Source: Planctomycetia bacterium
GTDB taxonomy: Bacteria; Planctomycetota; Phycisphaerae; Phycisphaerales; SM1A02
Assembly (NCBI GenBank): GCA_005790605.1
Contig: SXUI01000058.1
Coordinates: 1-64,000 of the forward strand
DNA: 64,000 nt
Reading direction: 5' to 3'
The notes below the pieces were generated by a model, which saw only the letters and a program-made list of their open reading frames with translations, was not told where the DNA came from and ran no database searches. Each line of letters begins with the position of its first letter. The first letter of the stretch is position 1. A program made the position numbers and the translations under genes. Below are positions 1-64,000 of this stretch, piece after piece.

Positions 1-558
1 ATTGAACAGAATGCCACACGATGCGTGCATGCCGTAACTCTCACGATAATTCACCGTGATCCAGTGCGCGTACAACTTTGCGCAGCCATATGGTGAACGA
101 GGCCAGAACGGCGTCGTCTCCTTCTGTGGCACTTCCTGCACCTTGCCGAACATCTCGCTCGACGAGGCTTGGTAAAAACGCACGCGCTTCCCAGACCAAT
201 CCTGGTAAATGCGAACTGCATCGAGCAGTTTCAAGACACCTGTCGCGACGACATCAGTCGTGAAGACTGGTTGATCGAACGACACTCGAACATGGCTCTG
301 CGCGGCGAGGTTGTACACCTCATCTGGCTTCACTTCCTGCACGATGCGACCGAGACCATTCGCGTCTGCGAGGTCGCCGTAGTGGAGGCGCAACCGAGAC
401 GCCTCATGCGGATCCCGATACACATGATCAATGCGCTCGGTATTGAAACTGGAGGAACGACGAATGATCCCGTGAACTTCATACCCCTTGGAAAGGAGCA
501 GCTCTGTGAGATAACTTCCGTCTTGGCCAGTGATGCCGGTGATGAGCGCGCGCTTCAT
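1..558 (-). CDS. gmd: GDP-mannose 4,6-dehydratase, N-terminal part (cut by window edge)
   Basis: The 186 visible codons encode the Rossmann half of a short-chain dehydrogenase/reductase that converts GDP-D-mannose to GDP-4-keto-6-deoxymannose, the first step to GDP-fucose. The protein opens with the NADP-binding motif [12 protein letters not shown] (residues 6-17), followed by [16 protein letters not shown], the ASSSEMFG active-site stretch and SPYGCAK, which supplies the catalytic Tyr and Lys. Family members are about 340-370 residues, so roughly half the gene lies off the left edge. The partner GDP-fucose synthase is at 5527-6573. The gene follows the amidotransferase-flippase fusion on the same strand after 123 nt, but has its own -10-like TAGACT 8 nt before the ATG. 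Confidence 0.95.
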
Positions 559-566
559 ATGTGCAG

Positions 567-572
567 AGTCTA
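567..572 (-). promoter_or_regulatory. -10-like hexamer TAGACT upstream of gmd
   Basis: On the minus strand TAGACT is followed by 8 nt and then the gmd ATG. This is the TANNNT-short-spacer-start arrangement seen before many genes here, and implies a very short or absent 5' leader. No convincing -35 element is visible. Confidence 0.4.
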
Positions 573-681
573 GGGGTATGGGTGAACGGGATCGGGTGCC
601 TGTGAAAGGCATTCTTCGACGCTTCGAACCAGTGGCTTGAATCACAAGACCCGTGCAGGAACACCCCTGAAGCGCTCTCGG

Positions 682-3600
682 TCACTCCCCCAAGGGATTC
701 GCAACGCGCTTGCGCATTTCTTGCACCAATCCAAAGATGTGAGCGTGCGTCGAAGGACTGACCCATCGAAGCACAAGCACATAGGCCACCAATCCAAGTG
801 CGCCGGCGGCAACCTGCCCAATGAGCGACAAGACGGAGGTGTCTCTGAGCCAATACAGCAGTGCGAGCTGCGGAAGGAGCGCGATGACGGCCGCGGTCAT
901 CGGCGCGATGTATGCGGAGAGAATTGTCCGAAACGTGCCAGCGCGGAAGTGAAGTGAAAGAGCAATGGCGGTGGGACCGGCGATCAACGCGACAACAAAC
1001 ACGCCGAACGCGACATGTCGAGCAACACCAAGCCAGGCCCCGAGGAACACTGCAATCGTCAAGCAGACTGTCTGTGCAATCTGAAATCGAAGGAGCGACT
1101 TGAACCGACCGGACGCTCGCATGTAGGCCGCGGCAATCTGTACTGGACTCAACGCGAGAAACGCGACGCTCAAGATCGACAAAGAAATCCACGCCAGTTC
1201 CCACCGCTCCGGAAGCAAGACATGAATGATCGATGGGCTCGCAATCGCGAGACCAACGCACAGCGGCGCTGTCACCGCAAGCGTAAGACGAACGGTCGTG
1301 ATGTAGGTCAACCGCATTCGTTCAGGGTCGTGCTGCAACCTTGCCAAGATGGGCTGTGCAATTCCCGCGACGGTGTAGGAGAGCAGCATGTTGATCGCGC
1401 TCGCCAACTGATACGCGATGGTGTACCGACCAAGCACATCATCGGGGTGAAAGACCGACAACGCGAAGTAATCGATCGTCTGTGTGACGCCGTTGAGATA
1501 ATGCTGCACACCGCCAGCCCAAAAATCCCCCATAGCGCTTCGAATACGCGCGGGAATTCCGGGGCGACTCAAACTAATGCCCGCGGCGGTCGTCGTCGCA
1601 ATGCAACGCAGCGCGGCGTAGACCAGCATCGGCGCCATCAACGCCCAACCACCGAACCCGAGCAGGCCAAACAGACCAGTGAGCAACACAGTGAGGACGG
1701 AACCAATCGTGTCGATCGTCGCGAGGAATTTGAAGCGAAGATCAAGTCGCAGTTTCGCGCTCGCGACGCTCGTAAACCCCTCAAGCAAAATGCGAATCGC
1801 CATCGCGACCACAAGGATCGCGATGTTCGAATCGCCGTACTTCGCATAGATAATGGGGAACGCACCGAGGCAAAGCCCAATGATGAGGACGCCCGCGATC
1901 ATCGCGAGCCAAAGACATGCTGACTCCCACAGATTGCGTTGCCGATGATGCCGAACAAGTAAGTCGCCGGCTGCACCGGGGAACATGAAACTCAACAGCG
2001 TGCCAATGGAGATCGCTGTCGTCACCGCACCGACATCCGCCGGCGTGAGTGTCCACGCGGCAATCAGATACGTGAGGACGCCGCTGGCCTTTTGAACACC
2101 AGCCTGCACGAGCCCCCAAAAAGCTCCGCCCGCAAACTGCTTCCTCGTGTCCCCACTTGCAGAATCCACGGCGCACCCATGCTCAATGGACTCCGCCCGC
2201 TCCTCGCGTCGGTCAAGTACGGCTTCGACATCGCGACCCGCGTCATCGATAGAGACGAACGCTGCGGCATCCGCGGTGGAAGCACTGCGCGCATCGGTCG
2301 TTCCCCATCGCTCAAGCCAAGTCTCAAACATCAGGCAGTTCCAGAGCTCCCACTGCGAACGCGCGCGTCCTGACTGATGATCCTGCCACAACGACTGCAC
2401 GGACTCTGGATCGAGAAACCCCTCGCTTTCGAGTCGCTTTCGGTCGAGGTAGTGCTCGCCCCAATCTCGAAGTTCATCGCGGAACCAATCGCCGATTGGC
2501 ACACTAAAGCCCATCTTCGGTCGATCAACGAGCTCGCGCGGCACATAGCGATCGAGCAACTCGCGGAGGAGGACTTTGTTCTTTCCGCTGCGGAACTTGA
2601 AGTGCGCCGGGATGCGGAGTGCAAGCTCGATCAAACGATGATCGGTGAGCGGCTCGCGCGCCTCAAGGCTGTTCGCCATGCTCACTCGATCCATCTTCGC
2701 GAGGATCTCGTCAGGCATGTAGCTCGCCATGTCACGCACAGACGCCCGTGTGATCGCACACGCGACATTGGCGCGCATCGACGGATCGGTCATTGGACAC
2801 AACGGCTCGCGCGGATCCACGAGATAGAGATTCGGACGCTTCACAACGCTCGCGAGTTGCGCGTAGACATCGCCCGCATTGCGGAGACCAAGAATCGAAG
2901 CGAGCTTGAGCAGGCGGTCGCGAGGAAGGCTATTGAAGTGCCCAGGAATGAAGCGACCGATCGGGCTGAGCGCCGCATTCGGCAAGAGACTGGCAACGCC
3001 CGCCGCCGCACTCATGCCAACGCGCATCGGATAAGGCCAGCGCTGCAAAATCCCTTCAAGCCGCTGCGTGAATGGATACCGATCGTAGCCACCGAACAGT
3101 TCGTCTCCTCCATCCCCACATAATGCGACGGTGATGTCTCTCCGCGCAAGTTGGCACACGATGTAGGACGGAATCGCAGAGCTATCCGCAAATGGTTCGT
3201 CGTAGATATCCGCGAGCTTTGGAATCAGATCAAGGGATTCGCGCGCGCCAACATAGAGTTCGGTGTGATTCGTCCCAAGATGCTCGGCGATCTTCCACGC
3301 ATAGGGCGCCTCGTCATAGATCGCCTCGCGAAACCCAATCGTGTAAGTACGCAACGGTTGCGGCGACAGCCGTGCGGCGATCGCTGTGACGAGTGATGAG
3401 TCGATGCCGCCTGAAAGAAATGCCCCAAGAGGGACATCTGCAATCATGCGCAGGCGAATCGCCTCGGTGAGTTGCGACTCGACTCGTTCAAGAGCCTCCT
3501 GAAAGTCCACGATTTGCTCTTGCGAGGCTTGCTCTGCAGCACGCGCGGCACTCCAGTACTCGATGACTTCAACCTGCGCAGTCGCTGGGTCGATGACGGC

Positions 3601-4242
3601 GATCTGACCTGGTTGAAGTTTCTGAAACCCCTCGAAGATGCAGTGCGGTGAAGGGACGTACGCGAAGCGCATGAACAACGCGACGGCGCCTCGATCAACG
3701 GGCGGGCACCGCAGAGGTAATGCGCGAATCGCCTTGAGCTCGCTTCCGAAGACAATCGTGCGATTGCCGGGGCCCATGTGCCCCCAGAAAAGCGGCTTCA
3801 CGCCGACACGATCGCGCGCGAGAAACAATCGCCGAAGTTTTGCGTCCCAGACTGCAAAGGCAAACATGCCGACGAACTTCGGAATGGAATCGCGAACCCC
3901 CCATTCCTCGAAGGCTGCGAGCATGACTTCCGTGTCAGAGCCGCCACGAAACTGATGCCCAAGTCGCTGCAGTTCCTCGCGGAGGATCTTGAAGTTGTAG
4001 ACCTCACCATTGAACGCAATGGTGAACCGTCCACTTCGCGAGCGCATTGGTTGATGCCCATCCGCGCTGCAATCTTGGATGGAGAGTCGTCGAAACCCAA
4101 ATCCGACGCGGCTCGATTGGTCAAACCAAGTCCCCTCATCATCGGGACCGCGAAGGCGGATCGCGTCCGACATGCGCCGGAGCACTTGATCTGGCTCTCG
4201 GAAGAGCCCGTCGCGATCGATGAATCCGGCAATACCGCACAT
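682..4242 (-). CDS. Fusion: asparagine synthase-type amidotransferase + Wzx-like flippase
   Basis: A single 1186-residue frame. Residues 1 to about 647 are a class II glutamine amidotransferase/asparagine synthetase B: Cys2 after Met (MCGIAGF) is the glutaminase nucleophile, FNGEVYN and the SGGIDSS pyrophosphatase loop (about 277-283) are intact, as is CGDGGDELFGGY. After a linker of about 55 residues rich in charged and small residues, residues from about 703 on are a multi-spanning membrane protein with about a dozen hydrophobic segments, like polysaccharide flippases of the Wzx/MOP type. The start was placed at MCGIAG because the Cys must follow the initiator Met; eight upstream in-frame codons were dropped. 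Related amidotransferases occur in exosortase-associated polysaccharide loci. An in-frame GTG in the linker could also start a separate flippase. Fusion of these two families is unusual. Confidence 0.85.
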   Translation of the reverse strand: MCGIAGFIDRDGLFREPDQVLRRMSDAIRLRGPDDEGTWFDQSSRVGFGFRRLSIQDCSADGHQPMRSRSGRFTIAFNGEVYNFKILREELQRLGHQFRGGSDTEVMLAAFEEWGVRDSIPKFVGMFAFAVWDAKLRRLFLARDRVGVKPLFWGHMGPGNRTIVFGSELKAIRALPLRCPPVDRGAVALFMRFAYVPSPHCIFEGFQKLQPGQIAVIDPATAQVEVIEYWSAARAAEQASQEQIVDFQEALERVESQLTEAIRLRMIADVPLGAFLSGGIDSSLVTAIAARLSPQPLRTYTIGFREAIYDEAPYAWKIAEHLGTNHTELYVGARESLDLIPKLADIYDEPFADSSAIPSYIVCQLARRDITVALCGDGGDELFGGYDRYPFTQRLEGILQRWPYPMRVGMSAAAGVASLLPNAALSPIGRFIPGHFNSLPRDRLLKLASILGLRNAGDVYAQLASVVKRPNLYLVDPREPLCPMTDPSMRANVACAITRASVRDMASYMPDEILAKMDRVSMANSLEAREPLTDHRLIELALRIPAHFKFRSGKNKVLLRELLDRYVPRELVDRPKMGFSVPIGDWFRDELRDWGEHYLDRKRLESEGFLDPESVQSLWQDHQSGRARSQWELWNCLMFETWLERWGTTDARSASTADAAAFVSIDDAGRDVEAVLDRREERAESIEHGCAVDSASGDTRKQFAGGAFWGLVQAGVQKASGVLTYLIAAWTLTPADVGAVTTAISIGTLLSFMFPGAAGDLLVRHHRQRNLWESACLWLAMIAGVLIIGLCLGAFPIIYAKYGDSNIAILVVAMAIRILLEGFTSVASAKLRLDLRFKFLATIDTIGSVLTVLLTGLFGLLGFGGWALMAPMLVYAALRCIATTTAAGISLSRPGIPARIRSAMGDFWAGGVQHYLNGVTQTIDYFALSVFHPDDVLGRYTIAYQLASAINMLLSYTVAGIAQPILARLQHDPERMRLTYITTVRLTLAVTAPLCVGLAIASPSIIHVLLPERWELAWISLSILSVAFLALSPVQIAAAYMRASGRFKSLLRFQIAQTVCLTIAVFLGAWLGVARHVAFGVFVVALIAGPTAIALSLHFRAGTFRTILSAYIAPMTAAVIALLPQLALLYWLRDTSVLSLIGQVAAGALGLVAYVLVLRWVSPSTHAHIFGLVQEMRKRVANPLGE

Positions 4243-4279
4243 GAGAGAGAAATTCAGAACGGGCACGCAGGCGCTTACG

Positions 4280-4305
4280 GTGGGCGGGTAGACTACCTAG
4301 CCCAC
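4280..4305. promoter_or_regulatory. Inverted repeat between divergent glycan genes
   Basis: Arms GTGGGC (4280-4285) and GCCCAC (4300-4305) enclose a second inverted repeat, GGTAG-A-CTACC (4287-4297). It lies in the 64 bp between the divergent fusion gene (4242) and glycosyltransferase (4307), 1 nt before the latter's ATG. It could be an operator or a 5' hairpin. It also contains TAGACT (4289-4294), a -10-like hexamer 12 nt before the ATG. Confidence 0.35.
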
Positions 4306-4306
4306 G

Positions 4307-5539
4307 ATGAAGATCGTCCATTTCATCGACCATCTCGACCTCCGACGAGGAGGTCCCGCCGGGGCGGTTGTCGCGTTGGCAAACGCGATGGCAGAACGCT
4401 CGCACGAAGTGGTCGTCACCACCACAACCGCGCGGGATATCCCGGCGAATTGGGGATCCTCCAACGCACACCCACACTGCACAGAGCTGCCCGTGTTGCG
4501 CGCTCGATTGCTCTCAAAGAACGCAATCGATCAACTGCGTAAGCTCATGCAAGGTGCAGACATCGTGCACCTTCATGGCGTGTGGGAACCATCGAACGCG
4601 CAAGTCGCGCGACTCGCGCGCAAGATGCGGATCCCCTACATCGTCAGCCTCCGCGGCATGCTTGATGATTGGTCGATGGATCAGCGCTGGTTGAAGAAAC
4701 GGGTCTATTGGTTTTTCGCGGCCAAGCGCTACCTCGAGCGAGCAGCCGTTGTGCACTGCACCGCCAAACTTGAGTTGCGCCAGTCCCGAAAGTGGTTTCC
4801 GCAGAGACTGGGAAGGGTGCTGTACAACCTGATCGACCTGCGTCAGTTCAACTCAATGCCAAACTCGGAAATCGCCGTGGAGAAGTGGCCAATGCTCCGC
4901 ACAAGCGCACCGAAGTTGTTGTTCCTCAGCCGACTCTCAAGCAAGAAGGGGCTTGAGCACCTTATAGAGGCGGTCGCGGTCCTCAGGCGTCGGGCTGAGG
5001 AAAGTGGATCACAACCCCCAATCGCCATCATCGCTGGAACCGGAGATGATGCATACGCAAACGAGTGCCGCGGACTTGCGGTGAAGTTGGGTGTGAACAG
5101 CGCCGTGCACTTCATTGGCCATGTCGGCGGCCCAGAGAAGGTTGCCCTTCTGCGAGCGTGCGACCTTTTCGTCCTTCCCACAAGCCAGGAGAATTTCGGC
5201 TTTGTGTTCTTTGAGGCCTTGGCAGCCGGACTACCCGTCGTCACGACGAACCTCATCGACACAGCTGGAGAGATCGAGGCGAGCGGCGGGGGGTTCATCG
5301 TCCCGCAATCAGCCGAAGCCGTTGCGGATGCCTGCACAAACGCGCTCGCCGACCCTGCCGCACTCCGTATCCGAGGACAGGCGGGCCGAACTTGGACCTT
5401 CGAAAACCTCGATTCCGACATCATCGCGACCGCATTTGAGTCGCTCTATCGAGAGTACTCCTTAGAAGGCGTCAATTTCAGAGATTGCCCCACCAGCACG
5501 CAGCGCCCGAGTGATGCCGCTACGCCATGCGGTCGATAG
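4307..5539 (+). CDS. Glycosyltransferase, GT4 family (GT-B fold)
   Basis: A 410-residue GT-B glycosyltransferase expected to act at the cytoplasmic membrane face, transferring a nucleotide-activated sugar to a lipid-linked glycan. The N-terminal acceptor domain starts MKIVHFIDHLDLRRGGPAG, with the Gly-rich loop typical of GT4. The C-terminal donor domain has LLFLSRLSSKKGLEHLIEAV and the E-x7-E stretch ENFGFVFFEALAAGLPVV. It is the first gene of a five-gene plus-strand operon: fcl overlaps its end by 13 nt. Donor and acceptor cannot be read from sequence. Confidence 0.9.
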   Translation: MKIVHFIDHLDLRRGGPAGAVVALANAMAERSHEVVVTTTTARDIPANWGSSNAHPHCTELPVLRARLLSKNAIDQLRKLMQGADIVHLHGVWEPSNAQVARLARKMRIPYIVSLRGMLDDWSMDQRWLKKRVYWFFAAKRYLERAAVVHCTAKLELRQSRKWFPQRLGRVLYNLIDLRQFNSMPNSEIAVEKWPMLRTSAPKLLFLSRLSSKKGLEHLIEAVAVLRRRAEESGSQPPIAIIAGTGDDAYANECRGLAVKLGVNSAVHFIGHVGGPEKVALLRACDLFVLPTSQENFGFVFFEALAAGLPVVTTNLIDTAGEIEASGGGFIVPQSAEAVADACTNALADPAALRIRGQAGRTWTFENLDSDIIATAFESLYREYSLEGVNFRDCPTSTQRPSDAATPCGR

Positions 5540-6573
5540 TAGGCGAGCGCATGCTCAAGGCGCACCCAACCACTCCTCCCGTGTCTACCGATCTCTCCAA
5601 CGCAAAGATTGTCGTCACCGGCGGTGCGGGCTTCCTCGGCCGTGCCCTCCTCGCTGAACTCAATGCGCGCGGCTGCAAAGAGATCTTTGTTCCACGCCGA
5701 CGCCAATTCGATCTCACGCAAGAAGCAGATGTCGCGCGCCTCTACAAAGAGCAGTCGCCAGACATCGTGTTGCACCTCGCGGCCGAAGTAGGCGGCATCG
5801 GAGCTAATCAAGCAAACCCAGGTCGATACTTCTTCGCAAACATGGCAATGGCGCTGCATCTCATAGAGCACGCGCGTATTCACAAGTTGAAGAAGTTTGT
5901 GCAGGTTGGAACGATTTGCGCGTATCCCAAGTTCACACCTGTGCCATTTCGCGAGGAAGAGTTGTGGAACGGATACCCAGAGGAAACCAACGCGCCATAT
6001 GGCATCGCGAAAAAGGCAGCGATGGTGATGCTTGATGGGTATCGACGACAGTATGGGCTCGCGTCCTCTTACCTACTCCCTGTAAATCTGTACGGTCCGT
6101 GGGACAACTTCGATGTGCAGACCTCGCATGTCATTCCCGCGCTCATCCGCAAGTGCGTCGAAGCACAAGAGGCGCACCGCCCGTTCATCGAGTGTTGGGG
6201 CGACGGAAGCGCGAGTCGAGAGTTCTTGTTCGTCGAGGACGCCGCCGCAGGTGTTGTCCGCGCTGCGGAGGTGATGGATGATCCAACACCGATCAACCTC
6301 GGCACTTGTATGGAGATCACCATCAAACATCTCGTCGAGTTGATCGCTCGACTTTGCGATTACACCGGTGAAATCCGCTGGGATCCGACCAAACCGAATG
6401 GGCAACCGCGGCGCTGTCTCGACACTGAACGCGCGGCGAAGCTGCTCGGCTGGCGAGCGAAAGTCTCGTTCGAAGATGGGCTTCGGCGAACCATCGCGTG
6501 GTACCGCGGCAATCGCTCGTACCGCGCGTCACATGATCCATCTCTCGCAGCAGCGCCAACTTCTTCGCACTAG
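5527..6573 (+). CDS. fcl: GDP-L-fucose synthase (epimerase/reductase)
   Basis: This 348-residue SDR enzyme carries out the 3,5-epimerisation and 4-reduction of GDP-4-keto-6-deoxymannose to GDP-L-fucose, using NADPH. It has the nucleotide-binding motif VVTGGAGFLG, the family hallmark HLAAEVGGIGANQANP, the GTICAYPK stretch and the YGIAKK Tyr-Lys pair. Together with gmd at the left edge it completes GDP-fucose synthesis from GDP-mannose. The start at 5527 overlaps the preceding glycosyltransferase; a second ATG at 5551 is equally possible, since homology begins only around residue 23. Confidence 0.93.
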   Translation: MRSIVGERMLKAHPTTPPVSTDLSNAKIVVTGGAGFLGRALLAELNARGCKEIFVPRRRQFDLTQEADVARLYKEQSPDIVLHLAAEVGGIGANQANPGRYFFANMAMALHLIEHARIHKLKKFVQVGTICAYPKFTPVPFREEELWNGYPEETNAPYGIAKKAAMVMLDGYRRQYGLASSYLLPVNLYGPWDNFDVQTSHVIPALIRKCVEAQEAHRPFIECWGDGSASREFLFVEDAAAGVVRAAEVMDDPTPINLGTCMEITIKHLVELIARLCDYTGEIRWDPTKPNGQPRRCLDTERAAKLLGWRAKVSFEDGLRRTIAWYRGNRSYRASHDPSLAAAPTSSH

Positions 6574-6578
6574 CGTCC

Positions 6579-7814
6579 ATGCGCGTCCTCATACTCAACC
6601 AGTGCTTTTACCCCGATGTTGTCGCAACCGCGCAGCACGGTTGGGATTTGGCTCGACATCTGCACAGCAAGGGCCATGAAGTCACGGCGATTGCATCGCG
6701 CTCCATCTACGGCGCGAAAGGCGCGTCGCTCCCACGGCGAGAAACCGTCGAGGGAATTCGGATCGTGCGAGTCGGCGCGAGCATCTTTGGGAAGTCCTCC
6801 ATCATCGCGCGCGTCTTTGACTTCGGGCTTTTCTATCTCCTCGCAATCTGGACTGCGCTCACGCTGCCCAAGCACGATGTGTGTGTTTGCTTCACAACTC
6901 CACCGTTCATTGCGGTGGTTGGTTGGCTGCTCCGGTTGCTCCGCGGAACCGGGTACGTCTACTGGGTCATGGACCTCTATCCCGATCTGCCTGTCGCATG
7001 TGGCGTCATGCGCGAGCGCTCGCTTGCCACTCGGTTCTTCGAGCGACTCAACCGATTCTGCCTTCGTCGCGCGAACCGTGTCGTCGTGCTTGGTCGATGC
7101 ATGGAGCAGCGCGTGCTCGACAAGGGCGTCAGTGCATCCAACATCGTGCGCATCAATGTGTGGAGCGATCAGGAGGAGATCCGCCCAGTCGCGAGTGCGG
7201 ACAATGCGTTCCGCAAGCAATGGAATGTGGGAGACCGACTCCTCGTTATGTACTCAGGAAACTTCGGCATTGGTCATGATGTCGAGACGATTGCAGCTGG
7301 CGTCATCCAGCTCGCTGCAGACGAGCGCGTGCTCTTCGCGTTCGTCGGAGGCGGAAAGCGGAAGTCGGAACTCATCGAATTGCTGCAGGCCGCGGGCGTT
7401 TCCAACTACATCGAGGGTCCTTATCAACCACGCGAACGACTCGATGAGTTACTCAGCGCGGCCGATGTGCACATCGCGAGCCTGAAGAATGGTGTTGAAG
7501 GCATCATGGTCCCGAGCAAACTCTATGGTGTCCTTGCCGCGAGTCGACCAATCATCTTCATCGGGGCGCGGGAGGGCGAAGTTGCACGCGTCATCGAAGA
7601 AGAACGCTGCGGCGTCGTGATCGCGTGCGGTGACGGGAACGGATTTGCACACGCGGTCACCGCATTCGCGAATGACCGACCCGAAACTGAGCGAAGTGGT
7701 GCGCGCGGTCGAGCCGCTCTGACGAGTACGTGGGGTGCATGCCATGCACTTGCAAAGTGGACCGCGCTTCTTGAGAGTGTCGCGCAGACCGAAAAGGGAG
7801 AGCGCACCCAATGA
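6579..7814 (+). CDS. Glycosyltransferase, GT4 family (WbuB-like)
   Basis: A 411-residue GT-B enzyme. The N-terminus MRVLILNQCFYPDVVATAQ is typical of WbuB/WcaI-like transferases, which often add N-acetyl-fucosamine or related sugars in O-antigen and capsule synthesis. The middle carries a hydrophobic stretch around LLAIWTALTLP and FIAVVGWLLRLL that may sit on the membrane, and the donor domain has VMYSGNFGIGHDVETI and VPSKLYGVLAASRPI near the C-terminus. It lies 5 nt after fcl and overlaps the next gene by 4 nt. The fucose context makes a deoxysugar donor plausible, but this is inference. Confidence 0.88.
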   Translation: MRVLILNQCFYPDVVATAQHGWDLARHLHSKGHEVTAIASRSIYGAKGASLPRRETVEGIRIVRVGASIFGKSSIIARVFDFGLFYLLAIWTALTLPKHDVCVCFTTPPFIAVVGWLLRLLRGTGYVYWVMDLYPDLPVACGVMRERSLATRFFERLNRFCLRRANRVVVLGRCMEQRVLDKGVSASNIVRINVWSDQEEIRPVASADNAFRKQWNVGDRLLVMYSGNFGIGHDVETIAAGVIQLAADERVLFAFVGGGKRKSELIELLQAAGVSNYIEGPYQPRERLDELLSAADVHIASLKNGVEGIMVPSKLYGVLAASRPIIFIGAREGEVARVIEEERCGVVIACGDGNGFAHAVTAFANDRPETERSGARGRAALTSTWGACHALAKWTALLESVAQTEKGERTQ

Positions 7815-8608
7815 GTAGCGAACAACTTCCCACGCCGACGAGAGCGCCACTGCGCGTCCTTCTCGTCACGGAGAACGACCCGCTGTATGTACGACAGTTC
7901 TTCGATGTGTTCTTCGCGGAGTTGCCTCGCGACCAAGTCGAACTCGTGGGTGTCACGGTCTCTCGAGCATTTCATGAACCACTCAAGAAGACGGCGCAGC
8001 GCGTGCTCCGTTTTTACGGTCTCTTTGACTTCGCGCGCTTGCTCCCGCGCTATCTCTTCGCGAAGCTCACTGGTCAATCCATCGCCTCACTTGCAGTGAA
8101 GCATGGATTCCCGTTACTCGCAGCCGCGAGCGTCAACTCCAAGGAGTACATCGACGCGGTCACTGCGTTACGCCCCGAGATGATTGTCTCGGTCGCCGCA
8201 CCAGAAATCTTCAAATCACCGCTGCTGAAAGTTGCGACCATCGGCTGCCTCAACATTCATTCAGGTCGCATTCCGGAGTACCGCGGCATGATGCCAACCT
8301 TCTGGCAGATGCTCGAGGAGCAGCCGTTTGTCACCGTCACGGTGCACGAGATGGTGGAGAAACTCGACTCGGGCGGGGTCATCGATACGCTCGAGTTCCC
8401 GCTGCAAAAAAACGACTCGCTCGATCGAGTGATCTCGGGAACCAAGCAGCAGGGCGCACGACTGATGATCCGAGTGCTTCGCACCATTGCCGCGAACCGA
8501 TGCATGCCGACGGCAACACCGCTTGATATGTCGAAGGCTCGGCTCTTCAAGTTTCCTCAGCCCTCAGATGTGCAGAAGTTTCGCGCGGTCGGCCACCGGA
8601 TGATCTGA
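7811..8608 (+). CDS. Formyltransferase-fold protein, probable sugar N-formyltransferase
   Basis: At 265 residues it matches the catalytic core of the 10-formyltetrahydrofolate-dependent transferases. The catalytic triad is present: Asn148 and His150 in LNIHSGRIPEYRG and Asp186 in EKLDSGG. It lacks the C-terminal OB domain expected of a methionyl-tRNA formyltransferase (about 310 residues). Its place in a glycan operon between a glycosyltransferase (4-nt overlap) and a polysaccharide deacetylase (1-nt overlap) points to formylation of an amino sugar on a nucleotide or lipid carrier. Related sugar formyltransferases (WbtJ, VioF, FdtF) act on 4-amino-4,6-dideoxy sugars. No aminotransferase for such a sugar is visible in the window. 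Confidence 0.8.
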   Translation: MSSEQLPTPTRAPLRVLLVTENDPLYVRQFFDVFFAELPRDQVELVGVTVSRAFHEPLKKTAQRVLRFYGLFDFARLLPRYLFAKLTGQSIASLAVKHGFPLLAAASVNSKEYIDAVTALRPEMIVSVAAPEIFKSPLLKVATIGCLNIHSGRIPEYRGMMPTFWQMLEEQPFVTVTVHEMVEKLDSGGVIDTLEFPLQKNDSLDRVISGTKQQGARLMIRVLRTIAANRCMPTATPLDMSKARLFKFPQPSDVQKFRAVGHRMI

Positions 8609-9480
8609 TGTCGCCTGACGCTCCTCGATCTCTGCACGCGCTCTCCTTCGACATCGAGGACTGGTTTCACATCGTCGACATTCCCGGGCTCGATGACCCT
8701 GCCAAGTGGGCCGGGATGGAAACACTCGTCGAACGACGCACCGACGACATCCTCGGCGCGCTTGAGCGGCATCGCACACGCGCGACCTTCTTTGTCTTGG
8801 GATGGATCGCGGACCGCTACCCAGCATTGGTTCGACGCATCCACGATGCCGGCCACGAACTCGGGTCGCACTCCTTCTGGCATCGTCGAGTCTTCACCCT
8901 TGACGCGGAGGAGTTTCGGCGCGACACGATGCTCTCCCTCGACGCCATTGAGTCGGCGTGCGGCGTGCGGCCGCGCGGCTATCGCGCGCCGAGTTTTTCG
9001 ATTCTGAAAGGAACGGAGTGGGCACTTGATGTCCTCCTCGACTGCGGCATGCAGTGGGATGCCAGTCTGTTTCCAACGGAGCGCGGGCACGGTGGCTATC
9101 CCTGTCCGGATGCGCCACATGTGTTCAATGCCCTTCCATCAGGTCGATCGATTCCCGAATTGCCGCTCGGTGTCATGCGCATCCTGGGCCGCGGTTTGTG
9201 TTTCTCCGGCGGCGGCTACATGCGACTCCTTCCGCTCTGGGTCATTGAGCGCGGCTTCGCGCAGTTTGCATCACGCGGTCTTCCCGTCGTGATCTACCTG
9301 CATCCACGAGATTTCGCTCCGGAGTGTCCGCGCGTTCCTATGCCAATCTCACGCAGATTCAAGTGCTATGTCGGCATGCACACAACGATGCCGAAGCTTG
9401 AATCTCTTCTGCAGCGACATCGGTTTGCACCCTGCAGCGAAGTGCTTCGTGAGCGCGGGCTACTTGCTCGGGACGCTTGA
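8608..9480 (+). CDS. Polysaccharide deacetylase with DUF3473 C-terminus (exosortase-locus type)
   Basis: A 290-residue NodB-fold deacetylase of the subfamily usually found in exosortase/PEP-CTERM polysaccharide loci. It opens HALSFDIEDWFH, the Asp-rich first motif of this group; GHELGSHSFWHRRV is the metal-binding H-x(3-4)-H motif, and GYRAPSFS the third motif. The DUF3473-like tail begins at GGGYMRLLPLW and includes YLHPRDFAPECPR and YVGMHTTMPKLESLL. It probably removes N-acetyl groups from a glycan or lipid-linked sugar. Start and preceding stop share one base (TGATG). Its tail overlaps the convergent glycosyltransferase by 21 bp. No exosortase is present in the window. Confidence 0.88.
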   Translation: MSPDAPRSLHALSFDIEDWFHIVDIPGLDDPAKWAGMETLVERRTDDILGALERHRTRATFFVLGWIADRYPALVRRIHDAGHELGSHSFWHRRVFTLDAEEFRRDTMLSLDAIESACGVRPRGYRAPSFSILKGTEWALDVLLDCGMQWDASLFPTERGHGGYPCPDAPHVFNALPSGRSIPELPLGVMRILGRGLCFSGGGYMRLLPLWVIERGFAQFASRGLPVVIYLHPRDFAPECPRVPMPISRRFKCYVGMHTTMPKLESLLQRHRFAPCSEVLRERGLLARDA

Positions 9481-10317
9481 CGCGCGCCGTTCCACAATCT
9501 TGAGACGAATCTGAAAGAAGTAGATCGCCTTCATGATCGCAAACGCGAGTCCCGCGCATCCATCAAGAAAACCGCGCTTCACGATATAGCTATGCACGAA
9601 GTACGCTGGGGCCAACCACCAGCGCGAGAGCGAGCGGTACTTTTTTCGTTGCGTTGGCGTGAAATCCGCCCACGCTTCAGGCGTCGACATCAGCTTTGCG
9701 TGGCGGGCAGCTTCCCACGATGAATAATCGTTATGCCGCGCGATATACGCGTGCAGACCCTTGTAGTCGTTGTGCTCGACGGTCGCGCGAAGTGCGCCGA
9801 CAGTGCCCTTGAGCACGGGGTGCTCGTGCACCTCCATGTCGAGTTTGCTCCACTCGTTCTCGTCGATGCGTTCATACATCCCCGCGCCGCTCCGAATGAG
9901 GGCGAGTTTGCGCATCGGCGAACCGTGCCGCAGCTCTTTCCCCATGAAGTAGTTCGAGTACTGAATCCAGTATCCATCGTGGGTCGAGTTCGGAAGTACT
10001 GCCGCCAATTCGTTCACGAATGCCTCGTCGACATACTCATCCGCATCGAGAAACAGAATCCAGGGCGTGTTAAATGCGCGGTGCATCAGGACCCAGTTGC
10101 GCTTCTTCGGGAAGTGACCATCCCATTTGAAGAGCAAGTACTCGGCCCCCGCCTCCCGTGCGATGGCCTCGGTCCGATCGGTACTCCCAGAATCGACGAC
10201 CACCACCTCGGCGAAGCGGCCCAATCGACTCAGGCACTTCGGCAGATTGCGTTCCTCGTTCTTGACTGGAACGACCACGGTGACCGGAATCTTGGGGGAA
10301 GGGGATGGCGCGGTCAT
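9460..10317 (-). CDS. Glycosyltransferase, GT2 family
   Basis: A 285-residue GT-A glycosyltransferase. It begins with the canonical VTVVVPVKNEERNLPKCL, followed by VVVVDSGSTDRTEAIA for nucleotide binding and LFLDADEYVDE as the metal-binding DxD region. The subfamily resembles WaaE/KdtX-like transferases (HEHPVLKG, W-rich centre, C-terminal hydrophobic segment with FLDGCAGLAFAIMKAIYF). It likely adds a sugar to a lipid core or exopolysaccharide intermediate. It is transcribed opposite to the surrounding operon, and its start lies 75 bp from the divergent acetyltransferase. Confidence 0.9.
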   Translation of the reverse strand: MTAPSPSPKIPVTVVVPVKNEERNLPKCLSRLGRFAEVVVVDSGSTDRTEAIAREAGAEYLLFKWDGHFPKKRNWVLMHRAFNTPWILFLDADEYVDEAFVNELAAVLPNSTHDGYWIQYSNYFMGKELRHGSPMRKLALIRSGAGMYERIDENEWSKLDMEVHEHPVLKGTVGALRATVEHNDYKGLHAYIARHNDYSSWEAARHAKLMSTPEAWADFTPTQRKKYRSLSRWWLAPAYFVHSYIVKRGFLDGCAGLAFAIMKAIYFFQIRLKIVERRASSVPSK

Positions 10318-10392
10318 GGGAACAACTTCATCGGCCCTCCCCTTGGGTGGGCTTCACCGCACACCCCCGAATCTGCCGATAGAAGGGCAACT

Positions 10393-10950
10393 GTGGACAT
10401 CGAAGACCTCGTCACTGACCGCTCAACGAGCCCGTACACCTTCAAGGAGAAGGTCGGCCGATTGCTGTGGGGCATAGTGCAGGCGACCCTCTTTCGATCC
10501 ACCTTTCATAACTGGTACGCGATTCGCCGAACCATGCTTCGGATCTTTGGCGCAAAGCTCCACGCAACCGCGCGCATCCGCCGCACCGTGTTGATCGAGT
10601 GTCCATGGAATCTCAGCGTAGGTGCCGACAGTTCTATTGGTGATCGCGCCATCATCTACTGCCTTGGGTCCGTGACCATTGGCGACCGAACGACAATCTC
10701 GCAAGGCGCCCACCTCTGCGCTGGGAGCCATGACTATCGCAAGCGATCTATGCCGCTACTCCGCCCGCCCATCGACATCGGCAACGATGTTTGGATTGCA
10801 GCGGATGCATTCGTCGGTCCCAAGGTGCGCATCGCCGATGGTGCGATTCTCGGGGCGCGCGCGGCCGCGCTGATGCCACTCCAAGAGTGGACGATCTACT
10901 CCGGCAATCCTGCGCAGCCCGTCAAAGCTCGCGGCAAGATCGAAGGGTAA
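10393..10950 (+). CDS. Hexapeptide-repeat acetyltransferase, WcaF type
   Basis: A 185-residue left-handed beta-helix acyltransferase, expected to O-acetylate a polysaccharide residue with acetyl-CoA. FHNWYAIRRTMLRIFGAKL followed by repeated hexads (VLIECPWNLSVGADSSIGDRAI, VTIGDRTTISQGAHLC) and GSHDYRKRSMPLL, with its catalytic His, match the WcaF/NodL group. GTG at 10393 was chosen because an AGAAGG-like ribosome site lies just upstream, and because the long in-frame extension to 9733 only mirrors the opposite-strand glycosyltransferase. It is followed after 20 nt by cysS. Confidence 0.88.
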   Translation: MDIEDLVTDRSTSPYTFKEKVGRLLWGIVQATLFRSTFHNWYAIRRTMLRIFGAKLHATARIRRTVLIECPWNLSVGADSSIGDRAIIYCLGSVTIGDRTTISQGAHLCAGSHDYRKRSMPLLRPPIDIGNDVWIAADAFVGPKVRIADGAILGARAAALMPLQEWTIYSGNPAQPVKARGKIEG

Positions 10951-10957
10951 CTGAGCC

Positions 10958-10963
10958 TACGCT
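10958..10963 (+). promoter_or_regulatory. -10-like hexamer TACGCT upstream of cysS
   Basis: TACGCT with a 7-nt spacer before the cysS ATG. The same hexamer at nearly the same spacing precedes the genes at 16156, 19789 and 49988. Confidence 0.4.
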
Positions 10964-10970
10964 TCCCCCT

Positions 10971-12476
10971 ATGCCGTTGCGCCTCTACAACACGCTGACG
11001 AAGTCACTCCAAGACTTCACGCCCATCGATCCGTCGGGCCCCGTGCGCTTCTACTCCTGCGGACCCACCGTCTACGACGACGCGCACATCGGCAACTTCC
11101 GGTCGTTCCTCAATGCCGATGTGCTTCGCCGCACGATCGAGCTCTGTGGATACTCCGTACGGCATGTCATGAACATCACCGATGTTGGCCACATGACCGA
11201 GGACGACAACGCGGATGGTGGCGGTGAGGACAAGATGTCGCTCGCAGGGCGACGCATCGCCGAGGCGAAAAAGTCTGGCGCGCTTCCGCCTGGCACGGAC
11301 ATTGATCCATCCAATCCATACGCGGTTGCCGAGTTTTACGCCTCGCGCTTTCTTGAAGACGCTCGCCACCTTGGCTTGAAGGTTGCGGAAGAAGAGCGCA
11401 CCCAACCGCAACTCATGCCGCGACCGACGCGGTGTGTGCAAGAGATGATCGCGCTGGTTTCGACGCTGATTGCCCGAGGAAACGCCTATGTCGCAAGCGA
11501 TGGCGTCGTGTATTTCAGCGTCATGAGTTTCCCTGCATACGGGCAACTCTCCGGCAACACGCTTGACAAGATTCGCGAGGGCGAGGGCGGGCGCATTAGT
11601 GCCGCGCACCAAGCAGTGAAGCGACATCCAGCTGATTTCATGTTGTGGAAGCCAGATCCCACGCACATCATGCGCTGGCCAAGTCCGTGGGGCGAGGGCT
11701 ATCCCGGATGGCATCTCGAATGCAGCGCGATGGCGGAGATGCTGCTTGGCAGCGAGATTGACCTGCACTCTGGAGGCGAAGACAACATCTTCCCACACCA
11801 TGAGTGTGAAGTCGCGCAGAGCTGCTGCGCGAGCGGACTGCCGTACTTCTCACGCGTTTGGTTTCACACTCGCCATCTCCAAGTGGAGGGCGAGAAGATG
11901 TCGAAGTCGAAGGGGAACTTCTTCACCGCTCGCGACCTGTTCGCCAAGGGGGTCACGCCAGCAGCGCTTCGACTCGAACTCACGCGCACGCATTACCGTA
12001 CAAACTCGAACTTCACGATGCAGGGTCTGCGTGACTGTCAACGCATGATCGATCGTTGGTCGGCCGCGGATACTGCGCTGCTCGCACGATCTGGCGACGG
12101 TTCGCGGGGCGATGGCCCATTTCAACGAGCGTTGGTTGAGTTCCAATCAGCACTCGAAGATGACCTCAATGTCGCGCGTGCAATCGGCGCATTGAACGCG
12201 GCACTCAATGAAACACCAGCGGGAAGCTCGGGCGCGGAGCGCGGGGCGCTTGCTCGCATGAATACCGTGCTTGGGGTGTTCGAGCGCAATGCTCCGCTCC
12301 AAAGTGCGACGCAAGACGACCTCGCCACCCGCGTTGCGGTGTTGCTTGAACAGCGCAAACAGGCGCGCGCGGCGAAAGACTTCGCCGCAAGCGATCGAGT
12401 CCGAGATGAACTCACCGCGCTTGGCGTCAAGATCAAAGACGGTCCACAAGGAACGACTTGGGAACGTTCGGTCTGA
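10971..12476 (+). CDS. cysS: Cysteinyl-tRNA synthetase
   Basis: A class I aminoacyl-tRNA synthetase of 501 residues that charges tRNA-Cys. The zinc-site Cys30 lies in FYSCGPTVYDDAHIGNFRS, which includes the HIGH-equivalent HIGN at 39-42. HLECSAMAEMLLG and SGGEDNIFPHHECEVAQS provide the remaining zinc ligands, and KMSKSKGNFFT is the second signature. The DALR-like helical C-terminus ends in the usual R-D-x-L region. The ATG at 10971 is preceded by TACGCT at 7 nt; the longer upstream frame overlaps the acetyltransferase and lacks homology. Confidence 0.97.
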   Translation: MPLRLYNTLTKSLQDFTPIDPSGPVRFYSCGPTVYDDAHIGNFRSFLNADVLRRTIELCGYSVRHVMNITDVGHMTEDDNADGGGEDKMSLAGRRIAEAKKSGALPPGTDIDPSNPYAVAEFYASRFLEDARHLGLKVAEEERTQPQLMPRPTRCVQEMIALVSTLIARGNAYVASDGVVYFSVMSFPAYGQLSGNTLDKIREGEGGRISAAHQAVKRHPADFMLWKPDPTHIMRWPSPWGEGYPGWHLECSAMAEMLLGSEIDLHSGGEDNIFPHHECEVAQSCCASGLPYFSRVWFHTRHLQVEGEKMSKSKGNFFTARDLFAKGVTPAALRLELTRTHYRTNSNFTMQGLRDCQRMIDRWSAADTALLARSGDGSRGDGPFQRALVEFQSALEDDLNVARAIGALNAALNETPAGSSGAERGALARMNTVLGVFERNAPLQSATQDDLATRVAVLLEQRKQARAAKDFAASDRVRDELTALGVKIKDGPQGTTWERSV

Positions 12477-12489
12477 GGCGCGAATTTTG

Positions 12490-12885
12490 TCAAGACGCGG
12501 ACCGCGTGATCTGTACAGCTTCTCCTGTATCGCAGTCCGCAAGTCGAACTTGATTTTCAACGCGAAACACCTTCGCGCAAACTCCAGCCTCGCGGAACGC
12601 AACTTCTAACTGCGCATCGTCAATCAGTCCTAGAGCGAGCGGTTGCACTTCGTGAACAACCGCGAACTCCACCAATGACGGGGCCTGCGCGATCTCCACG
12701 GGTGGTGCTATCAAAAGCGCGGGGCTGAACACCCAGACAGAGAGTGTCCCGAGACAAGTCACAACCAAAGCCATGGATAAGACAGCTCGCCGACGCCTTC
12801 GAACCGTGCGTTGATCGAGAGCAAGACCACTGGCTTTAAGAATCTCGGTGCGTCGAGATTGAACGGTGTCCCGTGAGTCCATCAT
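12490..12885 (-). CDS. Small single-pass membrane protein downstream of ECF sigma factor
   Basis: 131 residues of unknown function. A basic cytoplasmic stretch (QRTVRRRRRAV) precedes one hydrophobic segment at about residues 34-58, and the rest would be outside the cytoplasm. Its ATG overlaps the stop of the ECF sigma gene by 4 nt, so the two are translationally coupled; that position is typical of an anti-sigma factor. No HxxxCxxC zinc anti-sigma motif or clear FecR domain is visible, and the N-terminal region is short (about 33 residues) for a sigma-binding domain. The role is therefore open. Confidence 0.7.
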   Translation of the reverse strand: MMDSRDTVQSRRTEILKASGLALDQRTVRRRRRAVLSMALVVTCLGTLSVWVFSPALLIAPPVEIAQAPSLVEFAVVHEVQPLALGLIDDAQLEVAFREAGVCAKVFRVENQVRLADCDTGEAVQITRSAS

Positions 12886-13427
12886 GAGTCTGCTCCATTT
12901 CGCCGAAGGCGTGCGACTGCGCGACGAATCGCGCTCTCAACGCGCGCGGATCCCATGCTCAGCGCGGATGCGATCGCGCTGATCTTCAGACCACGGCCAA
13001 ATCTCAAGTCCAAGAGCACGCGCTCGTCGTTCGTGAGTTGCGCTTCTATCTCGCCGAGATCCACGGACGACCTTGCATCTCGAGTGTCGATCTCCACCAT
13101 CGCGTGAATCGCCTCACGATTCTCTCGACGCTGTTCAGCGAGAATCGAATTGCGTGCGATATTGAGAGCGACACTGCGCATCCACGCAAAGAGCTGCGCA
13201 TACGACTCGACGACCGGTGGATGGGTTGCAAACTTCACAAACATCTCCTGCAAGCAATCGAGCGCGAATGACTCGTCTCGACGCGTCAGCGACCGAATGT
13301 CATCAACAACACGCTGGGCGCACCGGTCGAAGATCTCTGCGAGCGCGTCGCGTGAACCAGCACGCACCGCGCGTGAGGTTCGGGCGGCCCACTCGTCGTC
13401 GCTCTCGTTGGTTTGATCAACATTCAC
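12882..13427 (-). CDS. ECF-type RNA polymerase sigma factor
   Basis: A 181-residue group 4 sigma factor. Region 2 runs from about residue 20 to 95, with ALDCLQEMFVKFATHPPV and AWMRSVALNIARNSI (the -10-binding part). Region 4 is at about 125-178 with ERVLLDLRFGRGLKISAIA and a helix-turn-helix ending in AIRRAVARLRR. It sits between a secreted protein gene (13424 overlap, 4 nt) and a small membrane protein gene (4 nt), so all three should be co-translated. The set looks like an envelope-signal regulator and its sensor; targets are unknown. Confidence 0.9.
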   Translation of the reverse strand: MNVDQTNESDDEWAARTSRAVRAGSRDALAEIFDRCAQRVVDDIRSLTRRDESFALDCLQEMFVKFATHPPVVESYAQLFAWMRSVALNIARNSILAEQRRENREAIHAMVEIDTRDARSSVDLGEIEAQLTNDERVLLDLRFGRGLKISAIASALSMGSARVESAIRRAVARLRRNGADS

Positions 13428-14398
13428 TGCCGTTGCGCAAACAACTCTACGACATCGAGCACTGTGCCGAGGGATGGTTCGCTACCGTGAAGCACAAGAA
13501 TGCCCGATGCTTCGTGGTAGTTGACACTGACATTCCCGCGTCCACCGTCAGCGCCTAGAACGAAGGAAATCGCATCGATGAGTTCTTTCACCGACTCTGG
13601 GCTTCGCTTCGCTGTGCGTGAGATGTCACAAACCTCTGTTCGCGGAAGGGATCGATCTGCGCGCAACGCAGCCTTGTCGACGACCGTCGTCAATACGATG
13701 ACGGGCAAGGCCGCTTTGACAACGCGGGGCTGCGGTCCAGGAGCGGCTTCTGGCGCGGCGACTTGCACCACCACCCGAGCGCCCTCGGATTGGGGCAGCA
13801 TGCCGATGGCTTTGAAGAACACCTCTGGTCGTACTGAATTCACAGTCATCGCTGGGATGATGGCGGATGCGGTTATCGAATCGCCATACACAACATTGAC
13901 ATCACAGAGTTGACGCACAAGGTCCACAAGATCACCGAGTTCTCCGCCCTGCCAATCGATGTCAATGACGAGCCGACTGAGGGCTCGCTCTTCCTCATCC
14001 TCTGATTGCGCGGCGAGTTCTCGGAGCCGCAAGCGCACGCTCTCCAACTCGGTCGTCAATGCGTCGACGGCTTGCTGCACAGGAACGGCGAACCCTGTCA
14101 ATCGGACCCTTCGAAGATCTGGTTCAACATCCATGGTGACCTCGACACCGTTTGTGATCAGCTCGTCTTGAACATGGATGACTGAAAGATGGACGCGATT
14201 CGTGAGGCGAGGATCAAACGACTTCGACTCCATCAACTCTCGAGGAATGTCCAAGTATGCGACGACGCGCGTAGCGGCTCCTGCCGCCGCCGCTGGGGAC
14301 GCGGGTTTCGCATCACTACTGTCCGTCTGTGCAAGAACAGTTGTGGCAGTTAGTGCTACAGCAAGGCAAGCGAGCAGTCGTTTGTATTGGGTTTGCAT
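13424..14398 (-). CDS. Secreted protein with secretin-N/STN-like domains, first gene of ECF operon
   Basis: 324 residues with a signal peptide (MQTQYKRLLACLAVALTATTVLAQ). Two regions look like secretin-N/STN beta-alpha-beta folds: one around LVDLVRQLCDVNVVYGDS and one at the C-terminus, NVSVNYHEASGILVLHGS followed by TVLDVVELF. Such small domains occur in secretins and in STN signalling modules of TonB-type receptors, which also talk to ECF sigma factors. A charged coiled-coil-prone helix (LESVRLRLRELAAQSEDEEE) lies in the middle. The start at 14398 was chosen for the signal peptide; 27 upstream in-frame codons were dropped. The family assignment is tentative. Confidence 0.75.
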   Translation of the reverse strand: MQTQYKRLLACLAVALTATTVLAQTDSSDAKPASPAAAAGAATRVVAYLDIPRELMESKSFDPRLTNRVHLSVIHVQDELITNGVEVTMDVEPDLRRVRLTGFAVPVQQAVDALTTELESVRLRLRELAAQSEDEEERALSRLVIDIDWQGGELGDLVDLVRQLCDVNVVYGDSITASAIIPAMTVNSVRPEVFFKAIGMLPQSEGARVVVQVAAPEAAPGPQPRVVKAALPVIVLTTVVDKAALRADRSLPRTEVCDISRTAKRSPESVKELIDAISFVLGADGGRGNVSVNYHEASGILVLHGSEPSLGTVLDVVELFAQRQ

Positions 14399-14503
14399 CG
14401 ATCGATTCCATGTTTGGAGGGCGGTGTCATGATCCCAAGACAAACAGCGCGCCGACCTCGATTCCGTCACCCGTTCCAAAATTTTCTCGTGAATCTCGCG
14501 AGT

Positions 14504-16105
14504 TCAGACAGCCGGCGCGTCCACCCTCATGAATGGGGCGCACTTCGAGATGCGAGTTCCGGCAGCCAATCGACCCCAACGAGCAGCCTCGGCAACTCCG
14601 CCAGTCGCCATCTCGCTCTCCATCGGACTTCCATACGCCGCCAACACCTCGCTGCACTTGGTTGGCATGATCGGCAACAACAAGACCGCGGCGATTCGAA
14701 CGCCCTCAGCGCACACTCCAAGGATGCGCGCAACTTGAGGAAGGTTGGCTGGGTCCTTGGCGAGTTTGAATGGCTGCGTCTCGTTGATGAGCAGATCGAC
14801 GGCGCGAATGACAGAGAGTGCTGCGTCTGCGGCCTCTGCGAGTTCAAAGTTCGCGTATCGCTTCTGGACATCTGCCGCGGTTGCCTCTGTGAAGGCGCTC
14901 CAGGTGGATGCGCCCACAGCGGCGGAGATAGGCATGCTTGCCGTCTCCGCATCGGGCATTGCACCGGCGAAATACTTCTCAATCATGGAACTCGTTCGCG
15001 ATGCACAGTTCGCAAAGGTGTTCACCAACTGCGCGGTATAGATTTCATGAAAGTGCTTCGGGCTGAAATCCGCGTCTTGCGTTCCTATCGGACCCTGCGT
15101 TGTCATGTACCAACGCCAAGCGTCGAGTCCGTACTTCGCAAAGTACGCCTCGATGGTCGGTAGATCAATGAAGTTCCCAAGCGACTTCGACATCTTCTGG
15201 CCATTCGAAATCCAGAAGGAGTGCGCGTACACACACTTGGGCATCGGTATCTCAAGCGCCATCAGCATGGCAGGCCAAACAACCGCGTGGAACCAGAGGA
15301 TCTCTTTGCCGATCACATGGTATTCAGGTGGCCAGTACTTACCCCGCGCCCTCGCCACCGCTCCGCTTGGTTCAGCAAGACCAAGCGCGGTCGCGTAGTT
15401 GAAGAGCGCGTCAATCCAGACATAAATCACATGCTCGGGCGCGCCGGGCATGCCGATGCCCCAAGAAAAATTCGTGCGCGTGACCGGCACATCCTGCAAT
15501 CCCTCGCGCAATCGTCCGCGCACTTCATTGAAGCGGCCGAGCGGTCGGACGAACTCCGGGTGTGCGTCAAAGAACGCTTCAAGCTTCGACGCATACGCGC
15601 TCAACTTGAAGTAGTAGTTGTGCTCCTTCGCGCGCACGAGCGGTTTGCCGCTGATCGGGCTCTTGTAATCGAGTTCCTTCGCGCGCGTGTCGGTGACATA
15701 CTCCTCTTGGCCCTCGTCGTACCAGCCCTCGAACTCGCCGAGATAGATATCACCCGACACGAGCAATCGCTGCACGAAGAGTTTGACTTGGGACTCGTGA
15801 CGGGCTTCGGTTGTGCGGATGAAGTCGTCGTTCGAGAGACCGAACAGCGCCATGACTTTGCGGAACTCCTCTGAGTTCTCGTCGGCGAGCGCTTGCGGCG
15901 TGATGCCTCGCTCGCGCGCGCTCTTCTCGACCTTCGCGCCATGCTCATCGGTTCCCGTCAAGAAAAAGACATCGCGGCCGTCGAGCCGTTGCGCACGCGC
16001 CCAGACATCGCAGAGCGTCGTCGTGTACGCGTGGCCGATGTGCGGCCGATCATTCACATAGTAAATCGGCGTCGTAATAGAGACGGGCGTTCGGGCTTGG
16101 GGCAT
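14504..16105 (-). CDS. metG: Methionyl-tRNA synthetase
   Basis: A class I synthetase of 533 residues that charges tRNA-Met. ITTPIYYVNDRPHIGHAY carries HIGH at 22-25, FLTGTDEHG follows, and GQKMSKSLGN is the second signature. The connective-peptide region reads GWYDEGQEEYV, where zinc-binding relatives have Cys pairs, so this is the zinc-free short type. There is no C-terminal tRNA-binding EMAP domain, so the enzyme is the short monomer-type length. The start at 16105 follows TACAAT at 9 nt; 32 upstream in-frame codons lack homology. Confidence 0.96.
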   Translation of the reverse strand: MPQARTPVSITTPIYYVNDRPHIGHAYTTTLCDVWARAQRLDGRDVFFLTGTDEHGAKVEKSARERGITPQALADENSEEFRKVMALFGLSNDDFIRTTEARHESQVKLFVQRLLVSGDIYLGEFEGWYDEGQEEYVTDTRAKELDYKSPISGKPLVRAKEHNYYFKLSAYASKLEAFFDAHPEFVRPLGRFNEVRGRLREGLQDVPVTRTNFSWGIGMPGAPEHVIYVWIDALFNYATALGLAEPSGAVARARGKYWPPEYHVIGKEILWFHAVVWPAMLMALEIPMPKCVYAHSFWISNGQKMSKSLGNFIDLPTIEAYFAKYGLDAWRWYMTTQGPIGTQDADFSPKHFHEIYTAQLVNTFANCASRTSSMIEKYFAGAMPDAETASMPISAAVGASTWSAFTEATAADVQKRYANFELAEAADAALSVIRAVDLLINETQPFKLAKDPANLPQVARILGVCAEGVRIAAVLLLPIMPTKCSEVLAAYGSPMESEMATGGVAEAARWGRLAAGTRISKCAPFMRVDAPAV

Positions 16106-16114
16106 GGAGCGACG

Positions 16115-16120
16115 ATTGTA
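16115..16120 (-). promoter_or_regulatory. -10-like hexamer TACAAT upstream of metG
   Basis: On the minus strand TACAAT lies 9 nt before the metG ATG. It is the closest match to the classical TATAAT among the hexamers of this type here. Confidence 0.45.
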
Positions 16121-16143
16121 CGGTTCCACTGGGCGCGAGTCGC

Positions 16144-16149
16144 TACGCT
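16144..16149 (+). promoter_or_regulatory. -10-like hexamer TACGCT upstream of the 16156 gene
   Basis: TACGCT followed by 6 nt places the predicted first transcribed base at the GTG at 16156 rather than the in-frame GTG at 16153. It is divergent from, and only 24 bp away from, the metG -10 element. Confidence 0.4.
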
Positions 16150-16155
16150 TGTGTG

Positions 16156-16866
16156 GTGACCGAGACCCTTGAGCAACCTGCGCACGACCGCCCACGCGCA
16201 CGGGGGCAGGGCACGAAAGACATCAGTGCGCTCGCGTTGGTTGCGACATTCGCTGTTGTCGTCTTTTCGATATTTCTTGGTGTGTTTGGTCCACGCATAG
16301 GCAATCGCCCGGGCTTCACAGTTGGAGTGCCGCTCGGCGAACTTGCCACCGCGGTTGAATCGCGTCACGGCGAAAGATTCGTCAACGCGATGCACGCTGC
16401 ACCACGAAACTCCCTCAGCGTCGAGGAGGCGCAATCGAAGCTCTCGGCAATCGTCTCGGCAGACGCCCGGGTGCCAGAACTTGAGAAGGGCAGTCGATGG
16501 GTGAGCGTTGACTCAGTCTCGCTGCCGGGCGGACGCGCGGCCGTGCTGTTCGCGCAAGTTCGAGTCAACGGCGACACCAGATACATCACGACATGTGTCT
16601 TTGAGGATGAAGACCGTTTTACCGTGTTCGACCCGTTTGGTCGGCCGATCAGCCTTCCAGATGGCGAGGTCTTTGTCGTCGAACCAACGAGTGACCGTGG
16701 GGGAACCACGATCGTCGCCTGGCGCGGTGGTGCGCTCGTTTGGGTCTTAGCAAGTAGTGACCAGCCGCTGCTAGAGTCGTTTGAAGGGCTCATTCGCATG
16801 GCAAATCCATCACCTCCGCTCGTCCGAGAGGTTGATGTTTCAGCTGAGGCTGCGCACTCTGACTGA
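16156..16866 (+). CDS. Single-pass membrane protein of unknown function
   Basis: About 236 residues: a short polar N-terminus, one hydrophobic segment (ISALALVATFAVVVFSIFLG, about residues 23-42) and a soluble domain outside the cytoplasm. The region VFEDEDRFTVFDPFGRPISL and the strand-rich pattern around it suggest a beta-fold, possibly an anti-sigma-type sensor domain, but there is no partner sigma gene and no zinc-binding motif. Two in-frame GTGs (16153 and 16156) can start it; the TACGCT-N6 spacing favours 16156. It is divergent from metG (50 bp). I do not recognise the family. Confidence 0.75.
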   Translation: MTETLEQPAHDRPRARGQGTKDISALALVATFAVVVFSIFLGVFGPRIGNRPGFTVGVPLGELATAVESRHGERFVNAMHAAPRNSLSVEEAQSKLSAIVSADARVPELEKGSRWVSVDSVSLPGGRAAVLFAQVRVNGDTRYITTCVFEDEDRFTVFDPFGRPISLPDGEVFVVEPTSDRGGTTIVAWRGGALVWVLASSDQPLLESFEGLIRMANPSPPLVREVDVSAEAAHSD

Positions 16867-16939
16867 TCTCGGCGAAAAACGGTGCATCCGGAAGCCGAGT
16901 TGCCGATCAAACAAGGTCAGATACGGCGCCGCACCCACC

Positions 16940-18724
16940 ATGAGACTCTTCGAATTCATCTCAACCCACGCGCTTGCGAGCCTCGCGGTGGCTACCGCGA
17001 GTTCAACCGCGTTCGCACAGAACCCGCCGGGAGGCAGGCAGTTTTCGGGCCGAGGGGAGGGGATGGGAACCGGCACTTCAATGCAGGTGTACGACCGCGT
17101 CTATCGACCGGGCGTCGCGCTGCCGATGGGCGCTGGCAATGTGATGGACGCCAACAACCGCGTCGGATCGTTCGGATCGAACAACTCGACGCTTCCAGGC
17201 CCCGACTACAACGCGCGCAATCTTGTTGTCACCAACAGTGTGCCGGGCGGAAGAGGGTTCCGTGGCTCCGTCGGATACTCAGCAGCAGGGGACTTTGCGG
17301 GACTCACTGGTTCAGATTCAACCTATGCGTTCCGAGCAGGAAGCGCACTGTCAAATCCCGCTTTCATCGAGTCGGGCCTTTCGGGCGATCGATTCTTGAT
17401 CGGTCAAGGGCTCGGCGTCTTTGAGTATCGACGCGACTCCACACCAATCGGTATCGAGCAGCTTCGCGTTGCAGAAGGGAATTCGGATAGTCGACTGCGG
17501 TTGGATCGCATGAACACCTCGCTCTCTCTCGGAAGGCAGAGTTGGGATGTGGGTGAAGATCGACTCGTCGCAACCGGGCAGGGCGATGATGGAAGTCCGC
17601 TTCGATTCACGATCTCGCCGCTTCGTGGGATGCAGCTCGCAAGTCTGCGGGATCCGCTTGTCGCAAGCGGATTGCCGCTCTTCGAGACTGCTCGAGTTCG
17701 TAACGATTTCCGGAATGGTCTGACGACACCTGAAGCGTTACTTCCACGCCTCAACAATGATCCTGTCACAACCTTGCCTGGGATTGGCCCTGAGACAGTC
17801 GCGGTCAACTCGGAAATCGCTGCGCTGAGCCTTGCGCCACGGAGTTACACCGAGATTCTCACGACGGTCGTGCAAGCGTATGAAAAGGACCCAACCAAGT
17901 CGATCGATGCTGACCCCGCGGCGCTTGCGCGCGTGCGAGGCGAACTTGCGAGGTTGCGTGGTGACCTCGAAAAGGGAACTGACGCTTCGGCGCCGACCAC
18001 CGAACCCACGCCAAAGCCAACCGACGCCTCGTCCACTCCCGAACCAACTCCGACTCCAGCAACCACCCCGACTGATCGGCCGATCGACCCGCCTTCTGCA
18101 TTGCAACCGCCTCCATTGCCAGGCAACGCCCCGTTCCCAACCGGCGAGAAACCTGACGCGCTCAAGCCGCCGGCTGCGGCGAAGCTTACGATTCCAGAAC
18201 TCGCGAACATTCTTCGACATAGCAAACGCGTTGACGAGTTGGCGTCTGGCGACCGCATGCGTGTGGATGAACTGATCCGATTAGGCGAAGCGTCACTCCG
18301 CGCCGGTGACTATTTCCGCGCGGAAGAGCGATTCCAACAATCGCAGACCATCGCCGCAAAGAACCCGCTTGCTGAAGCTGGAATTGCAAACGCGCAACTC
18401 GGCGCGGGGCTGTACTTATCGACCGCGCTCACGCTTCGAAATCTCTTCGCATCAAATCCAGAACTCATCGACATCACCTACGACCGCGCGCTGCTTCCGA
18501 GTGATGACCGTATCACGGTCGCGATTGAAAATCTCCGCAGTCGACTCGCCTTGCGGGCGGACGCTGCCGACTTTGGGTTGGTGCTCGCGTACATCGGAAA
18601 ACAGGCCGGAAAACCCGAGCTGATCACCGAGGGACTTGCGGAACTCAATGGGAATCCGCAACGCGAGATGATGCGCGAGTTACTTCGCGGCATCTGGCTT
18701 GCACCGACTCCCACGCCGCAGTAA
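16940..18724 (+). CDS. Secreted protein with Pro/Thr linker and TPR-like C-terminus
   Basis: 594 residues. A signal peptide (MRLFEFISTHALASLAVATA, cleaved near AFAQ) is followed by a Gly/Asn/Arg-rich region and then a mixed domain to about residue 290. A low-complexity Pro/Thr linker comes at about 355-400, before a helical C-terminal part. That part contains a TPR-like unit (LIRLGEASLRAGDYFRAEER) and a second unit around NPLAEAGIANAQLGAGLYL. It probably acts at the outer envelope or periplasm as a scaffold. The ATG at 16940 was chosen because it opens the signal peptide; the upstream frame to 16781 has no such character. Function unknown. Confidence 0.8.
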   Translation: MRLFEFISTHALASLAVATASSTAFAQNPPGGRQFSGRGEGMGTGTSMQVYDRVYRPGVALPMGAGNVMDANNRVGSFGSNNSTLPGPDYNARNLVVTNSVPGGRGFRGSVGYSAAGDFAGLTGSDSTYAFRAGSALSNPAFIESGLSGDRFLIGQGLGVFEYRRDSTPIGIEQLRVAEGNSDSRLRLDRMNTSLSLGRQSWDVGEDRLVATGQGDDGSPLRFTISPLRGMQLASLRDPLVASGLPLFETARVRNDFRNGLTTPEALLPRLNNDPVTTLPGIGPETVAVNSEIAALSLAPRSYTEILTTVVQAYEKDPTKSIDADPAALARVRGELARLRGDLEKGTDASAPTTEPTPKPTDASSTPEPTPTPATTPTDRPIDPPSALQPPPLPGNAPFPTGEKPDALKPPAAAKLTIPELANILRHSKRVDELASGDRMRVDELIRLGEASLRAGDYFRAEERFQQSQTIAAKNPLAEAGIANAQLGAGLYLSTALTLRNLFASNPELIDITYDRALLPSDDRITVAIENLRSRLALRADAADFGLVLAYIGKQAGKPELITEGLAELNGNPQREMMRELLRGIWLAPTPTPQ

Positions 18725-18733
18725 CCGCACAGA

Positions 18734-19747
18734 TCACGATGAACGCTGTGATGTTCGCCAACCGCCGATCGGCGCAAGCTGTTGCTTCGCACTTACGGTC
18801 AGAAACACGAATCCGACCGCGACAAGAACTCCAGAGAGCAGCATTGGAATTGTGATTCCCGAAAACATGGGAAGACCAGGATCCGCCTCGCGAAACTGTT
18901 CGGTCACAACTCGCAAGACGCCGTACACGAAACAGAATGCACCCGCGATCGAGCCCGGTCGACGCGGTGATGCCCACAGCGCCAACAGCACAAGAAACAC
19001 AATCACGCCCTCACTGAGTGCCTGCATGAAGTTGACGGGCCAGTATGCCGTGAGCGTTGGAAGCAGTCGATCTTGTATTGATGTGTTCCCGAGGTAGGCC
19101 TCGTCGCGTACGAAACTCTGCATCGCGAACTCTGAGCCAAGGCGAATGCGTTCCGCGGCGAATGTGGTCGCACCGCTCCATGTCGGCATGAACACTTCAT
19201 CTGGATACTTGACGCTCCACCACGGCGCGTCAACCTGCATCGATGCGGGAAGCGCTTTGCCCCACAATTCCGCGTTCACCCAATTCGCAAGCCTTCCGAA
19301 GCACAGCCCAATGGGTGCGACGAACGCAACCATGTCACAAACTGCAAGCAGGGGGATCGCGCGAGTCCGAGCAAACCACAGGCACGCGATTGCGACGCCG
19401 AGCATGCCGCCATGACTCGACATGCCGCCCTTGTGCAGCGCGAGCACTCGCCAGTACGGCAGTTCTGATCCGAACTCAAGGAAGAAACCCGGCTCATAGA
19501 ACAGACAGTGCCCGAGCCGACCGCCGAGTACGACGCCGATCATCATGCAAAAAACCAAGTCCCCGACATCCCGCACAGAGATGGGGATCAATGACTTCTT
19601 TGCGAGCGCCCTCAAGACCGCCCAGCCAACGAGGAAACCTGCTGCATACGAGAGCCCATACCAACGAGGCCCGACGCCTTGCGAAATCTCGAAGACGAAT
19701 GGGTCGAGTGTGTGGAGCGTCGACTCAGCAAGGAAGTGACTCAACAT
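18734..19747 (-). CDS. lgt: Prolipoprotein diacylglyceryl transferase
   Basis: A 337-residue polytopic inner-membrane enzyme that transfers diacylglycerol from phosphatidylglycerol to the lipobox Cys of prolipoproteins. Family signatures are present: GRLGHCLFYEP, the catalytic-His region GGMSSHGG, GRLANWVNAELWG (the Lgt signature with the Asn and Glu of the active site), SEGVIVF and a late R-x-x-x-EQFREAD. It is somewhat longer than the 260-300 residue norm because of an insert around residues 165-215. It is divergent from trpD with 41 bp between starts and is preceded by TAGCAT at 7 nt. Confidence 0.95.
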   Translation of the reverse strand: MLSHFLAESTLHTLDPFVFEISQGVGPRWYGLSYAAGFLVGWAVLRALAKKSLIPISVRDVGDLVFCMMIGVVLGGRLGHCLFYEPGFFLEFGSELPYWRVLALHKGGMSSHGGMLGVAIACLWFARTRAIPLLAVCDMVAFVAPIGLCFGRLANWVNAELWGKALPASMQVDAPWWSVKYPDEVFMPTWSGATTFAAERIRLGSEFAMQSFVRDEAYLGNTSIQDRLLPTLTAYWPVNFMQALSEGVIVFLVLLALWASPRRPGSIAGAFCFVYGVLRVVTEQFREADPGLPMFSGITIPMLLSGVLVAVGFVFLTVSAKQQLAPIGGWRTSQRSS

Positions 19748-19754
19748 GGTCGAG

Positions 19755-19760
19755 ATGCTA
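19755..19760 (-). promoter_or_regulatory. -10-like hexamer TAGCAT upstream of lgt
   Basis: On the minus strand TAGCAT lies 7 nt before the lgt ATG. It shares the 41-bp divergent spacer with the trpD element at 19777. Confidence 0.4.
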
Positions 19761-19776
19761 CGCCTTCGCCTGCCGA

Positions 19777-19782
19777 TACGCT
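19777..19782 (+). promoter_or_regulatory. -10-like hexamer TACGCT upstream of trpD
   Basis: TACGCT followed by exactly 6 nt and then the trpD ATG. Nothing resembling TTGACA is found 16-18 bp further upstream. Confidence 0.4.
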
Positions 19783-19788
19783 TCTCCT

Positions 19789-20853
19789 ATGACGACTCCT
19801 GCGCCAAGTGAGTTCCCAAGAGCAGCCCGCGAAGGCGATCTGACGCCCGCGATTCGTGCGCTGATGTCGGGGCGCTCGCTCAGTGAAACAGAAGCATTCC
19901 AAACATTCACTGAGATCACGAGTGGGTCATCGCACGATGGTGAAATCGGCGCACTGCTTGCGCTCCTGGCGATGCGATTGCCAAGCGTGGATGAAATCGT
20001 CGGCGCCGCACGAGTCATGCGCGCGAAGGTCGATCCTGTCCCCACCACGATTGATCCGTCACGATTGCTCGACACCGCTGGAACCGGTGGCGCTCCGAAG
20101 ACTTTCAATGTGAGCACCATCGCAGCAATCGTCGCAGCAGCAAGTGGCGCAAAGGTTGCGAAGGCTGGCAATCGATCCCGAACGGGTCGAGGAAGCGCGG
20201 AAACACTGGAGCGAGTCGGTGTGAATGTCAATGCGTCACGCGAAGTCCAAACGCGATGCCTCGCAGAGTGTGGAATCTGTTTCTGTTTCGCAATCCACCA
20301 TCATCCGGCTGCCAAGTATGCGATTGGTGTGCGGAAGGCATTGGGGTTCCCAACGATTTTCAATCTGCTTGGACCGCTCACGAACCCAGCTCGCGCGCAG
20401 CGGCAGGTCATGGGCGTGTATGCACCACAGTTCATGCGGGTCGTCGCTGCATCACTGCTGCGACTCAACGCGAAGCGCGCGCTCGTGTTGCACTCGGATG
20501 ATGGGCTCGATGAGATCTCCATTCTCAAACCGACTCGCGTGATCGAGGTGCGTGATGGTCAACTGCATGAATGGAGCATCGATCCCCGAGCGCTCAAACT
20601 CGCGGAGGCGGATCCTCAGCGCCTCGCACCAGCAAGCCTTGATGAAGCCGCCGCGCTATTCAAAGCCGTGCTGCGCGGAGATGAGCGTGGACCATGCCGA
20701 GACTTGGTGCTCGTGAACTCAGCAGCAGCACTCCTCGCCTCTGATCTCGTTCCATCCATCGAAGCTGGAATTCAGGTCGCCGCGCACACGATCGACTTTG
20801 GAGACGGCTGGAAGTGCTTTGAGGCGCTGCGGGAGATTTCGAACCAAAGTTGA
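19789..20853 (+). CDS. trpD: Anthranilate phosphoribosyltransferase
   Basis: A 354-residue enzyme that joins anthranilate to PRPP, the second dedicated step of tryptophan synthesis. Motifs in order: the PRPP-binding DTAGTGGAPKTFNVST, KAGNRSRTGRGSAETLERVGV, FHH-type FAIHHHPAAKYAIGVRKAL, FNLLGPLTNPARA, and the DD/E metal site LHSDDGLDEIS. The ATG at 19789 is supported by homology and TACGCT-N6; the long upstream frame to 19243 is the antisense of lgt. No other trp gene is near, so the pathway genes are scattered. Confidence 0.97.
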   Translation: MTTPAPSEFPRAAREGDLTPAIRALMSGRSLSETEAFQTFTEITSGSSHDGEIGALLALLAMRLPSVDEIVGAARVMRAKVDPVPTTIDPSRLLDTAGTGGAPKTFNVSTIAAIVAAASGAKVAKAGNRSRTGRGSAETLERVGVNVNASREVQTRCLAECGICFCFAIHHHPAAKYAIGVRKALGFPTIFNLLGPLTNPARAQRQVMGVYAPQFMRVVAASLLRLNAKRALVLHSDDGLDEISILKPTRVIEVRDGQLHEWSIDPRALKLAEADPQRLAPASLDEAAALFKAVLRGDERGPCRDLVLVNSAAALLASDLVPSIEAGIQVAAHTIDFGDGWKCFEALREISNQS

Positions 20854-21021
20854 TTGAGGCGATGTCGCGCCCATCAAGAGGCGTTGAGATTTCATCGGAA
20901 AAAAGGCGTGAAAGTGCGGCGCTTGCGCTCCGCGAAAGTACCCTCGTGCCCAAGACGCGTCGTGCGTTGCCGGATGTGATGGATTGGGTATAGGGCGAAG
21001 GTTGTATGTCGGGAAAAGAAC

Positions 21022-23754
21022 ATGAGGCATCCTGCACTTTCACGCGCGTGGTGGGAACAACATGAGTGGCTCTCTGCGCCCGCGCAGAGTGAGGTCGCCT
21101 TGTTCTGCGCTCCGCTCTGCCCCCTCGCAACGGTGGTGATCGCCGTTGGCTTGTGGTGTGGTTGCGCGCTCGTCCTTGCTGGATGGATTCCTGGCATTCC
21201 AGCGAGCGGTTCTGTGCAGCCCGACATCGGCGGGATCGAAACGGGAGTACATGCGTGGCTCACTCCACTTGGCATCGCTAGTTCGATCTGCGCAATGTCT
21301 GCGGTTGGTCTCGCGCTGCAACGACAAGCGACGCAACAACGCCTCTTCGTGTCAGCCGGTCTTCTCGCCTCCGCCGCTCTGCTTTTCGGAGCAGGACTCG
21401 CAACGAAGGAGATGCTCCTTCACCATCAGCGCGCCGTCCTTGTCACTGCGCAAGAGAGTGCGCTCGTTCGCATGGAGGGAACACTCGTTGATGTGCCCCA
21501 ACACCGCCTCACCGGTTCGGATGAGTTGTCTCGATTCTTCGGCACTCGAGATCGGTGGACCGCGCTTATCGACTCGGTCACTTTCGTTGATGACAACCAT
21601 GAGCCGCTCGAAGTCGATGGCGTTTGTTCTGTGGTTGTCTCGGGCGAAGCTCCGCCGTGGCAGCCGGGAGACCGACGATCGTTCTTGGGCAGGCTCAAAC
21701 TGAGGACACCTCCCGCGAATCATGCCGAGCACCGTGCGTCGCCAGTACTCACACGAGGAAGTGCATGGGGCTCGCTCTCCATCGAGGATGCCGACCTTGC
21801 AACAGAAGCCACGACACCAGACCGCTGCGATCCAATGCTTCGATCCGTTTCCGCGCTTCAAGCCTCGCTGCGCGCGAAGCTTCGAGAGGCAACGCTCTCG
21901 GGAATGCCGGAAGCGGACGGCGATCCTGTTCGCGCAATGCTTGTCACACTTCTTCTCGGGGGAGAGGAGGATGGATCGAACGCAGTTGAGCAACGCTACC
22001 GTGGCGTAGGGTTGTCGCACATCCTTGCGGTCAGCGGGTTCAATCTGGTTGTTCTCGGCTCCATCACGGCGTTCGTCGCGCGAGTGCTGTTTCGCTCCGC
22101 ACGCGTACAGCTCGTGCTTGTGCTCATCGTCATGCTCCTCGCGCTCTTTCTCCTCGCTCCGAGCGCAAGCGCGATGCGCGCAGCAACCATGGCTGTCATC
22201 GGAGTCGCCGGAGGACTCTCGCGGAGAGATTGGAACTCAGCAGCGATTCTGGCATCGGCCGCGATTCTCGCGATGGTTACATCTCCGTCGGTGGCAATCG
22301 ATGCTGGTTTTCAACTGAGTTTTGCCGCAGTCCTTGGACTTCGATATCTCGCGGAACCACTGCGTCGAAGAGTGTTCCCGTTCATTGAACCACACCCCAG
22401 TCGAATGCTTGGCTTTGCGGCGCTCGGGTTCGCGACCGCAATCGCGACAAGTCTTGCCGCGACTCTCGCGACACTCCCGATCCTCTTGCATCGCTTCGGA
22501 ACCATTGCTCCGTACTCCATTCTCGAAACACTGCTCTGCACGCCACTTGCGACGCTCATCATGGTGATTGGCTATCCAAAGGTCCTGATCGGATCTTTCT
22601 GGCCAATCCTCTCGTCGCCACTTGGGCATCCACTCTATTGGTTGGGGTGGATACAGAACGCACTTGTTGAACAGTCTCTGCGACTCCCGCACCTTGGGGC
22701 GCGCACATTTTCACCAAGCGCCTTGCTTGGAGAAATCGGCAGCATCGTGTGGATGTTTGCGTGGAATCTCGCGCTCTACTATTGCTGCTGGGCACGCACA
22801 CGCGTGGTCCGACGAACCGCGCTTGTTTCACTCGCAGGTTGCGCCGTCGTTCCTTTTTCGGCGCTCTTCGTTCCAACTGACTCGCCTTGGTTCGAGCTTC
22901 GCATGCTGTCGATTGGAGATGGAACAACGATGATCGTGCGGAGTGGAGATACGACCGCGCTGTTCGATGGTGGTTCCATGAGTCGATGGAGTGTTGCACA
23001 GCGCACACTGCTTCCTGAGCTACGGCTTCTCGACACACCGGTTGTCGATGCGGCATTCGTCTCACACCCGAATCTCGACCACTTCTCCGCGCTCCTCGAT
23101 GTTGCTCGATTTGTCGGCATTCGAGCTGTGTACATCACGGCGCGGTTCAGCGAGTGTGCGCAAGACCCTGAGGGCGCAGCGTTCGCGCTTCTTGCCGGAC
23201 TTCGATCGACCGGCACGCACGTGGTGGTGCTTCACATGGGCGACAGGCTGCACGTCGGGAACGCGACATGGAACATCCTCGCACCCGATGCTGCATTCAC
23301 GCCGAGAAATGAGAATGACTCTTCGTTCGTCATCCGTGTTGATATCGATTGCGGAACGCAAGTGTCGGACGAGCAACGACGCGTGTTGCTCGTCGGAGAC
23401 CTTGAAACTGAAGGCATCGCTCGCCTCCTCAAGAATCATGGAGATTCACAGGCAGCGAGCCACGAAGCACTGCCCGCGACCCTGCATGCGACCGTGATGG
23501 AACTTCCGCATCACGGCAGTTGGCGAACCATCGTTCCGAGCCTCATTCAAGAAGTTCAGCCCATGGTGGTGCTTCAATCGACCGCTGCGCGCCGATTCAG
23601 AACAGACCGGTACGAATCTTCAATGTCAGGGCGATCGCGTGGAGTGACATGTCGAGACGGCGCGCTACGGGTGCAGATCGATGTACGCGGATCGCTCAAG
23701 TTTCAATCGTTCGACGGCGCGGTGGGTGCGTGGGTTACGCGCCGGGTGGAGTAA
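21022..23754 (+). CDS. comEC: ComEC/Rec2-family DNA uptake channel protein
   Basis: A 910-residue membrane protein of the natural-competence channel that passes single-stranded DNA across the inner membrane. The N-terminal region has four hydrophobic segments and a DUF4131-like soluble part. The Competence domain contains GVGLSHILAVSGFNLVVLG and many hydrophobic segments (about residues 330-590). A C-terminal metallo-beta-lactamase-like domain (from about 620) has ALFDGGSM, VSHPNLDHFSAL and LPHHGSWR. The third His of the classical HxHxDH is altered, as in many ComEC proteins. A 43-codon frame in the 168-bp upstream gap (20862-20993) was not called. The tail overlaps the convergent 559-residue gene by 20 bp. 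Confidence 0.92.
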   Translation: MRHPALSRAWWEQHEWLSAPAQSEVALFCAPLCPLATVVIAVGLWCGCALVLAGWIPGIPASGSVQPDIGGIETGVHAWLTPLGIASSICAMSAVGLALQRQATQQRLFVSAGLLASAALLFGAGLATKEMLLHHQRAVLVTAQESALVRMEGTLVDVPQHRLTGSDELSRFFGTRDRWTALIDSVTFVDDNHEPLEVDGVCSVVVSGEAPPWQPGDRRSFLGRLKLRTPPANHAEHRASPVLTRGSAWGSLSIEDADLATEATTPDRCDPMLRSVSALQASLRAKLREATLSGMPEADGDPVRAMLVTLLLGGEEDGSNAVEQRYRGVGLSHILAVSGFNLVVLGSITAFVARVLFRSARVQLVLVLIVMLLALFLLAPSASAMRAATMAVIGVAGGLSRRDWNSAAILASAAILAMVTSPSVAIDAGFQLSFAAVLGLRYLAEPLRRRVFPFIEPHPSRMLGFAALGFATAIATSLAATLATLPILLHRFGTIAPYSILETLLCTPLATLIMVIGYPKVLIGSFWPILSSPLGHPLYWLGWIQNALVEQSLRLPHLGARTFSPSALLGEIGSIVWMFAWNLALYYCCWARTRVVRRTALVSLAGCAVVPFSALFVPTDSPWFELRMLSIGDGTTMIVRSGDTTALFDGGSMSRWSVAQRTLLPELRLLDTPVVDAAFVSHPNLDHFSALLDVARFVGIRAVYITARFSECAQDPEGAAFALLAGLRSTGTHVVVLHMGDRLHVGNATWNILAPDAAFTPRNENDSSFVIRVDIDCGTQVSDEQRRVLLVGDLETEGIARLLKNHGDSQAASHEALPATLHATVMELPHHGSWRTIVPSLIQEVQPMVVLQSTAARRFRTDRYESSMSGRSRGVTCRDGALRVQIDVRGSLKFQSFDGAVGAWVTRRVE

Positions 23755-25414
23755 CCCGAACAAAAATAGCCCGCTCCACGCGAACCGCGTTACCAACAAG
23801 CCCGTGCGCGCCTTCGCGCACTTCGATCTGCACGCCTGAACCACGCACTGGAATACAAACTCGGCGAGGAGCATCGGATGCGCTCAGCCGAAACGAAGCC
23901 TCAGACTTCGATGCGCTCGAACTCCCCGCCGCGCTCGCCAGACCAATACGAGCCTCCGCGCCACCACCCGCGATCGTCGTGTCGTCAAGCACAACATCAC
24001 AGACGAACAGCCATGCGCTCTCTTGGTCTGGTGGTGAAATGAAGGCAAGAACTGGCCCTTCAAGCACAAACGGGCACACCCCCAAGTCGTGGATGGTTGT
24101 GCGTTGACCATCGGGTGTTGGGCTCAGGTTGACTGGAGCTGCGACATGGAACCCTCCTGACAATGGAGTACGAACCAGCGATCGCAGTTGCACCACTTCG
24201 AACTCAGAGGGGTGCAGCGCGATCGCAGTCACATCATCAACTGCAATCTCACACGCTCCAGACTTGTTGAGTTTCGGACTGGTCTCCGCCGTCCCGACTT
24301 CTTCCTTGTTGAAGAGTTGCGCATCACGAACCTCGCCGCGCTGCGATTGAGCGTACACCAAGGTCGACGAGGTGAATCGCACTTGGCCGTCGGCTCCGAT
24401 CTCCAGCTCTTGCGCGTCTACAACACTTCCGTCGCGCAACCACAGCCGAGCGCGTGATGCGTCGCTGTCATTCTGCACTGGCGGGTCGCGCGGGGGGCCC
24501 TCGTCAGCGAACCGAATCCTCGCGACTCGTGGTAAGGGAACTCTCACACTTGAGTCTACATCACCCAGGGCGGAGCTCTGGTTGCCGTCATCCACACTGA
24601 CGACAAGATCGGATCCGATCGACTCAACGAACCCGCGCACAACATCGCCATTGATCAACTCAACCACATCGGCGAACTGGTCACCGTGATCAACCTGGGT
24701 CTGCTCCGGCACACTCATCTCGGGCCGCAACACCAGCTCTGAGATCTCGTCGATGATCACTTCTGTGAAGCCGAGTGATCGATGCTTCCAATAGACATGA
24801 TCCGGGGCAATGTTCAGGGACCCAGCCAACCGCTCGCCGTTCCGCAAGACCAATACTCCTTGCGCCATTCCAGGTATGCCAACCGTCGGTGAACTTGATT
24901 GAGCACTCGATGCGTTCTGCGGCCTTCGAACATTGGCGGGTTGAACTTCTTCTTCACCGCGCAGTCGCGCGGCTTCAAGGCTCAACAGAGTCTGCGCGCC
25001 ACCTATTGACGGGCCAATCGTGCCATCGGGGCGTCGGATACTTCCGCTGCGCTGCGCAAGCGTGTCGCGGGACAACCAAACTGCAATGACTTCCGCTCTT
25101 GCCACCATTTCTGTGGGAGAAGCTGTGACTCCAGCGTCCTCTGTTGGACTGCGAAGCATCGTGATTGCATCGCCCGCCATGCTCTGCAGCCCACCGTGTA
25201 ACTCCGAACCATCTCGAAGCAGGATGGTGACACGCGCAACCGACTGCTCGCTCGCAGCGACCCCGTCGCCCTGAGTCGCCGTCAGCACCGAGGAATGCGC
25301 TTGCGCACAGACCTCACGAACTCCCACAAGCGTCGTGACGAGTGCCGCGCACACTCGCAGTGATTGGTTTGTCGTGGGCAAGAAAGAAAGCCGCATGCAG
25401 TACGCCTCGCGCAA
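23735..25414 (-). CDS. Secreted protein with repeated SH3/Sm-like strands, last gene of moxR operon
   Basis: 559 residues with a signal peptide (hydrophobic run ending near VREVCAQA). At least four copies of a beta unit start with a Leu-x-Asp-Gly-x-x-x-x-Gly pattern: LLRDGSELHGGL, VLRNGERLAGSL, ELINGDVVRGFV and LWLRDGSVVDAQ. Each is followed by alternating hydrophobic strands, and two end in a charged I/V-x-x-I/V-x-F strand. The last 140 residues, from GGFHVAAPVNLSP, form a distinct beta-rich domain that could be carbohydrate-binding (NPCBM-like), but I am not sure. It starts 2 nt after the stop of the prenyltransferase-repeat gene; an alternative start is at 25396. Function unknown. Confidence 0.78.
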   Translation of the reverse strand: MREAYCMRLSFLPTTNQSLRVCAALVTTLVGVREVCAQAHSSVLTATQGDGVAASEQSVARVTILLRDGSELHGGLQSMAGDAITMLRSPTEDAGVTASPTEMVARAEVIAVWLSRDTLAQRSGSIRRPDGTIGPSIGGAQTLLSLEAARLRGEEEVQPANVRRPQNASSAQSSSPTVGIPGMAQGVLVLRNGERLAGSLNIAPDHVYWKHRSLGFTEVIIDEISELVLRPEMSVPEQTQVDHGDQFADVVELINGDVVRGFVESIGSDLVVSVDDGNQSSALGDVDSSVRVPLPRVARIRFADEGPPRDPPVQNDSDASRARLWLRDGSVVDAQELEIGADGQVRFTSSTLVYAQSQRGEVRDAQLFNKEEVGTAETSPKLNKSGACEIAVDDVTAIALHPSEFEVVQLRSLVRTPLSGGFHVAAPVNLSPTPDGQRTTIHDLGVCPFVLEGPVLAFISPPDQESAWLFVCDVVLDDTTIAGGGAEARIGLASAAGSSSASKSEASFRLSASDAPRRVCIPVRGSGVQIEVREGAHGLVGNAVRVERAIFVRVTPPGA

Positions 25415-25416
25415 GT

Positions 25417-26583
25417 CTACTTCTGAAAAATGGGGAGGTATCGCTTTGGCATTTGAAGCACGATGAGCGCCATCGCCGTCGCGTACGCCTCACCAGACTG
25501 TGCGTCCGCCCAGGATCCATCCGCTTGTTGGCGAGACAACAACTCCGCCCGAACGGCGGGCCACCACTTACTCCAACGATCTCCGCCCGCTAGATACATG
25601 GCCTGCGCTGCGTAGTAGTGACCGTAGTAATAATGTGATTGAGCGAAGGCTCCGTTGACGGCACCAGGGTGTGGAAACGCAAACTTCATGAGGTAGTCGA
25701 GTCCACGCTCAGCGGAATCGTCTTCATAAACACCTGCATAAAACAGTGCCGCAACGCCTGCAGCTGTGCGAGGCCACAAGCTGCCTCCCGCTTCCTTCAT
25801 GTATCGGAATCCACCATCGCTGTTCTGGCATGCGCGAACATATCGAACCGCAGCGTCGATCGTCTCCTTCGGAACTTTCAACCCAGCGTTGCGCGCGCTT
25901 CGCAGCGCCATCACTTCGCAAATCGTCACAGAGATATCAGCGTCGTAGGGCACGGGGTTGTAGCGCCAACCACCCTGATCGTTTTGACAATTCACGATGA
26001 GTTGCACCGCACGCGAGAGCGCGTCTCGCACACGCTCGTCCGAGCGATTCATTCCATGAATCTCGCCTAAAAAGAGTGTCGCGAATCCATGCCCGTACAT
26101 AGGTCCACTCGAATCATCGCTTGCAATAAGTCCAGTCTCGCTGCAATTGGAGAGCACAAACTCAAGCGCCCGCTGCACGACCTCGCCATAAGTTCCGCGA
26201 CCTGGCACGCTTCCTTGCGCCATGAATGCAATCGCCGCAAGTGCGCTGATTCCTGCGTGATGTGCCAACCGACCTCGACCGAGACTTCCGTCTTGATTCT
26301 GGACAGACTTCAGGTACTCCAATCCCCGTCGAACTGCTTCCTCCAGCTCGGGTGTGATCTCATCTTCAATCGGGGCGTTCTCTGCGCCACGCGCCGTTGG
26401 CTTTAGAGTTGTCTCTTGCTTGACTTCTGGTGTTGGCGGCGTGTTGATGGGCGCGGCCACTGGTGTTTGAGGAGTGGCCACCGGCGGCGCTCCATCCTGC
26501 GCGCCACGAACGATTTGCGCGCAGAGCAGAAGCGTGAGCGCTAAGCAACCGAACCGCGATGTTAGCTTGCGTGCACTGGTCAC
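25417..26583 (-). CDS. Secreted prenyltransferase/squalene-oxidase repeat protein
   Basis: 388 residues: signal peptide (CLALTLLLCAQIVRG) and a short Pro-rich spacer, then an alpha/alpha toroid built from repeats. The repeat hallmarks are QNQDGSLGRG, CQNDQGGWRYNP, CQNSDGGFRYM and RQQADGSWADA, each preceded by a hydrophobic helix. The fold occurs in terpene cyclases and complement-like TED domains. The catalytic DxDD of squalene-hopene cyclases is not seen, and the protein is exported, so an enzymatic role in terpene synthesis is unlikely. In planctomycetes such proteins often accompany MoxR/VWA operons. It overlaps the preceding gene by 4 nt. Confidence 0.88.
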   Translation of the reverse strand: MTSARKLTSRFGCLALTLLLCAQIVRGAQDGAPPVATPQTPVAAPINTPPTPEVKQETTLKPTARGAENAPIEDEITPELEEAVRRGLEYLKSVQNQDGSLGRGRLAHHAGISALAAIAFMAQGSVPGRGTYGEVVQRALEFVLSNCSETGLIASDDSSGPMYGHGFATLFLGEIHGMNRSDERVRDALSRAVQLIVNCQNDQGGWRYNPVPYDADISVTICEVMALRSARNAGLKVPKETIDAAVRYVRACQNSDGGFRYMKEAGGSLWPRTAAGVAALFYAGVYEDDSAERGLDYLMKFAFPHPGAVNGAFAQSHYYYGHYYAAQAMYLAGGDRWSKWWPAVRAELLSRQQADGSWADAQSGEAYATAMALIVLQMPKRYLPIFQK

Positions 26584-27440
26584 CGCGATGCCTCCTCAGC
26601 GAGTCGTTGGTAGTACTCGCGAGTCAGTTTCTCATAAGGAACAGACACATGATCGCGACGGCCTTGCAAGAGAAGCTCGCGGACACGTCGCGGTAAGCGA
26701 CCCCATTCAATGCGTGCCTCACGAAGTTCCGCTCCAGCATCACCTTGTTCAAATGCAGTGGGAGTGTCACTGGCGCTTCCGCTTTGCGCGTTCTTCTCTG
26801 CCCCGCCATCCGTCGGCTTTGAGCTCTCAGAACCGCTCTGCTCTGCTTGCTTCTCTTCGCCACTTCCTTCGCTCGGATCACCGTTCTCGCCGCGCGACTG
26901 TTGTGATTGCGACGAACTCGAGCTTGAACTCGAGGATTGTTGTTGTTGCTGTTGTCGCGCGGAAGCGATGAGTGCATCGAGTGCCTTCAGGGCAGCCTCT
27001 TGCGCGCGTTGTGTTCCGAGTCCTGTGTCTTCTGCATCCTTCAACCGCGCCTGACTGGTCTTCATCTCCGTCAAGGCGCGCTGCATGAGATCTGCGAGTG
27101 TGGGTTGTCCTGTGAGGGCGCGCTCCACTGCGCCTTCCCGTTTGGCTCGCTCAATCTCATCCGCGCCACGAGAACCACCGCGCTCAGATTCTGGGATTCC
27201 CAGGATGTCGTCAAGAGATCGCCCAGCATCCTGAGCTCCACCACTCGCGTTGGGTGGCGGACTCACAGTGGGGGGGTTCGGAGGTGCCGCTTGCAGTGAG
27301 GCGTAGAAGAAAGATGAGAGGAAGAGAATCGACATGGCAGGCATCTGGCGAATTCGAGATCTGATCTCCTCCTCATTCCATCGTCTCAGATTCCAATGCG
27401 TTGCAGAAATGTAAGAAAAACCACGGAAGAAGTTGGTCAT
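26580..27440 (-). CDS. Exported low-complexity protein with Gln/Ser tract
   Basis: 286 residues. Hydrophobic MPAMSILFLSSFFYASLQA (from about residue 33) looks like a signal peptide, so the true start may be 27344. The listed ATG at 27440 is kept because it overlaps the previous stop by 4 nt, like other joints in this operon. A helical region (RALTEMKTSQARLKDAEDTG) is followed by uninterrupted Gln and Ser runs and acidic Gly/Ser/Glu sequence. The C-terminal 45 residues (EARIEWGRLPRRVRELLLQG ... REYYQRLAEE) are conserved-looking and resemble the tail of proteins in MoxR operons. Function unknown. Confidence 0.75.
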   Translation of the reverse strand: MTNFFRGFSYISATHWNLRRWNEEEIRSRIRQMPAMSILFLSSFFYASLQAAPPNPPTVSPPPNASGGAQDAGRSLDDILGIPESERGGSRGADEIERAKREGAVERALTGQPTLADLMQRALTEMKTSQARLKDAEDTGLGTQRAQEAALKALDALIASARQQQQQQSSSSSSSSSQSQQSRGENGDPSEGSGEEKQAEQSGSESSKPTDGGAEKNAQSGSASDTPTAFEQGDAGAELREARIEWGRLPRRVRELLLQGRRDHVSVPYEKLTREYYQRLAEEASR

Positions 27441-27664
27441 CGGCGACCTCCACGATGGCCCCGCGCCCGTGATTGGCGCGGATCAGACGCATCATCCAAG
27501 AAGAGTAAGTAATCGATCGCGTCGGCCTCGCCATGCGTCATCCCGCCGCCACTCGCACCAACGCAAAGTGCGAAGACGAGAGCAAGCGTGACTGCACCGA
27601 TCACAACAAGCCCAATCCCAACAACGATGAGTATCGAAGTCACACCCACCACAAGTACCTCCAC
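27437..27664 (-). CDS. Small membrane protein in moxR operon
   Basis: 75 residues. One long hydrophobic segment covers residues 2-36 (LVVGVTSILIVVGIGLVVIG and beyond), followed by a polar tail rich in Asp and Arg. Its start lies 25 nt inside the end of the DUF4175-like gene, and its stop overlaps the next start by 4 nt, so it fits the coupled operon. No recognisable family; small membrane subunits of this kind may anchor or space the large partner. Confidence 0.6.
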   Translation of the reverse strand: MEVLVVGVTSILIVVGIGLVVIGAVTLALVFALCVGASGGGMTHGEADAIDYLLFLDDASDPRQSRARGHRGGRR

Positions 27665-30600
27665 GATGCCGAGTATTGTTGTGTTGGAGGTTCTTGGGGT
27701 GGCTCAACCGGCGCCTCCTCTGGCTTGGTTGTGGGTCGACCCTCAAGAGAAGTGCCTTTCGATTGCTCCATGCTCTGCGCGAGGCGCTCTGCAAGCTCGA
27801 CGATTCGCGCCTGCTTAGCGGCAAGAGCCGCTCGCTCAACCGCAAGGAGTTCCGCAGCGAGACCCGCCTCACGCGCTGACTCCAAGCGAAGCGTCTTCTG
27901 AAACAGCTGCCGCTGCATCTGCCGAAGAAGTTTGAGCTCCGCAAGTGGCGGAATAGGGTCACTCGACTGCCCGCTTCCACCACCACCGCCCGTCTCCCCT
28001 TGTGGCTGTTGCCGCTCAGCGAATGGATCCTCATCCGCGTCCTCGCCAAGCGCTGCGATGAGGTCCCCCATGCCCTGCGCGCCATCCGTCTGCGCAACCG
28101 ACGCCTGCACTGGATCCCCTTGACTGAGTGCCACGACCGCGCGCTCAAGACTTTGGTCAATCTCCTCGTGCACCTCAGTGAACGCTGCGCTCTTCGTAAT
28201 CGCTTCCTCGGATTGAGCGAGAGAGGAGATCGCGCCACGCACTTCTCCTTGAGCGACAGAGAGCCGTCGTAGTTCTACTTGGTCGCGACGAGTCAAGGGC
28301 TTCTCTGGTGTTTGTGTGACGCGCTCAGTAAGTCCTTTGAGTGAGAGTTGGCGCTCAAGCAACGCGCGGTATTGTTCGAGCAATTCTTCTCGTTTCTCCG
28401 TCGCTGCGTCGCGTTCAGCGCGCTCCTTCGCCTCTTCTGCGAGTTTGAGTGCGTCGAGCAAACTCGCAATGGCGCTCTCGCCTGCGGCCTTCGCGTCGGC
28501 GATCGCCGGCGGCTCTCGACGCAAGAGACTCGCAGCAGCAGAGAGGCTCTCCGCGGCGCGCTCAAGAAATGGTGCAACTCTCGACGCTGCGCGCCCAGCG
28601 CCACGCGCATCACTCGCGAGGCCTCGCGTGTTCTGTGCGAGTTGTCCAACCAGCCTCGCGTGCAACTCGATCTCCGCCACGCCATCAAACTTGGGGATGA
28701 GCGCTTCGGTTTGTTGCAGGATTCGCTGCACACTCTCGACGAGGGACTCGAGCATTCGAGCGAGTTCTTCCGCTCTGACTTTCCCAACATCCTCGAGGGC
28801 TTGTGCGGCTTGGGACAAGGCTGCTGCTGCACTGCGCTCTGATGTCGCTGCTTGCGCAAGTTGATTAGACTTTGTCGAAGCAGCGGCTTGTTCGAGGGAT
28901 TCCCGTGTTTGCCCTTCCCGCGCTGCCTTGGCAGCTGACTCAAGAGCGCGAGCGAGCGCTGGGTCTACGCCTTGCACTTCCTTCTGACGCGCCTGGAGTT
29001 CATCGACGAGCGCATCTGTGTCATCCGCGGCGTCCTGTTGCGCCGCGGCTAGTTCATCGAGCGCCGCGCGCTCCTGCACCGAGAGCTCTTCGCGAGCCTT
29101 CGCCTGTGTGCGTTGCGCGAGGGCGTCGGTCTTTCGCGTCAATGCCTCAATGCGCGCACGCAACTCCTCGATGTGGCGCTTCGACAACCAAGAGTCAGCA
29201 TCCCGATCAAGCATCGAAATGAGTGCCTCCAAATCCGCGCGCACCGTCTCTTGTGCTGTTGCCGCTTGACCCATTGCCTTTGCTTGTTGCGTTGGATCAG
29301 TCGATGGGTCTTCCGCTGCAGCGAGTTGCCGAGACGCTTCATCGCTCGCGACCTCTGCCTCATCACTTGTGGTGCCAGCTTCTCGCGTCAATCGCGTCAG
29401 TTCGTCATTGGTGTGGTTGTTGCGCTGCAGGCGCCGCGCGATCGCTTCAAGCGATTTCGTGTGCCGTGAAATTGCCTCACCCACCTCGGCTTGTGCTTGT
29501 GAGAGTGACTTCTCTGATTCCGCGCTCGCCCCGCCTTGAAGTCGCTCTTGGACGCGTGCTTGAAGCTCGTCAGTCCGCTTCGCATCACGGCGGATCGAAG
29601 CGATCGCGCTGCGAAGTTGTTGCTCGAACTCCTCTGTTCCAACGACTCGGAGCGCGCGGGGGGCGCTCCGCACTCGATCGTGGTGTGTGCCGTTCACCTG
29701 AAAGACATCTTCGGCAACCGCGCGCACAAGCACGGTGTCACCAGGGCTCACCTTGAACGAAGAGAGTGGAAGAAGACGCGTCTCCTCTTGTAATACCCCC
29801 TTGGCAGCGACCACATCCTCGCGGACAAACTGCTCGCTACTTGCGCCACTCGCGGTCCCGTCTCGAATCGCGTATTCGAATCCGACCCGCGCGAGTCCAA
29901 GGTCGTCACGAAGTTCAGCGCGAAGAGGAATCACCGCATCCACAACAAAGGACTCGTCGTGCGGTGGATCGGTCACGGTTGCTGTCGGGAGGCGATCGGG
30001 AATCGTGTCGAAGGCAAAGGTGATCAACGAGCGGTTCTCAAGTCCGTGTTGATCGTGGAGCTTGACATGAATCTTCGCTGCGCCGCTCGCAAGACCGTCG
30101 ATCGTCAGCGAGGTTGGATCGTTGTCGTCAAGCTGCACCACTCCCTCAAACCCCTCAGAACCCGCGAGAGAAACCTCTGCCGCACCGTTCAACTGTGCCG
30201 TGATGTGCACCACGCTCCCCTCAAGCACGGGCTCGACCACTACGGCGCGCGCGTCGGTTCCGTCGCCAAGCAACTGCGATATTGGCTCAAGGGCGATGTT
30301 GTGATCCTGAAGATAGGTCGGTGGTTGAGCGGTGAACGCAGCGCTCACAATCGCGGGAGCATCAACGAGTGTGATGTGTGATGCCTCACTCTCATCCTCG
30401 GCGCTGAGGAAAACCACTTCCATTTCCCCACCATCAACTTCGAGAATTCGCTCGTAGATGCTGTTGGGTTGTCGTGCGAGGAGAGCGTCGTTCCACGCTC
30501 CCCACACTTGAGTCGCGTCCTGCCTCACGCGGTAATGCGCCCACACTCGCTCGCCCACAGAATCTCCGCGGGTGAGCTCCGCGCGGAGTGCGAGTGGAAC

Positions 30601-31245
30601 TCCTTTCGCAAGCACCATCTCCCGCCCAAGAAGCGAGTGCACTTCTGTTCGCGCAGGCCAGCGTGCTGCGCTCCACGGCGAAAGAAATCGCAACATCCCG
30701 ACGCCGAAGAGGTTCGGACTGAAACACAAGAACAGCAGAGGCGTGCAGCTCGCAAGAACCAACACGATTGCGCGCTTGCCGAACGGTCCATACCGAAGTG
30801 GCGAACGAAGCACTTGTGCCTCTGTGGCATCGATGGTCTCCGCAACACTCGAGATGGCCTCTCGAGTGAGTCGCTCTTCGAGTTCGCCTTCGTGTGTGGC
30901 ACGCGAAGCAGTGCCACTCTTTGTCGTCGCAAAATCGACTGCGCTTGCGAGTCGACCGCGCAACTGCGCTTCGCGTCGTTCGAGTCGGAACGCGATGTCC
31001 AAACTTGTTGGCCGGAATCGGAGTGCAGGGAGCATGTAGCGCCGCGAAAGGTGCCACGCGAGTACGAGCAACGCGACCAACATGACTGCTCGGACAGCGC
31101 TCGGAAACCGAAGCCACCAATCCAGCATCACGAAAACACTCGCGACCGCCAACATCACGCCAAGCACAAGCGCTCCCTCTCCTGCGATCAAGAGAATCCT
31201 TGAGTGACGTGCAATGCGTTCGAGTTGAGGAAAGCGCTGCTGCAT
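27640..31245 (-). CDS. Large membrane-anchored coiled-coil protein (DUF4175-like)
   Basis: 1201 residues. Two hydrophobic segments at about residues 17-70 and one at about 158-180 precede a beta-rich region with WSAARWPARTEVHSLLGREMV and DAPAIVSAAFTAQPPTYLQD. From about 540 to 1110 it is almost all charged helix with strong coiled-coil character, such as RRDAKRTDELQARVQERLQG and AREELSVQERAALDELAAAQ. This layout matches DUF4175 proteins, found with MoxR/VWA operons. It probably projects a long periplasmic rod. It starts 25 nt after the stop of the VWA gene and overlaps the small membrane gene by 25 nt. Confidence 0.82.
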   Translation of the reverse strand: MQQRFPQLERIARHSRILLIAGEGALVLGVMLAVASVFVMLDWWLRFPSAVRAVMLVALLVLAWHLSRRYMLPALRFRPTSLDIAFRLERREAQLRGRLASAVDFATTKSGTASRATHEGELEERLTREAISSVAETIDATEAQVLRSPLRYGPFGKRAIVLVLASCTPLLFLCFSPNLFGVGMLRFLSPWSAARWPARTEVHSLLGREMVLAKGVPLALRAELTRGDSVGERVWAHYRVRQDATQVWGAWNDALLARQPNSIYERILEVDGGEMEVVFLSAEDESEASHITLVDAPAIVSAAFTAQPPTYLQDHNIALEPISQLLGDGTDARAVVVEPVLEGSVVHITAQLNGAAEVSLAGSEGFEGVVQLDDNDPTSLTIDGLASGAAKIHVKLHDQHGLENRSLITFAFDTIPDRLPTATVTDPPHDESFVVDAVIPLRAELRDDLGLARVGFEYAIRDGTASGASSEQFVREDVVAAKGVLQEETRLLPLSSFKVSPGDTVLVRAVAEDVFQVNGTHHDRVRSAPRALRVVGTEEFEQQLRSAIASIRRDAKRTDELQARVQERLQGGASAESEKSLSQAQAEVGEAISRHTKSLEAIARRLQRNNHTNDELTRLTREAGTTSDEAEVASDEASRQLAAAEDPSTDPTQQAKAMGQAATAQETVRADLEALISMLDRDADSWLSKRHIEELRARIEALTRKTDALAQRTQAKAREELSVQERAALDELAAAQQDAADDTDALVDELQARQKEVQGVDPALARALESAAKAAREGQTRESLEQAAASTKSNQLAQAATSERSAAAALSQAAQALEDVGKVRAEELARMLESLVESVQRILQQTEALIPKFDGVAEIELHARLVGQLAQNTRGLASDARGAGRAASRVAPFLERAAESLSAAASLLRREPPAIADAKAAGESAIASLLDALKLAEEAKERAERDAATEKREELLEQYRALLERQLSLKGLTERVTQTPEKPLTRRDQVELRRLSVAQGEVRGAISSLAQSEEAITKSAAFTEVHEEIDQSLERAVVALSQGDPVQASVAQTDGAQGMGDLIAALGEDADEDPFAERQQPQGETGGGGGSGQSSDPIPPLAELKLLRQMQRQLFQKTLRLESAREAGLAAELLAVERAALAAKQARIVELAERLAQSMEQSKGTSLEGRPTTKPEEAPVEPPQEPPTQQYSASWRYLWWV

Positions 31246-31270
31246 AGGTCAAGAGTTCGAACATCGCCAC

Positions 31271-33631
31271 TTAGGCGAGCCGCGACAGCCTCCTTCCAAT
31301 CCACTCGAGTGTCGGGAGTAGAAAGAAGAGCAGTAAGAAGAGGGGTGAATCCCACAACCGTTCGAAGACTGGTGCGTCCGTTGTCACCGCGCGAAGCGGG
31401 AGTAAAGGAGCGAGTTGAGGAAGCTCGCCTGGTTGGATGACAGCTCCAGAAGTCGCTTCCGTGATCACGTTGAGTGCCGCGTGATCTGGCGCTGCATCGC
31501 GTAACTCGTCGCTCTTTCGCACGACCGAAAAGGCGGTTGTCACAGTGCCCAACGAACTCCCCGCGACGGTCGCTGTGTACTCACCAATCATGTCCGCGTA
31601 CCAAGTTGCGCGTGCTTCAGCGCCATCTTTGGGTGCATCGAGCACAGCAACAACCTTGTCGTCAGCGTCGTGAATCTCAATCGGAATAGATGACGCCGCC
31701 GCGGTCGCGAGCACTTCATCACGAATCGAGAGTCGAAGCGCGACGCGCTCCCCGAGTGTTGCGCGTCGAGGCTCGGCCAACAGAGAAGCACCCGAACCAC
31801 CCGACATCAGCGCTTCTCGCGCAAGCATGCGAACGATGGGAATCCAGAATCGCTCGTGCAACCGCTCGCCTTGACCGTACCGCCAGCGCCAGACTTCATC
31901 CGTTGCGACATAAATCGTTTCCCCAGCGCCAAAGCGCATGCGCATGACGAGTGGGGTTGAGTTCTGGTTTGTCTGGGTGGCTGGCGATTTCCCCACACCA
32001 ATCGCGAGGACTTCCGCAGTTGGTTTCAGTTGATGATCGGGGATCCGTTGCGCCCATCGGAGTGTTGACCACGCGTTGTTCCTGTCGTGCAACGCGTTGG
32101 GCCAACCATCGCCATCACGACCGATTCCATCTTCATCGGGCGCGAGGCGAAGTAAGCCTAGACCGGCAGCTGCTTCGGTGGGTTCCATCTGCAAGTCTGT
32201 CACTGTCGGCAGATTGAATGGTGCTCGGAACGGGAGAAGATCTGCAAGCGCGGTGCCTTCCCACGAAGAGGGCGTGTCGTGCTCCCCGCCAATCCACAAC
32301 AATCCCGCCCCACGCTCGGCGACCTGTGCGCGGATGAGCTCAAGTTGTTCAGGCGCAAAGAACCCACTCGGCACATCCCCAATCACAAAAAGGTCGTACG
32401 GTGCAAACTCGTCCTTTGTTCTTGGCACGCGCGCGAGGGCAATGTTGCCCTCCTGCGCGAAATCGCGGTCGGCCGAAAGCAGCATCGTGCTCGCCTCGAT
32501 AGAAGGTTCTCGCAGCAAGAGGTTCTTGAAGTAACGAAACTCCCAACGAGCAGATCCATCAAGGTAGAGCACGCGAAGAGGCCGATCGACAAATGAGAGG
32601 CGTATCGTTTGTGTGTTGTTCGCGGCAACAAGATCGGATGGATCACCACGCAATTCCACACGCCAAGTCGCCTCGCCCGAGACGCCGCCAACCGCATCAA
32701 GGGTGACAGTACTTTCTCCCTCTCGAACTTCCTTTGCGTCAAGCGTGGCCCCACTCGTGGTATCCACGAGCACCGCGCGAAGCGTCCCTTGATACGCGCC
32801 TCGGTCAATCAGCACTTGGACCGGAACTCGATCGTGAACAAACGCGACAAGTGGTGCTGATGCCGACTCCAAAGATGCATCACCGATAGGATTTGTCGAT
32901 CCGAAGGGAACAGCAAACACTCGAATGCCTCGATCGCGAAGCGTGATGAGTGTCTCGCGAGAAATCGGTGTCGTAGATCGACCATCCGACAACACCACAA
33001 CGCCACTCACTGGTCGTCCGCCAACCCGAGTCACCGCTTGACTGAGTGCGCTGTCAAGATCCGTTTCATCTGCATCAGGTGGTGCAAGTGTGGAGAACCG
33101 CGCTTCGGCTGGTTTTGATACCTCAATGGACAGGGGAAAGATGCCCGCACCGAAACCGAACCAATCGAGCGACTTCGTCTCGGACACAAGATCGAACATC
33201 GGTACCGCGCGCTGCAATGCGCGCAACATCTCTGTGTCACGCGACTCGCCAAGTGCTTCATCGCCGATTTCCATCGATCGACTTCGATCGAGCAGCATGA
33301 TGACATGGTCCCGTTCAACTTCCTCGCGAGCAAACCTCAATGACGGACCCGTCACCGCGAAGAGCACTAGTGAAAGCAAACAAAACCGAAGTGTGCCCAA
33401 CCCAACTCTTGTGCGCAGCGAGCTATGCAGTCGCGCGTAAGTCCAAACAGAAAAGGCAAGGAGACAGAGCAAAGAGAGAAACCACGCCCACCCCGCCATG
33501 GGATGCTCAAACACGACAGAGATCCCAGTCGTTCCTTCAGGCAACCCACCAGGCCCCGCATCAATTCCCAAGAGCCACTGCACAAGTGGTGAGTCGAGCC
33601 AAGATGGGTTCAGCTCGGGCACAGCGCTCAT
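31271..33631 (-). CDS. Membrane VWA protein with glutamine-amidotransferase-like region
   Basis: 786 residues. Two hydrophobic segments near the N-terminus (GWAWFLSLLCLLAFSVWTYA, LGTLRFCLLSLVLFAVTG) precede a VWA domain with an intact DxSxS metal site, VIMLLDRSRSMEIG, and the later VVVLSDGRST strand. A class I amidotransferase-like Rossmann domain follows (FAPYDLFVIGDVPSGFF, GAGLLWIGGEHD), without a convincing catalytic Cys-His-Glu set, then a beta-sandwich and a C-terminal anchor (FLLLFFLLPTLEWIG). The start at 33631 gives a 4-nt overlap with the preceding gene; 69 upstream in-frame codons are antisense noise. Such proteins are thought to act with MoxR ATPases in envelope protein assembly. 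Confidence 0.87.
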   Translation of the reverse strand: MSAVPELNPSWLDSPLVQWLLGIDAGPGGLPEGTTGISVVFEHPMAGWAWFLSLLCLLAFSVWTYARLHSSLRTRVGLGTLRFCLLSLVLFAVTGPSLRFAREEVERDHVIMLLDRSRSMEIGDEALGESRDTEMLRALQRAVPMFDLVSETKSLDWFGFGAGIFPLSIEVSKPAEARFSTLAPPDADETDLDSALSQAVTRVGGRPVSGVVVLSDGRSTTPISRETLITLRDRGIRVFAVPFGSTNPIGDASLESASAPLVAFVHDRVPVQVLIDRGAYQGTLRAVLVDTTSGATLDAKEVREGESTVTLDAVGGVSGEATWRVELRGDPSDLVAANNTQTIRLSFVDRPLRVLYLDGSARWEFRYFKNLLLREPSIEASTMLLSADRDFAQEGNIALARVPRTKDEFAPYDLFVIGDVPSGFFAPEQLELIRAQVAERGAGLLWIGGEHDTPSSWEGTALADLLPFRAPFNLPTVTDLQMEPTEAAAGLGLLRLAPDEDGIGRDGDGWPNALHDRNNAWSTLRWAQRIPDHQLKPTAEVLAIGVGKSPATQTNQNSTPLVMRMRFGAGETIYVATDEVWRWRYGQGERLHERFWIPIVRMLAREALMSGGSGASLLAEPRRATLGERVALRLSIRDEVLATAAASSIPIEIHDADDKVVAVLDAPKDGAEARATWYADMIGEYTATVAGSSLGTVTTAFSVVRKSDELRDAAPDHAALNVITEATSGAVIQPGELPQLAPLLPLRAVTTDAPVFERLWDSPLFLLLFFLLPTLEWIGRRLSRLA

Positions 33632-35871
33632 GATGTGATCCCGCTCGAACTGGCGATTGGTGTGGAGTGATGTTGAGCACTGTTGGGTTGTGTACGGAGC
33701 CGTGCATAGCTGCGCGGTCCGCGCCATCCCAAGTCTGTGGCCGAACCAGCTCGTCCAGCACGACGCTCGCCTGCGCGCGAAAAGGCTTTCGAAAGAATGC
33801 TCTCGCTGAGAAGCACAATCGCGAGCGCGATCAAACATCCTTGCGCGACGGTGCTTGGGTGAGAAAGAAACCGAGTTGCTCGTTCGCCTTGTTCGTGCGT
33901 AAACACCGTCGACGCTGCGCCGGTCGGCGAGAAGTGCCTAAGAATCTCGGCTCTCGGCACAACCCCAAGACGCGTGGCATTCGTATCGACATGGACTGCG
34001 ACGGCAGTGCTGCGCTTCTCTCCGCCCCTCCACACGCCCGTGCTCGGAAACACGCCACTCGTCCAACCATCACTTCCAATCATCAGCCGCTTTCCATCTC
34101 GACTTTCGATTGACCCACCTGACTCACCAATGAACAACGCGCGCTCTCCGACGATGCCGCTACGAACGCCACCCGCTGCCTGTAATCCAGACCGCAGTGC
34201 TTCTTGAAGCAGTGGAACGATCGCTGGTTTGACTGGCAGATTCGTCCACGAAAGTTCTGGACTGGTCGTCAGCATCGCAACACTGCCGCGCGTCGCGCCG
34301 TCGGGGCGTGTGGCGAGAACGAATGGCGATCCATTCTCGAGGCGCAGTGAGACATCTTCATCTGCAACAGATGTGGCGTGCAGATATCTATAAACCTCGA
34401 GTGGTGCGAGAAGAGCTGGCAATTCGCCCTCGATCGCTCGAAAGAGGGCGTTGGCTCGTTGTTGTGATGGCTGTTGCGCGTCAAGTCGGAGTGGTTCAGT
34501 GAGAGGCAGTGTCTCGCTCGAAAAACTCCACGGCACCCGAAGGGTGTTGCTCATTTGCGCAGTCCATGTCTGCGCTTCGAAGCCACTGTCGGGGAACAAC
34601 AACACAACGCCGCCCTGGTCGACAAAGCTACCGATCGCGCGCCAGCCAAGCTCCGTCACAAGCGTTGGGTTTGTGACCAGAAGTGCGTGAAGTCCAAGGA
34701 GTGCGCGTGAATCAAGTGACGCCGCGTCGAGATCAGTGACTTGCATATCTCGCGCGAGTTCGGATGGAACCAACGCCCGAGCCACCCACACTGAAGAAGG
34801 AAGTGACTCGATGGTCGCACCACTCAGGTTTGTGCGATGACCCGCGACCCCAACTCGAGTTGTGCTTCGAGCCTCATACAGAGCTGTGAAAGTGTCATCC
34901 GCACTGAGTTGATCGGTTGAGATGTGTGCCTCAATCGCGGCGAGACCATCCATTCCTTTGGACTGATCAATCGGCGCCGTCAATTCTATGGTGGCGCCCG
35001 ATTGACCAGCCTCCCATCGGAGTAGTCGCGGCTGCCCGGTGCTGACCCCCTCACCCGTCAACCACACCCGCGTCGACTCGCTTGCGAGATTTTCTCCAAC
35101 GCGCGCAAGCCGCACGAGTGCGAGCACACTTGTCCCACTGATGTCGATTCTTGGCTCCACACTCAGCACGCTGGCGTTCGTGCCGGCCGTCGTAGCTGCG
35201 GGGTGAAGTTGGATAGAGATCGGAGCTTGATCGCGCTGAGTAAGTGGCGGCAACATGCCGCCTTCAGGAATTGACCCGCGCCGGAAATGACTCAAGACCG
35301 CAACATCGAGAGGGCCATCCACTCCCTCACGGATTTGTTCCACCAACGAAAATGCGCCGACAAAGTCTGTCGCGGCCTCAGCTGCAACAGCGCGCTCCAG
35401 TGCACGAACAACACTGGTGTGATCTTGGGTGGGTAAGAGTTCGATGCGACAAGGCTTCGATGCGAGGACGAGTGCCACTCGATCTCCGCTTTGCAGTCCT
35501 TCTAGGGTTGAGATGCCATCTTGCGCGAGCTGTGCAAGTTCGGTTGTTTCACCAACACGCAATCCACTTTGAACGCCATCGTCAAGGACCAACACAATTG
35601 TTCGCCGAGATGTGGAGGCGTTGTTTGCACTTCCAAGAAATGGAACCGCGAGCGCAACACCCACGAGCAAGATCGCGAGAACGCGGAGCGCAAGCAGCAG
35701 AAGCTGTTCTATTCGAAGTCGTCGAGAAGTCCGTCGAATGGCCTCCTCAAGCAGCGCCATCGCCGCCCACTCCACAGGTGCACGGCGGCGCCGCAACAGG
35801 AGGTGAATGAGAATTGGAAGCGTCGAAACCACGAGCCCCGCAACAAGAAAACCTGGGTGCAGGAAGTTCAT
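33628..35871 (-). CDS. BatA-like membrane protein with degenerate VWA domain
   Basis: 747 residues. The N-terminus is the BatA/aerotolerance type: MNFLHPGFLVAGLVVSTLPI, LIHLLLRRRRAPVEWAAMAL and LALRVLAILLVGVALAVPF supply two hydrophobic segments. The following VWA-like domain reads IVLVLDDGVQSGLRV where a DxSxS site is expected, so metal binding is probably lost. Later parts include an amidotransferase-like region (RALLGLHALLVTNPTLVTEL, GGVVLLFPDSG) and a late hydrophobic segment (GCLIALAIVLLSESIL). It overlaps both neighbours by 4 nt. The role is probably structural within the MoxR/VWA complex. Confidence 0.85.
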   Translation of the reverse strand: MNFLHPGFLVAGLVVSTLPILIHLLLRRRRAPVEWAAMALLEEAIRRTSRRLRIEQLLLLALRVLAILLVGVALAVPFLGSANNASTSRRTIVLVLDDGVQSGLRVGETTELAQLAQDGISTLEGLQSGDRVALVLASKPCRIELLPTQDHTSVVRALERAVAAEAATDFVGAFSLVEQIREGVDGPLDVAVLSHFRRGSIPEGGMLPPLTQRDQAPISIQLHPAATTAGTNASVLSVEPRIDISGTSVLALVRLARVGENLASESTRVWLTGEGVSTGQPRLLRWEAGQSGATIELTAPIDQSKGMDGLAAIEAHISTDQLSADDTFTALYEARSTTRVGVAGHRTNLSGATIESLPSSVWVARALVPSELARDMQVTDLDAASLDSRALLGLHALLVTNPTLVTELGWRAIGSFVDQGGVVLLFPDSGFEAQTWTAQMSNTLRVPWSFSSETLPLTEPLRLDAQQPSQQRANALFRAIEGELPALLAPLEVYRYLHATSVADEDVSLRLENGSPFVLATRPDGATRGSVAMLTTSPELSWTNLPVKPAIVPLLQEALRSGLQAAGGVRSGIVGERALFIGESGGSIESRDGKRLMIGSDGWTSGVFPSTGVWRGGEKRSTAVAVHVDTNATRLGVVPRAEILRHFSPTGAASTVFTHEQGERATRFLSHPSTVAQGCLIALAIVLLSESILSKAFSRAGERRAGRAGSATDLGWRGPRSYARLRTQPNSAQHHSTPIASSSGITS

Positions 35872-36887
35872 CGCGCCCGCCGTCCTGCATATGAGGTGCG
35901 ACGATCAAGAAGCGCTGCTAAGGCTGGTCCTACCGACTCGTGTGTGTCCACCGTGAAGAAGTCCGCGCCAAACGCCCGTGTTGTTGTGGCGAGTTGCTCG
36001 ATGTGCTCGCGCATGACTTGGAGATACGCCGCGCGAATCGCTTGTGGATCTGTTTCAAGCGCGGGCTCGCCCTCCAGGCCAAGAAACGGCGCTGGTACAT
36101 CAAGCTCGAATCGAAGCTCCTGTCGATCAAGGGTCTGCACAAGCACGATGTCATCTTTGCGGTGTCGAAATCGAGCCAGCATGGCGCGGATTTCATCCAC
36201 TGGCCCAAGGAAATCACTCACGATAAAGAACAGTGCGCGATTGTGTACTTTGACGAGCGCCTGCTCGGCGGCCTTGGCGAAACTGGCCTGTCCCACCACT
36301 GGCTCGACCGCGAGCGCCTGCACGATCGCTCTCCATTGATCCCGCGCACCGCTCCGACGAAGCGCGGTGTGCAAGCCATCGGAAAAAGTCGCTACACCAA
36401 CACGATCGCCTTGTTGCAAACAGAGATACGCCAGTGCCGCTGTGATTGCGGTCGCGTGGTCCCATTTCGTCCAGTGTGAAGTTGCTCGCGAGGGATCCGT
36501 CCCTCCCCAACCAGTTTTCATGCCAAGCGAGCCATATCGCATGGAGCGTGATCGATCGATCAAGATGACCACATCGAGATTTGTCTCTTGTTCGTACCGC
36601 TTGACATACAACTTGTCCGTCCGCGCGAAGACCTTCCAATCAAGGGTTCGAATTGAATCGCCTGGTGTGTATTGCCGATGCTCTGCAAACTCAACGGCAA
36701 GCCCTTGGTAGGGGGAACGGTGCATGCCTGAAGAGAGTCCCTCCACAATCGCACGCGCGCGCAATTCAAATGGCGCAAGCTGCATCAGCGTTTCTGGCGC
36801 GAGGTACTCCTCGGCGCGCATTCGCTCGATTCGGTTGTGGGTCTTCACGCTGCGCCCCTTTCTATCTGGGGAAGAGTCGTTCCTCAA
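35868..36887 (-). CDS. DUF58-domain protein
   Basis: 339 residues. The DUF58 signature is EFAEHRQYTPGDSIRTLDWK followed by VFARTDKLYVKRYEQETN, after which a VWA-like fold has the intact metal site ILIDRSRSMRYGS. No membrane segment is seen, unlike many relatives. DUF58 proteins sit directly downstream of MoxR ATPases and are believed to be their partners in chaperoning or metal insertion. Start overlaps the moxR stop by 4 nt, and its stop overlaps the BatA-like start by 4 nt. Confidence 0.92.
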   Translation of the reverse strand: MRNDSSPDRKGRSVKTHNRIERMRAEEYLAPETLMQLAPFELRARAIVEGLSSGMHRSPYQGLAVEFAEHRQYTPGDSIRTLDWKVFARTDKLYVKRYEQETNLDVVILIDRSRSMRYGSLGMKTGWGGTDPSRATSHWTKWDHATAITAALAYLCLQQGDRVGVATFSDGLHTALRRSGARDQWRAIVQALAVEPVVGQASFAKAAEQALVKVHNRALFFIVSDFLGPVDEIRAMLARFRHRKDDIVLVQTLDRQELRFELDVPAPFLGLEGEPALETDPQAIRAAYLQVMREHIEQLATTTRAFGADFFTVDTHESVGPALAALLDRRTSYAGRRAR

Positions 36888-37954
36888 CGCACAGAAAGGT
36901 CGAGGCCTTTGCTTGTGTTTGGATCGGTTCCATCAGGGTGAACATGCGTGAGTATCGTGCGCAGTACATCATCCGCCTTCACGCCATCTGCTTCGGCATT
37001 GAAGTTCACCACGATGCGGTGACGCATGACTGGCAAGACCATGGCCTCAACATGTGCGGGCGTGACATGGGTTGCGCCCGAAAGAATTGCCTTCGCTTTC
37101 GCCGCAAGCACTAAAAACTGGCTTGCGCGAGGACCCGCGCCCCAAGCAAGGTAATCACGACAAATAGGAAGCGCATCGTCGTTCTCACGAACACGCGTTG
37201 CGCGCACGATGCGTACGGCGTACTTCGTGACATGATCCGCAACCGGGATCGAGCGCACGAGCGATTGAATCTCTGTGCATTGCGCTGTGCTGAGTACAAC
37301 TTCGGGCTCAACAGATTCTCGTGAAGTTGTCTTTCGAACGATTTCGAGTTCGTCCGCTTCGTTGGGGTACCCAATTCGCACATTGAACATGAATCGATCA
37401 AGTTGAGCTTCGGGGAGGGGATAGGTTCCTTCTTGCTCAATCGGATTCTGTGTCGCGAGCACAAAGAAGGGCGAGGGCAGCGCCATCGCTACTCCGCCAG
37501 AGGTGACCTGGCGTTCCTGCATTGCTTCGAGAAGCGCTGCTTGTGTCTTTGGTGGCGTCCGATTGATTTCATCCGCGAGAATCATGTTCGCGAAAATCGG
37601 TCCGCGGACAAAGCGAAGCTGTCGTGTGCCGGTTGACTTGTCCTCTTCAATCACCTCGGTACCGGTCATATCTGACGGCATGAGATCTGGAGTGAATTGA
37701 ATCCGAGTGAAATGCAGCGACATCGCTCGCGCGATCGTCGAAACAAGAAGCGTCTTGGCAAGTCCTGGGACTCCTTCGAGAAGCACATGTCCGCCACAGA
37801 ACATCGCAATGAGCACCTGTTCGAGCACTTCATCTTGCCCAACTATCGTGCGATGAATCTCTGTACGAAGCCGATCATATGCCGTGCGCACTTGAGCGAT
37901 AGAACTCGCACTGTCACTGCTTGCAAATGCGTGTCCACTGGGGGTGTCTTGCAT
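36884..37954 (-). CDS. MoxR-family AAA+ ATPase
   Basis: 356 residues, first gene of the operon. AAA_3 core: Walker A LLEGVPGLAKT, the segment FTPDLMPSDMTGTEVIEEDK, Walker B ILADEINRTPPKTQAALLEAM, sensor 1 FVLATQNPIEQEGTYPLPEA with arginine-finger region LDRFMF, and the C-terminal lid with WGAGPRASQFLVLAAKAKAI. MoxR ATPases act as chaperones that mature VWA-containing partners, which matches the following genes. The start is 109 bp from the divergent mutM. Confidence 0.95.
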   Translation of the reverse strand: MQDTPSGHAFASSDSASSIAQVRTAYDRLRTEIHRTIVGQDEVLEQVLIAMFCGGHVLLEGVPGLAKTLLVSTIARAMSLHFTRIQFTPDLMPSDMTGTEVIEEDKSTGTRQLRFVRGPIFANMILADEINRTPPKTQAALLEAMQERQVTSGGVAMALPSPFFVLATQNPIEQEGTYPLPEAQLDRFMFNVRIGYPNEADELEIVRKTTSRESVEPEVVLSTAQCTEIQSLVRSIPVADHVTKYAVRIVRATRVRENDDALPICRDYLAWGAGPRASQFLVLAAKAKAILSGATHVTPAHVEAMVLPVMRHRIVVNFNAEADGVKADDVLRTILTHVHPDGTDPNTSKGLDLSVR

Positions 37955-38063
37955 CGTGATGCTCCATCAACAAAGCTCATTTCTAGAAGCGAAATGGCAA
38001 GTGGTCACTATACCTTTGCGGTACAACGACCTTGACCGCTGTGATACACCTTGAAGATCTTGC

Positions 38064-38951
38064 ATGCCCGAATTGCCTGAGATTGAACACCTGCGCCGAA
38101 CGCTCGAGCCTCTGCTTGTTGGGCGCCGTATCGCGCAAGCCACGCTCCACCGACAGGACATGCTCTGCCAACTCGGCCCGCACTGTGCGACGCGCCAATC
38201 GATGATGGTGGGCGGGACGGTGAAAGCTCTTCATCGCCATGGGAAAAACTTTTCGATCGAAGTCCACGATGGTCGTGTTCTGGGTGTTCATTTAGGAATG
38301 ACAGCACAGTGCTTCGTCACAACCGCACAATCTGATGATCGTCAGCCGAAGAACCACCGGCATGCGGTGTGGATCCTGAGCCACCCTCAAGAGAAAACCT
38401 TGAGGGCCCGTTTGGTCTTTCGCGATCCACGCCGATTTGGTGGGCTCGTTGCCGCGGCAAGCCAAACTGAACTTGAAACACTGCGTTGGTCAAGACTCGG
38501 GACCGACGCACTCGCAGTACGCTCGGTGGAGTTCCGGCAACTGCTTCGATCGACACACCGATCGCTCAAATCCGCACTTCTCGATCAGTCGATGATCGCC
38601 GGGCTCGGCAACATCTATGTTGATGAGTCTCTCTTTGCTGCGCGGCTTCATCCTCTCTCGATTTCAAGTGCTCTGACTGCAGCGCAATCCAACCGATTGC
38701 ATCGCGCGATACAGAAAGTCTTGGTTCGTGCGATCGACGCCGGCGGAAGCACGCTCCGTGATTACCGCGATGGAAACGGTGACCGAGGAGCCTTCGTGCC
38801 AAAGCACCAGGTCTACGGTCGAGGCCGACTCCCTTGCTCCGTGTGTGGTGAGCAACTCGAACGGTCTGCAATTGCACAACGAACAAGTGTCTGGTGCTCA
38901 CAATGCCAGCAACGAGTTGGAATTACGGACGCGCGTTCTGCGATCGGGTAG
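38064..38951 (+). CDS. mutM: Formamidopyrimidine-DNA glycosylase
   Basis: 295 residues. Base-excision enzyme that removes 8-oxoguanine and formamidopyrimidines and nicks the abasic site. The N-terminus MPELPEIEHLRRTL provides Pro2 (the Schiff-base nucleophile) and Glu3. HRHGKNFSI holds the conserved Lys, AGLGNIYVDESLF the H2TH helix region, and the C-terminal zinc finger is CSVCGEQLERSAIAQ followed by a second Cys pair (CSQC). It is alone on this strand, between the divergent moxR operon and the convergent dnaA. Confidence 0.95.
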   Translation: MPELPEIEHLRRTLEPLLVGRRIAQATLHRQDMLCQLGPHCATRQSMMVGGTVKALHRHGKNFSIEVHDGRVLGVHLGMTAQCFVTTAQSDDRQPKNHRHAVWILSHPQEKTLRARLVFRDPRRFGGLVAAASQTELETLRWSRLGTDALAVRSVEFRQLLRSTHRSLKSALLDQSMIAGLGNIYVDESLFAARLHPLSISSALTAAQSNRLHRAIQKVLVRAIDAGGSTLRDYRDGNGDRGAFVPKHQVYGRGRLPCSVCGEQLERSAIAQRTSVWCSQCQQRVGITDARSAIG

Positions 38952-39350
38952 ATCGAGGATTTCGAAGATGCAGCCCACTACCACAGATTTCCACATCGAA
39001 CTCACAAGCTTGATGGAACTCAGCACGGTAAGTCGCGCGGGGATTAGTGTGCCAAACGGCATTGCCCGTTTGAAGACAGAGTAAATAATTTCATCTTCTT
39101 ACCTAGTTCAGAGCGCCGTCGTTTTGGGGGCTGAGGTTGCACTTTCCGCCATAAACCACGGTCGCTCAGCGTCTTATGTCATCAACGCGTTGTGAAGAAC
39201 CGTTCGCCGGGAAGTCGCTTGCCGTCCGCGAGATTCGATGCCAACCCAGATCTAGGTGTGGGCGGTCCAACGAAGTTGTCCACATCGACAACCACAACAC
39301 TTTGGTCGAACGATCGCGACAGGTTTTCCACCACCCCAATACCGCGGCAA
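38952..39350. other. 399-bp non-coding region beside dnaA; possible replication origin
   Basis: Between the convergent mutM and dnaA ends I see no credible gene. It contains DnaA-box-like sequences TTGTCCACA (39276-39284, one mismatch to TTATCCACA), TTTTCCACC (39324-39332) and a weaker ATTTCCACA (38987-38995). A locally AT-richer stretch lies around 39080-39105 (AGTAAATAATTTCATCTTC). This combination next to dnaA fits an origin, but the number of boxes is small and the assignment is a guess. Confidence 0.3.
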
Positions 39351-40739
39351 CTAGTTCTCGGCGGTATCGCCGAGTGCGCGCCTCTCGAGTTCCTTCTCGA
39401 TCCGCTGGCTGTCCGAGGCAAGTGGCTCTTCTTGTTCAAGCCGATCTCGGATGGTTTGGACAGCATGCATCACTGTCGTGTGATCTCGACCACCAAAGTA
39501 ACCACCAACCTCTTCGAGCGAAAACCGAGTGTGTTTTCGCGCCAAGAACATCGCTACATGTCTTGGCAGGACGATGGACTTGGTTCGGCGTGTAGAAAGG
39601 ATGTCGATTGGCCGAACCCCGTAGTAACGAGCAACGACTTCGATGATGGTCTGGAGTGTCGGCGTGGAACTCGAAGCCCTCGTTGGCTCGTCTTCAAGGG
39701 CGAGTTTCGCCAGTTCGAGCGTGATTGGCGCGCGATTGGCCATCGCAAGTCCGCGAATGCGCGTGAGCGCACCTTCAAGCTCGCGAATGTTGGAATCAAT
39801 CTTCGCGGCGACATACGCCGGCACATCATCCGGAAGCGCAAGTTGGTGAAGCGCCGCCTTCGCTTTCACGATAGCAACACGAGTTTCGAATGTTGGTCGA
39901 TCGATTCGCGCGACGAGTCCAGCGAGAAATCGACTCGTCAACCTTCGCTCAAGCGACGGGATTTCATCTGGTTGCGCGTCGGATGAAAGCACAATCTGGC
40001 GACCGAGTTGGCTCAGTGCGTTGAATGTGTGAAAAAACTCCTCCTGCGTTTGTTCGTGCTTTGACAGAAAATGGATGTCATCAATGACGAGGCAATCACA
40101 GGTGCGGAATCGATTTCTGAAATCTGGCATTCGGCCCGCTTTCACCGATTCATGGAAAAGATCCATGAATGTGTTGCAGGAGATGTAGCAGAGTCTCATC
40201 TGTGGATTCTTCCGCAACAACTCCTGGCAAATCGATTGCAGCAAGTGCGTCTTGCCAAGTCCGACTCCACCATGCACAAAGAATGGGTTGTAGGCCCGAC
40301 CGGGATTCTGAACCACCGCGCCAGCTGCGGCGTGCGCGAGTCGGTTGCCAGGTCCAATGACAAAGGAATCAAAGGTGTAGTCTGGTGAAATCACCATCTG
40401 CTCATCAAGCCACGACGGGAGTTCATTCCCATCACTCGATGAAATCACAGGGCGTGCCACCGGAACCCCGCGCCCAGTGGCGGTGAGTTGTTGATCTTCG
40501 GCGGGGCTCACGAATCGAACCACAACAAGGTGACCAGTGACCGCCTGCGCTGCTTCAGTGAATGGCTCAATACAACAGCGTTGTAGATACTTCAGTTGGA
40601 CTGGCTCTTGGACGACGAGTCGCAGCACCCCATCTTGCACCACACTTGGTTCGATGTTGTCGAACCAATGGCGACAGATATCTGTGTGCCGGCTTCGCAG
40701 GTGCCCAAGCAACGCAACTTTGAGTTCACTTCGGTTCAT
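39351..40739 (-). CDS. dnaA: Chromosomal replication initiator protein DnaA
   Basis: 462 residues from the ATG at 40739. Domain I is recognisable from SELKVALLGHLRSRHTDICR; domain III (AAA+) has Walker A VHGGVGLGKTHLLQ, Walker B CLVIDDIHFLSK and the arginine region ERRLTSRFLAGL. Domain IV has the DNA-binding signature GGRDHTTVMHAVQTIRDRL. Two upstream in-frame starts (ATG 40775, GTG 40820) would add 12 or 27 residues. It binds DnaA boxes to open the origin. No dnaN, recF or gyrB follows; a lone dnaA is common in planctomycetes. Confidence 0.96.
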   Translation of the reverse strand: MNRSELKVALLGHLRSRHTDICRHWFDNIEPSVVQDGVLRLVVQEPVQLKYLQRCCIEPFTEAAQAVTGHLVVVRFVSPAEDQQLTATGRGVPVARPVISSSDGNELPSWLDEQMVISPDYTFDSFVIGPGNRLAHAAAGAVVQNPGRAYNPFFVHGGVGLGKTHLLQSICQELLRKNPQMRLCYISCNTFMDLFHESVKAGRMPDFRNRFRTCDCLVIDDIHFLSKHEQTQEEFFHTFNALSQLGRQIVLSSDAQPDEIPSLERRLTSRFLAGLVARIDRPTFETRVAIVKAKAALHQLALPDDVPAYVAAKIDSNIRELEGALTRIRGLAMANRAPITLELAKLALEDEPTRASSSTPTLQTIIEVVARYYGVRPIDILSTRRTKSIVLPRHVAMFLARKHTRFSLEEVGGYFGGRDHTTVMHAVQTIRDRLEQEEPLASDSQRIEKELERRALGDTAEN

Positions 40740-40963
40740 GGTTGGGTTGCTGAGAGCGGAAGCACTACGCGCCATGTGGTCAGCCTTCTTGCGATGTACG
40801 CAAAGCAAAACATCAAACACAACGACGCGTTACGAAATACACATCACCACGGTTCTGACCGCGTCCTGCGGAGCACACACATCACAAGCTTCATCGAGAG
40901 TCACTTCCGTTGACTCAAGCGAAGGGAGACGAAGGTACGCCTTGAGTCGAGTTGCGTCAACCT

Positions 40964-42016
40964 CTAAGGCGTTGACTCTGCGCCCGACGATTGCTCGTCC
41001 AAGTCTGGTGCAGCCGGGAGCGCCTGTGGCGCCGGCGGAGCGAGCGTTGCCTCGCGCTCGGCGACGAGCGCTTGCGCAGCAGCGACTTGCGCTTCGTACC
41101 GCATTCGATTCATCCGGTGATCCATCAAGAGATGAACGCGCGGGAGGTGTTCGCCGCACAACTTCTGGAGCCGTTCGCGCGCGTACGGAATGGTTGTCCT
41201 CCGCGATGCGTGCACGATGACAACCGACTCAGCTTCCCAAACATGGAGGAGTCGGACAAGGTCCTCAACATGAATGTGTTTGCCAGTACTCGCTCGAGCG
41301 CGGTGTTCTGGTTCGAAAAATGTGCACTCCACAATGACGATCTTTGCCTTCGCGAATTCATTGCGTACAAGAAACTCTCCGGGCTCTGTATCACCGGTGT
41401 ACGCGACCAACGGGATTTCTACGAGGCTTGTAATCTCGGTCCCAGCGTGTCGAAGTTCACGCAGGCGGTCTTGCGGAACATCCCGATACTCTTCCTTGAG
41501 CTTGCTGCGTCGTTCTACAGCAGCAAAACCAAGGCTTGGAACAGTGTGACTCGTTTCGATCGCGCGAAGAGAGATATTGTTCTTGATTTGAAACTCGGAT
41601 TCTGGTGCGAGTGGAATGATCTCGGATGGCGTGCGCTGTCGCTCGAGTGGTTCCCAAGCGCGCAACATCGCTCGCAATGGAGCTTCAAGTTCCGGATGGC
41701 ACACACACTTGCCCACACTTCCCCGCACAGCAGGCTGTCCAGTGTCTGGTTGATGGGTTTCCGCACCAATCTTTTGAAAGTGTCGTTGACTGAACCAGTA
41801 CGGAAGTCCGCCGATGTGGTCCATATGTGCGTGTGAAAGCGCAACCACAGAGGCAGAAAGCGATGCGCGAGTGCATTGCCCCATGTCAAAGCACACATCA
41901 AGTTCTGGAACCTGAACAACAGTTTGTTCGCCTGCGACGCTTATGCCCTGCACTCGGTACGGCGGGCAGTAAAGAAAACCTAACTGGCCCTCTCGGGCGG
42001 GTGGACTTGGTAACAC
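40964..42016 (-). CDS. MBL-fold metallo-hydrolase (RNase Z-like)
   Basis: About 350 residues from GTG 42016. The metal-binding signature is VALSHAHMDHIGGLPYW; later ligands lie in ETSHTVPSLGF, VAYTGDTEPGEF and VVIVHASRR. The N-terminal YRVQGISVAGEQTVVQVPEL and FDMGQC match hydrolases related to ribonuclease Z, though there is no tRNase-type exosite arm. The C-terminus is Ala/Pro-rich. The start was chosen because AGGAG sits 8 nt upstream and homology begins shortly after; the open frame continues upstream to a GTG at 42139. Substrate unknown. Confidence 0.82.
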   Translation of the reverse strand: MLPSPPAREGQLGFLYCPPYRVQGISVAGEQTVVQVPELDVCFDMGQCTRASLSASVVALSHAHMDHIGGLPYWFSQRHFQKIGAETHQPDTGQPAVRGSVGKCVCHPELEAPLRAMLRAWEPLERQRTPSEIIPLAPESEFQIKNNISLRAIETSHTVPSLGFAAVERRSKLKEEYRDVPQDRLRELRHAGTEITSLVEIPLVAYTGDTEPGEFLVRNEFAKAKIVIVECTFFEPEHRARASTGKHIHVEDLVRLLHVWEAESVVIVHASRRTTIPYARERLQKLCGEHLPRVHLLMDHRMNRMRYEAQVAAAQALVAEREATLAPPAPQALPAAPDLDEQSSGAESTP

Positions 42017-42336
42017 GGGCAGGACTCCTGAAGACAACGCCTTCGCGTAGTCAAAGGTAAAAGTGAAGCACTGAGCGTACCGGATTCGTCGAGCACCCGG
42101 GTCACGATTTGTAAGCCACCCAACGGCGCCCCATAACACTCAACCCCGTTCACGCACGCGATTTGGTTGGTCTGTAGTGATTGCACAACCTATCCGTTCC
42201 GATCCACGCATCCTTCCACCAAGAGCAGCGTCTCGACTTGGTCGATCTCACTCTAGAACGAACTCTTTTCCCTAGATCCAAGTTTGGCGGTCGTTGGAGA
42301 TTGTCTCACAACCCGCGGCTCTGATTGAGTTGAGGC
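42017..42336. other. Divergent intergenic region
   Basis: The 320 bp between the MBL hydrolase start chosen here and the diguanylate cyclase. The part up to 42139 is open in the hydrolase frame and may be coding if the upstream GTG is used. In the rest I see no gene, RNA or clear repeat; the promoters of both neighbours must lie here. Confidence 0.5.
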
Positions 42337-43266
42337 ATGAGTAACGCAGCGAACAAAGTTTGGAAGCTCTTGTTCATCGATTCGAGCGAATGGATGCATC
42401 GGTTGGTGCGCAACCGATTGAGCACCGATCAGCTCGAGATGATGTCTGCGTTCACTGGAGCGGATGGCATCAATCTCACTCGAGCGGAGAAACCAGATGT
42501 CATCTTGCTTGACAGCGATCTCTCGGACATGTCTGGGATTGAGTGTCTCACGAGCCTCAAGCAATGCAGTGAGTCCTCAGGGATTCCTGTCATCTACGCA
42601 AGCGCAACCGATGAGCCTCTCGAGCGCGTGAATGCGTTTGATCGTGGGGCGCACGACTTTGTGATGCGACCATTTGAGTTTCTTGAGCTCGGTGCACGAA
42701 TCAATGTCGCCTGTCGCATGCAGGGCTTGATCTACATGCTTGCACAGCGCGCGCAGCTTGACGGGCTGACCGGGCTTTGGAATAGGGCGTACTTCAATAC
42801 ACGACTCGCGGCGGAGCACGCAGAGTCGAGGCGATACCAGCGACCAACATCCTTGATTATGACGGATGTGGATCGCTTCAAGTCAATCAACGACCGTTAT
42901 GGGCATCCGTTCGGCGACACAGTGCTTGTGCAGTTCGCGGCGCTTCTTGCTGGATCACGGGTGAGTGATGTTGCGTGCCGTTATGGAGGCGAGGAGTTTG
43001 CATTGATTCTTCCAGGTGTCTCGATTCCCGAAGCACACGAGGTTGCGGACCGCATTCGAACGAACCTCATGCAACTTTGTTGGCCGAAGCAACACGATCT
43101 TCAAGTCACCGCAAGCTTTGGGGTTGCTGGGTCAGAGAGCCTGAGTCAATCGAGTCCATGGGAAGAACTCGTGGAGTGCGCGGACGCTGCGCTGTATGCG
43201 GCAAAACGCCGCGGGCGCAACCAGGTCGTCAGCGCCCCGGGTCTTTCCTTTCGCGCAACAGGCTGA
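42337..43266 (+). CDS. Response regulator diguanylate cyclase (REC-GGDEF)
   Basis: 309 residues, cytoplasmic. The receiver domain (1-125) has the phosphoacceptor Asp59 in VILLDSDLSDMSG. The conserved Lys that contacts the phosphate is replaced by Arg111 in FVMRPFEF, and the usual N-terminal acidic pair is reduced to one Asp (LLFIDSSEWM). The GGDEF domain (about 140-305) begins DGLTGLWNRAYF and is intact: YGGEEFALILP at the active site with RVSD five residues earlier as the inhibitory I-site. It should make cyclic di-GMP and be subject to product inhibition. No histidine kinase is adjacent. Confidence 0.92.
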   Translation: MSNAANKVWKLLFIDSSEWMHRLVRNRLSTDQLEMMSAFTGADGINLTRAEKPDVILLDSDLSDMSGIECLTSLKQCSESSGIPVIYASATDEPLERVNAFDRGAHDFVMRPFEFLELGARINVACRMQGLIYMLAQRAQLDGLTGLWNRAYFNTRLAAEHAESRRYQRPTSLIMTDVDRFKSINDRYGHPFGDTVLVQFAALLAGSRVSDVACRYGGEEFALILPGVSIPEAHEVADRIRTNLMQLCWPKQHDLQVTASFGVAGSESLSQSSPWEELVECADAALYAAKRRGRNQVVSAPGLSFRATG

Positions 43267-43278
43267 GGTGACGCCTGT

Positions 43279-44394
43279 TCAGGACTTGCGCTTGAGAAGG
43301 TCACGCATGCCTTCGTGCGTTTCACGCGCTGCGCCCACCAACAAGTCAACCTGCTCTTCTGCGTGATATGAGCTCCGGACGAGTGGCCCACTCTCGCACA
43401 CACGGAACCCGTACTCAAGCGCCGCAGCGCGGTACTCCACGAACTTCTCTGGTGTCACCCAACGCTCGATGGGAAGGTGGTTTCGTGTGGGCTGAAGATA
43501 TTGACCGATGGTGATGATCTCGGCGTGGGTCTTGTCTTGCACATCACGCAAGAGCTCGAAGACTTCCTCGTCTTTCTCGCCAATACCAACCATGATGCCC
43601 GTCTTCGTGACGAGTCCAGCGTCATGAATCTGGTTCAAGACACGAAGTGAGCGTTCGTACTTGGCCTGAGGTCGCACCGCGGGGTGCATACGCTTCACGG
43701 TTTCCATGTTGTGGGCGAGAATCTCGGGTCGCGCGTCGATGACGACCTGCAGAGCAGCCTCATCTCCGCAGAAGTCGCCAACCAGCACTTCAACTGACAT
43801 CTCGGGGCACGCTTCGTGTGTCCGCCGAATCGTCTCTGCCCAGATTGCAGCACCGCCATCAGGAAGCTCATCTCGATTCACACTCGTGATGACGACATGG
43901 CGGAGTTTCATGAGTCGCAAACTCTCTGCAACGCGTTTGGGTTCGTCGAGATCAACTGACGCAGGTCGCCCGGTTTTCACATTACAGAACCCGCACGACC
44001 TCGTGCATGTGTCTCCGAGGATCATGATGGTCGCCGTGCCGCGACCCCAACACTCACCCATGTTTGGACAGGAAGCTTCCTGACACACAGTGTGGAGTTT
44101 GTGGTCGTCCACGATCTTTTTGATTCGATCAAATCCTTCACCACCAGGCACTCGCGCGCGAAGCCAATCTGGCTTGCGACCAATGCGCATTTGGGAAGGC
44201 GCATCTTGATTGTTGAGCACCATGCCTGCGAGGTTGATGAGCGACACGCCCGTGGACCGTGCGGTGTCTCCACCAAGGGGCTTTGGATGGCGCGCCAAGG
44301 TTCGCGCAACAGCGTCCGATCTTGCGGTCGCTCGGACGCACACCTCAGAGTCGGAACGAGAAGCAGGGGATTGCGAAACAGCATCCTCGAGCAT
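43279..44394 (-). CDS. lipA: Lipoyl synthase
   Basis: 371 residues. Radical-SAM enzyme that inserts two sulfurs into octanoyl chains on lipoyl domains. The auxiliary cluster Cys are in CQEASCPNMGEC and the radical-SAM Cys in CTRSCGFCNVKTG; VGDFCGDEAAL, HNMETVKRMHP and the late SGPLVRSSYHAEEQ complete the family pattern. The first 60 residues are an unconserved extension; homology starts at about RIGRKPDWLR, and an internal ATG at 44223 would give the usual 315-residue size. TACACT 9 nt before 44394 favours the longer form. It is divergent from the M16 protease gene. Confidence 0.94.
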   Translation of the reverse strand: MLEDAVSQSPASRSDSEVCVRATARSDAVARTLARHPKPLGGDTARSTGVSLINLAGMVLNNQDAPSQMRIGRKPDWLRARVPGGEGFDRIKKIVDDHKLHTVCQEASCPNMGECWGRGTATIMILGDTCTRSCGFCNVKTGRPASVDLDEPKRVAESLRLMKLRHVVITSVNRDELPDGGAAIWAETIRRTHEACPEMSVEVLVGDFCGDEAALQVVIDARPEILAHNMETVKRMHPAVRPQAKYERSLRVLNQIHDAGLVTKTGIMVGIGEKDEEVFELLRDVQDKTHAEIITIGQYLQPTRNHLPIERWVTPEKFVEYRAAALEYGFRVCESGPLVRSSYHAEEQVDLLVGAARETHEGMRDLLKRKS

Positions 44395-44403
44395 GGGTCG
44401 TCA

Positions 44404-44409
44404 AGTGTA
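44404..44409 (-). promoter_or_regulatory. -10-like hexamer TACACT upstream of lipA
   Basis: On the minus strand TACACT lies 9 nt before the upstream lipA ATG (44394). Confidence 0.35.
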
Positions 44410-44464
44410 GACCGAGCGAATCAACGAAGTTGTGGAACCGCGAAAGCCAAACGGAATTCGCCGT

Positions 44465-44470
44465 TACCCT
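44465..44470 (+). promoter_or_regulatory. -10-like hexamer TACCCT upstream of the M16 peptidase
   Basis: TACCCT with exactly 6 nt before the ATG at 44477. It supports that start over the in-frame ATG at 44432. Confidence 0.4.
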
Positions 44471-44476
44471 GACCAC

Positions 44477-45724
44477 ATGTCGATTGAGTATCGCTCCACC
44501 ACGCTCGCGAATGGCCTAGAGATTCACGCGGAGATCGATCCGTCTGCGCATACAGCAGCAGTTGGGTTTTTTGTACGGACTGGGGCGCGAGATGAGCCAA
44601 CAGCGCTGATGGGTGTTTCTCACTTTCTTGAACACATGATGTTCAAAGGGACGCCGACAAGAAACGCAGAGATGGTGAATCGCGATTTCGACGATCTCGG
44701 GGCGAACCACAACGCCTACACAACCAACGAGTTGACGGCGTACTACGTGCACGCGGTTCCAGATCGCTTGTATGCGTCACTCGAAGTTCTCGCAGACATT
44801 CTTCGACCATCCTTGCGGCAAGCAGACTTCGATGAAGAGCGCGGCGTCATCCTTGAGGAGATCGCGATGTACGCTGATCAACCATTCTCAGTCGCATTTG
44901 AGAACATGCTCGAGCGCCTGTATGAGGGTCACCCGCTCTCGCACCGCGTGCTCGGAACCACCAAGACCGTGAGTGATTTGCAACGCGACGCGATGCAAGC
45001 GTACTTCGATGCACGTTACGCGTCAGACAACACCGCGCTTTGCGCCGCCGGCAAGGTCGACTTCGATGCGTTAGTCGCACACGCGAATAAACTCTGTGGT
45101 CACTGGGAGCGAGGGCAGTCCACGCGCGCATACCCCACGTGGGCTCCAAAGGCGCACGAGACAACCATTGCGCTTCCAAACGCGTCGCGGCACTACCTCA
45201 TTCTTTCGATGCCAGCGCCGAGTGTGGATGATCCACATCGCTACGCGGCTTCATTGCTGATGCACATTCTTGGTGGTGGGGATGGTTCGCGTTTGCATTG
45301 GGCGTTGATCGAGACCGGTATCGCGGAAGAAGCATCCGCTGGTTACGACGGGCACGATCGAGCGGGGGAGTACGCAATTTGCGCGGTGTGCGACGCGGAC
45401 CGTGTTGCGGAAGTGCATTCGATTCTCACACAAGAACTGACTGCACTGTGCGCTTCGATCAGTGATGACGACTTGGAGCGCGCGCGAGCCCGTATTGCGA
45501 CCAGCGCGGCATCAGCAGGCGAGCGGCCAAGTGGTCGAATGCATCGCCTCGGTGCGTTCTATTGCTATCGACAGCCTTTTCTTTCGCTCGACGCGGAGGT
45601 AGAGCGTCTCGCCGCTGTGAGCCAAGCAGATTTGCGCGCGTGTGTAACAGCGTTTCCGCTTGTCCCTATGGTGCAAGTTCGAGTGCAGCCACAGGCTGAG
45701 GCAGCTACCACGACGACCGCGTGA
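44477..45724 (+). CDS. M16-family zinc metallopeptidase
   Basis: 415 residues. The inverted zinc motif HFLEHMMFKG (His49, Glu52, His53) is complete, with the distal Glu in ERGVILEEIAMY. The second half has the usual non-catalytic repeat, with GGGDGSRLHWALIETGIAEE in the substrate-contacting region. The size and single-copy arrangement match processing-peptidase-like M16B enzymes such as PqqL or bacterial MPP-beta homologues. No signal peptide is seen, so it is probably cytoplasmic. Confidence 0.93.
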   Translation: MSIEYRSTTLANGLEIHAEIDPSAHTAAVGFFVRTGARDEPTALMGVSHFLEHMMFKGTPTRNAEMVNRDFDDLGANHNAYTTNELTAYYVHAVPDRLYASLEVLADILRPSLRQADFDEERGVILEEIAMYADQPFSVAFENMLERLYEGHPLSHRVLGTTKTVSDLQRDAMQAYFDARYASDNTALCAAGKVDFDALVAHANKLCGHWERGQSTRAYPTWAPKAHETTIALPNASRHYLILSMPAPSVDDPHRYAASLLMHILGGGDGSRLHWALIETGIAEEASAGYDGHDRAGEYAICAVCDADRVAEVHSILTQELTALCASISDDDLERARARIATSAASAGERPSGRMHRLGAFYCYRQPFLSLDAEVERLAAVSQADLRACVTAFPLVPMVQVRVQPQAEAATTTTA

Positions 45725-45736
45725 CTCAGCGGTCAG

Positions 45737-47272
45737 TCACGAAGGTTGTGATTGCATTTCGCGCCGGAAGAAGACAACACGGTTTCGACCTTGTGCACGC
45801 CCTGTGGCAAGTGCAAACATCGCCGCGCGCATGAGTTGGGGCGCTGAATCGACACCGGTTGGTTGTCGAAGCGACGCTTCACTCTCATACAGACTCACAC
45901 CAACAGTGACCGACAAGGGGGCGGCACGCACTCCGCGCGGACCTTCAACCTGAAGCGGCGTTTCGGTGACTCGGCGTCGAATCGCCTCGGCGAGTCGGCA
46001 CATCTCAGTCATGTCGGTACTCGGAACGATCGCGACGACTTCGGTTCCAAGAAAACGGAAAAGTCGACCGTGTCGGCCGAGCACATCCTGGCACATGGTC
46101 GCAACAGCCGAAACGATGGAATCGCTCGCGTGGCTGCCGTAGGTGTCGCTCATCGCGCGCACGCCATCCGGTCCTATGAGCAGGAGTCCGATCGCGGAGT
46201 TCGAGTGATTCGTCAAGAACGCAGCATCGAGTTCTCGCTGGAACACATGTCGGTCAGGAAGCCCCGTCAGACAATCAAGTGAATCTGGCTCGCTCCCGAG
46301 CGAGTTTGCAGCAGGTTCTGGATCTGGGAGTCGCTGTTCGTCCTTGAGTTCTCTTGCTTGTTTGAGAAGCGCAGCGACATCGGGCTTCCCACCGGTGTCG
46401 AGTGAAAATGCTTTCGAGAGTTCATCCGCAAGGTTTGTGATCGTTTGAAGAAGAAGCAGTGTTGGGCCAGGTCGCAAACCGAACCAATCTTCAGCGTGAC
46501 GGCGATACCGAATGATCGCCGTTTCGCGAGCGAGTTCACCAGTGACACCACGCCCACCGCGCTGCAAGACCTCTGCAGCTTCATTTGCGAGGGCAACGGT
46601 TTGCGCGAGGGCGGCGTTGGATTGTGGCGCGTCAACACTTGCGTGATGGAATCGGACCGCGGCACAAACGGATTCCGGAAATCGCCATCGTTCAATCAAT
46701 GCTGCGCCGATCTCAGCATGGTCCACCTGCAGTGTTTTCCACTCAGCATCACGAAGCCGCTGGTGTTCGCCGCGCGCAGCATCGATCACTTGAAGATAGC
46801 GATCACCATACGCTCGCCAGAGCACAACCATCCCAATGTCTTGAATGAGCGCTGCGACAAATGCTTCATCCGGGTCACAACGCTTCGAGCGGAGTGCGAT
46901 TTCGCGCGCAGCAGACGCGGAGTACAACGAACGTCGCCAGTAGTCAAGGAAATTGAAACTGACATCCTTGTCATCGCTGTTGCCAACGGAACGCGCGAGA
47001 CTAAACCCGAGCACAAGCCCCTTCACTGTTTGTAGACCAAGAAACGCGAGTGATTGTTGAATCGATCCACAGCGTTTCGTGAGACCGTAGTAACTTGAGT
47101 TGACGAGTCGAAGGACTTTGGCAGAGGTTGCTGGATCATTCTCGATGACCCGCGCAATCTCACTCAACGCAACATCGGGTTGTCTCGCGAGTTCAATGAC
47201 ACGGATGGCGACTGCTGGCAATGTCGGCAGCTCTGGAGTCGAAAGGATTCGTTCGATCTGCGCTGATTCCAT
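45737..47272 (-). CDS. HDOD domain protein with degenerate GGDEF domain
   Basis: 511 residues. An HDOD domain covers about 1-215, beginning LPTLPAVAIRVIELARQPD and including VLRLVNSSYYGL and the HD-like HHASV. A GGDEF-family domain follows from about 340 (CLTGLPDRHVFQRELDAAF), but the active-site loop reads RFLGTEVVAIV where RYGGEEF is expected, so cyclase activity is almost certainly lost; it may bind GTP or act as a scaffold. HDOD proteins regulate motility and signalling cascades. The start at 47272 was chosen because the HDOD domain begins right after it; 54 upstream in-frame codons lack homology. Confidence 0.88.
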   Translation of the reverse strand: MESAQIERILSTPELPTLPAVAIRVIELARQPDVALSEIARVIENDPATSAKVLRLVNSSYYGLTKRCGSIQQSLAFLGLQTVKGLVLGFSLARSVGNSDDKDVSFNFLDYWRRSLYSASAAREIALRSKRCDPDEAFVAALIQDIGMVVLWRAYGDRYLQVIDAARGEHQRLRDAEWKTLQVDHAEIGAALIERWRFPESVCAAVRFHHASVDAPQSNAALAQTVALANEAAEVLQRGGRGVTGELARETAIIRYRRHAEDWFGLRPGPTLLLLQTITNLADELSKAFSLDTGGKPDVAALLKQARELKDEQRLPDPEPAANSLGSEPDSLDCLTGLPDRHVFQRELDAAFLTNHSNSAIGLLLIGPDGVRAMSDTYGSHASDSIVSAVATMCQDVLGRHGRLFRFLGTEVVAIVPSTDMTEMCRLAEAIRRRVTETPLQVEGPRGVRAAPLSVTVGVSLYESEASLRQPTGVDSAPQLMRAAMFALATGRAQGRNRVVFFRREMQSQPS

Positions 47273-47437
47273 GGGACGCTTCCAAAGGAGTGCCAACAAG
47301 CAATCCAACCACACAACTTCGTAGGTCGAGCATCGACAATCGAACAGTTCAGGTTGAGTGGCAAGAACCCCCTTTCTTGCAAGAGCACTCACAAGCGTTT
47401 TACGGGCACAAAAAGCCCAGTTCTCGCATACCAAGAG

Positions 47438-48145
47438 CTACGCCGAGAGCATCCGCCGCGTGCACAGATCTTCGCCGAGCAACTCTCGCGTGTAGGTGGA
47501 GAGAAGCCGATTTCCGCGAATCACAGATTCAGACTCAAGCGCGTCTACGGAATCTCCCACAAAGGCTGCGCAAAGAGTCTCAAGCGTCGAGGGGCGGACT
47601 CTCCAAGCTGAGCGATCTTCTCGGTAATCGACAATGCCGCCGGTTTGAGCAGAGAACGCGAGACGCCCAGGATCAATGTCTCCAACTTCAAGGAGCGGTT
47701 GGTGACCGATCACCCGGAGAAAGACGCATTGAAAGCGGAGGAGTTCAGATTCATGCCACTCTCCGCCATCCATCGCAGCGAGCGCTGAGTGCAGTGCATC
47801 AAACAGCGATGGGTGTGGCTCGCTTGGCGGGAGCGCGCGGTGCAGAATGTCCGCCATATAAAGACCGGTGAGATTTGGGTAGAGCTCGGTGTGTAAGCGC
47901 CGAAACACCCGCTGGAGCGTCCATTCGGTCAAGGTCTGGAGCTCACGATCTGGTTTGACGACCGCGACGATCTGCCCAAGCGTCAAGAGATCGAAGCCGC
48001 CCGAGAACCGACCTCGATCTCTTCTCGCACCCTTCGCAATGCCGCGGAGCATTCCATGTTGACGACAAAACAAACTTGTGGTCTGACTCGTTTCAGACCA
48101 GTCCCAAGCGCGAAGCACAAAACAGTCGTCGACGAGATTCGGCAC
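47438..48145 (-). CDS. recO: DNA repair protein RecO
   Basis: 235 residues, start GTG. The N-terminal OB fold has VDDCFVLRAWDWSETSQTTS and LRGIAKGARRDRGRFSGGFD, typical of RecO. The helical C-terminal part has LYMADILHRALPP and LLRFQCVFLRVIGHQPLL. The zinc finger seen in many relatives is absent. RecO loads RecA at gaps with RecR. The GTG start follows TACCAT at 8 nt. It lies 26 nt after the stop of the 419-residue membrane-protein gene. Confidence 0.88.
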   Translation of the reverse strand: MPNLVDDCFVLRAWDWSETSQTTSLFCRQHGMLRGIAKGARRDRGRFSGGFDLLTLGQIVAVVKPDRELQTLTEWTLQRVFRRLHTELYPNLTGLYMADILHRALPPSEPHPSLFDALHSALAAMDGGEWHESELLRFQCVFLRVIGHQPLLEVGDIDPGRLAFSAQTGGIVDYREDRSAWRVRPSTLETLCAAFVGDSVDALESESVIRGNRLLSTYTRELLGEDLCTRRMLSA

Positions 48146-48153
48146 GATCGACG

Positions 48154-48159
48154 ATGGTA
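48154..48159 (-). promoter_or_regulatory. -10-like hexamer TACCAT upstream of recO
   Basis: On the minus strand TACCAT lies 8 nt before the recO GTG. It lies in the 26-nt gap after the upstream gene's stop, so recO may also be read through from that gene. Confidence 0.35.
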
Positions 48160-48171
48160 TCCGTCACACGA

Positions 48172-49431
48172 CTAGTGATGCGCAGCAGGTGGCGCGTGGG
48201 CTTCTGCTGATGGCGTGGCTGTTGCCTCGGCTGGCGCGTCTGGTGTGGTTGACAGGGGCAAGACTTCTTCGGAGACCCTTCCAACTGCCGGCGCTTGGGA
48301 TTGCCGCCACGCGGAGTACCACGCGATTGGAACCGCGAGAAAAGTAGCGAGCGCGAGCGCCGCAAGGATCTGTTGAACAGGTTCCTGCGTGAGCATGCGC
48401 ACAGGCATCAAGAGCATCGCGGTGATCGAAGCAAGAAGTTTCGAGGGGGTTCGCGCTGGTTTCGCCAGAGCCAATTCCTGCGCAGGAGATGCCACGGGAG
48501 ATTCGAGCGTTACGCGCGCGGGCTCCTGAGCGACAGCACGCGCAGTTGCTGTGGGTGCTGCATGCGCGGGTGTCGAAACTTCAAGCACGGGTTGTGGTTC
48601 ACTCACAGATTGCTCTGCGATGATTCGAGCCTCTACCGATGGAGTTTGCACAGGCGCATCGTGAGGAAGTACTGCCTCTGTTGAAACAGCGGGAGCTGCA
48701 GTAGCGCTTGCGGGAGGCGCCGCGGCCGTAGCTCTCACAATATCGAGCTCGGTTTCTGGAGGCAGTTGCTTCGCGATCCCATCGAACTTTCCAACTGGGT
48801 TACTGATGCGCGCGTTGGGATCTGCAAGATAGGTCGGGGATTCAAGGCGACTTGTTCCGAACGCTTCAATCAGCGCCCGATTGATCTCTTCATCGAGTCC
48901 CGCAAGCGTGCCCTCGTCGAAGACGCTTGCCACAGCGTTCTTCACATCACCATCAGCGCGAGCGATCAAACTGTCAGCGTCATCCGCGAGCGCAGCGTCA
49001 ATCTCAGCGATGAGTGGGTCAACTCGCGGAGCTTGCGGGCGTGACACAGGTGTGACCACAACAGGCGCGGGTGGCGGAGGTGGTGGAGTGTTTGGTTTCT
49101 CAAGTGTGGGCGCGTTGGCCTTCGGAGAGCTCTTTGCAGCCTCCGCGTCCGCGAGTGCTCGCTCGATGTCAGCGTGGAGCGCCTCAATGTCGAAGTCTGG
49201 CGGACGAACGGCGACATGAACATCTTGAGTAAGGGCGCCGATGTCTCGAAGCAACGACTCGATTTCAGGGCCCGTGCCCTCTGGGCTATCGAGTGCTGCC
49301 GCGAGTACTTGTGGCGCATCCCGAGAGACCTCTTCAAGGATCGCTTCAATCGATGAGACATCCATGGCCGAACCCGCACTGGGGGCTGGCTGAAGCGAAT
49401 CGGACGGCGTCTGTGCGGTTGGATCCGCCAT
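48172..49431 (-). CDS. Pro/Ala-rich protein with one C-terminal membrane segment
   Basis: 419 residues, unknown. The first 200 residues are acidic and helical, with regular pieces such as IEALHADIERALADAEAAK and IDAALADDADSLIARADGD, broken by a run of Pro. The DGTLAGLDEEINRALIEAFG stretch is conserved-looking. A long Ala/Pro/Val-rich disordered region follows, then one hydrophobic segment near residue 370 (ILAALALATFLAVPIAWYSA) and a short Ala-rich tail. The layout suggests a tail-anchored cytoplasmic protein. TAGGAAG just upstream of the ATG could be a ribosome site. Confidence 0.72.
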   Translation of the reverse strand: MADPTAQTPSDSLQPAPSAGSAMDVSSIEAILEEVSRDAPQVLAAALDSPEGTGPEIESLLRDIGALTQDVHVAVRPPDFDIEALHADIERALADAEAAKSSPKANAPTLEKPNTPPPPPPAPVVVTPVSRPQAPRVDPLIAEIDAALADDADSLIARADGDVKNAVASVFDEGTLAGLDEEINRALIEAFGTSRLESPTYLADPNARISNPVGKFDGIAKQLPPETELDIVRATAAAPPASATAAPAVSTEAVLPHDAPVQTPSVEARIIAEQSVSEPQPVLEVSTPAHAAPTATARAVAQEPARVTLESPVASPAQELALAKPARTPSKLLASITAMLLMPVRMLTQEPVQQILAALALATFLAVPIAWYSAWRQSQAPAVGRVSEEVLPLSTTPDAPAEATATPSAEAHAPPAAHH

Positions 49432-49601
49432 GCTTCCTACCTATCGGCAAGGTGTGGCTGGTTCTCAACGGATTAGCGGCGCAACTTCGGCATGTTTTCT
49501 CAATCAGCATGGGGCAACTTCCGGAGTGGCTGAAGTGCCAAGACTCGTTCCCTTCGCGTCATTTTCGACATTTCGCCTGTATTGCTCCCTCGAGCGCGTC
49601 G

Positions 49602-49955
49602 ATGACCTGCATTGCCGTGTTCCATGACTCTGCATTTCAAGATCCCACCGGAGAAGCGGCTCGTGCATCAAGTGCCGAGCGGCGCGGAGGCGATCGCAAT
49701 GAGTTTCCAGCCGAGGTCGTCGTGCTGTGGCACCACCAGCCATGGACGACGATCCGATATCAACTTGTCGACATGAGTGACGGTGGCTTGCGGCTTCGAT
49801 CCAACCTGCCGTTTGTCGAGGGCTCAAGCGCGACCTTTGTGCGCCTTCTCCCAGAAGGCACGCGACTCGGTCGATCCGGCATGGTGGTTTGGAGTCGTCA
49901 TATGCCTCTTGATGGCCGGCCCGCGTTCGAAGCAGGCTTTCAGTTCTTTGACTGA
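49602..49955 (+). CDS. PilZ-domain protein (cyclic di-GMP receptor candidate)
   Basis: 117 residues, essentially one PilZ domain. AERRGGDRNEFPAEVVVL carries an Arg-containing N-terminal motif and VDMSDGGLRLRS the second signature; the strand ending EAGFQFFD closes the domain. The canonical RxxxR is replaced by a tighter Arg arrangement, so ligand binding is likely but not certain. With the REC-GGDEF protein it shows that cyclic di-GMP signalling is used. The start at 49602 is the closest in-frame ATG to the domain. Confidence 0.78.
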   Translation: MTCIAVFHDSAFQDPTGEAARASSAERRGGDRNEFPAEVVVLWHHQPWTTIRYQLVDMSDGGLRLRSNLPFVEGSSATFVRLLPEGTRLGRSGMVVWSRHMPLDGRPAFEAGFQFFD

Positions 49956-49975
49956 GCCGCGAGGAACTCGGTCGA

Positions 49976-49981
49976 TACGCT
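49976..49981 (+). promoter_or_regulatory. -10-like hexamer TACGCT upstream of the YdjC deacetylase
   Basis: TACGCT followed by 6 nt and then the GTG at 49988. The gene has no ATG near its conserved N-terminus, so this spacing decides the start. Confidence 0.4.
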
Positions 49982-49987
49982 GCCCGA

Positions 49988-50851
49988 GTGTTTCAAGTCA
50001 TTGTGAATGCCGACGATCTTGGCTTGCACCCCGCGGTGCAGCGCGCCGTTGAGCATTGCGCACAACTGGGGACGATTACGAGCGCAAGTGTTCTTGCAAA
50101 CGGTCCACATGTTGAACAAGTGCGTTCAATACCGGGGGTTTCTCTCGGCGCGCACTTGAATGTGTTGCGAGGGACACCACTTTCTCCAGCGAGCGAAGTT
50201 CGCTCACTCGTGGACGCCAATGGTCGCTTCGTAGGCACATTCACAGCACTGTGGTCGCGACTCGCCTTCGGCAAGTTGGCGCTTGAAGAGGTCGAACTTG
50301 AATGGGGTCGCCAAGTCGAGTCGCTCTTGTCGCGGGGCTTCGCACTCTCCCACATCGATGGCGAAAAACACACACACTGTTTGCCTGGCCTCTTCGAGGT
50401 TGCGTGCCGCGTCGCGGAGAGATTCTCGATCCCATGGATTCGCCGGAGCGAGGAGCGGTTCGGCTGTGCGACTTGGGATCTTGGGTTGTTGCGGAAACGC
50501 TTGCTTCACCATTGGTGTGCGAAGACGCGCACGCATACAACTCATACATCGAGCGCTGATTCCGTCTGGGGAATCGCGCACCAAGGTGTGGCGCTCACGC
50601 CGCAGCGCGCAGCACACGCCTTTCGCGGAGCGGAGCGTGGTTCGATCATCGAGATAGTCTGTCACCCCGGATTGGTTTCGAAGCTCGATCCGTGTCTCGA
50701 TCCATCCTTCGGTAAGATGAAGGTTGCAAGGCTTTGGCGCCCTGAGTTTGAGAGTCTCTCTGAGTCGTCGTGGCTCGCGACCGCTGTGCGAGAGCGGTGG
50801 ACACTGACTGGGTTTGATCGCTTGAACACCACCCAACGCGAACACGCATGA
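49988..50851 (+). CDS. ChbG/YdjC-family carbohydrate deacetylase
   Basis: 287 residues, GTG start. The family opener VIVNADDLGLHPAVQRAV holds the metal Asp10; SLGAHLNVLRGTPL and LSHIDGEKHTHCLPGLFE give the His ligands, and IEIVCHPGLVS lies near the C-terminus. YdjC enzymes remove acetyl groups from N-acetyl-hexosamines. Here the gene is coupled (ATGA) to a polyprenyl-phosphate type glycosyltransferase, the pairing known for NaxD and FlmF2, which make a deacetylated amino sugar on undecaprenyl phosphate for lipid A. That functional parallel is inference. Confidence 0.88.
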   Translation: MFQVIVNADDLGLHPAVQRAVEHCAQLGTITSASVLANGPHVEQVRSIPGVSLGAHLNVLRGTPLSPASEVRSLVDANGRFVGTFTALWSRLAFGKLALEEVELEWGRQVESLLSRGFALSHIDGEKHTHCLPGLFEVACRVAERFSIPWIRRSEERFGCATWDLGLLRKRLLHHWCAKTRTHTTHTSSADSVWGIAHQGVALTPQRAAHAFRGAERGSIIEIVCHPGLVSKLDPCLDPSFGKMKVARLWRPEFESLSESSWLATAVRERWTLTGFDRLNTTQREHA

Positions 50852-51822
50852 TGACCACGCACTCGATTGAGGTTTCGACCGTCACGCCTGTGCACAACGA
50901 GGAGTTGTGCATAGAAGAGTTCGTGCGTCGGACCGACGCAGCACTCTCCGCACTGCAGGTGCCCTACGAGATCATCATCGTTTCCGATGGATCGACCGAT
51001 CGCACCGAGGCGCTTCTTCGAGAACTCGCGCCTCGATACCCAAGATTGTGCGTCTTGATGTTGAGTCGCAATGTTGGGCAATGCAGTGCGATGTATGCGG
51101 GCATGCAAGCGTCGCGTGGGAGGCGCATCGTGGTGCTCGATGGAGATCTTCAGCACGCACCAGAATCAATCGGCATGCTGCTTCGCAAGATGGACGAGGG
51201 GTATGTGCTGGTGAGCGCGTCACGGATTCTTCGCAAGGAGTCGATGATGCTCAAGCGAATTCCGAGCTTGATCGCGAACTTCATCTTGCGTCGAGTTACA
51301 GGTTGCGAGATTCGGGATATGGGCGGATTCAAACTCATCGACGGAGACATCGCGCGATCGCTTCGGCTTCGGCCGGGGCATCACCGACTGCTTCCTGCGC
51401 TTGTGCATATGCGCGGCGGCGCGACAGGAGAGGTCTTTGTGGAGTCCTTCGCACGCTACGCAGGTCATAGCCACTACGGCATCTCGCGCTCGTTCGATGT
51501 GCTTTTTGACATTCTGATGCTTGGATTCCAATCGAGTTTCAAGGCGCGGCCGCTCTATCTCTTTGGGCGAATCGGCGTGCTCCTTCTCACCGTGGATTGC
51601 ATCGTGATGCCCTGGTTGTTGTATGAGAAGTTCGCGCATGATGTGGATTTGGGAACTCGACCGCCATTTCTTGTCGCGATCATGTTCTTTCTCTCCGCGT
51701 TGTTTTTCTTCGCGATGGGCTTTGTGCTCGAACTCCTCTCAGACGCCAACAATGCGATTGGCGGTATCAAGCCTTACATTGTTCGCGAGTCCATCCCAAC
51801 GAAACCTTCGTCTCACCTCTAA
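50848..51822 (+). CDS. GT2 glycosyltransferase, polyprenyl-phosphate (DPM1/GtrB-like) type
   Basis: 324 residues. The GT-A domain has STVTPVHNEELCIEEFVRR, IIIVSDGSTDRTEALLREL, the Mg-binding VVLDGDLQHAPES, and RDMGGFKLIDGDIARSLR. Two C-terminal hydrophobic segments (YLFGRIGVLLLTVDCIVMPW and FLVAIMFFLSALFFFAMGFV) anchor it in the membrane. This matches enzymes that load a sugar onto undecaprenyl phosphate, such as GtrB, ArnC and FlmF. It overlaps the YdjC deacetylase by 4 nt, so the two probably act on the same lipid-linked sugar. Confidence 0.9.
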   Translation: MMTTHSIEVSTVTPVHNEELCIEEFVRRTDAALSALQVPYEIIIVSDGSTDRTEALLRELAPRYPRLCVLMLSRNVGQCSAMYAGMQASRGRRIVVLDGDLQHAPESIGMLLRKMDEGYVLVSASRILRKESMMLKRIPSLIANFILRRVTGCEIRDMGGFKLIDGDIARSLRLRPGHHRLLPALVHMRGGATGEVFVESFARYAGHSHYGISRSFDVLFDILMLGFQSSFKARPLYLFGRIGVLLLTVDCIVMPWLLYEKFAHDVDLGTRPPFLVAIMFFLSALFFFAMGFVLELLSDANNAIGGIKPYIVRESIPTKPSSHL

Positions 51823-51845
51823 GTACTCTTTCTAACGCCCCACCA

Positions 51846-52565
51846 ATGTTGCAGACCAAACTCATCATCATCGCCTCCACACTCTTGACCGCAGTTGCTG
51901 GAAGTGGCACTTACGCACAGACTCCCAAGGACGCACCCTCCACACCACCGGCTTCGGTCGAAAGTAAGCCAGCGGAGGCAACGTACGAGTACGCCTTGAT
52001 GAAAACTTCGAAGGGCGACATTCTGCTTGAGCTCGACGCGACGCACGCGCCCATCTCTGTCGCAAACTTCGTGGAGTACGCCAAGAAGGGTTACTACGAC
52101 GGCACGATTTTTCATCGCGTCATTGAGAACTTCATGATTCAGGGTGGTGGATTTGATGCGACGCTGACGCAGAAAGAGACCGCGCCCCCAATCAAGAATG
52201 AGTGGAAGAACGGATTGAAGAACACGCGTGGCACAATCGCGATGGCGCGTACTTCGGTTCCTGATAGCGCGACAAGTCAGTTCTTCATCAACACGGTGGA
52301 TAACGCGATGCTGGATCGCCCAAATGGGGGTGCTGCATATGCGGTGTTTGGTCGAGTCGTCGTCGGTATGGATGCGGTCGACAAAATCAAGAAAGTTCCG
52401 ACCGGGGTTGGATTGGCCACAACTCCTGGTGGACGAGGGCAAATGGGCGATGTCCCGACTGAGGCAGTTGTGATTGAGAAGGTCACGATGCTTTCGAAGG
52501 AAGATGCTGTGAAGCGCATGCAAAGTGCCGCGTCCGCTCCGACTCCGACAGCGCCAGCGAAGTGA
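51846..52565 (+). CDS. Exported cyclophilin-type peptidyl-prolyl isomerase
   Basis: 239 residues. A signal peptide (KLIIIASTLLTAVAGSGTYA) is followed by a short Pro-rich spacer, a compact cyclophilin domain and an Ala/Pro/Thr tail. Active-site motifs are FHRVIENFMIQGG (catalytic Arg), ARTSVPDSATSQFFINT and AVFGRVVVGMDAVD. As in other bacterial PpiA/PpiB types, the tryptophan typical of eukaryotic cyclophilins is absent. It assists folding of exported proteins in the periplasm. The gene is followed by a strong terminator-like hairpin. Confidence 0.93.
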   Translation: MLQTKLIIIASTLLTAVAGSGTYAQTPKDAPSTPPASVESKPAEATYEYALMKTSKGDILLELDATHAPISVANFVEYAKKGYYDGTIFHRVIENFMIQGGGFDATLTQKETAPPIKNEWKNGLKNTRGTIAMARTSVPDSATSQFFINTVDNAMLDRPNGGAAYAVFGRVVVGMDAVDKIKKVPTGVGLATTPGGRGQMGDVPTEAVVIEKVTMLSKEDAVKRMQSAASAPTPTAPAK

Positions 52566-52594
52566 TTCTCAAAGGAGAACGCGTTACGAACCGC

Positions 52595-52640
52595 GAGGCG
52601 GTTGCACTCGACTTGCGAGTGCAGCCGCCTCTTTCATTTC
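52595..52640 (+). terminator. Rho-independent-type terminator after the cyclophilin gene
   Basis: A 16-bp stem GAGGCGGTTGCACTCG / CGAGTGCAGCCGCCTC (52595-52610 and 52616-52631, one G-U pair) with a 5-nt loop is followed by TTTCATTTC. It is the clearest terminator in the window and separates the cyclophilin gene from the PVC heme-protein gene. Confidence 0.75.
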
Positions 52641-52651
52641 ATGTCGTTCTG

Positions 52652-52657
52652 TACACT
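52652..52657 (+). promoter_or_regulatory. -10-like hexamer TACACT upstream of the PVC heme-protein gene
   Basis: TACACT lies 10 nt before the ATG at 52668, just downstream of the terminator hairpin. It favours this start over the ATG at 52641, which would lie upstream of the hexamer. Confidence 0.35.
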
Positions 52658-52667
52658 TCTTCGCGCT

Positions 52668-55289
52668 ATGTTTGATTTCCACGCGATTCGATGGACAGCA
52701 GGCTTGTTGGCGCTCGCGACGACGACGGTCGCGTTGGGCCAAAATGGAGATCGCGAGGGCGAGACACAACCACAACTGCCACCAGAGTGGAGGGTGCTGA
52801 CGCCGCCCGCGCCACTCACACCTGCTGAAGAACTCGCGACCTTCGCTCTACCAGCCGGATTTCACGCCGAACTCGTTGCGTGCGAGCCACTCATTGAGAC
52901 TCCGGTTGCGTGCTCGTTTGATGGCGACGGAAGACTCTGGGTCGTGGAGATGCCGAGTTACATGACCGATGTTCGTGGGAGTGATGAGCTGAGCGCCACT
53001 GGACGCATCAAGGTTCTTTCGGATACGGATTCGGACGGCGTGTTCGATCACGCGGATGTGTTTCTTGATGGACTTGTTGCGCCTCGCGCAGTTGCGCCTT
53101 GGACCTTTGGCGGAACACACAACACGGCAGTGCGCGGAGCGCTCGTCATCGAACCACCTCATCTGTTGTACGCGACAGATACGGATGGCGATGGTCACGC
53201 GGATCGCACTGAAGTCATCTCGGGTGGATTTGAGCCAGCACTCGACAATCCAGAGCATGCCGGCAACGGACTCTTCTTTGGACTCGATGGTTCTTTCCTG
53301 ATCTCCCAGAGTCCATTCAGTGTGCGTCCCAACACGGATCGTGGATTCGAGTTGATTCCACAACTTGCTCATGGTCAGTGGGGGATCTCGCAAGACTCTT
53401 TCGGGCGCGTGTACTGCTCACCGAACTCAGACCCGCTCCTCGTTGATCTTGTTCCGCGCACCGCGGCAGCTCGTCAACCAACACAGAAGGGATTTGAGGG
53501 AGTACCCACGCGCGCAGCGACCGACATGGCCGTTGCCCCAAGTCACCTAACACCAGGGGTCAATCGCGGGTATCAGCAAGGCACGCTGAAGGATGGTCGC
53601 CTTGCCAATTTCACTGGCGCGTGCGGTACGCACATTCACGAAGGTCCCTCGCTCGCGGGCCAAACAACGCAAGCATTTGTGTGTGAAGTCACTGGGAATC
53701 TGGTGCAACGCTTCAACTTGACGCAGAAAGATGGTGTGCCCTCGGCAACAAACGCGGATGCGCCGCGCTCGTTCCTTACTTCAACCGACGAGCGATTCCG
53801 GCCGGTGTGGTGCGGCGCAGGTCTCGATGGAGCGCTTTACATCGCGGACATGTATCGCGGCATTGTGCAGCATCGGAACTTCATGACGAGTTTTTTGCGC
53901 GAGCAGGTGGAATCGCGGCGTCTCACGCTTCCGATCTCAAACGGACGGATTTGGCGCGTGGTTCGTGATGGCGAGCGAGCCGGATCCCCGCCGAGACTCT
54001 CCTCAAGTTCCGCAGCGGCGCTTGCTGAGCTCCTGAAGACTCCTGAGAAGGGCTTGCGCGACCAAGTGCGACGAGAACTCGTTGCTCGTCGCGACAACGA
54101 ATCTGTCGCACCACTTCAGGCGATGCTCCGCGATGAAGCGTGTTCTGTTGAAGTTCGTATCGCAGCGCTTGAGACTCTCGGCGCGATCGCATCGTGCACA
54201 GCAGCTGATCTAGAGCACGCGGCGAAGGGCGAGCCCGCGCTGCGAGTTGCAGCGCTACGTGTTGCGGAGCGATGTGGCGAAAGCGCGTGGCTGGTGTCGT
54301 TCTTGCAGCATCTTGCGCTTGACAGTGATCGTTTCGTGCGGGCTCAAGTCGTGCTAGCGGCAGCGGCGCTCGAAGATGACAACACAGTGCTTGACCTTCT
54401 TTCGCGCTCCCTTTCGCACGACCTCGAGTGGAGGTTGATGCGAAGTGCGGTCCTTTCGAGTCTTACTCAACGAGAGACCTTGATGCTCGATCGCATCACG
54501 AGCGGCGCTCTCCTCACCACAAACACTACAGGGGCAAGAGCGTTCCTCGCTGCACTCTGCGACATTGTGCTCGATGGAGGTACTCCGAACGGCACACTTG
54601 CCATTCTTCAACTCGCGTCTGCGTCGGCGGTCTCGCGGCAATGGCAATCGGAGATCGCGCTTGATCGCGTCGCGGTCGCGCAGCGATTGAACAACAAGGA
54701 ACCAGTTCAACTCTTGCTCACAGAATCACCAGCCGCGTGGGCCGCACTCGTTGAGGGCAACGCCCCACTCTCAACACGCGCGAAAGCGTGCGATCTACAG
54801 CTCTATTGGCCGGGTCGCGGTGACCTCGCGCGCATCGCGCCAAAGTTTGTGTCGGCTGCGCAGGGATCGAGCGCAGAGCGGGGGAAGCGCCTCTTTTCGA
54901 ACTGCATGACATGCCACCAGGCGAACGGGCGCGGGCAACCGCCCGTCTATCCGCCACTTCGCGGAAGTCCCTACGCATTGGGCGAGCCAGGGCGCTTGAT
55001 TCGCATTGTGCTGCATGGGCTTGAAGGGGAGGTAGAAGTTGAGGGGGTGCGGTACAACCAAGCAATGCAAGTGCCCGCACTCGCGACTGACGACGACATC
55101 GCCGCTGTCTTGACGTATGTGAGAAGCGCGTGGGGAAACAACGCTTCGCCCATTGATAGCGAGATGGTTCGAACGGTTCGAGAGCAAACCAAAGGTCGAA
55201 CTCGATCGTGGACGGTCGACGAACTCGCGGGAGAACCACCACTCGCACCGGCCACGCCGACAGGCGCCGTGGCAGGAGGGCGCCCATGA
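52668..55289 (+). CDS. PVC-type membrane-bound dehydrogenase / CxxCH heme protein
   Basis: 873 residues, exported (signal peptide RWTAGLLALATTTVALGQ). An N-terminal beta-propeller of the sorbosone-dehydrogenase-like type covers about 60-420, with ACSFDGDGRLWVVEMPSYMT, DTDSDGVFD, GLDGALYIADMYRG and repeated Asp-rich calcium-type loops. Helical HEAT-like repeats follow (about 430-700), then a cytochrome c domain with CMTCH at 746-750 and a later Met ligand near MQVP. Such proteins are abundant and largely restricted to Planctomycetes-Verrucomicrobia, and are thought to oxidise sugars or polyols in the periplasm; the substrate is unknown. Its stop overlaps the dCMP deaminase start by 4 nt. Confidence 0.92.
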   Translation: MFDFHAIRWTAGLLALATTTVALGQNGDREGETQPQLPPEWRVLTPPAPLTPAEELATFALPAGFHAELVACEPLIETPVACSFDGDGRLWVVEMPSYMTDVRGSDELSATGRIKVLSDTDSDGVFDHADVFLDGLVAPRAVAPWTFGGTHNTAVRGALVIEPPHLLYATDTDGDGHADRTEVISGGFEPALDNPEHAGNGLFFGLDGSFLISQSPFSVRPNTDRGFELIPQLAHGQWGISQDSFGRVYCSPNSDPLLVDLVPRTAAARQPTQKGFEGVPTRAATDMAVAPSHLTPGVNRGYQQGTLKDGRLANFTGACGTHIHEGPSLAGQTTQAFVCEVTGNLVQRFNLTQKDGVPSATNADAPRSFLTSTDERFRPVWCGAGLDGALYIADMYRGIVQHRNFMTSFLREQVESRRLTLPISNGRIWRVVRDGERAGSPPRLSSSSAAALAELLKTPEKGLRDQVRRELVARRDNESVAPLQAMLRDEACSVEVRIAALETLGAIASCTAADLEHAAKGEPALRVAALRVAERCGESAWLVSFLQHLALDSDRFVRAQVVLAAAALEDDNTVLDLLSRSLSHDLEWRLMRSAVLSSLTQRETLMLDRITSGALLTTNTTGARAFLAALCDIVLDGGTPNGTLAILQLASASAVSRQWQSEIALDRVAVAQRLNNKEPVQLLLTESPAAWAALVEGNAPLSTRAKACDLQLYWPGRGDLARIAPKFVSAAQGSSAERGKRLFSNCMTCHQANGRGQPPVYPPLRGSPYALGEPGRLIRIVLHGLEGEVEVEGVRYNQAMQVPALATDDDIAAVLTYVRSAWGNNASPIDSEMVRTVREQTKGRTRSWTVDELAGEPPLAPATPTGAVAGGRP

Positions 55290-55762
55290 CGTCGCAGAGC
55301 GGACCAACTGACCGACAGGCGAAGTGGGATGAACGATTTCTTCAGGTCGCGGATGTGATCGCGCGTTGGAGCAAGGATCCCTCCCGCGGTGTTGGCTCAG
55401 TGATCGTGAGTTCAAGCATGCAGATCATCGCGACTGGATTCAACGGTCTCCCGCGCGGAGTCGAGGATCTGCCCGAGCGACTCGAACGACCAGTGAAATA
55501 CGATCTCATCGTGCACGCAGAACTGAACGCAGTTGTGCAGTGCGCGCGCAACGGAGTGAGCCCGGTTGGGAGCACGCTCTATTCAACATTTTTCCCATGT
55601 GTGCACTGTGCGCTTGCAATCGTGCAATCAGGCGTCGTTCGAGTGGTGACCTACGGGTTGACAGATGCGGATGCACACTGGCTTGAGTCGATCGGAAAGA
55701 GTGAGGCGATCCTGCGTGAAGCAGGCATCGCGTTTTCGATCGTCACTCGTTCCACCCACTAA
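55286..55762 (+). CDS. Deoxycytidylate (dCMP) deaminase family protein
   Basis: 158 residues. The zinc-binding set is HAELNAV (His and catalytic Glu) and FFPCVHCALAI (two Cys); GFNGLPRGVED matches the dCMP deaminase/ComEB group. It supplies dUMP for thymidylate synthesis. Coupling to the exported heme protein by a 4-nt overlap has no obvious functional reason. Its last 20 bp overlap the convergent protease gene. Confidence 0.92.
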   Translation: MTSQSGPTDRQAKWDERFLQVADVIARWSKDPSRGVGSVIVSSSMQIIATGFNGLPRGVEDLPERLERPVKYDLIVHAELNAVVQCARNGVSPVGSTLYSTFFPCVHCALAIVQSGVVRVVTYGLTDADAHWLESIGKSEAILREAGIAFSIVTRSTH

Positions 55763-57227
55763 GAAGTATTGAGAGGTCTGCTGCGCCCACCACGGCGTCA
55801 CCATTGAGATCTGCGCGAAGACCGAACCCACCGTTTCCCCACATATCAAGCAAGATGGTGAGATCGGCCGCGCCGACACGAAGGTCTGCGTTCAGATCAG
55901 CGAGTCGCGGTGCAACACCAGCGACCGACGTCGCTCCGTGTGCACTAACTCGCGCGGTTCCAAGTCGACCGGCGTAGTTTGGGTTCGTCGTGTCTGGATT
56001 GGGGCCGGTCGATCCAAGGACTGCTTTGACTTCTTGCGCAATCAACTCGTTGGGAACGAGCTCATCGGGCCAAGTTGGATGCTGTGCTCGGACGAGCGCG
56101 GCTGTACCTGCGACAAACGCGGAGGCGAAACTGCTCCCTTCCCACACGGCGATTCCATTGGGCACTGGTCCGATGACTGAAAACTGCGCACTCGGCGCGC
56201 CATCGACAAGCATGGAACGGCCGGGCGCAGACAGATCCAGTTTTTCACCAAAACTCGAGAACGGAGCCTTCACATCTATCCAGTCAAGTGCAGCGACACC
56301 GATGCATGCCTCATCCGACGCAGGGAATTCGCGCGGGTCCTCTGCATCACGATTGCCTGCCGCGGCGATGACGACAGCGCCGTTCTGCACAGCAAGCTCC
56401 ACCATGCTTTGCACGGCGGCAGAGTGATAGTCCGAGCCAAGGCTAAGATTGATGACATGCGCTCCATGACTCGACGCAAACTGCAAGGCTTTCGCGGTCC
56501 GGAAGTTTGAGGTTATGCCATCACTGTTGAGCACTCGGATCGGGAGGATCAACGCTTCAGGTGCAACCCAGTGCATGAGACCAGCAACGAATGTTCCGTG
56601 ACCAACCTGTTCATCAATCAATCCATCGCCATCATCGTCAACACCATTGCCGATATCGGCGAGCGGCTCTCCAGGGGCCATACTGACGCCCCACTGTGCA
56701 ACTCTTCCGCCGAGCGCCGGGTGTGAAGGCGTGATTCCGCCATCAATGATCGCGATGACGACGCCGGCGCCCATGGATCGCTGCCACGCAGCGTCGAGAC
56801 CCAAGAGATCTCGCGCGTACTGATTCTCAAGTGCGAGGTCATTGATTGGAAGGCTTGAAAGCCAGAGCGACCCCGTGCGTCCCTCTCCACTTGAACCTTC
56901 GTAATCCAGTTCGCCACTTTGAAGTTCACCTGCGAGAACTGCGTTCTCAAGGAAGAGTTCAACCTCAGCCGTGGAATGTCCTCTCGGAAGGATGTATCCG
57001 AGGAGTTCCCATCCCGTGGTTGGAATGCTGTCAACGGAAATCGGTGCGCCGAACTGCGCCGAAAAGGAGGCAACGAAGCGCGCGCGTTGCTTTGCGCTCA
57101 GCGTTTCAATCACCATCCGGCCAGGAATGAGCGGATCCTCAGCCGCAGCGACTTGCGCGAGGGCGGCGCATGTGAAGACGACGACCGCTCGGGATTTCAA
57201 GGACAGGGAAAACTTGCTCAGAGACAT
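55743..57227 (-). CDS. Secreted subtilisin-like (S8) protease with dockerin-like C-terminus
   Basis: 494 residues from ATG 57227. A signal peptide (VVVFTCAALAQVAAAED) is followed by a propeptide-like region (to about 110). The S8 domain has Asp162 (VVIAIIDGG), His210 (GHGTFVAGL), the oxyanion Asn292 in AAAGN, and Ser366 in EGSSFASAFVAG; the usual GTSMA is GSSFA here. Two dockerin-like calcium repeats end the protein: ADLNADLRVGAADLTILLD and ADLNGDAVVGAADLSILLS. The start at 57227 leaves 7 nt after the CHAT gene stop, which makes this the last gene of that operon. The longer start (57251) would overlap it. Confidence 0.93.
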   Translation of the reverse strand: MSLSKFSLSLKSRAVVVFTCAALAQVAAAEDPLIPGRMVIETLSAKQRARFVASFSAQFGAPISVDSIPTTGWELLGYILPRGHSTAEVELFLENAVLAGELQSGELDYEGSSGEGRTGSLWLSSLPINDLALENQYARDLLGLDAAWQRSMGAGVVIAIIDGGITPSHPALGGRVAQWGVSMAPGEPLADIGNGVDDDGDGLIDEQVGHGTFVAGLMHWVAPEALILPIRVLNSDGITSNFRTAKALQFASSHGAHVINLSLGSDYHSAAVQSMVELAVQNGAVVIAAAGNRDAEDPREFPASDEACIGVAALDWIDVKAPFSSFGEKLDLSAPGRSMLVDGAPSAQFSVIGPVPNGIAVWEGSSFASAFVAGTAALVRAQHPTWPDELVPNELIAQEVKAVLGSTGPNPDTTNPNYAGRLGTARVSAHGATSVAGVAPRLADLNADLRVGAADLTILLDMWGNGGFGLRADLNGDAVVGAADLSILLSGWNE

Positions 57228-57234
57228 TGTTCGC

Positions 57235-60105
57235 TCACGATCTTGATCCAATCACAGGGGTTTCACCTGTTGTTGCGAGACCAAGGAGCGCGAAGGGCGC
57301 CCACATGGGAAGTTGTACGCCGGATGCCCGTGCGCGCAATAGAGAATCTCGAAGCGCAGAACAATCTGCGTCGACGAGCGACGCGCCCGCTCGAATCGCC
57401 ACCGTTCTCAGACGATGGAAATCCTTTTGGATCTCCATCGTCTCGGGATCCGAGGCAGACCAATGGCTCACAAGGAGGCGGTGTGCCCCAGCCGCGATGA
57501 ACGCGCGTGCAAGTCCATTGAGTTCATCGCCAGCTTCCACAGCGTGTCTTCCGGTTTCACACGCGGAGAGCACGACGAGCTCGGCGTCGAGATGGAGCGA
57601 GAGAATGTCGCGAACAGGAAACCACCGATCTGCAAGCCGGAGTCCGCTTGCAGACGGCAATGAGTCGACGAATCGGCCGTGACACGCAACATGAATGATG
57701 GGGCGGTTCGAACATGCGTCTGCAAACTCCGATGCAGTTGCAGAGGCGCCAGCCAAAACATCGCAACCACCACAAAGGTCTCGCAACGCGGCCGCGACGA
57801 ATTCGCCCTCTTGTGTAATCAGAGGCGCGCGGGCATCCGCAACGGCGACGACGAGTGGGTGCCTGGATTGGAGCTCCTGTTGAGGTCTCGCTCGGCCCAG
57901 TGCGACGCTCGCACAAGGAGCTGACATCACTTCGAACTGCTCAATGAGGTGTGCCCCGGCGACGACGAGCGCTGCAAACGGAAGAGCGTGGAGCGATCCA
58001 TGAGGAACGATGATGAGGCGCGTTACTCCACCTAGTTGCTCGAAGACAGGAGAGACGAGGATTTCGCCAAGTGTCGTCAGCAGCTGGTGCGCAGCGTTGT
58101 TGTGGCGTGCTTGCTCCCGAGGCGTTGAAGGCCGCGCGCCGCGGCGGAGATGGAACGTGAGGCGTGACACCAGTTCGTCCGCAGCTGTCATGGACGCAAG
58201 CGCTCTCGTGACGGAGAGTCCGCGCTCAGTCGCAACAAAGACGATCAACTCATCCCCGATAGAGAAGTACTCGATCAACGCCGCTTGCGAAGGGACGCGT
58301 GCGAGAATCGAGGCAATGGGCACGGGCGTCGCAAACACACCTCGCAGTCCGCCGGTAGATTGATCAGAGAGGCGTCCATACTGCGCTTCGATCTCGCGAA
58401 TCTCACTGACAAGGCTCGATGCACCGCGCCGGGTTCCGGGTTGTGATCCGCGAAAATCCGCTGCGTACAGCGCGTTGAGTTTGGCGCGTAGGGCATGGAG
58501 TCCTTGCGCAGTTTCAGACTGTTCTGGGCTCTTAACTCGATCAACAGAACGAATCATGGCGTCAAGCAGCGCGCGCGACTTCGCTTGCTCTACGACTTCA
58601 AGCGCGCGAGCGCGCGAGCCATTATCTCCAAGCGAGAGAAGATCAAGAGCAAGGTCTTCGTACGGTCGAAGGCGGCTCCCTAACCATCCCGCTCTATACC
58701 GATCCGAGACGAGTGTGCCACGGACGCGCTCGACAGCGCGCACCGCCTGCTCAAGCAGCGCGATGGAGGCCCGGGCTCCGTCGATCCCTCGCACGACATC
58801 GGCGAGCGCGATGAGCGCATCTGCTTCGAGCACCGAGGTACCAGATTCTCGCGCGAGTTCAACTGCTCGCTGCGCAACTACCCGCGCATTCGACATGTCT
58901 CCCATTCTTCGCAGCGCATCCGCGTGAATGACAAGTGCTCGCGCGCGCTCACTGCTTACAACTCGATCATCTTCTAACACCAGATTGATGGTGTTCGTTG
59001 CTTCTGAGTATTCGCCACGAAGGAGAAGCAGCACAGCGCGCGTGAGAGCAGCTTCGCGCAATGATCGCGTGTCTTGATTACGCGCGAGTTCTTCGAAGGC
59101 TGCGAGAAGGACCGCGTCAGCCTCCGCGAGTTGTACGAGAGATAAGTGAACTCGCGCCATCGCGATCGAAGCGCGAACTCGCTCGGAGGACAACTTGAGC
59201 TGAGTCGCTTGCTCCAGTGCTTGCGAGAGGCCCGTAACACCCTCCGCAATCGCGCCGATCGAAACATGGAGCTCCGCTTCTTCGATTTCAAGCCGAATCC
59301 GGTGCGCCGCCGCTGATTCTGGGAGAAGCGCGCGGGCTGAGCGATACGCGTCGAGTGCATCTTGTATGCGTCCCTCTCGCGCATAGAGATCACCAGCGTT
59401 TCCTTGCACAACAGCGAGCGCCATCGTTGCTGGGGTTCCCGTGAGCAACGAAGTTGCGGTTTGGAAGGCTCGTTCCGCTTGGGCGAACTCATCGAGATAG
59501 ACGAAGTTCTCACCAAGCGCGTTCTGAATGAAACCCGAAGGGATGCGATCTGCGCGGAGCTCTGGTTCTGCGGCGCGAAGACGCGTCACCGCCGCCTCAT
59601 GCTCGCCTCGTGCCTTATGGATATTGGCGAGGTTGAGATCCGCCCGTGCTGCCGCCACGAGCTCGTTTGCTTGCGCGAGCGCGTTTCGCGCAGCAGAGCC
59701 GATGCGAAGCGCATCTTCGGTCCGCCCCAGCATCGTCCGCGCTGCAAGAGACGCAACAAGAGCGCGCGCGCCGTCCACAACGAATCCGTGGGCTTCTGCG
59801 ATCTGCGCGGCATCCTCCGCGACGGCGATCGCTTCTTCAGCGCGTCCACCGGAGGTTAACGCCATCGCGGTTGCACGCCGCGCGCGAACTCCGGCGCGAA
59901 CTGCGGCGACCGTTTGTGCGACTTCGATGAGCACATTTCCCGCGTGGATGGCGTCGGCAGGATTCGTCGACGCCAGGAGTTCGACCTGATCGCCCATCGC
60001 AAACAGCGCAGAGTCCCGTTCGCCGCAACGCGTGATCGACTCGAGCCGCTGTTCGGGCGACTGGGCAATCCAGCGTGCGAGATGCATTGGCGGGGGGTTC
60101 GACAC
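57235..60105 (-). CDS. TPR-CHAT domain protease (caspase-like)
   Basis: 956 residues, no signal peptide or membrane segment, so probably cytoplasmic. Residues 50 to about 560 are tandem tetratricopeptide-like helical repeats, such as NLANIHKARGEHEAAVTRLR and VQGNAGDLYAREGRIQDALD. The C-terminal CHAT domain (about 680-950) carries the catalytic dyad, His809 in IIHVACHGRF and Cys849 in LVVLSACETGRH; GSLHALPFAALV is the usual strand before it. CHAT proteases belong to the caspase/separase clan. It sits 3 nt after the 185-residue gene and 7 nt before the S8 protease gene. A regulatory cleavage role is plausible; its substrate is unknown. Confidence 0.92.
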   Translation of the reverse strand: MSNPPPMHLARWIAQSPEQRLESITRCGERDSALFAMGDQVELLASTNPADAIHAGNVLIEVAQTVAAVRAGVRARRATAMALTSGGRAEEAIAVAEDAAQIAEAHGFVVDGARALVASLAARTMLGRTEDALRIGSAARNALAQANELVAAARADLNLANIHKARGEHEAAVTRLRAAEPELRADRIPSGFIQNALGENFVYLDEFAQAERAFQTATSLLTGTPATMALAVVQGNAGDLYAREGRIQDALDAYRSARALLPESAAAHRIRLEIEEAELHVSIGAIAEGVTGLSQALEQATQLKLSSERVRASIAMARVHLSLVQLAEADAVLLAAFEELARNQDTRSLREAALTRAVLLLLRGEYSEATNTINLVLEDDRVVSSERARALVIHADALRRMGDMSNARVVAQRAVELARESGTSVLEADALIALADVVRGIDGARASIALLEQAVRAVERVRGTLVSDRYRAGWLGSRLRPYEDLALDLLSLGDNGSRARALEVVEQAKSRALLDAMIRSVDRVKSPEQSETAQGLHALRAKLNALYAADFRGSQPGTRRGASSLVSEIREIEAQYGRLSDQSTGGLRGVFATPVPIASILARVPSQAALIEYFSIGDELIVFVATERGLSVTRALASMTAADELVSRLTFHLRRGARPSTPREQARHNNAAHQLLTTLGEILVSPVFEQLGGVTRLIIVPHGSLHALPFAALVVAGAHLIEQFEVMSAPCASVALGRARPQQELQSRHPLVVAVADARAPLITQEGEFVAAALRDLCGGCDVLAGASATASEFADACSNRPIIHVACHGRFVDSLPSASGLRLADRWFPVRDILSLHLDAELVVLSACETGRHAVEAGDELNGLARAFIAAGAHRLLVSHWSASDPETMEIQKDFHRLRTVAIRAGASLVDADCSALRDSLLRARASGVQLPMWAPFALLGLATTGETPVIGSRS

Positions 60106-60108
60106 GGC

Positions 60109-60666
60109 TCATCCGATCGTGAGTGGAATGAGTGTGGGCGGCCTGTCGGTGGAAATCGCAATCTGCCAACTGCCCTTGGTGAGCGAAAGCGAGAAGGTTC
60201 CCGCTTCGTCTGTTGTAGTCGAGATCGCGGTGGCTGAGAGTGCACAGAAGCATCGCAGGCGAGCGTCGACATATGGATCGCCGTGGAGGTCAAGGACCTC
60301 GCCAATCACACGGGTGTGCCCAGCCATGGCCTGCGCGAGTTCGACACGCACGAGCAGAGAGGGCGTCTCAAACTGCAGTTCACTCACGATTGCATCATCA
60401 CGAAGTCCAATCAACGCAAGATCGGGTTCCGGATGGACGAGTCGAGCAAGCGTTGCGCCGAGTGCGCGTACGAGGTCATCGAGCGTGAGAATGCTTGCGT
60501 GCGCAGTGGCAAGCGCGGGAGCGAGGTTCCTGCCTAACTGGAGTGCTCGGGCGAGGGCGCTCTCGGGTGGTTCATTGAGAGCGTCGCATTGCAACAAAGA
60601 TAGAACGCCCTCGGTGTCTTCCACGGTGGCGATCGGCCGTCGAAATGGAGGCGGGACTGCACTCAT
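60109..60666 (-). CDS. Conserved-position small protein between ECF and CHAT genes
   Basis: 185 residues, no signal peptide or membrane segment. The N-terminal 100 residues are mostly helical. The C-terminal 65 (VIGEVLDLHGDPYVDARLRC ... TFSLSLTKGSWQIAIST) look like a carboxypeptidase-regulatory or transthyretin-like beta-sandwich. The start at 60666 is the ATG closest to the plausible fold; 50 upstream in-frame codons overlap the end of the sigma gene. It probably adapts between sigma factor and CHAT protease, but this is inference. Confidence 0.7.
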   Translation of the reverse strand: MSAVPPPFRRPIATVEDTEGVLSLLQCDALNEPPESALARALQLGRNLAPALATAHASILTLDDLVRALGATLARLVHPEPDLALIGLRDDAIVSELQFETPSLLVRVELAQAMAGHTRVIGEVLDLHGDPYVDARLRCFCALSATAISTTTDEAGTFSLSLTKGSWQIAISTDRPPTLIPLTIG

Positions 60667-60742
60667 ACAGTTGAGAGAGCCTAGGAGACGCGGTCCGAAT
60701 ACCGAGACTTGGCAAGTCGAAAGGAATAAATCTTGTTCGCGG

Positions 60743-61300
60743 TCAGAATCCCGAACCCTGCAAGATCGGTGTGAGTTTCTCGAGGCAGCGCTGGCGGGTT
60801 GGACCAATCGATCCAATGCGCATGCCGAGGCGCTCGCCTATGGCCGCGTAACTGGGCTCACCTGAGCACGCATAAAGTGCTTCAAGCAACTCTCGGCAGC
60901 GGCCACCAAGGCGCTCAAGCGCGTCCCGAACGAGTTGCCGGTCTCCTTCAAGTTGCACATCTGAGTCGGGATTCGCGCCTGAGGTTGCATCCCCTGCCAC
61001 TTCTTCCGTGAGTGCGGCGTGGGCACTTCCGCTTGTCTTTGCTGAGATTCGCCAACAAACACGGCGAGTTGTCGTCATGAGCCACGCTGCAAGTCGGTCT
61101 GATTCGCGTAGTTGCGGCAAAGATTGAAGGAGCGCCAGAAAGACCTGTTGGAACGCATCCTCTCCATCGTCTGGGCTTAGATTGGTCTTTCGAATCACGC
61201 TCCAAACGAGGCGTCGGTAGCGCTCAACAAGGTCGGACCACGCGAATTGGTCGCCATTGAGGCAAGCGCGGACGAGAGATGGATCGTCATGGAAGCGCAT
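60743..61300 (-). CDS. ECF-type sigma factor heading the CHAT operon
   Basis: 185 residues. Region 2 includes LVERYRRLVWSVIRKTNLSP and EDAFQQVFLALLQSLPQLRE, with AAWLMTTTRRVCWRI for -10 recognition. Region 4 (from about residue 120) has VRDALERLGGRCRELLEALY and the helix-turn-helix PSYAAIGERLGMRIGSIGPT. It leads the operon with the 185-residue protein, the CHAT protease and the S8 protease; no membrane anti-sigma is present, so control may be by an intracellular partner. A TACGCT hexamer 22 nt before the ATG is a possible promoter. It is divergent (113 bp) from a second ECF gene. Confidence 0.9.
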   Translation of the reverse strand: MRFHDDPSLVRACLNGDQFAWSDLVERYRRLVWSVIRKTNLSPDDGEDAFQQVFLALLQSLPQLRESDRLAAWLMTTTRRVCWRISAKTSGSAHAALTEEVAGDATSGANPDSDVQLEGDRQLVRDALERLGGRCRELLEALYACSGEPSYAAIGERLGMRIGSIGPTRQRCLEKLTPILQGSGF

Positions 61301-61413
61301 CTTGCAGAGCCCTTGACGCCTCAGCGTACCGCAGCGGCACCAATGACCAAATCGAAGCGCAGGGAAATCGAGAAATCTGCAACCCACCCTGAGACAGCGG
61401 ACAATCGTTTCTC

Positions 61414-61983
61414 ATGGACTCTCGCGTGACAGACGATTGCCAGGACCTTGCCGCACTCAACGAAGGCGACCCCGACGCGGGGCGACGGTTATACGACCGC
61501 CACTCGCCACTCATTCTCTCGTTGTGTCGAAGTGGGATTCCAAGTCGTTCGATCGATGACGCTGAAGAAGCAATGCAGGAGACCTTTCTGCGTGCGTTTC
61601 GAGAGCGTCGCGATGTGACCGACTGTCGAGGATTTCGAGCTTGGATCTGCGGGATTGCACGATTCGTGTGTAGCGAGCGCCGTGCAGCTTGGCTTCGTCG
61701 TAAGCGCGATCCGGAGACAGGCATGCAGAACGAGATCCGCCGTGCACCCGAGAGCCCAAGTGCCTCACTCGAAAGGCAAGAAACCTCCGCACTCTTAAGT
61801 GCGGCGATCGACGCATTGCCTGCCGACGAGCGACTTGCGCTTCACTTGTTTTACATCGAACGCGATCCAGTCGACGCAGCCAAGCGCGCACTCGGGGTTT
61901 CCCGTCCAACTTTTTATCGACTCGTCGCAAAGGCGCGCGAGCTTCTCGCTATTCGCCTTGCAACGGAAGGAGTTCAACGATGA
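61414..61983 (+). CDS. ECF-type sigma factor coupled to VIT-VWA protein
   Basis: 189 residues. Region 2 has AEEAMQETFLRAFRERRDVT and GFRAWICGIARFVCSERRAA; region 4 has LPADERLALHLFYIERDPVD and the helix-turn-helix GVSRPTFYRLVAKARELL. The stop overlaps the start of the VIT-VWA membrane protein by 4 nt, the usual place of an anti-sigma factor. It is divergent from the CHAT-operon sigma gene, and the two proteins are not close copies, so this is not a recent duplication. Confidence 0.92.
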   Translation: MDSRVTDDCQDLAALNEGDPDAGRRLYDRHSPLILSLCRSGIPSRSIDDAEEAMQETFLRAFRERRDVTDCRGFRAWICGIARFVCSERRAAWLRRKRDPETGMQNEIRRAPESPSASLERQETSALLSAAIDALPADERLALHLFYIERDPVDAAKRALGVSRPTFYRLVAKARELLAIRLATEGVQR

Positions 61984-64000
61984 GGTCTTTACAACGCAAT
62001 CCTGAAGGTCGCGATCTGGTGAGTGGAGATGGTGACCTCCACGCCTTGCCACCCCATCCGCTTGATGGCGCACTTCGCGAGTGGCACGATGAGAATCGCG
62101 CTCGCGCCGAGGCGCTTCGTGACGAGACGCTCGCCGCTGCACGAACCGCAGGCGCGCTTCACCCAACCCCGCTTCGACTTCACCGAGCGACGCACTCGCG
62201 TGGATGGATCCCGCGACTGGTGGCTGCTGCTGCGCTTCTTGCCACGATGGTCACACTTGGCATTCTCTTCAGTGAAACCAGCCAAAAGTCAGCGTTCGCC
62301 CAAGGCGGGATGGTTCTTGTTCCAGAGGGAGGCGAACTGAGCGCGTTCGACGAGCATGGCTCCACGCTAGGACCATGTCCGCTCCAACATACCGATGTCG
62401 TGGCCGAGGCGAGCGGACCATTTGTTCGCACTGTGATCGAACAGGTGTATTCGAATCCGTATCCAGGGACGATTGAAGCGCTCTACACCTTTCCACTTTC
62501 AAACGCCGCTGCAGTCGATCGCATGACCATGATTGTTCGAGGGCCGAGTGGCGAGATCGTGGTCGAGAGTGAAGTGAAGGAACGAAACGCGGCTCGCATG
62601 ATGTACGAAGCTGCGCGCGAGTCTGGTTATGTCGCGAGCTTGCTTGAGCAAGAGCGGCCAAACATCTTCACGCAGTCGGTTGCAAACATCGAACCCGGCG
62701 CGACCGTGCGCATTCGTATCGCGACCGTGGAGCTCGTGCAGCGTCGGGATGGCGTGTACTCATGGAGTTTTCCAACCGTCGTTGGACCTCGGTACATCCC
62801 AGGCCGTGCAGAATCGGTACCCGCCTTGCCAGAAGGCTTTCAAGTTCGTGAGGGCGTTGTGCTCCGCGCTCCGGCAGCGATTGAAACGAAAGATGGCTGC
62901 TTCATTCCCGCGCCAAGACTGCTTGAACTCATGACTGCAGCAATCCCTCTTCGCACGCCCGATGGCGCGCGATTTGATGTCGTCATGCAGTCGGGTGAGC
63001 CGTGGCGGTTTGATGCGAAGTACGGCAACGGCAGCACCGAACACGGATCGCTCTGGCAGAGCGGCGTTGGCGAGATCAATGGTCGTTGGTTCTTTGCGAA
63101 GCTTGATGTCAATCCAGGAACAGGATTCTCGGGGAACACTGATCAAGTTCCTGATGCCGCGCGGATTACTCCGATGCCAGTGCATCCCACGGAGCGTGCT
63201 GGTCACGACCTCTCGATTCGGGTGAACCTCGATTCGGGTGGCGCGGCGTTCAAGAGCGTCGAGAGCACCCAACATCAGATTGATGTCGTGCAATCGACAC
63301 CCACGCGTCGCGAAGTGAAGCTCTCTGGCGGGTCCACTATTCCAAACAAAGACTTCATTCTCTCGTGGCAAGTGGACAACGCGTCGGTTGAGCCGGCGTT
63401 CTTTGCACATGTGAATGCGGAGGGATCAGGGCCACGACCTCAAGAGACGAAGGGAGGCTATTTCCTGCTCATGCTCGAGCCTCCCGCGCGCGTGGCAACC
63501 ACAGAAGTGCGACCTCGCGAACTTATCTTCGTGCTCGACACCTCTGGTTCGATGAATGGTTTCCCGATCGAGAAGGCGAAGGAGGTCATCAACAAGGCGA
63601 TTGCAAAGATGCGCCCGACCGACACCTTCAATGTCATCACCTTCGCGGGAGACACTCGCGTTCTGTGGAGCGAACCGAAGATTGCGTCCATTGAAAACAT
63701 TGCTGCCGCGCAAGCGATGATTGAGCGGCAAGAGGGCGGTGGCGGCACAGAGATGATGCAAGCGATCAACACCGCGCTCATCCAACCGGGGCGTAGCGCG
63801 CTGGAGCCATCGAGGTTGCTTGATCTCCCGGCGGACGGTCGTGTCGTGAAAGTTGCGGTGAAGAGCGACGCTCTTGATGTGAAGAGCATCCAACTCGCGG
63901 GCGGCCAGACCATTCCTGTTGAACTCGCGGTTGCGATGCCCGCGGCCAACGGCAAGACGTTCCTTCTTGAGGGCCGATGGTTGACAAAGGAGACAACGCG
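61980..64000 (+). CDS. Membrane VIT-VWA protein, putative anti-sigma partner (cut by window edge)
   Basis: 673 visible codons; the end lies beyond the right edge. A basic, helical cytoplasmic N-terminus (1-75) precedes one membrane segment (RLVAAAALLATMVTLGILFS, 79-98). A VIT domain follows (about 130-280), with VVAEASGPFVRTVIEQVYSN and NIFTQSVANIEPGATVRIRI, and then a VWA domain from about 512 with an intact DTSGSM site (520-525) and GGTEMM (588-593). The third metal motif (TDG) is not found where expected. The ATG overlaps the ECF stop by 4 nt. A membrane anchor with a cytoplasmic tail after an ECF gene suggests that the tail binds the sigma factor while VIT-VWA senses outside the cell; this is inference. 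Confidence 0.88.
   Translation, partial: MRSLQRNPEGRDLVSGDGDLHALPPHPLDGALREWHDENRARAEALRDETLAAARTAGALHPTPLRLHRATHSRGWIPRLVAAAALLATMVTLGILFSETSQKSAFAQGGMVLVPEGGELSAFDEHGSTLGPCPLQHTDVVAEASGPFVRTVIEQVYSNPYPGTIEALYTFPLSNAAAVDRMTMIVRGPSGEIVVESEVKERNAARMMYEAARESGYVASLLEQERPNIFTQSVANIEPGATVRIRIATVELVQRRDGVYSWSFPTVVGPRYIPGRAESVPALPEGFQVREGVVLRAPAAIETKDGCFIPAPRLLELMTAAIPLRTPDGARFDVVMQSGEPWRFDAKYGNGSTEHGSLWQSGVGEINGRWFFAKLDVNPGTGFSGNTDQVPDAARITPMPVHPTERAGHDLSIRVNLDSGGAAFKSVESTQHQIDVVQSTPTRREVKLSGGSTIPNKDFILSWQVDNASVEPAFFAHVNAEGSGPRPQETKGGYFLLMLEPPARVATTEVRPRELIFVLDTSGSMNGFPIEKAKEVINKAIAKMRPTDTFNVITFAGDTRVLWSEPKIASIENIAAAQAMIERQEGGGGTEMMQAINTALIQPGRSALEPSRLLDLPADGRVVKVAVKSDALDVKSIQLAGGQTIPVELAVAMPAANGKTFLLEGRWLTKETT

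Follow-up and report, generated by a model that had tools for sequence, protein, structure and literature searches.

In the Craspase (CASP) system of type III-E, composed of Csx29, Csx30 and CASP-sigma, a TPR-CHAT protease, a sigma inhibitor and an ECF sigma factor are found together, and the sigma inhibitor is a known substrate of Csx29 (PMC10028731). This precedent consists of one CHAT protease and one sigma inhibitor that is cut, under the control of RNA. The ECF54 sigma factors of Actinobacteria have conserved carboxypeptidase, subtilase and CHAT domain neighbours; proteolytic regulation has been proposed for them, and they were described "without an anti-sigma factor" (PMC8999054). In the RseA/DegS and RsiW systems, proteolysis of an anti-sigma factor frees an ECF sigma factor; RseA and RsiW are membrane proteins, in which an initial extracytoplasmic cut is followed by one within the membrane. 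Finally, ChrR, the partner of SigE, and other class-I ASD factors are soluble and combine an ASD with a C-terminal beta-domain, which in ChrR is a cupin.

In this study, we report a four-gene cassette in a 64-kb stretch of planctomycete DNA (hereafter the window), in which an ECF sigma factor, a 185-aa protein, a TPR-CHAT protease and an exported S8 subtilase are encoded in this order on the minus strand. Full-text literature searches for a sigma/CHAT/subtilase operon gave the ECF54 statement alone (PMC8999054). The features of the locus are the following:

60743..61300, minus strand: ECF sigma factor, 185 aa, ATG at 61300 (Pfam Sigma70_r2 1.7e-11; NCBIfam TIGR02937 sigma70-ECF 2.9e-20)
60676..60702, minus strand: GTATT-N18-CTCT, putative sigma target between the sigma and anti-sigma genes, unique in the window and recurring in relatives
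60109..60666, minus strand: 185-aa soluble two-domain protein, putative anti-sigma factor (orthology, family profile, zf-HC2 in orthologs)
60436..60624, minus strand: its residues 15-77, helical part, a predicted shortened anti-sigma domain lacking the zinc motif (AlphaFold)
60400..60408, minus strand: its G87-L88-R89, conserved GxR, candidate cleavage site (conservation and low-confidence linker)
60115..60390, minus strand: its residues 93-184, predicted C-terminal beta-sandwich of carboxypeptidase-regulatory/transthyretin-like type (AlphaFold)
57235..60105, minus strand: TPR-CHAT protease, 956 aa, cytoplasmic, GTG at 60105 (Pfam CHAT 8.5e-40, TPR_12 3.7e-13)
57679..57681, minus strand: catalytic His809 codon, invariant in 17 homologs
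57559..57561, minus strand: catalytic Cys849 codon, invariant in 17 homologs
55743..57227, minus strand: exported subtilase of family S8 (494 aa), the putative output, ATG at 57227 (Peptidase_S8 1.9e-35)

The positions of the four genes agree with the preliminary description of this DNA, as do the Pfam domain matches of the sigma factor, the CHAT protein and the S8 protease and the gaps of 3 nt (185-aa gene to CHAT) and 7 nt (CHAT to S8). The four had also been described as one operon. The gene order stands, but the 76 nt between the sigma gene and the 185-aa gene contain a conserved promoter-like element, so the reading as a single transcription unit needs correction: the layout probably consists of a sigma gene followed by a sigma-dependent unit of three genes.

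The order sigma, small protein, CHAT, S8 was found in 78 of 100 loci that had been picked by CHAT similarity alone from genomes labelled Planctomycetota, Acidobacteriota, Chloroflexota and Armatimonadota, and most of the remaining loci were interrupted by contig ends. The neighbourhood search that had been suggested as a check thus came out in favour of a conserved cassette, whose order is ancient. Four unrelated actinobacterial CHAT loci, taken as negative controls from CHAT genes of a plasmid collection, had none of the sigma, small protein or S8 neighbours. In addition, the pairwise distances of the four cassette genes correlate (r 0.66-0.83), and a cassette-sigma profile matched cassette sigmas at E values of 1e-57 to 1e-78, against 1e-35 to 1e-39 for an unrelated divergent sigma at the same loci. 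Chloroflexota cassettes have a different sigma and an anti-sigma factor with zf-HC2, and the adjacency of anti-sigma and CHAT genes is still kept there. Clustering of the flanks showed that, outside the four genes, neighbours recur at the level of lineages only.

The 185-aa protein had been called an adaptor. This label has to be replaced, as its orthologs bear zf-HC2 and its family profile matches anti-sigma factors, an identity which had been missed. The profile retrieved RsiW (4.7e-4), DdvA (1.6e-3), RslA (3.2e-3) and ChrR (0.01) from the PDB. The zinc motif HxxxCxxC is present in 13 of 79 orthologs, and zf-HC2 exceeds the Pfam cut-off in three of them (L094, L119 and L068) as well as in four Chloroflexota proteins adjoining CHAT (L162, L164, L176 and L178). 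The window protein was recognized as an ortholog by an HMM built from outgroup sequences only (E 2.2e-5), with zero false matches among 10,582 ORFs. It lacks the zinc motif, a feature of one ASD subgroup only, and the first helix, and its anti-sigma role therefore rests on orthology. When Foldseek was run on the model of the window protein, neither an anti-sigma factor nor any other informative match was retrieved, and the search was therefore repeated with a zinc-type ortholog. The model of that ortholog (L094) consists of a four-helix ASD and a beta-domain, and its best match among 350,542 chains was ChrR of the SigE-ChrR complex (7.8e-4). No transmembrane segment was found in the family, and the sigma, anti-sigma and CHAT proteins are all devoid of export or membrane signals. 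By homology, the best reading of the 185-aa protein is that of a soluble anti-sigma factor of class I (ASD), and gene adjacency together with homology suggests that it would bind and inhibit its cognate sigma.

AlphaFold predicted helices at residues 15-29, 35-57 and 62-77 of the window protein, a linker with pLDDT below 50 at residues 81-88 and a confident beta-sandwich at residues 93-184 (pLDDT mostly above 90). The transthyretin-like C-terminus of the preliminary description is in line with this fold, whereas the Pfam match for it stays below the cut-off (CarboxypepD_reg, 22.7 against 32.3 bits). Between the anti-sigma part and the beta-domain lies Arg89, the sole invariant residue of the family (72/72 sequences); G87 is kept in 71/72, and the residue after R89 is G, S, D, A or T in 71/72.

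With respect to the protease, the CHAT domain scored 137 bits against a Pfam cut-off of 24, which places it among the clan CD CHAT proteases, and the His809/Cys849 dyad is intact as described, both residues being invariant in an alignment of 17 homologs of 26-40% identity. It is the single CHAT-domain gene of the 3.03-Mb genome. In a search against structures, the CHAT profile matched Csx29 at E 1e-11 and separase at 0.012; the NCBIfam Csx29 model NF041237 gave 5.8e-7 and 28.7 bits, below its cut-off of 300. In separase, D2151 reads the Arg at P1, and its equivalent in a Craspase is K670 (PMC9729208). The same position is M890 in the window CHAT, and a separase-type pocket for a P1 Arg is thus unsupported by that residue. 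It must be considered that the acidic residues D757, E766 and D886 are invariant in the 17-homolog alignment, and Met890 is therefore not counted as refuting Arg at P1.

The subtilase has a Sec-type signal-peptide-like N-terminus, in agreement with the earlier statement that it is exported and the CHAT protein is not. Such N-termini are present in nearly all cassette S8 proteins (58/69 exceed a strict hydrophobicity cut). The dockerin repeats that had been noted in its C-terminus are weak, since Dockerin_1 (E 0.022) and the NCBIfam GC-type dockerin (17.7 bits) both remain below their cut-offs.

GTATT-N16-19-CTCT occurs only once in the window, both strands taken together. In the sigma/anti-sigma gap of Planctomycetota-side loci, the GTATT/CTCT element was found in 8/46 (shuffles 0.02) and the relaxed GTAT[CT]-N15-19-CTC in 29/46 (shuffles 0.27, reverse strand 0). 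An element of the type TGT[AC]TTTT-N14-GC[AT]CTGT, its spacing identical throughout, stands 5' of S8 at 22 of 25 loci, and a matrix trained on it also locates it between the sigma and anti-sigma genes; in relatives, the promoter motif of the subtilase is thus the same as that of anti-sigma/CHAT. The fixed pattern was present in 21/27 sigma/anti-sigma gaps against 0/25 regions upstream of sigma, and over 341 kb it gave 61 forward and 2 reverse matches. No family-wide motif was found upstream of the sigma gene, the element lying solely downstream of it. Where S8 stands spaced from CHAT, the element precedes it, as in Acidobacteriota and Chloroflexota, in which S8 has its own promoter element. 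Genome-wide searches in relatives retrieved 22 matches (0 in the control), and there the element sits before anti-sigma, S8 and further exported proteins. In the window genome, GTATY-N17-GCTCTC had 3 matches, about 3 being expected from base frequencies (control 0), and a regulon drawn from them is suggestive only; the stricter TGTATT-N17-CTCTG gave 1 match across 8 planctomycete genomes. One GTATY-N17-GCTCTC match is located 47 nt before the gene of an exported FG-GAP-like protein and another inside a long ORF. We infer that the window sigma reads the element at 60702-60676.

Taken with the gene order, the orthology, the anti-sigma identity by homology and the promoter element with its locations, all of which were computed, a protease-gated ECF sigma circuit appears to us the probable reading, in which CHAT cuts the anti-sigma factor, frees the sigma and induces anti-sigma, CHAT and S8. 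Expression of the sigma factor would start from a promoter upstream of its gene, and the soluble two-domain anti-sigma factor would keep it inactive. The TPR-CHAT protein would respond to a cytoplasmic stimulus, presumably through its TPR part, and this would turn on its His809/Cys849 protease. The protease would then separate the anti-sigma helices of the 185-aa protein from the beta-sandwich, with the invariant GxR motif of the linker (R89), or its immediate vicinity, as the most likely site of the cut. Released sigma would transcribe anti-sigma, CHAT and S8 from the internal promoter, closing a feedback loop and thereby raising the exported subtilase; in relatives, other exported proteins would be raised as well. 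The earlier suggestion that CHAT acts on the 185-aa protein or on sigma, with the subtilase as output, is favoured by the evidence, the cleavage itself being a proposed step. Conservation of R89 could reflect folding or sigma contact instead. In this regard, the Craspase cut sites in Csx30 are reported to be non-conserved (PMC11106740), so conservation is not a necessary mark of a cleavage site.

The cassette differs from Craspase in several respects: neither Cas7-11 nor crRNA nor Csx31 is among the annotated window genes adjoining it, the S8 subtilase is its constant fourth gene, and its anti-sigma factor is a classical ASD plus beta-sandwich with no detectable likeness to Csx30. No Csx30 match was obtained in a profile search of PDB chains to E 5 or among the best Foldseek matches, assuming that Csx30 chains were included. 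With ECF54 it shares carboxypeptidase-type, subtilase and CHAT neighbours. It has the soluble layout of ChrR and the class-I ASD factors, including the zinc motif in orthologs, but its C-terminal domain is a carboxypeptidase-regulatory-type beta-sandwich, its anti-sigma gene directly precedes a protease gene and the window ASD is short and without zinc ligands. The release of sigma by anti-sigma proteolysis, as proposed here, resembles RseA/DegS and RsiW; however, the sigma, anti-sigma and CHAT proteins carry no membrane or export signals, and the protease is one of clan CD.

Alternatively, the locus could be a ChrR-type switch, in which the beta-domain senses a ligand, sigma is released without cleavage of the anti-sigma factor and CHAT is one of the induced effectors, with another target. 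ChrR is indeed the closest structural match and likewise has a two-domain layout, and CHAT lies downstream of a sigma-type promoter, as expected of an output. This is nevertheless unlikely, given that anti-sigma and CHAT remain adjacent even in the Chloroflexota cassettes with their different sigma, and that the sole invariant residue is in the linker and not in the beta-domain. For ECF54, similar neighbours led to the proposal (PMC8999054) that CHAT degrades sigma and so holds it off, an anti-sigma factor playing no part. For the present cassette this is very improbable: homology points to an anti-sigma factor, and CHAT stands behind the presumed sigma-dependent promoter, so that model would need pure negative feedback.

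The preliminary description had placed the locus in the context of immunity and cell death; in a module of this kind, CHAT would kill, or activate a killer, and the subtilase would be a co-effector. CHAT proteases do work in Craspase and gasdermin operons (PMC9729208), and the distribution of the cassette is patchy (19/248 genomes of the class). However, PADLOC had no match for the CHAT protein, anti-sigma orthologs gave zero matches in the plasmid collection, the S8 protein bears a signal peptide and the outputs in relatives comprise subtilases that are exported and proteins of surface type, with neither toxins nor nucleases among them, which makes this framing very improbable. Direct processing of the pro-subtilase by CHAT before export would fit the adjoining genes and their 7-nt gap in the window; it appears extremely improbable, because S8 has an export signal and CHAT does not, and the spaced S8 genes of Acidobacteriota and Chloroflexota, with their own promoter element, fit a regulated output and not a partner.

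The protease-gated circuit can be approached experimentally, as the conserved promoter offers a reporter and a list of target genes and R89 a one-codon test, which makes the substrates and the purpose of bacterial CHAT proteases directly testable. If ECF54 is the same system, the cassette anti-sigma factor may be its missing brake. We give about even chances to the broader proposal of a widespread, CRISPR-independent module in which TPR-CHAT (separase-like) cuts a soluble ASD anti-sigma factor at an invariant linker Arg, frees an ECF sigma factor and controls a regulon of exported proteins, the Craspase trio being its CRISPR-captured version. If this is true, proteases of the caspase/separase type would drive transcription switches in several phyla without CRISPR, and Craspase would look like a borrowed part.

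The cassette consists of four genes, which all lie on the minus strand in the order and at the places given in the preliminary description; the spacing of 3 and 7 nt that it reported among the last three was also borne out, and the sigma gene is separated from the 185-aa gene by 76 nt:

61300-60743, minus strand, ECF sigma factor
60666-60109, minus strand, 185-aa small protein
60105-57235, minus strand, TPR-CHAT protease
57227-55743, minus strand, S8 subtilase

No second CHAT-domain gene was found in the 3.03-Mb genome of the window, judged by its relatives to be that of a planctomycete. The CHAT dyad was invariant in the 17 homologs compared. Next to the cassette lies:

61414-63998, plus strand, divergent from the cassette, second ECF sigma gene overlapping the gene of a VIT/VWA protein (TIGR03788-like)

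The N-terminus of the VIT/VWA protein shows a membrane segment and a weak anti-sigma-like match, and the two products are probably an independent sigma/anti-sigma pair. A divergent sigma gene adjoins the cassette again in the close relatives L023, L025, L043, L045, L046, L049, L052, and L062.

A CHAT relative was present in 19 of 248 genomes of the class, and a scan of GTDB genomes with CHAT as the only query yielded 80 loci from Planctomycetota, Acidobacteriota, Chloroflexota and Armatimonadota-labelled genomes. Only the CHAT match decided which loci were taken, and the other three genes were then sought by profile. The conserved neighbourhood for which the preliminary description proposed a search was recovered, with the order sigma, small protein, CHAT, S8 in 78 of the 100 loci that were mapped (a small number of genomes counted twice), using partner profiles built iteratively on the same loci, for which controls compensate only partly. 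The other loci were mostly broken by contig ends, and one (L116) had CHAT without partners. The sigma profile gave E values of 1e-57 to 1e-78 for cassette sigmas, whereas the unrelated divergent sigma of the same loci reached 1e-35 to 1e-39; none of the three partners occurred within 7 kb of four unrelated TPR-CHAT loci (Nonomuraea, Streptomyces). Pairwise distances of the four genes were correlated (r 0.66-0.83, in a statistic that ignores kinship), as for co-inherited genes. The loci come from MAGs with uneven taxon labels: that of L091 (Rubrobacter sp.) is probably wrong, since GTDB assigns its MAG to the phylum of Chloroploca (Chloroflexota), and for cassettes of this kind the labels Limnohabitans and Kuenenia, seen among L047, L048, and L052, look wrong as well. 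A tandem cassette pair was seen at L110:556-8317, its first copy with all four genes and its second comprising sigma, anti-sigma and CHAT up to the contig end, and tandem S8 genes follow CHAT at L039:8614-12109 and L075:3638-6677.

Comparison of its orthologs identifies the small protein as an anti-sigma factor, an assignment made for the window copy by orthology since its helical part is shortened and devoid of zinc ligands. On its own, this copy gave a weak CarboxypepD_reg match and nothing more. The HxxxCxxC zinc anti-sigma motif was present in 13 of 79 orthologs, and zf-HC2 (PF13490) exceeded the Pfam cut-off in three (L094, L119, L068). The first ~80 positions of a 72-ortholog profile matched anti-sigma factors of solved structure, namely RsiW (4.7e-4), DdvA (1.6e-3), RslA (3.2e-3), and ChrR (0.01). 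The window protein was recovered (2.2e-5) by a profile of Acidobacteriota and Chloroflexota sequences only, which gave no false hits among 10,582 ORFs. The AlphaFold model of the L094 ortholog joins a beta-domain to a four-helix domain; its top Foldseek match among 350,542 PDB chains was ChrR of the SigE-ChrR complex (7.8e-4), and RsiW was also matched. No membrane segment was found in the small protein.

Searching Chloroflexota with the ortholog profile revealed numerous additional cassettes whose sigma is more divergent, in some genomes in multiple copies:

L150, L162-L173, L176-L179 (Chloroflexota), divergent sigma, anti-sigma protein matching both zf-HC2 and CarboxypepD_reg, adjoining TPR-CHAT gene

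The trio of sigma, anti-sigma-domain protein and TPR-CHAT is thus wider than the S8-linked cassette.

In Acidobacteriota and Chloroflexota, S8 is set apart from CHAT by a gap, and 22 of 25 such gaps contained an element of the type TGT[AC]TTTT-N14-GC[AT]CTGT with identical spacing. A matrix trained on these sites alone found strong independent copies in the sigma/anti-sigma gap and behind S8. The fixed pattern occurred in 21/27 sigma/anti-sigma gaps and 21/30 gaps after CHAT, in none of 25 regions upstream of sigma, and 61 times forward versus twice in reverse in 341 kb. Eight whole genomes gave 22 element matches against no control matches, preceding genes for the anti-sigma factor, the cassette S8, another exported S8 (L144) and further exported proteins (CHRD/FG-GAP, Rieske, others). 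On the Planctomycetota side, GTAT[CT]-N15-19-CTC was present in 29 of 46 sigma/anti-sigma gaps (shuffles 0.27, reverse strand 0), and in the window as:

60702-60676, minus strand, promoter-like GTATT-N18-CTCT, the sole such match on either strand in 64 kb

Because element and sigma co-occur, we infer that the cassette sigma reads it. Elsewhere in the window's genome, an exported FG-GAP-like protein is preceded at 47 nt by a cassette-like promoter match (G000:C38:22714-22741, L186), and in an acidobacterial relative one regulon member (L123) likewise contains FG-GAP. In the close relatives L023, L045, L051, and L062, GCTTACACTG recurs immediately ahead of the sigma gene, where it may be a housekeeping -10 followed by a very short leader; the 7-mer TACACTG occurs in 9/47 regions upstream of sigma.

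Arg89 was the sole invariant residue in the 72-sequence small-protein alignment, whose mean column identity is 22%; Gly87 was kept in 71/72, as was a small residue directly after Arg89. The motif is located where the window model is weakest (residues 81-88, pLDDT < 50), in a linker with helices on one side and a beta-sandwich on the other, and in this model would suit a candidate protease site. The invariance could instead reflect folding or binding. With regard to a cut at Arg89, P1 Arg is read by D2151 in separase, equivalent to K670 in a Craspase (PMC9729208); in an alignment read by eye this position corresponds to M890 of the window CHAT, so the pocket residues decide neither for nor against a P1 Arg.

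Most likely, the circuit as a whole is one in which CHAT frees sigma by cutting the anti-sigma factor. The soluble anti-sigma factor would hold sigma until a cytoplasmic stimulus, probably acting via the TPR part, activates CHAT; after cleavage, free sigma would transcribe the anti-sigma, CHAT and S8 genes and, in relatives, other exported genes too. The same logic operates in Craspase, where RNA activates the CHAT relative Csx29, which cuts the sigma inhibitor Csx30 (PMC10028731). However, Csx30 has no detectable kinship with the cassette anti-sigma factor, the window CHAT scores far under the cut-off of the Csx29 model, and no CRISPR parts were found among the genes adjoining the window cassette. 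By this analogy, the cassette would therefore work like the output arm of Craspase while being no member of it.

The neighbourhood idea was already known in part, for Actinobacteria, in which the sigma group ECF54 has been described beside carboxypeptidase, subtilase and CHAT domains (PMC8999054). According to the literature searched, what is new is the phylum range, the internal promoter with its regulon, the invariant linker motif and, as predicted from sequence, that the carboxypeptidase-like neighbour is the anti-sigma factor in this cassette family.
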